IMG/VR virus record: IMGVR_UViG_3300005346_000047
Span: 1 to 28,926 of that record
Direction: 5' to 3' (one strand)
DNA: 28,926 nucleotides
Source of the DNA: a virus
Under the pieces are notes generated by a model. That model had not been told where the DNA came from. It ran no database searches and saw nothing but the letters and a program-made list of their open reading frames with translations. A program made the position numbers and the translations under genes. Positions 1-28,926 of this stretch are shown piece after piece; within the stretch, counting starts at the first letter, position 1; each line of letters begins with the position of its first letter.

Positions 1-35
1 GGCTTGCCAATTAATCTTTCTAGTGCTGTTCTCAT
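1..35 (-). CDS. Start of an unidentified minus-strand gene (partial)
   Basis: The ATG lies at 35-33 on the minus strand and the frame runs off the left edge of the window, giving MRTALERLIGK. A strong ribosome binding site (AAAAGGGAG, plus positions 41-49) sits five bases upstream. The RBS overlaps the end of the Arg-Gly-rich reading frame, so this gene is probably the last visible member of the minus-strand recombination operon. Too little is visible to assign a function. Confidence 0.55.
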   Translation of the reverse strand, partial: MRTALERLIGK

Positions 36-37
36 TT

Positions 38-299
38 TTACTCCCTTTTAATAATTTCTAATTTGCGACCGCGGCAACGGACGCGACCACGACCGCGACC
101 GCGACGACGACGACGACCACGACCACCGCGACCACGACCACGACCACGACCGCGACGACGACCACCGCGACCACGACCACGACCGCGACGACGACAACGA
201 CCACGACCACCGCGACCACGACCACGACCGCGACGACGACAACGACCGCGAACTATTATGGCTTAAGTCACAACCTTTTTTTAATAATGCTTGGTTCAA
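38..299 (-). CDS. Arg-Gly-rich tandem-repeat protein (probably one frameshift)
   Basis: A TTG at 299-297 overlaps the ssb stop codon (TTGA) and opens a frame beginning MNQALLKKGCDLSHNS. After about position 250 that frame turns into an S/W/R repeat. The next frame instead reads a clean Arg-Gly repeat: two perfect copies of RGRCRRRGRGRGRGG plus two variant copies. It then leaves the repeat as GRKLEIIKRE and stops at 40-38, inside the leader of the next gene. Removing one T from the TT at about 251-252 fuses the two into one protein of about 86 residues. This would resemble RGG-box or RG-rich tails that bind nucleic acid, which suits a gene beside ssb. The repeat is open in all six frames, so the frame choice is inference, based on amino-acid type and the position of the stop. 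No hydrophobic or folded segment is visible. Confidence 0.4.
69..252. repeat. GC-rich tandem repeat, 45-bp unit built from GAC/CAC/CGC triplets
   Basis: About 180 bases consist almost only of the triplets GAC, CAC, CGC and AAC on plus (GTC, GTG, GCG and GTT on minus). Two 45-base units at the right end (about 163-252) are perfect copies; the left copies vary in length. No stop codon occurs in any frame. It is much richer in GC than the surrounding sequence and has the look of a repeat that expands by slippage. Confidence 0.85.
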
Positions 300-667
300 A
301 ACGGCACCGAAAAGTTATCGTTTGTTGGCTCTGGCGCTTTATCGTTTGATCCGCCTAGAAATAAAACTTGGTTTGCTATGATGTTTGTCGAGTATCTTTT
401 AACGCCGTCTTTTTCGTAGCTATCAGTTTTCATTTTGCCCTCAACGTAAATCTGCCTGCCCTTGTCTAGGTACTTAACTACGTTTTCTGCCGGTAGGCCA
501 AAAACCGAAACGTTAACCCATTCCGTTTCGCTTTGCTTTTCGCCGTTTGCGTTTTTCCAGCTTTCCGTTACGCCAACACTTAGCCGCGTCCAAGGCTTGC
601 CGTTTGCCGTGTGCTTTAACTCTGGCTTTATCCCTAGGTTTCCAATAAACGTGCATTTGTTTAACAT
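296..667 (-). CDS. ssb: Single-stranded DNA-binding protein
   Basis: The protein is an intact 123 residues. The OB-fold of SSB is recognisable: MLNKCTFIGNLG at the start, then WTRLSVGVTESW, the typical TEWVNVSVFGLPAENVVKYLDKG segment in the middle (residues about 48-71), and IYVEGKMKTDSYEKDGVKR before the last strand. The tail is short and acidic and ends DNFSVPF, a variant of the DDIPF tip that recruits partner proteins. It would coat single-stranded phage DNA during replication and recombination. Its ATG overlaps the stop of the upstream gene (TAATG), indicating translational coupling with the candidate annealing protein, and its own stop overlaps the TTG of the Arg-Gly-rich gene. Being only 123 residues long, it is a phage-type SSB with a reduced linker. 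Confidence 0.95.
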   Translation of the reverse strand: MLNKCTFIGNLGIKPELKHTANGKPWTRLSVGVTESWKNANGEKQSETEWVNVSVFGLPAENVVKYLDKGRQIYVEGKMKTDSYEKDGVKRYSTNIIANQVLFLGGSNDKAPEPTNDNFSVPF

Positions 668-1320
668 TACAGAGTCCTTTCTTTTACGTATTTATTTATT
701 TCGGTTTCGATACTTAAAAACGGCGCGTTTTCTTTTATTAGGTACGTATGAATCTCTTTCATTATTTCAGGCTCTTCAATCGCGTGCTTGTTTTTACAGA
801 TCGCCGCTAGTGCTTGCTTTTGTTTAGCCGTACCCTCGTAAAGCGTAGGCTCTACGTGGTCCATCTCTTCTAATGGTGTAGGCTCATAGCCAGCCATGTT
901 CATGATCCAAGAAAAAGCAATGCGGTAGGCTTTGCCCGTTGCTCTTGTTATAGCCATTGACCGGCGTGCGTATTCTGGCCGTTTCATCCACATCGACTCG
1001 TCCGCGCCACAAATAGCCGACCCGCTACCCACAACCTGGCCGTGACGATCTATTAGATCAACGTGGGCCTCAAACGTACCGTCGTTGTGTCTTGTCACTT
1101 GCCTTTCTTTTGGCAGCACGCGAAGAAACGAGCCGAGCGTTTGCCAGCCTTCAACGTTAACGTATTTTTTCCCGCGCAGGTCCGTGTAGAGTTTTTGCTT
1201 TTCTATTACGTCGCAAAGAAGCGTTGCAATCTTACCGGCAGCGTCAACCTGTTTCTCTGGCGTTAGGTCAATAAACGCTGCGCTAGGTGTTGTCTCTGCG
1301 CTTACTACTAAATCACTCAT
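667..1320 (-). CDS. Candidate single-strand annealing/recombination protein
   Basis: An intact protein of 217 residues. The middle holds conserved-looking blocks: GKKYVNVEGWQTLGSFLRVLP (about 50-70), VDLIDRHGQVVGSGSAICG, and RSMAITRATGKAYRIAFSW followed by MAGYEPTPLEEM (about 120-153). I recognise this block pattern from phage and actinobacterial proteins that are usually left as hypothetical or grouped near recombination genes. No signal peptide or membrane segment is seen. It is translationally coupled to ssb (TAATG) and to a small membrane peptide upstream (ATGA). An SSB-dependent annealing role, like that of ERF or Rad52-type proteins, is inferred from the fold-like pattern and the neighbour, not proven. 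The gene itself is certain; the function is moderate to low in certainty. Confidence 0.6.
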   Translation of the reverse strand: MSDLVVSAETTPSAAFIDLTPEKQVDAAGKIATLLCDVIEKQKLYTDLRGKKYVNVEGWQTLGSFLRVLPKERQVTRHNDGTFEAHVDLIDRHGQVVGSGSAICGADESMWMKRPEYARRSMAITRATGKAYRIAFSWIMNMAGYEPTPLEEMDHVEPTLYEGTAKQKQALAAICKNKHAIEEPEIMKEIHTYLIKENAPFLSIETEINKYVKERTL

Positions 1321-1418
1321 GCTTGTGGTTCCTTATCAAATAGTTTTCTTACGATTAAATACGCAACCAGTATTATAATTAGGCCAGCCGCTTTAATTTT
1401 TTCTTTAATGCCCGCCAT
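1317..1418 (-). CDS. 33-residue single-helix membrane peptide
   Basis: The sequence is MAGIKEKIKAAG, then a hydrophobic stretch LIIILVAYLIV (residues 13-23), then a charged tail RKLFDKEPQA. The ATG at 1418 shares a base with a TAA that ends the frame downstream of the RHH gene. The TGA at 1319-1317 overlaps the ATG of the next gene (ATGA). Overlaps at both ends argue that this is a real gene despite its size. The single hydrophobic helix flanked by Lys/Arg suggests an inner-membrane peptide, but it is shorter than usual holins and no lysis gene flanks it on this strand. Function is unknown. No good RBS precedes it, in keeping with coupled translation. Confidence 0.55.
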   Translation of the reverse strand: MAGIKEKIKAAGLIIILVAYLIVRKLFDKEPQA

Positions 1419-1697
1419 TAACAACCCGATTTAGGATCAAGCCAAGGAAGCGTAGGTGCACAATTAAAATCCTGGTACTATCCTTTGCGCCTCGACGGCT
1501 TTGGTCGCCAAGGCTGTGATGTCTCAAAGCCTCTTTTAATAATCTCTTGCGTAGAACTGCTGTTATACTCTTCTGCCCAAGCATCTATAATCCTCCTAAC
1601 GATAAACGCTACAGTCGTTCCCCTGGCTCCTTGCAGAGCGCACGAGCATGTCTTTTTTGTACTCATCTATCTCAACTAGTAGTTTTTTCATTGTCAT
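1418..1697 (-). CDS. RHH (CopG/Arc-type) regulator, frameshifted
   Basis: Translation from ATG 1697 (or 1691) gives MTMKKLLVEIDEYKKDMLVR and then SARSQG. In the GGGG at about 1637-1640 the frame changes; ignoring one G it continues TTVAFIVRRIIDAWAEEYNS. This is the ribbon-helix-helix pattern: a short strand, then two amphipathic helices with the TTVAFIVRRII turn. A Trp/Pro/Arg-rich tail, QPWRPKPSRRKG, follows. A TAG stands at 1480-1478, yet the same frame continues as a plausible tail (YQDFNCAPTLPWLDPKSGC) and ends at TAA 1420-1418, overlapping the ATG of the next gene. So the product is about 72 residues if TAG stops it, or about 92 if the TAG is an error. A palindrome lies just upstream, so autoregulation is likely. 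Confidence 0.6.
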
Positions 1698-1709
1698 AGT
1701 AATTAAAAT

Positions 1710-1723
1710 CCAATATATATTGG
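1710..1723. promoter_or_regulatory. Perfect 14-bp palindrome, candidate operator
   Basis: CCAATATATATTGG is a perfect inverted repeat in the short divergent region between the RHH gene (start 1697, minus) and the endolysin (start 1745, plus). RHH proteins bind short palindromes, often over their own promoter, so this is the best candidate operator for the adjacent regulator. One bound protein could affect transcription of both sides. I saw no second copy in the window. Confidence 0.5.
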
Positions 1724-1744
1724 TTAATAATTTGTAGAGGTAAT

Positions 1745-2158
1745 ATGTATCATTATTCAGAGAAAAGTAAACAAAAAACTTAGTAGAAGTAGCGATAAAA
1801 AAACTAAAGCAACTTAGTTTTTAATGAGGTGATTCGTTACAGGGATTGTACAATCATTTCAGGCTACCGTGCCGAAGCCGAACAAAACGAGTTGCACCGT
1901 AAGGGCCTAAGCCAGCTTCGTTTTCCCGATAGTAAGCACAACAGCTTTCCTAGTTACGCCGTAGACGTTGCGCCTTACTTTGCCGTTGTGGGCATACCGT
2001 GGAACGATCATTACGCTTTCTGTTACTTCGCAGGGTTTGTTTTAGGTATTGCTGAGGCTAAGGGTATTGGGCTTCGTTGGGGAGGTGATTTTGACGTAAA
2101 CCACCGGCCACGGGAAAAGGGCCAGTTTTTCGATGCTGTACATTTCGAGCTGATTTAG
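1745..2158 (+). CDS. Endolysin, M15 (VanY-type) peptidase, frameshifted near the N-terminus
   Basis: Zn-dependent peptidoglycan peptidase of the L-alanyl-D-glutamate/D-Ala-D-Ala type. The start is ATG 1745 after a good RBS (AGAGG, 1736-1740) and gives MYHYSEKSKQK. Frames break at about 1771-1820, where several A-runs are one base too long; from about 1823 the frame is clean: EVIRYRDCTIISGYRAEAEQ. The catalytic site is complete: SKHN with H as first ligand, AVDVAP with D as second, and the final DAVHFEL with H as third; RWGGDF also fits the family. Repaired length is about 135 residues, normal for single-domain phage M15 lysins. There is no signal peptide, so a holin would be needed, and none is obvious next to it. 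It is divergent from the RHH gene and converges on a second RHH-like gene, overlapping its end by four bases. Confidence 0.85.
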
Positions 2159-2449
2159 TCGTAAGCGTAAGTTTTTTCGGACTGGCCGCAAAAGGCCTCT
2201 TCGCAGTTTAGATCGTCTTTTTCGGCCTCTTCGGCCCTGTCTATTTTTTGGATTATGCGGCTAAATTTTTTTGGTCCATAACCGACTCCTCCTTACCTCC
2301 TTCGCTCATATTTTCTATAATAAACATCCTGATAAACGTAGTCGGAGAAACACCGTAAAACCTTTGGCCTGCGCTCTTACGAAATCCTCGCAGTCTTTTG
2401 TTAGCCTTACGTGGAAGGCGTCGCCTAGTCTATCGCCGTTTAATTTCAT
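2155..2449 (-). CDS. RHH-like regulator with acidic C-terminal tail, frameshifted
   Basis: From ATG 2449 the frame reads MKLNGDRLGDAFHVRLTKDC and EDFVRAQAKGF. It breaks at about 2342-2350 and continues SPTTFIRMFIIENMSEGGK. The order of short strand, helix, turn with SPTTFIR, second helix is that of ribbon-helix-helix DNA-binding proteins. Without a stop in between, the frame runs on through VMDQK, breaks again in an A-run at about 2264-2270, and ends as an acidic tail with two Cys (DDLNCEEAFCGQ) at TAA 2157-2155. Repaired length is about 97 residues. An internal ATG at 2279 could also start the tail as a separate 40-residue peptide. It converges on the endolysin with a four-base overlap and has its own promoter. 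A repressor role is likely; its target is unknown. Confidence 0.5.
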
Positions 2450-2486
2450 GTTTACTACGTCCCCAGGTTGTATAATATACAGATAC

Positions 2487-2516
2487 TTTATATCCGCATA
2501 CTGTGCTTTATATCAA
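2487..2516 (-). promoter_or_regulatory. Candidate sigma70-type promoter for the second RHH gene
   Basis: On the minus strand TTGATA (2516-2511) is followed after 18 bases by TATAAA (2492-2487). This places a start of transcription roughly 30 bases upstream of ATG 2449, with a GGGGA box at about 2464-2460. The site lies just downstream, on minus, of the hairpin at 2518-2553. Confidence 0.45.
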
Positions 2517-2517
2517 T

Positions 2518-2553
2518 AAAAAAACCTCGTTTGACCGGAAACGAGGTTTTTAA
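2518..2553. terminator. Bidirectional intrinsic terminator
   Basis: An eight-pair stem, CCTCGTTT and AAACGAGG, encloses the loop GACCGG. It is preceded by seven A and followed by five T, so it ends transcription in both directions. On plus it separates the endolysin region from the helicase gene; on minus it insulates the promoter of the second RHH gene from anything upstream. Confidence 0.85.
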
Positions 2554-2641
2554 AGTGCGATTAGCGGAGTCGCTTTGTAATGAACTGGTCCCATTATAGA
2601 GTAACGATCGAAAATAACAAGGACTTTATGGTGGAGGCGCA

Positions 2642-3986
2642 GTGTCGAACGTTATCAACTACCCCGAGCGAAAACCCTCAGGCCAACAAAAAAAGCCTAA
2701 CAAAGCAGACTATTATTTCAGGCTTTGCCGTCACATGAACGGTATGGAAGCTGGTTTGCGCAGGCCGTTTCCCAGGCGTTACGCCCTTGTCGAACAGTGC
2801 GAAGGCGTTTACGTGCCGGTTGAGATTGTCAGCGAAAGCCTACAAAAACTTGCCTACGTTTCCGTTGCCGAGATTAGGCGCACTGTGTTGCAGTACGTGT
2901 GGGCTGTAGAGAGTGACCAGAACTGGTCTTGGACCGTTGACGATGCCAAAAAATGCGTCGATATGTGGTTTGATTTAACACTGCCTTTAGAAAATGTTCA
3001 CTCGGTGAGATTTGCTAGTGAAACTGGCTACTGCTTTACTAAGCATTGTTTTGACCCTGACGGTGATCGATCTACCCCTGTTTTTAACGAAATTACCGAC
3101 CGCATGAGTAACAAGATTGCCTTTATGACCTTTATTGGCTCTCTTTTTTATCCTCATAGTAAACAGCAACAGTACCTTTGGCTAAAAGGCTCCGGTCAAG
3201 ATTCAAAGGGTTGTATTACAAGGCTTTTGAAAAAAATCTTGGGCGAGGCTTGCCGTTCGGCAAATCCACCGACTAAAGGGCAAAATCCTGGTTTTTGGCT
3301 TGATAACATCATGCGGGCTAAGTGCGTGATATTTAACGATATTGAAGATCGGCAATTTGTTACAACAGGCCTCGGAAAAAGCCTAACAGGTGGCGACGTG
3401 CAAAAGTTGCGAGCGTAAGTACGGCGCAAAGCTACGACGCTATTTTTGACGGTAAAATTGATTTTTCACGTCTAAACTGGTCGCCTAAATATCAGCAGTG
3501 AACATTCCGATCAAAAGGCGGATTATTTATTGCGAGTTGTCGGAAAAGGTCGATAAGACCATTGACCCTGGCTACGAGGAGAAACTTTGGCACGAAGCAC
3601 CAGGAATAATAGACATATGTAAAACCATGTATGAAGCAAACTGTATGCCCGACAACAAACCTATACCTGTGAATAATAATCAGGCAATTGAAATAGCAGA
3701 AAGCAACGAGGAAGATTTTGAGCTCTTTATGGACCTTCATTATACTGTCGAACCAAACCTTAATTTTGAAACGCTCAATTCGAACCCATACATCATGCAA
3801 TCTGACCTGACCCTGGCAATGCGTAGCTTCTTTAAGACGCAGCAAGAAAAGAATGCTTTTAAGAAATGGGTGGTCAGAAAATTTAGAAACCGAGTCAAAA
3901 TAACCGCGATTAAGGAAAATCGAGTAACCAAAAAAGTTGTGCTCGGTTTGACTAAAAAAGTGGCAGTTGGAAAACCGTTTTTGTAA
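2642..3986 (+). CDS. SF3-type replicative helicase (D5-like), frameshifted in the middle
   Basis: The start is GTG 2642, seven bases after a GGAGG box; the first frame is clean to about 3400. A P-loop-like segment, WLKGSGQDSKGCITRLL, begins near residue 180. Walker B-like CVIFNDIED begins near residue 228, and GKSLTGGDVQ is the TGGD segment typical of phage SF3 ATPases. Between about 3400 and 3520 at least five short A-runs carry one extra base; ignoring them gives ERKYGASYDAIFDGKIIFSSNW and SSEHSDQRRIIYCELSE, the usual sensor region. The frame is clean again to TAA 3986. Repaired length is about 446 residues. The N-terminal 170 residues show no primase motif I can name. The protein would unwind phage DNA as a hexamer. 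The P-loop is unusual, with D before the SKG rather than a plain GKS/T. Confidence 0.75.
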
Positions 3987-4000
3987 CTTTTGCCCTATTT

Positions 4001-4177
4001 TTGGTAACTGTAAAAAATTTGGAAACCGAAAAAAGTCAATGATTACTAAGAAGGTATCTAAGGTTAACAGAGTTACTACTTAAAAATAAAAAATAAAAAA
4101 TATATATATATATAAGGGTAAAAGGAAAAAAAAATAATAATGGGAACTGATTGGTAACTTGGAAACCTGGTAACCCG
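4001..4177. other. AT-rich stretch flanked by repeated GGTAAC/GGAAACC motifs; candidate origin
   Basis: The gap between helicase and resolvase holds TTGGTAACTG (4001) followed by TTGGAAACCG (4018), and again TTGGTAACTT (4151), TTGGAAACCT (4159) and CTGGTAACCC (4168). Between them is an about 60-base tract (4078-4140) that is nearly all A and T with a (TA) run. Iterated short motifs beside an easily melted tract next to a helicase gene are what a replication origin looks like. It could also be only an AT-rich promoter region for the resolvase. Confidence 0.4.
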
Positions 4178-4187
4178 GAGGTGGGAT

Positions 4188-4884
4188 TTGAATTTCGTTT
4201 TGGGTGTTGACCCTGGCAAAAGTGGAGCGTTCGTTTTAATCGACGAGGCAGGCGAGATCGTAAAGGTTTGGGACATGCCCTATCAAGGCGCAAGCCTCTC
4301 GGCTCACGGTACGGCGCAAGTCTACCAAGAGGTACTAACCATAACCCACAGACAAGTTGGCGTGTTCATAGAAAAGGCATTTACTAAGCCAACCGACGCT
4401 CTCAGCATGGACAGATGGAAGCAGATGATTGAGATGCGCCTGAGTGCCGCTAAACTCGCTCACAGTTGGCTAAATTACAAAAGTGGTACCCAGGTATTAA
4501 AAAGTGACTGGGAGGCTCTATTTGGCGATTTGCTAGCTCAAATTAAAAATACGGTTTGGACCGTTGATTCTGAGTTTAAATACCGGCCTGATGGCAGGCT
4601 TGGCAATTTCAATTACGCAAAGTCGGCTGGGGTGCTTGAATCTTGTGCGGCTTTGGATATGGCATACGTCCTGGTAAGTCCGGCAACATGGTGCGCGGCG
4701 ATGCACAAGGGCGCTGACCCAAAGGCTAAGGCTAAGGAAAAGTCACGGCAGATTATTGAAATGCGTTGGCCAGAGTACGCAAAAAAAGGGCTCTCCTTTG
4801 TACAAGCCAAGAGGAAGGAAGATGGACGATGGCAGGCACGATGCGTTTCTTATTGCTCAGTACGGGCGTCTTTTGGGCCTTTGA
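4188..4884 (+). CDS. RuvC-like Holliday-junction resolvase, frameshift near the C-terminus
   Basis: The start is TTG 4188, five bases after GGAGGT. The RNase H-like fold of RuvC is clear: VLGVDPGKSGAFVL with the first catalytic Asp, VGVFIEKAF with the catalytic Glu, VSPATWCAAMHKG (the conserved strand and lid), then KSRQIIEMRWP. After about 4810 the plain frame becomes unlike the family (RWQARCVSY). The neighbouring frame gives DGRHDAFLIAQYGRLLGL and stops at TGA 4884; HDAFLIA carries the last catalytic Asp, so one extra base lies at about 4800-4835. Repaired length is about 231 residues, longer than bacterial RuvC because of an insertion around residues 75-145. It would cleave branched DNA before packaging. 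Its end overlaps a convergent gene by 35 bases. Confidence 0.85.
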
Positions 4885-5048
4885 CGGCTAGGGTTGAGAG
4901 GCAGCCGACGCAGTTTAGGTAGTACAGGCCATGTGACCATAACCCGCGCACTAGAAAATCTTCGCGGTCGTAAGTAAAACCACAGCAGTTACAGCGTTTG
5001 TCACCGTTTTTCGTAGGCTTTGCGTTCGGTATTTTTTTCTCGACTCAT
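4850..5048 (-). CDS. Small Cys-rich (zinc-binding type) protein, one frameshift
   Basis: From ATG 5048, with AAGGGAG upstream, the frame reads MSREKNTERKAYE. Ignoring one A in the run at about 5004-5008 it continues NGDKRCNCCGFTYDREDF and LVRGLWSHGLYYLNCVGC before ending at TAA 4852-4850. Repaired length is 65 residues. The CNCC and CVGC pairs about 25 residues apart suggest a zinc ribbon or zinc-stabilised knot; the lysine-rich start suggests nucleic-acid contact. It lies on minus between two plus-strand genes and overlaps the end of the resolvase tail to tail. No specific family is recognised. Confidence 0.6.
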
Positions 5049-5160
5049 GGCTTTTCTCCCTTGCTTTTATCGTGTAGGTTATACAGTATTAACGGCAGCT
5101 GATAGCAAATAATTAGTAAAAATTGTAATAATTACGGTAATGTAACGAAGGACTAAAGCT
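5049..5160. promoter_or_regulatory. Divergent AT-rich control region
   Basis: This 112-base gap separates the minus-strand Cys-rich gene from the plus-strand DUF6496-type gene, so it must hold at least one promoter for each unless transcripts read through. On minus, TTGCTA (5108-5103) and TATAAC (5083-5078) are possible -35 and -10 boxes, with a 19-base spacing that is longer than ideal. On plus I see only AT-rich sequence and no convincing pair. A GAAGGA box precedes ATG 5161. Confidence 0.3.
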
Positions 5161-5304
5161 ATGCCTTTAAAGAAGGGTTCAAGCAAAAAGACGATTGCCG
5201 AAAACATCGCACGAGAGATCGAAGCCGGTAAGCCTCAAAACCAAGCAATCGCGATTGCCATGGCTAAAGCCGAAGAGGCAAAGAAAAAAAAGAAAAAGAA
5301 ATAA
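5161..5304 (+). CDS. Small basic DUF6496-type phage protein
   Basis: 47 residues, intact: [20 protein letters not shown], then [20 protein letters not shown] and a run of seven lysines. The MPLKKG-S-KKTI start and the G-x-PQxQAxAIA core are those of a small protein very common in phages and prophages (DUF6496). Its function is not established. The lysine tail suggests DNA binding. RBS GAAGGA lies about eight bases before the ATG. The gene stands alone between a divergent neighbour and a region with a terminator, so it has its own transcription unit or reads into the methyltransferase gene. Confidence 0.85.
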
Positions 5305-5352
5305 CTGCAAGGTTAGTGTTATTAACCGATACGAGACAAAAAGTCAGTCCAA

Positions 5353-5368
5353 TGTTTCACATGGAACA
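5353..5368. promoter_or_regulatory. parS-like site
   Basis: TGTTTCACATGGAACA differs in one base (central CG to CA) from the generalised bacterial parS pattern TGTTNCACGTGNAACA. It is an imperfect palindrome. The gene that starts 110 bases downstream begins with a ParB-like domain. A partly similar inverted stretch, GGTTCCCCATGTGG, lies at 5404-5417. Confidence 0.5.
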
Positions 5369-5433
5369 CCTCATGGTTTTTGTGCGTTCTCCGATACGCG
5401 ATTGGTTCCCCATGTGGTGCTTCCCTGATTCGA

Positions 5434-5468
5434 GAAGCGTGTAAATTGTTACACGTTTCTTTTTTTTT
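5434..5468 (+). terminator. Intrinsic terminator abutting the methyltransferase RBS; possible attenuator
   Basis: The stem GAAGCGTGTAA / TTACACGTTTC (one G-T pair, 11 pairs in all) encloses the loop ATTG and is followed by nine T. The T run ends directly at the GGAG of the next gene (5469-5472). No promoter fits between hairpin and start codon, so transcripts of the methyltransferase gene must pass it. Confidence 0.8.
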
Positions 5469-5477
5469 GGAGTGAAG

Positions 5478-6710
5478 ATGAGTCACAGAAAAAACCTACG
5501 AGGTGCGATCACCTACGCCGAGCCAAAATCAAAAGAGTATCTTGATAACTACGACAGGATTTTTAGGCATGGAAACAAAGACGGTAAAGATAGCGAGTCT
5601 GCTAGCAGATCCACGACCAATGCAAGAAAACACGACAAGAAAAACCTGGATGCGATCAAAGCGAGTCTTAAGCAGTTCGGACAACGTAAGAACATCGTAG
5701 TGCGTGACGGGATTATTATCGCAGGTAACGGAACGGTCGAGGCAGCTAAACAACTGGGATGGGAAGACATAACAATTGCCGTTGCAGACGACATGAGCGC
5801 GACCGAAGCAAAAGCATTTGCCCTGGCCGATAACCGTACGGCAGAGCTGGCGGTGTGGGATGACGATGTTTTGGGAGAGCAATTGCAAGCTTTGTACGAG
5901 GATGGTTACGCTATTGCCGATATTGGTTTTGATTGGGAAGATAACAAGGCAGAAGGTGGTGGCGGTAATATCGACGACGACGAAGTGCCAGAAGTTGAAG
6001 ATAATGTTTTTGGCGTTAAACGTGGCGATATCTGGCAGCTTGGTGATCACCGGATGATGTGCGGTGATTCGACGAGTAAAGAGGACGTTGATAGGCTTAT
6101 GAACGGCGAGAAGGCTGATATGGTTTTTACTGATCCGCCTTATGGAATTAGTTACGATAATAAAAATCTAAGAGGTAATCTTAAAGGCCAAAACAATTTT
6201 AAAATGATTGAAAACGATGATGTTATTTTAGATATGTCTGTGTTGTTTGGGCTTGATTGCGTTAAGTATGTTTGGGGTGCTAATAATTTTACTCATATCC
6301 TACCTAAAAAAGGTATTTGGCATTGTTGGGACAAAAGAAGTGACAGTGTAGACGATGATAAAAATGTGGATCTTTGCATAGGCTCTCAGGTTGAAATAGT
6401 GTGGGTTAATAAAGATAAAGGATACCAAAGACTTTTTAGAGTTAAACATGCCGGATATATAAACGCCGACGGCGGAAAAAGAGTTCACCCAACCCAAAAG
6501 CCAACCAAGTTAGTGGAACTTTGCTTTGAACATGAAAAAGCTGGAAATAATATAGTTGATCTCTTTCTCGGCTCAGGCTCGACACTAATCGCCTGCGAAA
6601 AGACAAACCGCAAATGTTTCGGCATGGAGATCGACCCGCACTACTGCAGCGTTATAATTAAAAGATGGCAGGAATACACTGGAAAAAAGGCCTGTAAGAC
6701 CAATGGCTAA
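5478..6710 (+). CDS. ParB-N domain/DNA adenine methyltransferase fusion
   Basis: An intact 410-residue protein. ATG 5478 is chosen because GGAG lies five bases upstream; a GTG at 5472 is in frame but sits on the RBS. Residues about 50-150 form a ParB/Srx-like domain (QFGQRKNIVVRDGIIIAGNG, then AAKQLGWEDITIAV and ALADNRTAELAVWDDD). A methyltransferase follows with catalytic DPPYGISYDN at 219-228 and the S-adenosylmethionine-binding DLFLGSGST at about 361-369, the order of the beta class. DPPY points to N6-adenine (N4-cytosine is less likely). The 140 residues between the motifs would hold the target-recognition part. No restriction endonuclease is adjacent, so it is an orphan that may protect phage DNA or mark it for packaging. 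It overlaps terS by eight bases. A parS-like site and a terminator lie in its leader. Confidence 0.92.
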   Translation: MSHRKNLRGAITYAEPKSKEYLDNYDRIFRHGNKDGKDSESASRSTTNARKHDKKNLDAIKASLKQFGQRKNIVVRDGIIIAGNGTVEAAKQLGWEDITIAVADDMSATEAKAFALADNRTAELAVWDDDVLGEQLQALYEDGYAIADIGFDWEDNKAEGGGGNIDDDEVPEVEDNVFGVKRGDIWQLGDHRMMCGDSTSKEDVDRLMNGEKADMVFTDPPYGISYDNKNLRGNLKGQNNFKMIENDDVILDMSVLFGLDCVKYVWGANNFTHILPKKGIWHCWDKRSDSVDDDKNVDLCIGSQVEIVWVNKDKGYQRLFRVKHAGYINADGGKRVHPTQKPTKLVELCFEHEKAGNNIVDLFLGSGSTLIACEKTNRKCFGMEIDPHYCSVIIKRWQEYTGKKACKTNG

Positions 6711-7121
6711 AACAGTAGGACACAACAAAAAATCTAAGGACCTTGGAAGAAAGGAGAATCTGGTAATGGCAAAGGCCGTCCGAAGACGCCTCCAGAACTT
6801 CGTAAGGCCGCAAACCTAACCAAAATTGAAACGCTTCAGAGGCTTGTTAAGTTCCTTCAAATGGACATCTACGGTCTAGAGGAAGTGTTAAAAGATAAGT
6901 CGCGACAAGTGATGGATCACTGGATTGCAAGAATATGTCTTGTCGGGATTAAAGAAGGCGATAACCGTAGACTTGATTTTATGCTGGACCGTTTGTTTGG
7001 CAAGGTGCAACCTCATATCGAGATCAACAACAATCAGTTTAACTTTAGCGGCCTGCCTCGTGACGAAATTATAGCGCGTGGGCAGAGGGCTTTGGAAATA
7101 CTGCAAAAAGAAGAGGACTAA
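6703..7121 (+). CDS. terS: Putative terminase small subunit, one frameshift
   Basis: From ATG 6703 the frame reads MAKTVGHNKKSKDLGRK. A frame change at about 6748-6757 leads to ESGNGKGRPKTPPELRKAAN and a clean run to 7121. Repaired length is about 138 residues. The start is basic and glycine-rich, the middle helical (LQRLVKFLQMDIYGLEEVL), followed by RRLDFMLDRLFGKVQPHIEI, a pattern often seen in small terminase subunits and in proteins of that position. It would bind the packaging site and regulate the large subunit. The terminase large subunit lies two genes downstream. It overlaps the methyltransferase and ends one base before the next ATG. The assignment rests on position and general sequence type. 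Confidence 0.55.
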
Positions 7122-7602
7122 ATGAGCGATCAAGAAAAAACTATTTATGTCCCGGCAGTAACGAGGCTTGCTGTTAAAGAGGATAGTAACTTTATTTATC
7201 ATAGCTGGCTAAAGTCATATCGCGCATCGTGGGCTAAAGGCTCTAACCCTATGCGCTACGTCGACAAAGAAATTTACTATGCTAATCAAAAAGAGATTAT
7301 TAACTACATACTGCAAACAAGTTACGTTATCTGCGCTCACAACCCCGACGATTATTAACCAGATATTTGGCCTATATCGTAGCCGAGCCAAGCGACTACG
7401 GACCCGCAATAATACACTACGTTTTTTGTAAAGCAGCCGTTTAGAAACCTAGGCATCGGAACGATGCTTTTACAGAGAGGCTAAGTCATATACTAATCAC
7501 ACAAACGGAGCTCCAGTGATAGCCACACACGCTACCGGGCCGTTTCATGAAAGCTTGTGTAAGAAATATCGTGCCGTTTTACGATCCGTTTTTAATATTT
7601 AG
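7122..7602 (+). CDS. GNAT-like acetyltransferase fold protein, several frameshifts
   Basis: Start ATG 7122. The first frame reads SNFIYHSWLKSYRASWAKG and YANQKEIINYILQTSYVICA to about 7350. Further on, extra bases (about 7355, 7372, 7424, 7480 and 7578) break the frame. When skipped the chain continues QIFGYIVAEPSDYGPAIIHY, then VFVKQPFRNLGIGTMLLQRA and YDPFFNI, ending at about 7602. RNLGIGTML is the acetyl-CoA-binding motif A of GNAT proteins (R-x-x-G-x-G). Repaired length is about 157 residues. Proteins of this type sit near terminase genes in several podovirus-like phages; their substrate is not known to me. An RBS for the next gene (AGGGG) overlaps its stop. Confidence 0.65.
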
Positions 7603-7613
7603 GGGTTTATTAA

Positions 7614-7857
7614 ATGAAAATGAAAGTATTACGCACAGCGCAAACTATAAAGCTGGGTAAAGAAGACAACATTTTTTTATGGCGACCGCTACGATATCCG
7701 AGCGTTTTATAACCCAAAGATCCAAGCGACCATGGTGCGCATGGAAGATAAGGTGGCAAAGAAGGTGGCGTTTACGACGTTTGCTAACGTTGCTTACTGC
7801 GAAGTCGATGAGTCTGAATTCGTAATCGAAAACGGTAAAAGTGCAAAGAGAAAATGA
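7614..7857 (+). CDS. Hypothetical protein, one frameshift
   Basis: From ATG 7614, with AGGGG eight bases upstream, the frame reads MKMKVLRTAQTIKLGKEDN. With one T less in the seven-T run (about 7673-7679) it continues IFYGDRYDIRAFYNPKIQAT and VFTTFANVAYCEV-like sequence (seen as VAFTTFANVAYCEV), then ends at TGA 7857. Repaired length is 80 residues. It has no membrane segment or signal peptide. It overlaps the terL start by 17 bases, so the two are probably co-translated. I do not recognise a family. Confidence 0.6.
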
Positions 7858-9260
7858 AACGAGAGAGTGGGCTATTAACGTGCTGGCCGAGTGCGAGCGC
7901 CAGTTAAATACGCCTCGCTTAAAGTTTTACGACAACAAGTTTCCAGAGCAAAAAGCCTATATTCTTGACGACTCGCCACGAGTGGGGCTTTTATGTACGA
8001 GAAGAGCTGGCAAGTCGTTTGGCATTGGGCTAAAGTTGTTTCGCGCCGCATTTGCCGAGCCTCAGTGTACGTGCACTTATATCGGCCTAACGCGCAAGAC
8101 AGCTAAAAAGATTATGTGGAAAGATGTTTTTAAAAGCATCGACCGCAAAATGAATCTTGGTTGTAAGTTTAACGAGTCAGAACTAAGCATTACGTGCCCA
8201 AACGGATCCATTATTTATCTAGAGGGCGCAGATAGCGGCAAAGACGAAATGGACAAGGTACTAGGCGGGAAGCTAAAGCTTGTCGTTTATTGACGAAGGC
8301 GGATCGTTTCGTATCGATATGGCTAAGCTATGCTACGAAATGATCGAGCCAGCGTTATCGGATTACGACGGTACGCTTTCGATGGCAGGAACGCCAACCG
8401 ATCTACTTGATTCATTATTTCACAAGATTACTACAGGCAGAGAAGGCGGCTGGACGCATCATGAGTGGGATACGCTAGATAACCCTTACATGCGTGAGGT
8501 TTGGCAAAAACGAATCGAGTTTCTCAAGAAAAACAACCCAGGCATCGAGAAAACGCCGTCTTTCAGGCGTATGTATTTAAAAGAATGGGTTACAGACATT
8601 TCGGCTCTTGTTTACAAGTACAACGAGCAGCGAAATGCTACAGATAAACTACCGCCAGGGCAATACAGTTACGTGCTAGGTGTTGACTTGGGTTGGGACG
8701 ATCCCTCGGCCTTTGTTGTGTGTGCTTTTTCGCCGCACGACAACAACCTGTACGTGATAGAAACCTACAAAGCTTCGAAGATGATTATAAGCGACGTTGC
8801 CGAGAGAATTAGTTATTATACCAAAAAATATGATATTTATAGAACAGTCATAGACAACGCAGCAAAGCAGTCGGTAGAAGAGTTAAAAAGCCGTTATCAA
8901 TTGTCTCTTGTACCGGCTACAAAAACGGGTAAGGCCGAGTTTATCGAAATAATGAACGCCGAGTTAATTCAAGGCAGGATTAAGGTTATAGACTGCGAAG
9001 AAACTTTGGCGTTACGTGACGAGTGGGGATCTCTTATATGGGACGAGCGCTCGGACAAAAGGCAAGAACATCCGGCTTGCGAGAATCATTTATCCGATGC
9101 TGCGCTTTATAGCTGGCGCGAGTGTTATCAATATTTATCCGTTCCGGTGGTAAAGGACCAGAGAAGCGATACAGAAAAGCTAGACGACTGGGAATTAGAA
9201 GAGGCGGAACGAATCGAACAAGAAATGACGCAACCGTTTTGGGAAAGGGATTGGGGTTGA
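7841..9260 (+). CDS. terL: Terminase large subunit, one frameshift
   Basis: The packaging motor ATPase and nuclease. Start GTG 7841. Walker A is TRRAGKSFG at residues 53-61. One extra T at about 8287-8289 breaks the frame exactly in Walker B, which repairs to LKLVVIDEGGSFRIDM. The coupling motif is TLSMAGTPTD. The RNase H-like nuclease follows with VLGVDLGWDDPSAFVV (first Asp), TVIDNAAKQSVEEL (second) and NHLSDAALYSWRE (third). Repaired length is 472 residues, normal for the family. It acts with terS and the portal to fill the capsid. Its stop overlaps the TTG start of the next small gene. No split gene or intron is suspected; the single break is in TTT. Confidence 0.95.
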
Positions 9261-9469
9261 AAATAGAATACGTAAGAGCATTAATTGATGTTTGTATTGA
9301 AAAACGAGTAAGCCGTATGAAGCTGGGCGATATAGATTTTGACCTAGACCTACCACCAACACCAGAGGCTATGCGTGCTGCTGAGGAGATGGCAGAAATT
9401 ATGAAAAGCCAGAGGACGGCAACTGACGAAGATATACTAATGAATCCCATGGCTGGATTGGAAGGATAA
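9257..9469 (+). CDS. Hypothetical 70-residue acidic protein
   Basis: Start TTG 9257 overlaps the terL stop. Reads MKIEYVRALIDVCIEKRVSR, then LGDIDFDLDLPPTPEAMRAA and ends NPMAGLEG. Intact, acidic, largely helical, no signal or membrane part. Coupled to terL and followed six bases later by the portal start. It may be a small accessory of packaging or head assembly by position only; no family recognised. Confidence 0.6.
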   Translation: MKIEYVRALIDVCIEKRVSRMKLGDIDFDLDLPPTPEAMRAAEEMAEIMKSQRTATDEDILMNPMAGLEG

Positions 9470-9474
9470 AACTA

Positions 9475-11415
9475 ATGCCTATTACATCGACCCCAAACGT
9501 GCCGGTGGAGACATACAACACGCAGCAAAATAAAGGCATAAAAGCCTAAGACTAAGTGGTGGGAGCAACCTGAAGAGGAGATGCACACGCACGTCTGGGC
9601 TACGATTAAAAACATCCGCAAACATCAGGAGTACAGGTCAACGAACAACCTAAAGTTTGCTAGGCTTTACTCTAATATGGAGATCACATCGCTATCGGGT
9701 GGTCTTTTTAATAGGACGAACGACGCGCAGAACTTTAACGGTCAAACCGACGTTACCTACAACGTTATTAAAAGTTAGTATCGATACGGCTAGTAGTAAA
9801 ATAATCAAAGTACCAAGACCACGGCCTTTCTTTTTAACCGAAGGCGCAAGCTGGGATTTGCAACAGCGGGCCAAGATGCTTACCAAGTTTTTTCCAGGGC
9901 TTATACGAAAAAATGGGTACGGGTACGGGAGAAGACCGCACGTTCTGGGGTATCGGAAGGCAGTGTTTTGTCGATGCCTGTATTTTTGGTACTGGCCCGG
10001 TTCATTTATTTCAAGACGACAACGAGGTAAAAGCCGAGCGTAACTTTGTCGATGAGATTTTAGTCGACGACGCCGAAGGTAGATATAGAAACCCACGGCA
10101 GATACATAGGGTAAAGCTAATTTTTAGAGAGGTTTTATTCGATCTTTTCCCGGCTAAATATCACAACGCCATTGCTGCTGCCCCAAGTGGCCTGCAAGGA
10201 GATATGGAATCACGCTCTACGGCGGATATGATTCAAGTCGCAGAAAGCTGGCATTTACCAAGTGGCCCGAACAGTGACGATGGCCGCTACTGCATGTCGA
10301 TAGAAAACTGTACTTTGGCTGTCGATAAGTACGAAAAACAATACTTCCCGTTTCTATTCCAACGCTGGTCGTTGCATCCTCTTGGCTTTTACGGCAGGGG
10401 ATTAGCCGAAGAGTTAATCGGTATACAGCTAGAAATTAACAAAACACTTAGAAACATTCAGCTAGCACAACACCTAGTAGCCGTCCCGCAAGTTTGGCTA
10501 GACGTTAGCAGCAAGATCCCAGGTAAAAAGATCAATAACGAAATTGGCGGTATTAAGTATTACCGTGGCACTGGACCACAGTTTTACACTCCACAGGCAA
10601 TGAGTGGCGAGATATACAATCATCTTGAGACGCTTTACAGGAAGGCTTACGAGATTACGGGTATTTCGCTGATGAGCGCTACCAGTCAAAAGCCAAGTGG
10701 CCTTGATAGTGGTCGGGCAATCCGTGAGTACAAGGATATACAGACCGAGCGTTTTGCTTTAACTGAAAACATGTACGAAGACTTTTACATGGAAGCTACG
10801 TATATGGTTTTAGACATGCTAAGGGATATGGTAGCCGAAGGCAAAAATCCAACGATTAGGGTTAAAGATGGCTCATTCTCCCAAGAGATTAAATTTAAAG
10901 ACGTTGATATCCCGGACGACAAAATTTCAATTAGGGCATATCCAACAAACTTTCTGCCATCAACACCAGCGGGAAAGTTTCAAACTGTTCAGGAGCTCGT
11001 CCAGGCTGGTTTTTATACGCAAGAAGAGGCATTAGACTTACTAGACTTTCCCGACTTGGCTAAAGCCAACAAGATCAAGCTAGGCTCTCGTGACGCAGTT
11101 ATTAGGGTTATAGAGCACAATATTAAAAACGCTGGTAAAAGATTACATTAGTCCTGATTCCGAGGATGAATTTAGAGTTTGCAAGAGAGATGGCACAAAC
11201 ATACATGCTCCGCGGACTTGCAGAACAACATGCCGGAGGACAAACTAGACGTCTTGCGTAAGTTTCAAGATCAAGTCGAGAGTATAATCGAGCAGCAAAT
11301 GCCACCGGCAATGCCACCGGCAATGCCAGCCGAACCATTAGCATCCGGTCAGGATATGACCGCTTTAGGTGTACCGGAAGCGCCACCCGTAAGTGATTTA
11401 ATGCCACAAGGCTAA
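9475..11415 (+). CDS. Portal protein, several frameshifts
   Basis: The dodecameric vertex through which DNA enters and leaves the head. The first frame from ATG 9475 is MPITSTPNVPVETYNTQQNK. Extra bases at about 9540, 9772 and 9890 and near 11140-11230 break it; between them the frames are clean, the longest being 9913-11151. Typical portal parts are RFFLTEGASW-like sequence around 9830, then GIGRQCFVDACIFGTGPVHL, FLFQRWSLHPLGFYGRGLAE, IQLEINKTLRNIQLAQHL and the C-terminal SPDSEDEF and PEDKLDVLRKFQDQVESI. Repaired length is about 640 residues, as for podovirus-like portals. The C-terminus is Pro/Met-rich (two MPPA copies) and ends LMPQG. It lies between terL and scaffold, the usual order. Confidence 0.88.
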
Positions 11416-11445
11416 AGATACTAAATAAACGTAGGGAGATACTTT

Positions 11446-12344
11446 ATGCTACAAGAGGCAACCAGCACCGAGGCGACGGCGCCCGAAGGTCACGAGAATA
11501 CGGCCCCACAACAAGAACAGGCGAGCGAAGCTATCGAGCAGCAGCCTGGCGAGTCAAACGTCGACTTTGCCAAGCGGTTTGCGGCTTTAACACGGCGCGA
11601 GAGGGAGATACATCGCCGCCAACAAGAGTTTTCGCAAAAAGAAAAAGAGTTCGGGGAAAAATACTCCAAGTACGAGCAGTGGGAAAAGGCAAGAGAAAAT
11701 GCTAAACTTGATCCGTTAGGGTTTTTGCAGGCTAACGGGTTATCTTACAAAGAGATTACCGACAAAATATTAGAAGACGATAATCTAACCGACGAGCAAA
11801 AACTTAGAGAGAATTGCCGACGCCAAATTTGAACAAATACAAAAAAAGAAGACAAGAGGCAGAAAACGAAGCGTAGACGGCAAGAACGAGAAAAAGACCG
11901 AGCAAGAGGCTAAAGATCAAGAGCTAATCGACCGCTATAAGAACCAAATAAATCAAGCCGTGGCAGATAAACCAGAGTACAAGTTTATCAACCATGAGGG
12001 TGAAGCCGCTAGGGACTTGGTTTTTGTAGGTAGCAGCCGAGCATTACGACCGTACGGGGGAGGTGATAGACCCTAACGTTGCGGCCAAACATGTTGAGGC
12101 TTATATCGAAAAAAGATATAAAGAAGCGTATAAGTTATTAAACACCGAAGATTTGGCCTCAGATGAGACACAACAAGAGGTAACAGAGCCACAGTCATTT
12201 GCTCCCAAGACGCTTACAAATCGGTCAACCTTATCTGCGTCCCCGTCTTCTAGCTCGGAAACCTCATCGGGCTACTTATCAGACGAGGAGTCAAAAAGGC
12301 GATCGGCTGAGATGTTGAGGAAAGCGTTAGCTTCTGGCGGTTAG
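11446..12344 (+). CDS. Putative scaffolding protein, several frameshifts
   Basis: Start ATG 11446, with AGGGAGA upstream. The N-terminal 45 residues are Glu/Gln/Ala-rich and probably disordered. They are followed by a charged helix RREREIHRRQQEFSQKEKEF and PLGFLQANGLSYKEITDKIL. Breaks lie at about 11808, 11838-11885 and 12030; the joined frames run AKDQELIDRYKNQINQAVAD, EAARDLVFV, VIDPNVAAKHVEAYIEKRYK, then a Ser-rich linker and the C-terminus RRSAEMLRKALASGG. Repaired length is about 297 residues. Strong charge, coiled-coil character and position between portal and capsid gene are those of a scaffold, which guides shell assembly and is later removed. No sequence family named with certainty. 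Confidence 0.65.
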
Positions 12345-12414
12345 TAACTGGCTCTGAGATGAGCCTTAAAAGACACTGCAATAGGCTAAAGACACGCAAA
12401 GCCAAACTGTTTAG

Positions 12415-12453
12415 ATTACTGCATTGTGCGGTAATTGCGTGATTTTTATTACC
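12415..12453 (+). promoter_or_regulatory. Two mutually exclusive hairpins in the capsid-gene leader
   Basis: ATTACTGCA (12415-12423) pairs with TGCGGTAAT (12427-12435) around the loop TTG. The second arm's GGTAAT (12430-12435) can instead pair with ATTACC (12448-12453). A TTTTT lies at 12443-12447. The structure ends about 15 bases before ATG 12468 (RBS TGGAG). It could be a weak terminator, a processing site or a translation control. Confidence 0.4.
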
Positions 12454-12467
12454 TAATGGAGTGTATC

Positions 12468-13720
12468 ATGTCTCTCGACTTAACGGCTTTTGACGCCGCC
12501 TTAAAACAACACTACACGACAGAACGTGTGGAAAATATGGTTTACCGCGATAACCCTTTTATGGCTCTTGTCCCTAAGTATGAAGCGTTCGGTGGCAAAA
12601 ACTTGCCTATTCCTTTGATTTACGGCAACCCGCAAGGGCGATCAAAAACATTTAGTAACGCGCAAACACGTGGTGCAGTTACTAACACTCAAGCAACTGA
12701 TTTCGTTCTTACTCGTTGCAAAAGACTACTCGATTGCTACGATCGACAACGAAACGCTTGAGGCTTCTTAAAGGCGACGCTAATTGCGTTTTATTGGAAG
12801 CGGCTACGACTGAGATCGACGGCGCTATTAACTCTCTTACTCGCTCTCTTTGCAATCAACCTTTTCCGCGATAGCTCAGCTTATATCGGTCAGGTAAGCG
12901 CAGAGCCGTCAGAAACTTCTAGTACATTTGTCGTTACTATGAAGGACCCTGAAGACATTACTAACGTCGAAGTTGGTCAAGTGCATGTTATTTTCTCCGC
13001 TAAATCTGGCGGTTCTCAGAGAATTTCTGAGACTGGCGACGATGAGTGGGTTGTCGCTGCAGTTGACCGTGACGCGGGTACTGTTACTTATACTGGAAAC
13101 TATGATTCAAACGGTACTATCGCAGGCGACGACTACATCTTCGTAGAAGGTGACCGTGGCAACGGTATGGCCGGACTTGAAGACTGGATTCCTGATAGTG
13201 CTCCGACCTCATCAGCATTCTTTGGCGTTGATCGTTCTGCTGACGTTACTCGTCTTGGCGGACTTCGCTTGGACGCTTCTAGCCTTCCAATCGAAGAGGC
13301 TTTGATCGAAGCTGACCAAAAAGTATGCCGCGAAGGTGGACGCCTTGACCACTTTTTCCTTAGCCACAAGAAATTTGGCGAGTTGAAAAAGGCTCTTGGC
13401 TCTAAAAGTTGAATACATCGACCTTAAACCAGGTACTGACGTTACTTTCAGCTTCCGTGGCGTTATGAATCGACGGATCTAAAAGGACCGATCAAAAGTC
13501 GTTCCAGATCAAAAACGCTCGTAACTCACGATGCATGGGTGTTCAGCTCAGCACGTGGCGTCTTTACAGTCTTGGCAAAGCAGTTCGTGTTATCGACACT
13601 GACGGCTTACAAATGCTTAGACAAGCTTCTGCTGACGGTGTTGAGGTTCGTTATGGATCTTACTCTAACCTTGGCTGTAGAGCACCAGGCTATAACATCA
13701 ACGTTAACCTTGGCGCGTAA
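12468..13720 (+). CDS. Major capsid protein, many frameshifts
   Basis: Start ATG 12468 after GGAGTG. The clean N-terminal frame reads MSLDLTAFDAALKQHYTTER, VYRDNPFMALVPKYEAFGGK and QATDFVLT. Between 12715 and 12885 at least five extra bases break it; joined, this part is KDYSIATIDNETLEASKGDA followed by EAATTEIDGAINSLTRSL. The frame 12939-13412 is clean (VGQVHVIFSAKSGG, VAAVDRDAGTVTYTG, DHFFLSHKKFGELKKALGS). After further breaks at 13405-13525 the C-terminus RCMGVQLSTWRLYSLGKAVR to INVNLGA ends at 13720. Repaired length is about 412 residues. Sequence style and position fit an HK97-fold shell protein of podovirus-like phages. A strong terminator follows directly. Confidence 0.85.
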
Positions 13721-13734
13721 TTTATTTGGCTATT

Positions 13735-13769
13735 GGGGCGGGCTTTGCAAGGAGGCTCGTCCCTTTTTT
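13735..13769 (+). terminator. Intrinsic terminator after the capsid gene
   Basis: GGGGCGGGCTT pairs with AGGCTCGTCCC (11 pairs, three of them G-T) and is followed by six T. It lies 15 bases after the capsid stop and just before the RBS of the next gene, so it probably reduces downstream expression relative to the capsid protein. Confidence 0.7.
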
Positions 13770-13785
13770 AAAGGAGATAAAATAG

Positions 13786-14169
13786 ATGGCTAACAGAACT
13801 TTTTATCAACACCGAGGTTCTTTATCTCGTGAGATAGTAAAATTATACGGCTCTGTCACGGTTGGTGCTGCTGGCGCAATCACTGCGCAATCTTGCAAGG
13901 GTTTTTCCGTTGCTTTGACCGACTCGGAAACTGGACGTTACACGGTAACATTAGAAGACGCTTATAACGCTTTTCGTGGCGCACACGTTTGTGTTGAAGG
14001 TGCTGACGACGCTGCGTTAACAGTGCTTTTTGGTGGCGTAAGAAACGTTGACGTTGCTGCTAAATCACTCGACTTGCAGATGGTAGGCGCTATCGGTTCG
14101 GATACAGATCCGGCTAGTGGCGACGTCCTTCATATCGAGTTAACCCTGCAAAACGGCGCAGACGTATAG
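13786..14169 (+). CDS. Small virion-type beta protein (hypothetical)
   Basis: 127 residues, intact, with AAAGGAGAT nine bases before ATG 13786. Reads MANRTFYQHRGSLSREIVKL, VTVGAAGAITAQSCKGFSVA, then TGRYTVTLEDAYNAFRGAHV and ends LTLQNGADV. It is a beta-rich sequence with no charged helix. Placed right after the major capsid protein, it could decorate the capsid or form part of the head. Function is by position only; the gene is certain. Confidence 0.8.
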   Translation: MANRTFYQHRGSLSREIVKLYGSVTVGAAGAITAQSCKGFSVALTDSETGRYTVTLEDAYNAFRGAHVCVEGADDAALTVLFGGVRNVDVAAKSLDLQMVGAIGSDTDPASGDVLHIELTLQNGADV

Positions 14170-14179
14170 GAGGTGTTAA

Positions 14180-14444
14180 ATGCTTTTAATGCCTGGAGAT
14201 AAAAAAAAGGGTTGCTAGTATCATCGTTGGCGAAATGAAGCCAGATTACGTTGGTAAAGAAAAAGGCGGTTACGAAAAAGAGTTTGAAATTGAAAAAGAA
14301 GACAGTGACGACGATGAGTCGTTGCCCATGGTAGTTTGTTGCGAGAAGGTCATCGAATGCGTAAAAAGAGGCGACGCTAAGGGCATGGCTTCTTATATGA
14401 AAGACCTTGTTGACATGTGCAAGGAATCAACGGAGGTTTACTGA
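14180..14444 (+). CDS. Hypothetical acidic protein, one frameshift
   Basis: Start ATG 14180 with the strong RBS TAGGAGGTG. The frame MLLMPGDKK breaks in the eight-A run at about 14201-14208; with one A fewer it reads RVASIIVGEMKPDYVGKEKG, then an acidic stretch EKEDSDDDESLPM and MASYMKDLVDMCKESTEVY. Repaired length is 87 residues. The second half is helical. Its stop overlaps the ATG of the next gene by one base. Proteins of this shape are common between capsid and connector genes of related phages; no function known to me. Confidence 0.65.
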
Positions 14445-15124
14445 TGGCTTCGCTCTCTGATATCAGGACACGCGCCCGACAGAGGGCAGACATGGAAAAC
14501 TCTCAATTTGTTGATGACGACGAGATCAATCAATACATAAACGACGCATATAGTGAACTTTATGATTTGATTGTTTCTAGGTTTGAAGATTACTTTATAG
14601 AAGATCCTGTCGAGTTTACAATCACGTCAGGATCTTCTTATTCTCTACCAAGTGATTTTTATAAACTAGCTGGCTTAGACAAAGCGTCGTTTAATACAGA
14701 TTACTACGCGCTCCGTCCGTTTAGCTTTGCCAATAGAAATAACAATACGAACACAAACAAGCTTCGCGGTATCAACACAGACGTCCAATACCGCATCGTA
14801 GGTAATAAACTACGGTTTGTACCAGAGGGTAACGCTCCGGGAAGTTACCGCATGTGGTACGTGCCTAGCTTTACAAGGCTAACTGTAGATACCGACACTA
14901 TTGACGAGTCAATATCGCGCAATAACTGGGATGATTACATCGTTATAACTGCGGCAATGAAAATGCTAGCAAAAGAAGAGTCAGATATTTCTGTTTTAAT
15001 GATGGAACGCCAAAAGATAGAAGCGCGTATTGAAGAGATGGCACAAAACAGAGACATCGGAGATACGGAAAGGATTACCGACGTAACGACGCTTGGCTAT
15101 GACGATCCATATCTTTACAGGTAG
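14444..15124 (+). CDS. Head-tail adaptor-like protein
   Basis: 226 residues, intact. ATG 14444 is chosen because CGGAGG lies eight bases upstream and its A is also the last base of the preceding stop (TGATG). An upstream in-frame GTG/ATG near 14417 would overlap the previous gene more. It starts with a helix (SDIRTRARQRADMENSQFVD, then EINQYINDAYSELYDLIVSR) and continues as beta sequence (EFTITSGSSYSLPSDFYKLA, YRMWYVPSFTRL) and ends with helix ESDISVLMMERQKIEARIEE. This helix-bundle start followed by beta sheets is typical of connector or tubular-tail A-type proteins of podoviruses. Position after the capsid genes and before long tail genes agrees. Confidence 0.75.
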   Translation: MASLSDIRTRARQRADMENSQFVDDDEINQYINDAYSELYDLIVSRFEDYFIEDPVEFTITSGSSYSLPSDFYKLAGLDKASFNTDYYALRPFSFANRNNNTNTNKLRGINTDVQYRIVGNKLRFVPEGNAPGSYRMWYVPSFTRLTVDTDTIDESISRNNWDDYIVITAAMKMLAKEESDISVLMMERQKIEARIEEMAQNRDIGDTERITDVTTLGYDDPYLYR

Positions 15125-15127
15125 AGT

Positions 15128-15442
15128 ATGAGTGTAAAACCGTTTAGACGGACGCAAACATTAAATAAAGACGTTAGGCTTTTACAGGACTCGGTAGACG
15201 CTACCTTAAGAACTTTGACAAGCCTAAGTATACTTAACGGCAAGTTAGTACAGGGTTTAGATTTATCATCGGGAGATAACGTCGTCGATCACGGATTAGA
15301 CCGTTCGCCGCAAGGTTATTTTATCGTAAGATCAGACGCACACGTTACGATATACGACAAACAAGAGATAGACGAGTTTCCTAATAGGCAAATAACATTA
15401 AACGCTTCAGCCGCAGCCAGGGTTGATATTTGGATATACTAG
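15128..15442 (+). CDS. Small conserved virion-type protein
   Basis: 104 residues, intact: MSVKPFRRTQTLNKDVRLLQ, then VQGLDLSSGDNVVDHGLDRS, PQGYFIVRSDAHVTIYD and the C-terminus ARVDIWIY. I recognise this pattern (KPFRRTQT start, NHGLGR-like core, VDIWV end) from many podovirus-like genomes where it follows the adaptor gene and is left without a function. It is beta-rich. It starts three bases after the previous stop and ten bases before the next RBS-containing gap. Confidence 0.8.
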   Translation: MSVKPFRRTQTLNKDVRLLQDSVDATLRTLTSLSILNGKLVQGLDLSSGDNVVDHGLDRSPQGYFIVRSDAHVTIYDKQEIDEFPNRQITLNASAAARVDIWIY

Positions 15443-15452
15443 GGAGAAAGTA

Positions 15453-16103
15453 ATGACCATAACTTCAAATATGCAGCTTGTCTTGGCTACGGTATCAGAA
15501 ACACTCGGACCCGAGTGGGCGGAATTAATAAATCAAGCCTTTAAAAAAGTAAGATTTACACGATCACTCTAGCAATAAAGGGCGTAAAAGTCACGCCTAG
15601 TGGTCTAAATATAAATAGCGAGCTAGATTTTAAAGATAACAAGGCAAGTAACTTAAAAGACAGCTGGGCTAAAAGGCTCAGGCTTCCGTTGACCTTACAA
15701 ACACGGGATCCTTACAACGCATCGGTGCTAAATCTTTTACTACGTATCGGGCGCAGGATCTTCGGTGCAAATAACCTCGGGAACATCTTTGAACAGTCCA
15801 GGATCGGGCGAGTTATCTGTCGATGCGCCCGGCGCTTACCCGTACACGGTTACAAGCGGCGATAGTGAAGTAGTGTTAATAATCGACACTAGCTCGGCCA
15901 GGACGATAAACCTACCTGCCGCTACGACGGCTATGACCGTAGTTATAAAAGACGGCGCACAAAGCGCACAAGACAACAACATTACTATCGCACCGAACGG
16001 ATCGGATACGATAGACGGCGCAAACTCGAATTACGTTATAAATACAAACAACGCCTCTGCTTGGTTTATCTCAGACGGCGTTTCTGCGTGGTATATAATC
16101 TAA
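15453..16103 (+). CDS. Tail-associated structural protein with C-terminal beta domain, frameshifted
   Basis: Start ATG 15453 with AGGGAG. First frame: MTITSNMQLVLATVSETLGP and EWAELINQAFKK. Extra bases at about 15551 onward lead to LHDHSSNKGVKVTPSGLNIN, with breaks to about 15765; then a clean run from ITSGTSLNSPGS to the end. The last 90 residues (ARTINLPAATTAMTVVIKDG to SDGVSAWYII) are a beta domain that recurs at the C-terminus of the fiber gene 24899-26703. Repaired length is about 215 residues. The stop TAA shares one base with the ATG of the next gene (TAATG). Probably a short fiber or tail-tip component; exact site unknown. Confidence 0.7.
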
Positions 16104-19101
16104 TGGCTTTAACAAAACAAAAAATACCTATTAACTTAGGCCAGGGTATAGATACCAAGACAGACAACAAACACGTTTTGCCTGGAAAGTTAGTTAAATT
16201 AAAAAACGGCGTGTTTAAAAAGCGCGGGCGCATAGACAAAAGAAACGGGCACGATCTTATACCTAACAATACCGTTGACGGCGTTGAACTTGGAAAAGGT
16301 GATTCACTAGCCGTTTACCGAAATGAATTATTACAATATAACGGGCAAAGCCTTTACTCGCTTTCTAGTAACTCTGATAAATGGGTAGATAAGGGCAGCG
16401 CGGTATCTGTCGTTACAAAAACAAAGCAGATTATAAAACAACACGGCGCAACAGACACAAGTTGACTCGGCTATTAAGGACGGAATAGGCCTATATGCTT
16501 GGGAAGACAGTAGAGGCGGCGTAAGGGCTTCAATAGTTGACGAGACAACAGGCGTTCCGATACTTACCGACGTCTCGATAGATGCAAGCGCAACCAGGGT
16601 TCGCTGCTTAGCTTTCAAATCTTACCTGTATGTTTACTACTACAAATCAGGATCTTTATACGCGAGAAGGATTAACCCGAAAGCGGCCACAGAGTTTGAC
16701 GCAGCAGTTGAGATAATCAAACACGGTTAACACGTCAAACCCTACGTAATGATATTTTAAACTATGCTGATATACGTATGATTTTTGCTCATAACGTGCA
16801 AGGCGCAAGCGAGATTAAACTAGGCTTTGTTAATGAAGATCCAGCAGTATTGGCTGGCGTATTAGCACCTAAAACATAAAAAGCGAGGCGGCAACCGATA
16901 GCCTAGCTCTTATACAAGGCACTAGCCAAAAGATCATAATAGCTTATTACAATTCAACCGATAAGCTACGCGCAACAATCGTAAATAACGGAGGTACTAC
17001 CCTTGTCTCGCCAGCGACGATCGACTCCATATCTACGACTGTTAGAAATATTACCGGATACGTTAGCGACACCGACGAAACAACCCTGCTATATGAAATT
17101 GACGAAACACTTAGCTACAACAAATACGTTAAACAAAACACCTTTGACGAAGCTGGCAACGTTGGCACGCCAGCGGTATTTAAAAGATCAGTTGGCCTGT
17201 GGACAAAGTGTTTTAATTACGTCGACTCGTCAGGAGCATCACAAAACTTTGTCGGAGTGGTGCATGACTCTACGTTCCAGGCTACATATTTTGTCATTAG
17301 AACCGATGGAGTCATCGCGTCAAAACAGCTTTACTCGCTCGCTTCTGGCTTAAGTTTACGAGAGATACTCTGCAACGTTAGTAAAGTTGGCGATAAGTAC
17401 AGTTTTAGTTGTTTAAAAAAGAACAGGCTTGTTAGCCAAGACGGAGACGTTTACACGCCTACCGGAGTTAGCAAAACTACGTTAGACTTTTCCAACAACG
17501 ACGTATTTACAGCAGCAGAGTTAGGAAACACGCTTCACATTGTCGGAGGCGTTTTGTCTATGTACGACGGGGAAAGCGTAGTTGAACACGGAATTTTTCT
17601 TTACCCGGAAAATATTACCACGGCTACAGCTGCAACAGGCGGCTCGATTAGCGACGGTGAATCGTGTACGGCTGTCTTTGTATATGAGTGGTACGACAAC
17701 AACGGTCGCATACATCGGTCAGCACCATCACTTTCTGCAACCCAAATCACTGGTGGTGCGGGTGCAAGCCACACCGTTACTTATACCGTCCCTACACTTA
17801 GGCTTACCGCTAAAGACGGAACCAATAGAACAGGGGTTAGAATAGTCGGCTATATCCTTTCTGGCTCGGTTTACTACAGGTTTACCGACGTCGATGCTAC
17901 GCCAAATAACGATGTTACCGTCGATACGGTAAACATTGTGCTAGACGAGGACCCAGATCAGTTTACGGCTAACGAAATTTTATACACGACTGGAGGCGTT
18001 TTAGATAACTACTCGGCACCGGCTAGTTCTACTATTTCAGTTTTTAAAAACCGCATTTTCCTTGGTGGGTTAGAAGAGGGTGGCGAGGTTTGGTACTCAA
18101 AAGAAAACCAGCAGGGCGCACCCGTCGAGTTTAACGACACGTTAAAAAAAGCATTTCAACCGGAAGGCGGCGACGATACCGGCCTAAGTGTGCTAGATGA
18201 CAAACTTATACTTTATAAAAAAGATCGTTTCTTTTACACGTTTGGAGACGGTCCTAACAACCTTGGCCTGGACGGTAGCTTTTCAGAGTTTCAATTTGTT
18301 ACCGGCGACGTTGGCACTGAAAACGCTAACTCTGTTGTTGTTACGCCTCTTGGCCTTATGATTAAATCTGAAAAGGGAATCTACCTAATCGACAGGGCTT
18401 TGTCGGTAAACTACATAGGCGCAGAGGTTGAGGATTTTAACAGTCTAACCGTAACCAGTGCGATACTCGTCGCAGATAAAAACCAAGTGCGCTTTACGAC
18501 AGAAACCGGCCCGATACTTGTTTACGATTATTACTTTAACAATTGGTCTACGTTTTATGGGTTATCTAGCAAACGAGCGGTTAACTGGCTTGGCTCTTAC
18601 GTGCTAATGAAATCAGACGGTCCGGTTTTAAAAGACAACCCTAACGTGTTTACCGACGCTGGATCTAGTTACGCATTAAGCTTAGAGACTGGCTGGTTTG
18701 CCGTTGACGGCATCGGTGGTTTTCAAAGGCTTTACCAGTTGCAGGTTCGAGGCGATTATTTAAGTAGGCATGACCTTCAAGTGCGTTGTGGTTACGATTA
18801 CTCGACTGCTTACGAAAGCGAAGTTGTTTTAAACGCTGGAGATTTACTAGAGGCGTCACGTTACGGCGAGTCGTCGCCTTACGGCGCAGATGTTACTTAC
18901 GGCGGCCCTAACACGGCTTACAGGTTTGCTGTGTATATGAAGCGACAAAAATGCGAGTCAATTAGGTTTACAATCACAGAGTTTCCAGATTCAAACGAGT
19001 TTCAACAGGGTTTAAATATATCCGATATAGTCATGCTTGTCGGCGTTAAAGGTGGCCTGTCTAGGCTAAGAACGCAACAAACAGTAGGAGCGGCAAAATG
19101 A
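16103..19101 (+). CDS. Large tail protein (tubular/stabilisation type), frameshifted in the first half
   Basis: About 995 residues after repair. Start ATG 16103 gives MALTKQKIPINLGQGIDTKT and KLVKLKNGVFKKRGRIDKRN, the N-terminus of a family found in podovirus-like phages at this position. Breaks lie at about 16436 and then at about 16725-16880; joined frames give IGLYAWEDSRGGVRASIVDE, YYKSGSLYARRINPKAATEF and DIRMIFAHNVQGASEIKL. The long clean part 17257-19101 carries repeated beta motifs (IYLIDRALSVNYIGAEVEDF, YYFNNWSTFYGLSSKRAVNW) as in beta-propeller or tube proteins. No enzymatic motif seen. It ends with ATGA overlap with the next gene. Likely forms the tail tube or its lower part by analogy with tubular-tail B proteins; this is inference. 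Confidence 0.72.
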
Positions 19102-20294
19102 GTACGTTAAAAAAATGGGGCCAAGAAGCTACAAAAGTAAGAAAACAGCTTTTCGGCGGTGATGGCGAGATGGGTGTGTTTGGTACTGGTACTTTTAAAC
19201 CAGAGCCTTTTTGTTTTTGAAAACGAAACCAAAGAGGTTTTTACAAGCAGAAAAGAAACTGATCGTCTTAGAAACGAATTAAAAGCAGCACGAATGAGGA
19301 CAAGGGCAAGAGAAACACCTACGGCAGCCGTTACTCGCATGGAAACAAGACCACAGCAACAGGTTCGTGGCAGACAAATGAGTTTAGCCGACGCACTAGC
19401 GGCGCAAGCAGCCGGAGAAGGCCCAAGCCTAGCAGCACGTCAATTGGAAGAGGCTACGGGACAAAACATAGCTCAGTCGATGGCCCTAGCAGCGTCGCAA
19501 AGAGGTGCTACAGCTGGGCAAGGTTTAAGGCAAATAGCGCAAGCAACGCAATCGGCACAACAACAAGCGGCAAGAGATGCGGCTACGATGCGTATACAAG
19601 AGCAATTAGCAGCACGTGAGCAATTAGGCGGCGTTTTAAGTGGCACACGAGCGCAAGACATAGGGCTTTCACAGTCACAAGCACAATTACAACAACAAAG
19701 AGCCTTAGCAGATCAACAGGCAGCGTTACGAGCACAAGAATTAAAAGACGCGCAAGAGAGATTTTTAACTGGTCAAATAACACAATCTGAATATTTTGAT
19801 CTTGAACGGGCCATGCAATTTGAAAATTTAAAATATCAAGCAGCAATGGGCGATAGAGCAGCCGTACAAAGAGCGTTTGAAGCAGCGGCGGAAGCACGAC
19901 GAAAAACCATTAGGGTGGCGTAGCCTCAAATTTGGTGCTGCCGGCAGCGGGAAAAGCCAATATTCATCTGATGAAAACATGAAAAAAAAAATAAAGAAGA
20001 GCCCCAGTAAAGATAAAACGCAAAAGTTTTTTAGACGCTTTAAAAGGCTTATCAAGTACGAAATATAAAGAACCTGATATGCCCGGTGCTGGCGAAGGTA
20101 AATTTATTAGTCCAATGGCTCAGGATATGGAAAAATCAGAGCTAGGTAAAGGCATGGTAATGGACACGCCTGAAGGCAAGATGGTTGACTACGGTAAAGC
20201 AGGCGGTCTTATGTTAGGTGTTGCTTCCATGCTAAACGAGCGCATGGACGATCTGGAAGCAGCGTTAAAGAGGAGAAAAAATAATGCCAGTTAA
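19098..20294 (+). CDS. Virion protein with C-terminal S74 self-processing domain, frameshifted
   Basis: Start ATG 19098 (ATGA overlap): MSTLKKWGQEATKVRKQLFG. An extra base at about 19199-19208 shifts to VFENETKEVFTSRKETDRLR, then an Ala/Gln-rich helical region follows to about 19900 (QSMALAASQRGATAGQGLRQ). Then come breaks, and from about 19960 a peptidase S74 (intramolecular chaperone) pattern: SDENMKKNIKSPSKDK, FLDALKAYQYEYKEPD, FISPMAQDMEKSEL, KMVDYGKAGGLML. Ser 19967-19969 and Lys five residues later match the S/K dyad of this family, which cuts itself off after trimer assembly. Repaired length is about 395 residues. Fibers normally carry this domain; here it follows a helical body like those of ejection proteins. 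It overlaps the next gene by 11 bases. Confidence 0.75.
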
Positions 20295-21996
20295 CCCAAG
20301 CCCAGAGGATATAGAACTAGCAAGGCAAATGCGTAACCGAGAGTCAACACCGATGGCCCCTGTTATGGAGCAATTGCCGCCAATGCCCGAGCCTATGGCA
20401 CTTGAACCAATGCCTGAGCCTGTTGCTATGCCCAATGCTGTGCCTAGTACGTTTGAGAAAACCCTATCTACAGCCTTTCAAGTAAAACGACAAAGCGAAG
20501 CGGCTAAAGATGAGGAACAGGCGTTACAAAGAAAACAAAGCATAGACGAGAGAAGACGTGCGTTAACTGAGCAAATGATGGCAGATATAAACGTCGAACC
20601 AAAAGAGTCGCTTAGTTATTACGGTGTCGGAACGACTGCAAAGCCATTAAACGAGGAAGAGATACGTAAAAAATACGAGAGCGAGTTTGAAAAACTAGAC
20701 AGAGAAGAAGAAGACCTTGCTAGTCGGTTTGCCATAGAACCAGTTTCTATGGAAGAGCCTGTAAGAGAAGAGGATTACGTTACGCAAGCCGAGCCTGTTA
20801 CTATGCAGCCACAAGCCTCTCCTATGCTTACGGCATTAAGTAGCCAGCAACAAGCCTTAGAGCAGTACAAACAGCAAGGCCAAGCGCTCGCTATGGAGCA
20901 ACAATCCTTTTTACAAGAGCAGCAACGTTTACAAAAACAACAACTGGCCGAAGATCAAGCACGAGCAATAAAGCGGCAAGAAGAAACGGCTAAGATAGAA
21001 AACGAATACAAGCAGGCTGTTTCTGAGTTAGAAGACATGTCAACAAAAGGTCAATCTTTTTGGGCAAGCAGAACCACAGGAGAAAAAATACTTGCTGGAA
21101 TATCGTTAGCGTTAGGGGCTTTGGGCGCAAGATCTACTGGTGGTAGAAATTACGCAGCAGAAACAATAGAAAGGGCAATTGATCGAGATATTAAATTACA
21201 ACAACAACAAGTAGCGCAAAAAAGGCAAGCAGTAGAAGCTAAAGGCAGTATATTAGCTAAAATGCGGCAAAGATACCAAGACGAGGATATGGCCTTAGCA
21301 GCAACACGGTCGGCCTCGTATGAGTTAGCACAAAATCAATTAAATATGTACGGCGCTAGATTAAAGAACGCTGCGCAAATTGCAGAAATTGACGCAACAA
21401 TATCTGAGTTAGGCGTTAAAAAAGCCGAGGCACAAAACCAATTTATGCGCATGGCAATGCTGAAATCTGGCATGGCTTCCGGCGATATTATGCCTCAACT
21501 ATTAGACGAGAAACAGCAAGCAAGATACGTTAAAGGTTACGGGCTTGCTAGAACGCCAGCGGCAGCAGAGAAATTAGACGCTGAAATTGCAGAGGCAAAT
21601 AACGCTATGAGCGGCGTAAGTGAATTAATGAAGTTAGCTAACAAGCCGTTATCGTCAGTTAGTATCGAGGATAGAGCCAAAGCCAATTCAATACGCAACA
21701 TTTTGCAAGGATCGTTAAGAACGCAAATATTAGGTTCTGGCGCTGTTACCAACGCCGAAAGGAAAGTGTTAGAAAGTATAATAGCTGATCCGACTGCAAT
21801 GTTTTCTTTAGACGCTACTAATAAAACTAAATTAAGAACACTTTATGAGAGAATACAAACAAATTTAAACAACAGCATAAAACAAAAAGTTATAACGCCT
21901 ATGGGTGGTATGGGTAGCAGAACGCAGCAGATTCAAGAAATGAGTCCTGAACAATACAAAAAATCTCAAGGCGGGATTATAAAAGCTAATGGCTGA
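20284..21996 (+). CDS. Gln-rich helical internal virion/ejection protein (putative)
   Basis: 570 residues, intact. The start is Pro/Met-rich (repeats of MPEPMALEPMPEPVAMP type, residues about 33-55). It is followed by long charged and Gln-rich helices (QQQALEQYKQQGQALAMEQQ and LQEQQRLQKQQLAEDQARAI) that should form coiled coils. A short glycine-containing hydrophobic stretch, ILAGISLALGALGARSTGG, lies near residues 268-286. The C-terminal third is helical (NAMSGVSELMKLANKPLSSV, KTKLRTLYERIQTNLNNS). Size, composition and position between tail proteins and a second large helical protein fit the DNA-ejection proteins of podoviruses. No lytic transglycosylase motif is seen. It overlaps the next gene by eight bases. 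Gene certain, role inferred. Confidence 0.75.
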   Translation: MPVNPSPEDIELARQMRNRESTPMAPVMEQLPPMPEPMALEPMPEPVAMPNAVPSTFEKTLSTAFQVKRQSEAAKDEEQALQRKQSIDERRRALTEQMMADINVEPKESLSYYGVGTTAKPLNEEEIRKKYESEFEKLDREEEDLASRFAIEPVSMEEPVREEDYVTQAEPVTMQPQASPMLTALSSQQQALEQYKQQGQALAMEQQSFLQEQQRLQKQQLAEDQARAIKRQEETAKIENEYKQAVSELEDMSTKGQSFWASRTTGEKILAGISLALGALGARSTGGRNYAAETIERAIDRDIKLQQQQVAQKRQAVEAKGSILAKMRQRYQDEDMALAATRSASYELAQNQLNMYGARLKNAAQIAEIDATISELGVKKAEAQNQFMRMAMLKSGMASGDIMPQLLDEKQQARYVKGYGLARTPAAAEKLDAEIAEANNAMSGVSELMKLANKPLSSVSIEDRAKANSIRNILQGSLRTQILGSGAVTNAERKVLESIIADPTAMFSLDATNKTKLRTLYERIQTNLNNSIKQKVITPMGGMGSRTQQIQEMSPEQYKKSQGGIIKANG

Positions 21997-24492
21997 TTTA
22001 TACGATACAAAAAAGAAAAAGCTGGTTCGTTTTGATAACGACGCGCAAATAACAGACGCTATTGCAAGTGGCACGTTTTTGCCTAAAAAAGGCGAAAAGC
22101 TTTACGCTACTAACCCGCTTGGCGAAAAAACCTATATCCCGTCCGAACAAGCTAAAGATGCCATAACGCAAGGCTACGTAATACACGGCAAAACGACAGA
22201 GTTAGCCGACGATTACGTAAGAGAAAACGAAGGGCTCAGCGGTGCGGCCAAGGTCTTCTTTGGTCAGGCAGTAGATGAGGCGGCTTTAGGCATACCAGAA
22301 CTTATTTACGATAAAACCAAAACGCCGTTAGAGGTTGCTAAAAAAGAAGCGTTAAAAAAGCATTTTAGCGCCTTGAACATTGCCGGTGGTGTTACTGGTG
22401 CAGCGACTTCGTTTTTTTACGGTGGCCCTGCTTTTAAAGCAGCTACCAAGGCTGGCGAGGCGACGGGTAAAGCTGTAACCAAGGCTTTATCAGCACGTGC
22501 GGCAGGCGAAGTCAGTGAAAAGGGTATCAAAAAAGCAGCAGAAAAGATTATAGGTACTGGCGTTGAAGGTGCTTTGTTATCGGCTCCCTACGCTTTTACC
22601 GAGGCTGTTTTGGGAGATCCCGACGACGCAGCCGAAACGTTAATGTACGGCGTAGGTTTAGGCTCTCTTTTTGGCGGCGTTAGCGAGATGGCTGGCGGCC
22701 TGTCTAAGTTAGCTAGTAAGGCAAAGGTAGCTAGAGAAGCCAGAGAAAAATTGTCTAATGCTATTAAAGATAGAAAAGATTTAAGAAAACTTGGCCAAGA
22801 AAAGGCTGTTGAAGCGCTAAACCCAAACTTAGGCCAACAAGAGCGTTTACGGGCTATGGAAGAGCTAGTTGATGAGACTGGAAACTTAGTCGGTGTAAAG
22901 CCAACGCAAAGGCTAGAGGTTATCGGAAAAGACTTATTAGACGAAAACATTATAACTCCCTTGTCTAGTAAATCAGATATGTACGACAGGCTTTTTAAGT
23001 AGAAATACTGAGTTAAGAAAAGATGTCGGCGAAGGCCTTGCAAAAAGTTTGACGATGATTTTGGAGATCTTGCGAGAATTAACACAGATGAGTTAATTAC
23101 AAACATTCGATCGGCAATTAGCAATAACAAAAGTATTTTCAAACAGAAGCATATAAGCCTTTTGTTAATAGGGTAGAAACACAGCTAGAAAATTTAGCAG
23201 AGTCAGGTGCTACTTTATCCTTAAGGCAAGCAAACCTAGAAAAAAGCGCATTTCAAAAGATCGCTGAAAAAGCCTACATATCGCAAAACGCTGGAATAGA
23301 CGTTAATACGGCAGAAGTTGTTGCGACGATACCTCGCGAGATAAATAAAATGATACGCCAAACGACAAGGCGATTAGACGTTGAGGCAGCAGAGACTTTA
23401 ATAGAAAAACAGCGGTTACTAGGCAATTTAACGCAAGCAGAAAACATCGCAAGAAAATCTGCCGCGAGAGAAGCGCGAAATAATGATTTTGGGCTAACGT
23501 CTATTAACTTAGGTGCTGGCGGTATTGCAGGTGGCGCGATTATTGGCGGTCCTGTCGGTGCTGTAATTGGTGGGCTTATACCCATGCTAGGCCGTGAGTT
23601 GGCAAGACGTTACGGCGATCAAACTATGGCTGTAGCGTTAAATAAATACGGCGGTATGTTATTTACAGAACAGGCTATGAAAAAGTCGGCAGAAAAAATA
23701 GACCGCTTGCCAGAAATTATTAAACGCATGTCGGAAGCAAAAAAGGTGCTTCCTACTAAAAACAACCACAGCGCTTGATGCTACGTCTAGGATTTTTCGT
23801 TACAAAGACGAATAAAGAAGAAAAAAAGTTAAAACAGCCTAAAGCCATAAAAGAATACAAGATTAAAAAAATAGAGCGTATCCGAGACGACATGATTAAG
23901 TGGATATCTAACCCAGATCAAAGCACCACTAAAATATCTGAGTTAGTAAAGCCTATAGGCGAGGAAGGTGCTCCGGTTATTGCCGAGAGGCTTAGCGCTA
24001 AAATGGGGACAAGCGATAAGTTATCTTTACAACGAAATACCTAAAGAGGTAGCGCCAGATTCGTTGTTTGCTCCTAAGGCTAAATACGAGCCGTCCGAAT
24101 ACGAAATGAATAAGTTTTTACAAAAAGCGCAGGTTGTAAGTGATCCGTTTAGCGTATTTGACGAGATGGAAAGCGGAACGATTACGATGCACCACATGGA
24201 CGCTTTGCGCACGATTTACCCAGGGCTTCACAAGTACATGGTAGATAAAATCAACAGACTACGCAGCAGAAAACCCTAACGGAACTTAACTACCAAAAAA
24301 GAATTGCATTTATTCTATTTTGTATGGATTCTCCTATAGACCCATCGTTAAGACCTGATAAGATAAGGTCATATCAGCAAATATATAGAAAAGAAGAATA
24401 CGCAAGCCAAGATTTGTCCAGGAAGCGAGCAGATAGAGCTCACGGGAGATATTGGCCAAAGTTTAATGACCGAAGGTCAACGCCTAGCCTAA
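21989..24492 (+). CDS. Large internal virion/ejection protein, frameshifted in the second half
   Basis: Start ATG 21989: MADLYDTKKKKLVRFDNDAQ and IPSEQAKDAITQGYVIHGKT. The first 337 residues are clean to 23002. Hydrophobic Ala/Gly stretches (FSALNIAGGVTGAATSFFYG; EGALLSAPYAF) are membrane-active in character. Breaks occur at about 22990-23145, 23770-23820, 24005 and 24265-24440. Between them run helical segments and a glycine zipper, INLGAGGIAGGAIIGGPVGA and VIGGLIPMLG (about 23501-23590). The C-terminus joins as IRSYQQIYRKEEYASQDLS and TGDIGQSLMTEGQRLA, ending at TAA 24492. Repaired length is about 825 residues. This is the profile of a podovirus ejection protein that is pushed into the host envelope to make a DNA channel. 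No enzymatic motif is seen. Confidence 0.7.
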
Positions 24493-24522
24493 CCATGGCA
24501 TAACCCACGAGGAGGATAAAAC

Positions 24523-24896
24523 GTGGCAAAAAAGAACGTGATGTCTCATCAATTAGAAAGCGCCAAGACGCTTGCTAGCAATTTTCAAACCGATCCGGTA
24601 ACGATCAAAACCCTAGACAACATAGCCTTCAATATTGATTGCTCTAGTGTGACGGACAATACCGGCACGTTTTACGTACAGCATAGAATTTACAAAGACG
24701 ACCGCAATTTTTAGCGCCTGGAATACCTTAACCCTGAGCGCAACGCTACAGCTTTGCCGACTCTGACGACAACGCTTTGCGGGCTTACATTAACCAAATA
24801 CCTGCTGGGCAGCTCAGAATTAGTTTTGTAGCTGCTGGCGGTACACCTGATGGCCAGTGCGATATCTGGGTATCCGGTAGTTCGGTGGGAGGTTAA
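24523..24896 (+). CDS. Small conserved virion protein, frameshifted
   Basis: Start GTG 24523 with GAGGAGGAT upstream. First frame MAKKNVMSHQLESAKTLASN, then TIKTLDNIAFNIDCSSVTDN and GTFYVQHRIYKDD. One extra T at about 24709-24713 and one base near 24752 break it; joined: NFSAWNTLTLSATLQLADSD, NALRAYINQIPAGQLRISFV and the C-terminus CDIWVSGSSVGG at 24896. Repaired length is about 123 residues. I know this pattern (N-V-x-x-HQL-SAKTL start, beta body, ISxxxVGG end) from podovirus-like phages, where it is encoded beside fiber genes. Likely a small virion component at the tail; role not known. Confidence 0.72.
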
Positions 24897-24898
24897 TT

Positions 24899-26703
24899 AT
24901 GGCTAGTGCAGCGTGGCCACCGAGCGGTGGTGGTTCAGCTTATTGGGGAGATGCGGTAAATACATCGGGCGATTTACCTGCTACAGGTGCGGTTACTGGC
25001 GAGTGCAGGCTTGTTCTCGATACCGACGACATATACGAATGGAACGGGCTTAGCTGGGAGCGTATTACTCAAAATACAGCCGACGTTACTGGACCTGCAA
25101 GCAGTACGGATAAAGCCGTGGCTCGCTTTGACTTGGCAACGGGTAAGGTGCTTCAAAACTCAGGCGTAATAATAGATGACAGCGATAACATTACTGGTGT
25201 TGCGTCGATCAATACCATAAACGGCCAACCGAGTTAAAGTTATTTAGATAACGCAACGTCAGAAATACAAAGCCAGTTAGACGCTAAGTTAGACGACGTT
25301 GCCGGTGCTTCTGATAACGAGGTGCCTAGGTTTGATACGGACGGCGAAGCGCTTCAATCGTCAGGCGTGACGATAGATGACTCGGACAACGTAAGTGGGA
25401 TTAATAATCTCAACACCGACGGTCATGTTGAGGCGGGTGATCCTGGGCTTGAGACGGCTGGCGTCAATATTAACGGCGTTACTTACGCAGCCGGTCTAAG
25501 AGTTAACGATATTGGCGGAAGCACACCTGCCGAGTTAGTTATCCACAAGCATTCAACAACATTGCAGCCAGTAATACTTGGTGCGAGATCGAATAGTAAT
25601 ACGACCTCACATGCTAACGTCACAAATGGGATGACGTTACTATCATTGCTAGCGTCAGGTTGGACCGGATCACACTACGACTTATTTGGCTCTGTTGATT
25701 TACTTGCCGATACTACGGGAACGATTAGCACGACTAGCTCCCCTGGAAAGCTTAGTTTTAAGGTTACGGCTAACGGATCTAACATTCCTACCGAAGCCAT
25801 GGCAATTGCTAATAACAAGGCTACTACGTTTGCCGGTGCTGTTAATTTAAACGCCGATCCTACGACGGCTTTACAGGCCGCGACTAAGCAGTACGTTGAC
25901 GGACTTGCTAACGGGGTTAAGGTAAAGCAAGGCGCTAAGGCCAAGACTACGGCAGCTATAACGCTTTCTGGCGAGCAAACTATCGACGGCATTGCTCTTA
26001 CTTCGGGCGACTATATGCCTTGTTACCGAGCAGGGGCACGGATAGCGAAAACGGACTTTACGAGGTAAGCACTGGCTCGTGGTCACGGACTGAGGATTTT
26101 AACAGCGCAGCCGAGTCAAACCAGGCTCTTGTTACGGTAGCCGAGGGATCTACTTACGCAAATACGGGTTGGTATCAATACGAGGAAGTTACGACACTTG
26201 GCTCGGATAGTATTAACTTTAACCAGTTTTTTGGTGCAGGCACGTACACGGCAGACGGAGAAGGTTTAGAGTTATCTGGCTCGACGTTTAGCCTTGAGTT
26301 GGACGGATCGACTCTTGCCAAAAGCGCAACGGGTTTAAAAGTAAACGGCGCAACGGCTACAGAGATCGGTTATTTGTCTGGGGTTACGAGTGCCATACAG
26401 ACCCAAATAGACGCAGTTAGAGCAACCAGAGGAAACGTCTCGGTATCGAGTGACGTAACGCTTACTGATGAGAGAATACACTTTGTCGATACCACGGCAG
26501 CTAGGTCTTTGACCCTTCCAGCGGCATCGGCTACGCTTTATTTAGTTATAAAAAGACGTTAGCGGTAGTGCTTCGACTAATAACACTTACCCTTAACACG
26601 CCGGGAGCTAAGACGATAGATGGCGGGGCAAACTTACGTTGTTAATAGTGATTATGCTTCTGTTACTGTGGTAAGTGACGGAACGAATTACTTTGTCGTA
26701 TAA
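24899..26703 (+). CDS. Tail fiber protein with repeated beta modules, frameshifted
   Basis: Start ATG 24899 (RBS GGAGG at 24888-24892): MASAAWPPSGGGSAYWGDAV, then EWNGLSWERITQ. Two similar modules follow with a spacing of 204 bases: ARFDLATGKVLQNSGVIIDD and PRFDTDGEALQSSGVTIDDS. A sequence LQAATKQYVDGLANGVKVKQ and the stretch TIDGIALTSGDYVLV follow, with a break at about 26017, as in many fibers. The C-terminal 95 residues (ARSLTLPAASATLYLVIKD, KTIDGGANL, VVSDGTNYFVV) repeat the beta domain of the 15453-16103 protein. Breaks lie at about 25230, 26017 and 26555-26640. Repaired length is about 597 residues. It probably contacts the host surface or connects to the next, larger fiber protein. No S74 domain is present. 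Confidence 0.78.
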
Positions 26704-26708
26704 CTCAC

Positions 26709-26722
26709 ATCCTTTCGAGGAT
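26709..26722 (+). other. Small hairpin with TTCG loop before the last fiber gene
   Basis: ATCCT-TTCG-AGGAT forms a five-pair stem with a stable-type tetraloop. It starts six bases after the stop of the upstream fiber gene and is not followed by a T run, so it is not a standard terminator. The RBS AAGGA of the next gene lies about six bases further on. Confidence 0.35.
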
Positions 26723-26740
26723 ATTTAGAAGGAATTAATT

Positions 26741-28743
26741 ATGAGTTACGTATCTAAAAACCCACGGTTTAACAGCCAAATACTAACAGATCAGGGAACG
26801 AGTAGCGTTGACGATCCGGCTAGCGGCTCGCACAAAGTCGTAAACCGTAACGGTTTACTGTACATGCGAGATAGCAGCGGAAACGAGACGGCTATAGGCT
26901 CTGCTGGCAGCACGGGTGGTGTTAACTACATCGAAAACCCTAACGCCGAAACCGGAACGGCGGGCTGGGCTACTTACGCAGATGCGGCGGCGGCTACTCC
27001 TGCCGACGGTACGGGCGGTACGGCTAACGTAACCTGGACGCGAAACACGACAGCAGCCGAGATACTTCGCGGCGACGCAAGTTTTGAGTTAACGGTAGAC
27101 GCTGCTGATAGGCAAGGCGAAGGCGTTAGCTATGATTTTACAATTGATCGCGCAGATCAAAACAAGGTTTTAGGCATTTGGTTTGACGTTGACGCTACCG
27201 ACGCTAACTACGCAGACGATGACTTGCAGGTTTTTATTTACGACAAAGATCAGTCGCAAGTTATTACGCCTACCTTCACCTACTAACGGCTATAAGATTA
27301 AGGGCAATAAATACCGTCATAGAATAGCGTTTGCTCCTTACGATACGTCAAGCAACGACTACAGGCTAATCATTCACGTAGCCTCTACAAATGCCAGTGG
27401 TTACTCGGTTTACTTCGACAACTTCGAGGTAGGCCCAGGCCGTTCTTTTGCTGGGTTTGATGGGATATGGAAAACATATACCGAGTCGGATGTAGTTGTT
27501 ACTTGTTCAGCCGGTTCAATAGCGAATTACAGAGCCGAGTTTCAGCCATACAAAACAACTAACGGTAAATGGCGTTTAACTTTCAACTTTTACTTTACTC
27601 ACCCTAGTTCAAATGCCTACACAGTCACTATTCCAGACATATTAACACCAATTGGACTATTCCAATCTGCAAGTTTCAAATCCAACGTTAGTTCTGTTTA
27701 CGGTGATGCAAGATTTAATACAAACGCAAACACGGTAACCGTGACGACTACTGCAAATACTACCTCAACTATAATAAGTGGTGACGTGGCTCTAGCCTCA
27801 AAACCCACATGGGCCGACTTCGACCCAATCGCCACGATTTATCCGACTAGTGAGGATTTGGCTTTAGGCCCGATAACAAACAAAACAGTAACTCCAACAA
27901 ACTTCGGCACTATCGGCAACGATAAAATAAACCTTTTCAGGATAGGCAATAAATTAAGAGTTGATGGCCTGTTTCAAGCTGGCACGGCGGCAGGTTCGCC
28001 TTACTTCCAACTTCCTTCAGGTCTAACGGTTGACTCTGATTATTATGATGCTGGCAGCACGACAAGAGTTGGAACGTGGTCTAAAATTAAGAATGCTTCA
28101 GGCGCAGTAAATTATACTGACACGGCATACAATGGCGCTTGTTATACGGCTATCACGACCGAACAAGATAAAATCAGAATTGGATACGAAAACCAATCGG
28201 GACTTTACTCAAACAATCAACCTTTAGGAAATAACGATTGGCTTTCATTTAGCTTTGAAGTTTATATCGAAGAGTGGCGGGATATTGGCCAAGTCCCCCC
28301 AATCGGGCTTGAGATTGCGGCTAATGGTAGTCCGGGGGTTGATTAAGTCTTACAAAGAGTCAACAGAGACTATAACGATGACATTTAATGGAACTGGTGC
28401 GGCAAGTACAGTTGACGTTGATGTTTTATTCACTAAGGTTGGTAGGCAAGTAACCATGACTATTCCAGCATTTAATGGAACAAGTCGAACGACATCAACT
28501 TTTTTATCTGGGCCAATTCCTACGGCGTATCTGCCAGCTTCTCCAGCTATACAGATAAAGAGAGGTTTCTATATGCGTAATAATGGAGCCCTTGACACAA
28601 CATCAATAGGAGCTATTGAAATACGGACGGTTGGAGATCTTTATATATATCGAGACCTTCCAGTAGGCTCAAATGCTTTTACCAACACAACAAGTTGCGG
28701 TTTAGAATATGGTGCAAGTATCACCTATACAGCAGCGGAGTGA
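26741..28743 (+). CDS. Tail fiber/receptor-binding protein with jelly-roll-like module, two frameshifts
   Basis: Start ATG 26741 with AAGGA. The N-terminus MSYVSKNPRFNSQILTDQGT and the short collar RNGLLYMRDSSGNETAIGS are those of fibers that attach to the tail. Then comes a module like carbohydrate-binding jelly rolls: NYIENPNAETGTAGWATYAD, ASFELTVDAADRQGEGVSYD, then HRIAFAPYDTSSNDYRLIIH and YSVYFDNFEVGPG. A break lies at about 27270-27290. Two or three further beta modules follow (KWRLTFNFYFTHPSS; KINLFRIGNKLRVDGLFQAG), another break in GGGGG at 28335-28339, then a last module (TITMTFNGTG, GRQVTMTIPAFNGTSRTTST) to TGA 28743. Repaired length is about 666 residues. It is the best receptor-binding candidate. 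A lipoprotein gene follows almost without gap. Confidence 0.78.
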
Positions 28744-28745
28744 TG

Positions 28746-28926
28746 ATGAAACCCCTACTCTTAACACTACTAGCCGTTAGCTGCGCTACGGAAAAAACCT
28801 CAAAGCCGGTGTTTGATCCGGCTAAGGTTATTGCCGTACAAAACGAGTTGATCTTAAGTCTTAAAGAAAAAGAAGCTGATAACCGTGGTTTTCTTACAGG
28901 CCTTTTAAACGAAGGCGATTCTTTTT
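28746..28926 (+). CDS. Small lipoprotein, possible outer spanin (partial)
   Basis: The frame from ATG 28746 (GGAG five bases upstream; a second ATG at 28743 is in frame) reads MKPLLLTLLAVSCATEKTSK and runs off the right edge after about 60 residues. LLAVSC is a lipobox; the Cys at residue 13 would be lipidated by the host, making this an outer-membrane lipoprotein. After it the chain is polar and helical (VIAVQNELILSLKEKEADN). A small lipoprotein at the end of a phage late operon is often an outer spanin that fuses the membranes during lysis. No inner spanin is visible, and the M15 endolysin is 26 kb away, so the role is tentative. Confidence 0.6.
   Translation, partial: MKPLLLTLLAVSCATEKTSKPVFDPAKVIAVQNELILSLKEKEADNRGFLTGLLNEGDSF

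Follow-up and report, generated by a model that had tools for sequence, protein, structure and literature searches.

The ssb locus and its tandem repeat

The window, which comprises the whole virus record IMGVR_UViG_3300005346_000047 (28,926 bases), clearly derives from a tailed virus (phage), as judged from its predicted SSB, terminase large subunit, portal-like protein, ParB-methyltransferase fusion and endolysin. Near position 1, a gene of family phrog_19042, ssb, a repeat array (251-82) and the start of a further gene follow one another in this order on the minus strand. The features of this region are:

1..35, minus strand: start of the next gene (ATG 35-33; MRTALERLIGKP...), assigned from the sequence
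41..262, minus strand: Arg-Gly (RG) open frame of 74 codons, startless (AIIVRGRCRRRGRGRGRGG...KLEIIKRE; next stop TAA 40-38)
48..299, minus strand: competing complete ORF of 83 aa (TTG 299, overlapping the ssb stop; MNQALLKKGCDLSHNSS, then Arg-Ser-Trp repeats; stop 50-48)
82..251: 45-base tandem repeat array (Tandem Repeats Finder, 3.9 copies, score 263; codon-wise unit alignment)
248..265, minus strand: interval in which one extra base would part the TTG-started and RG frames, in a contig with an insertion bias
296..667, minus strand: ssb (Pfam SSB, 1.7e-30; phrog_44, 8.1e-42; stop 298-296)
667..1320, minus strand: gene upstream of ssb (phrog_19042, 4.6e-16; function unknown)

The phrog_19042 gene and the ssb start overlap by one base, at 667; by its position and general look only, the former may be a recombination-type gene. 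The SSB of the window ends in its own NDNFSVPF tail. A strong AAAGGGAG site (48-41) precedes ATG 35 and overlaps the end of the RG frame. The rest of the gene that starts there probably lies in a missing stretch between both contig ends; at the far end a lipoprotein-like small gene starts (28741-28926) and is cut off. Elsewhere in the window, a ParB-like domain is fused to an N6/N4 DNA methyltransferase (5472-6710), as in phrog_498.

The array is by far the strongest tandem repeat in the window and, as DNA, far beyond chance. The first-pass annotation had described a 45-base repeat with two matching Arg-Gly units and two variants, which agrees with our unit alignment. The units measure 45, 45, 39 and ~45 bases, corresponding to 15, 15, 13 and ~15 codons of the RG frame, and all length changes between them are multiples of three. 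Units 1 and 2 share the reading RGRCRRRGRGRGRGG despite a one-base difference (CGC/CGT), unit 3 (39 bases) reads RRRGRGRGRGRGG, and the degenerate unit 4 reads RGRRRRRGRGRGRVRCRGRK, keeps RCRGR with TGC/CGC codons and is followed by LEIIKRE and the TAA at 40-38. Differences between copies fall on third positions of the RG frame (CGC/CGT, synonymous) or on first positions (Cys/Arg or Arg/Gly). The codons of the array (CGT 23, CGC 12, GGT 23) are unlike the Arg usage of the genome, half of which is AGA/AGG, and therefore indicate a recent homogenised expansion. On the minus strand the array carries GG runs with a four-base spacing. Since its RNA fold was no better than that of shuffled sequences (z -0.41) and no Rfam match to the array was found, a structured-RNA role is not supported.

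Reading frames across the array

As the first-pass annotation had stated, the array is open in all six frames. The RG frame reads AIIVRGRCRRRGRGRGRGG...RVRCRGRKLEIIKRE, contains 36 Arg and 23 Gly among its 74 amino acids as well as multiple RG/RGG motifs, and would give a product with a charge of ~+36 and a pI of ~12. The annotation had also placed a KLEIIKRE C-terminus in the leader of the next gene, and the frame indeed ends (KRE, TAA 40-38) within the ribosome-binding site of the ATG at 35, which is a typical coupled layout. What had been left unsaid is that the RG frame is itself startless: no ATG, GTG or TTG was found between 262 and 41, and TAA 265-263 closes the frame upstream. Taken literally, the contig sequence contains no gene for an RG protein. 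At E-values up to 1, no Pfam or PHROGs family matched the RG product, although low complexity weakens this test.

On the minus strand, only the frame of TTG 299 has a start ahead of the array, and it never enters the RG frame; its MNQALLKKGCDLSHNSS head was found at the ssb stop, in the neighbouring frame, as previously described. Programmed frameshifting by -1 or +1 at the A7 run (TTA TTA AAA AAA GGT) was considered and rejected, since both shifted frames stop (TGA or TAA) before the array. On the plus strand, an Arg-Pro repeat frame (63-266) has a TTG start and a stop and the worst overall codon score.

Synonymous scores per codon were 0.054 for the RG frame, -0.056 for the Arg-Ser-Trp frame and 0.035 for the plus-strand Asp-His frame. 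The whole-window codon model favours the Asp-His frame, which is also startless. Codon usage was thus not decisive as a frame test.

Related viruses and one-base insertions

A comparison of the frame in related genomes, as proposed in the first-pass annotation, was carried out; among 11 ssb loci plus three sister-lineage contigs, from a collection that may omit the records nearest to the window, none has an RG protein beside ssb. No RG frame was found in the 11 ssb loci of viral contigs (L003-L013, ssb 22-52% identity), and no RG stretch in two sister-lineage contigs (G008 and G010, ssb 51%), in the first of which an opposite-strand gene comes after ssb. In the third (G004, terminase ~70%, ssb more distant), no RG protein follows ssb. 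The frame and its protein cannot be proved, because no related virus bearing the array was found.

Searches with DNA patterns for RGRGRGGRG gave 93 stretches in viral contigs and 23 in bacterial genomes, nearly all of them apparently off-frame in GC-rich genes or pure hexamer repeats. The one clear protein among these matches was a planctomycete transcription terminator Rho (L134:6498-7823), whose N-terminus forms a long Gly and RG/RGG tail. No viral contig matched the patterns for the C-terminus (GRKLEIIKRE) or the N-terminus (NQALLKKGCD), a search of phage records with the DNA of the region returned nothing beyond a 34-base chance match, and a literature search combining phage, RGG and SSB found no relevant paper.

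The reliability of the contig was assessed against two viral contigs (L107 and L108; 97% terminase protein identity, ~89-90% DNA identity) that jointly align to 6558-11671. Over 4.06 kb, the window differs from L107 by 13 single-base insertions, one two-base and one six-base insertion, and one single-base deletion; L108 confirms most of the insertions that it covers and reveals five more at 7353-7580. In total, ~18 single-base insertions relative to these contigs split the terminase and portal genes between 7353 and 11310. Because the 477-aa terminase and the 640-aa portal are unbroken in L107 where those of the window are split, insertion error is the likely cause. The primase, the capsid region and the tail genes of the window look similarly split.

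At the rate of 13 insertions in 4.06 kb, ~0.8 would be expected per 262 bases, and in a contig so prone to insertions the missing start of the RG frame is weak evidence against a gene. The first-pass annotation had named an accurately sequenced Arg-Gly frame without a start as grounds for rejection; the frame is startless in the contig as written, but this contig holds one-base insertions able to cause it. Conversely, the insertion rate is no proof of an RG gene, as the insertions occur in clusters and no break is seen in ssb and its neighbour, the 1 kb next to the array.

A candidate Arg-Gly repeat gene in the ssb operon

The likeliest explanation, at an even chance, is that the array belongs to the gene of a lineage-specific, recently expanded RG-repeat protein that binds nucleic acids. 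Several observations argue for this gene, whose position and strand are as expected for a short gene of a tightly packed ssb operon. While ssb and its upstream gene overlap, ~260 bases would otherwise stand empty before the next gene on the same strand. The stop of the RG frame sits in the ribosome-binding site of that gene, copy differences are synonymous or Arg/Cys/Gly swaps, lengths change by threes, and a single surplus base parts the TTG frame from the RG frame in an insertion-rich contig. The length changes count for less, because a triplet-like DNA repeat is expected to give them too, and the clustering of the insertions weakens the last point. The startless frame with its in-frame TAA, the failure of codon usage to pick it and the lack of an RG protein in relatives, Pfam and PHROGs speak against the gene.

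The same observations bear on a reading of the array as a non-coding or neutral simple repeat, an intergenic hexamer or triplet expansion that is idle or acts as DNA or RNA. It would account for six open frames (trivially so) of which the best is startless, for an array that was kept at this place in no relative examined, and for codons that are nearly all CGT, CGC and GGT. However, a 260-base gap would be unusual within this operon, the RG reading stops exactly at the next ribosome-binding site, and the fold and Rfam results disfavour a structured RNA; we regard this explanation as possible, if doubtful.

Frames other than RG are unlikely to be the coding one even when taken jointly. That the complete Arg-Ser-Trp ORF is real as written seems very unlikely: it has the sole minus-strand start before the array and overlaps the ssb stop in the manner of coupled genes, but its TTG lacks a preceding Shine-Dalgarno-like site, and in this frame the copies differ mainly by replacements (Trp/Arg, Ser/Pro). 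It is also hard to imagine a working protein built largely from Ser, Trp and Arg, and the contig is insertion-prone. Coding on the plus strand is most improbable, since the flanking genes on both sides lie on the minus strand; the start and stop of the Arg-Pro frame are offset by its codon score, and the codon model's preference for the Asp-His frame by its missing start.

If the array forms the bulk of a small virus gene of the ssb operon that is specific to this lineage and read in the minus-strand RG frame, we infer that the start of this gene would lie within 299-262, cut from the RG frame by a one-base insertion that most likely arose as an error of sequencing or assembly. The repeat number would have grown through recent duplication. 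The product, an RG-repeat peptide of ~75-90 residues, would be disordered and strongly basic and, by analogy with RG-rich domains, probably binds DNA or RNA if translated. Binding to ssDNA or RNA would be non-specific, by charge and by Arg contacts or stacking, and the simplest role beside ssb would be to load, cluster or shield nucleic acid alongside SSB.

RG/RGG (GAR) domains resemble the RG frame in their Arg-Gly dipeptide repeats, strong positive charge and low complexity, but in most cases form the tail of a larger protein that has a folded domain, whereas the RG frame makes up nearly the whole candidate protein and has interspersed Cys. Protamine-like viral core proteins are small and very Arg-rich and bind DNA by charge; they act in the packaged genomes of other viruses, while the candidate gene sits with replication genes of a tailed phage. 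The planctomycete Rho provides a bacterial example of an RGRGGRGR stretch on a nucleic-acid-binding protein, and a reminder that bacteria use such tails; there, however, the RGG N-terminus is fused to Rho with a Gly-rich lead, as opposed to a stand-alone virus peptide. Phase separation of disordered Rho regions has been reported in Bacteroides (PMC10284900, PMC13269538), as have condensation of bacterial SSB and a disordered linker of E. coli SSB (PMC11947617, PMC12143593). Such physics thus occurs in bacteria, and condensation by the RG peptide or a partnership with SSB is suggested by analogy; SSB is the neighbouring gene here, but the known E. coli system has no RG partner. That a tailed phage makes a stand-alone Arg-Gly repeat protein from its ssb operon which, together with SSB, condenses or bundles ssDNA or RNA at viral replication sites is quite unlikely.

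In a single error-prone contig, where a tandem repeat opens all six frames, strains must be compared before an appealing repeat protein is accepted. If translated, the RG frame would give a phage replication operon a stand-alone Arg-Gly repeat protein and, if true, such a protein would offer a simple natural test of RG-driven clustering at a phage SSB.
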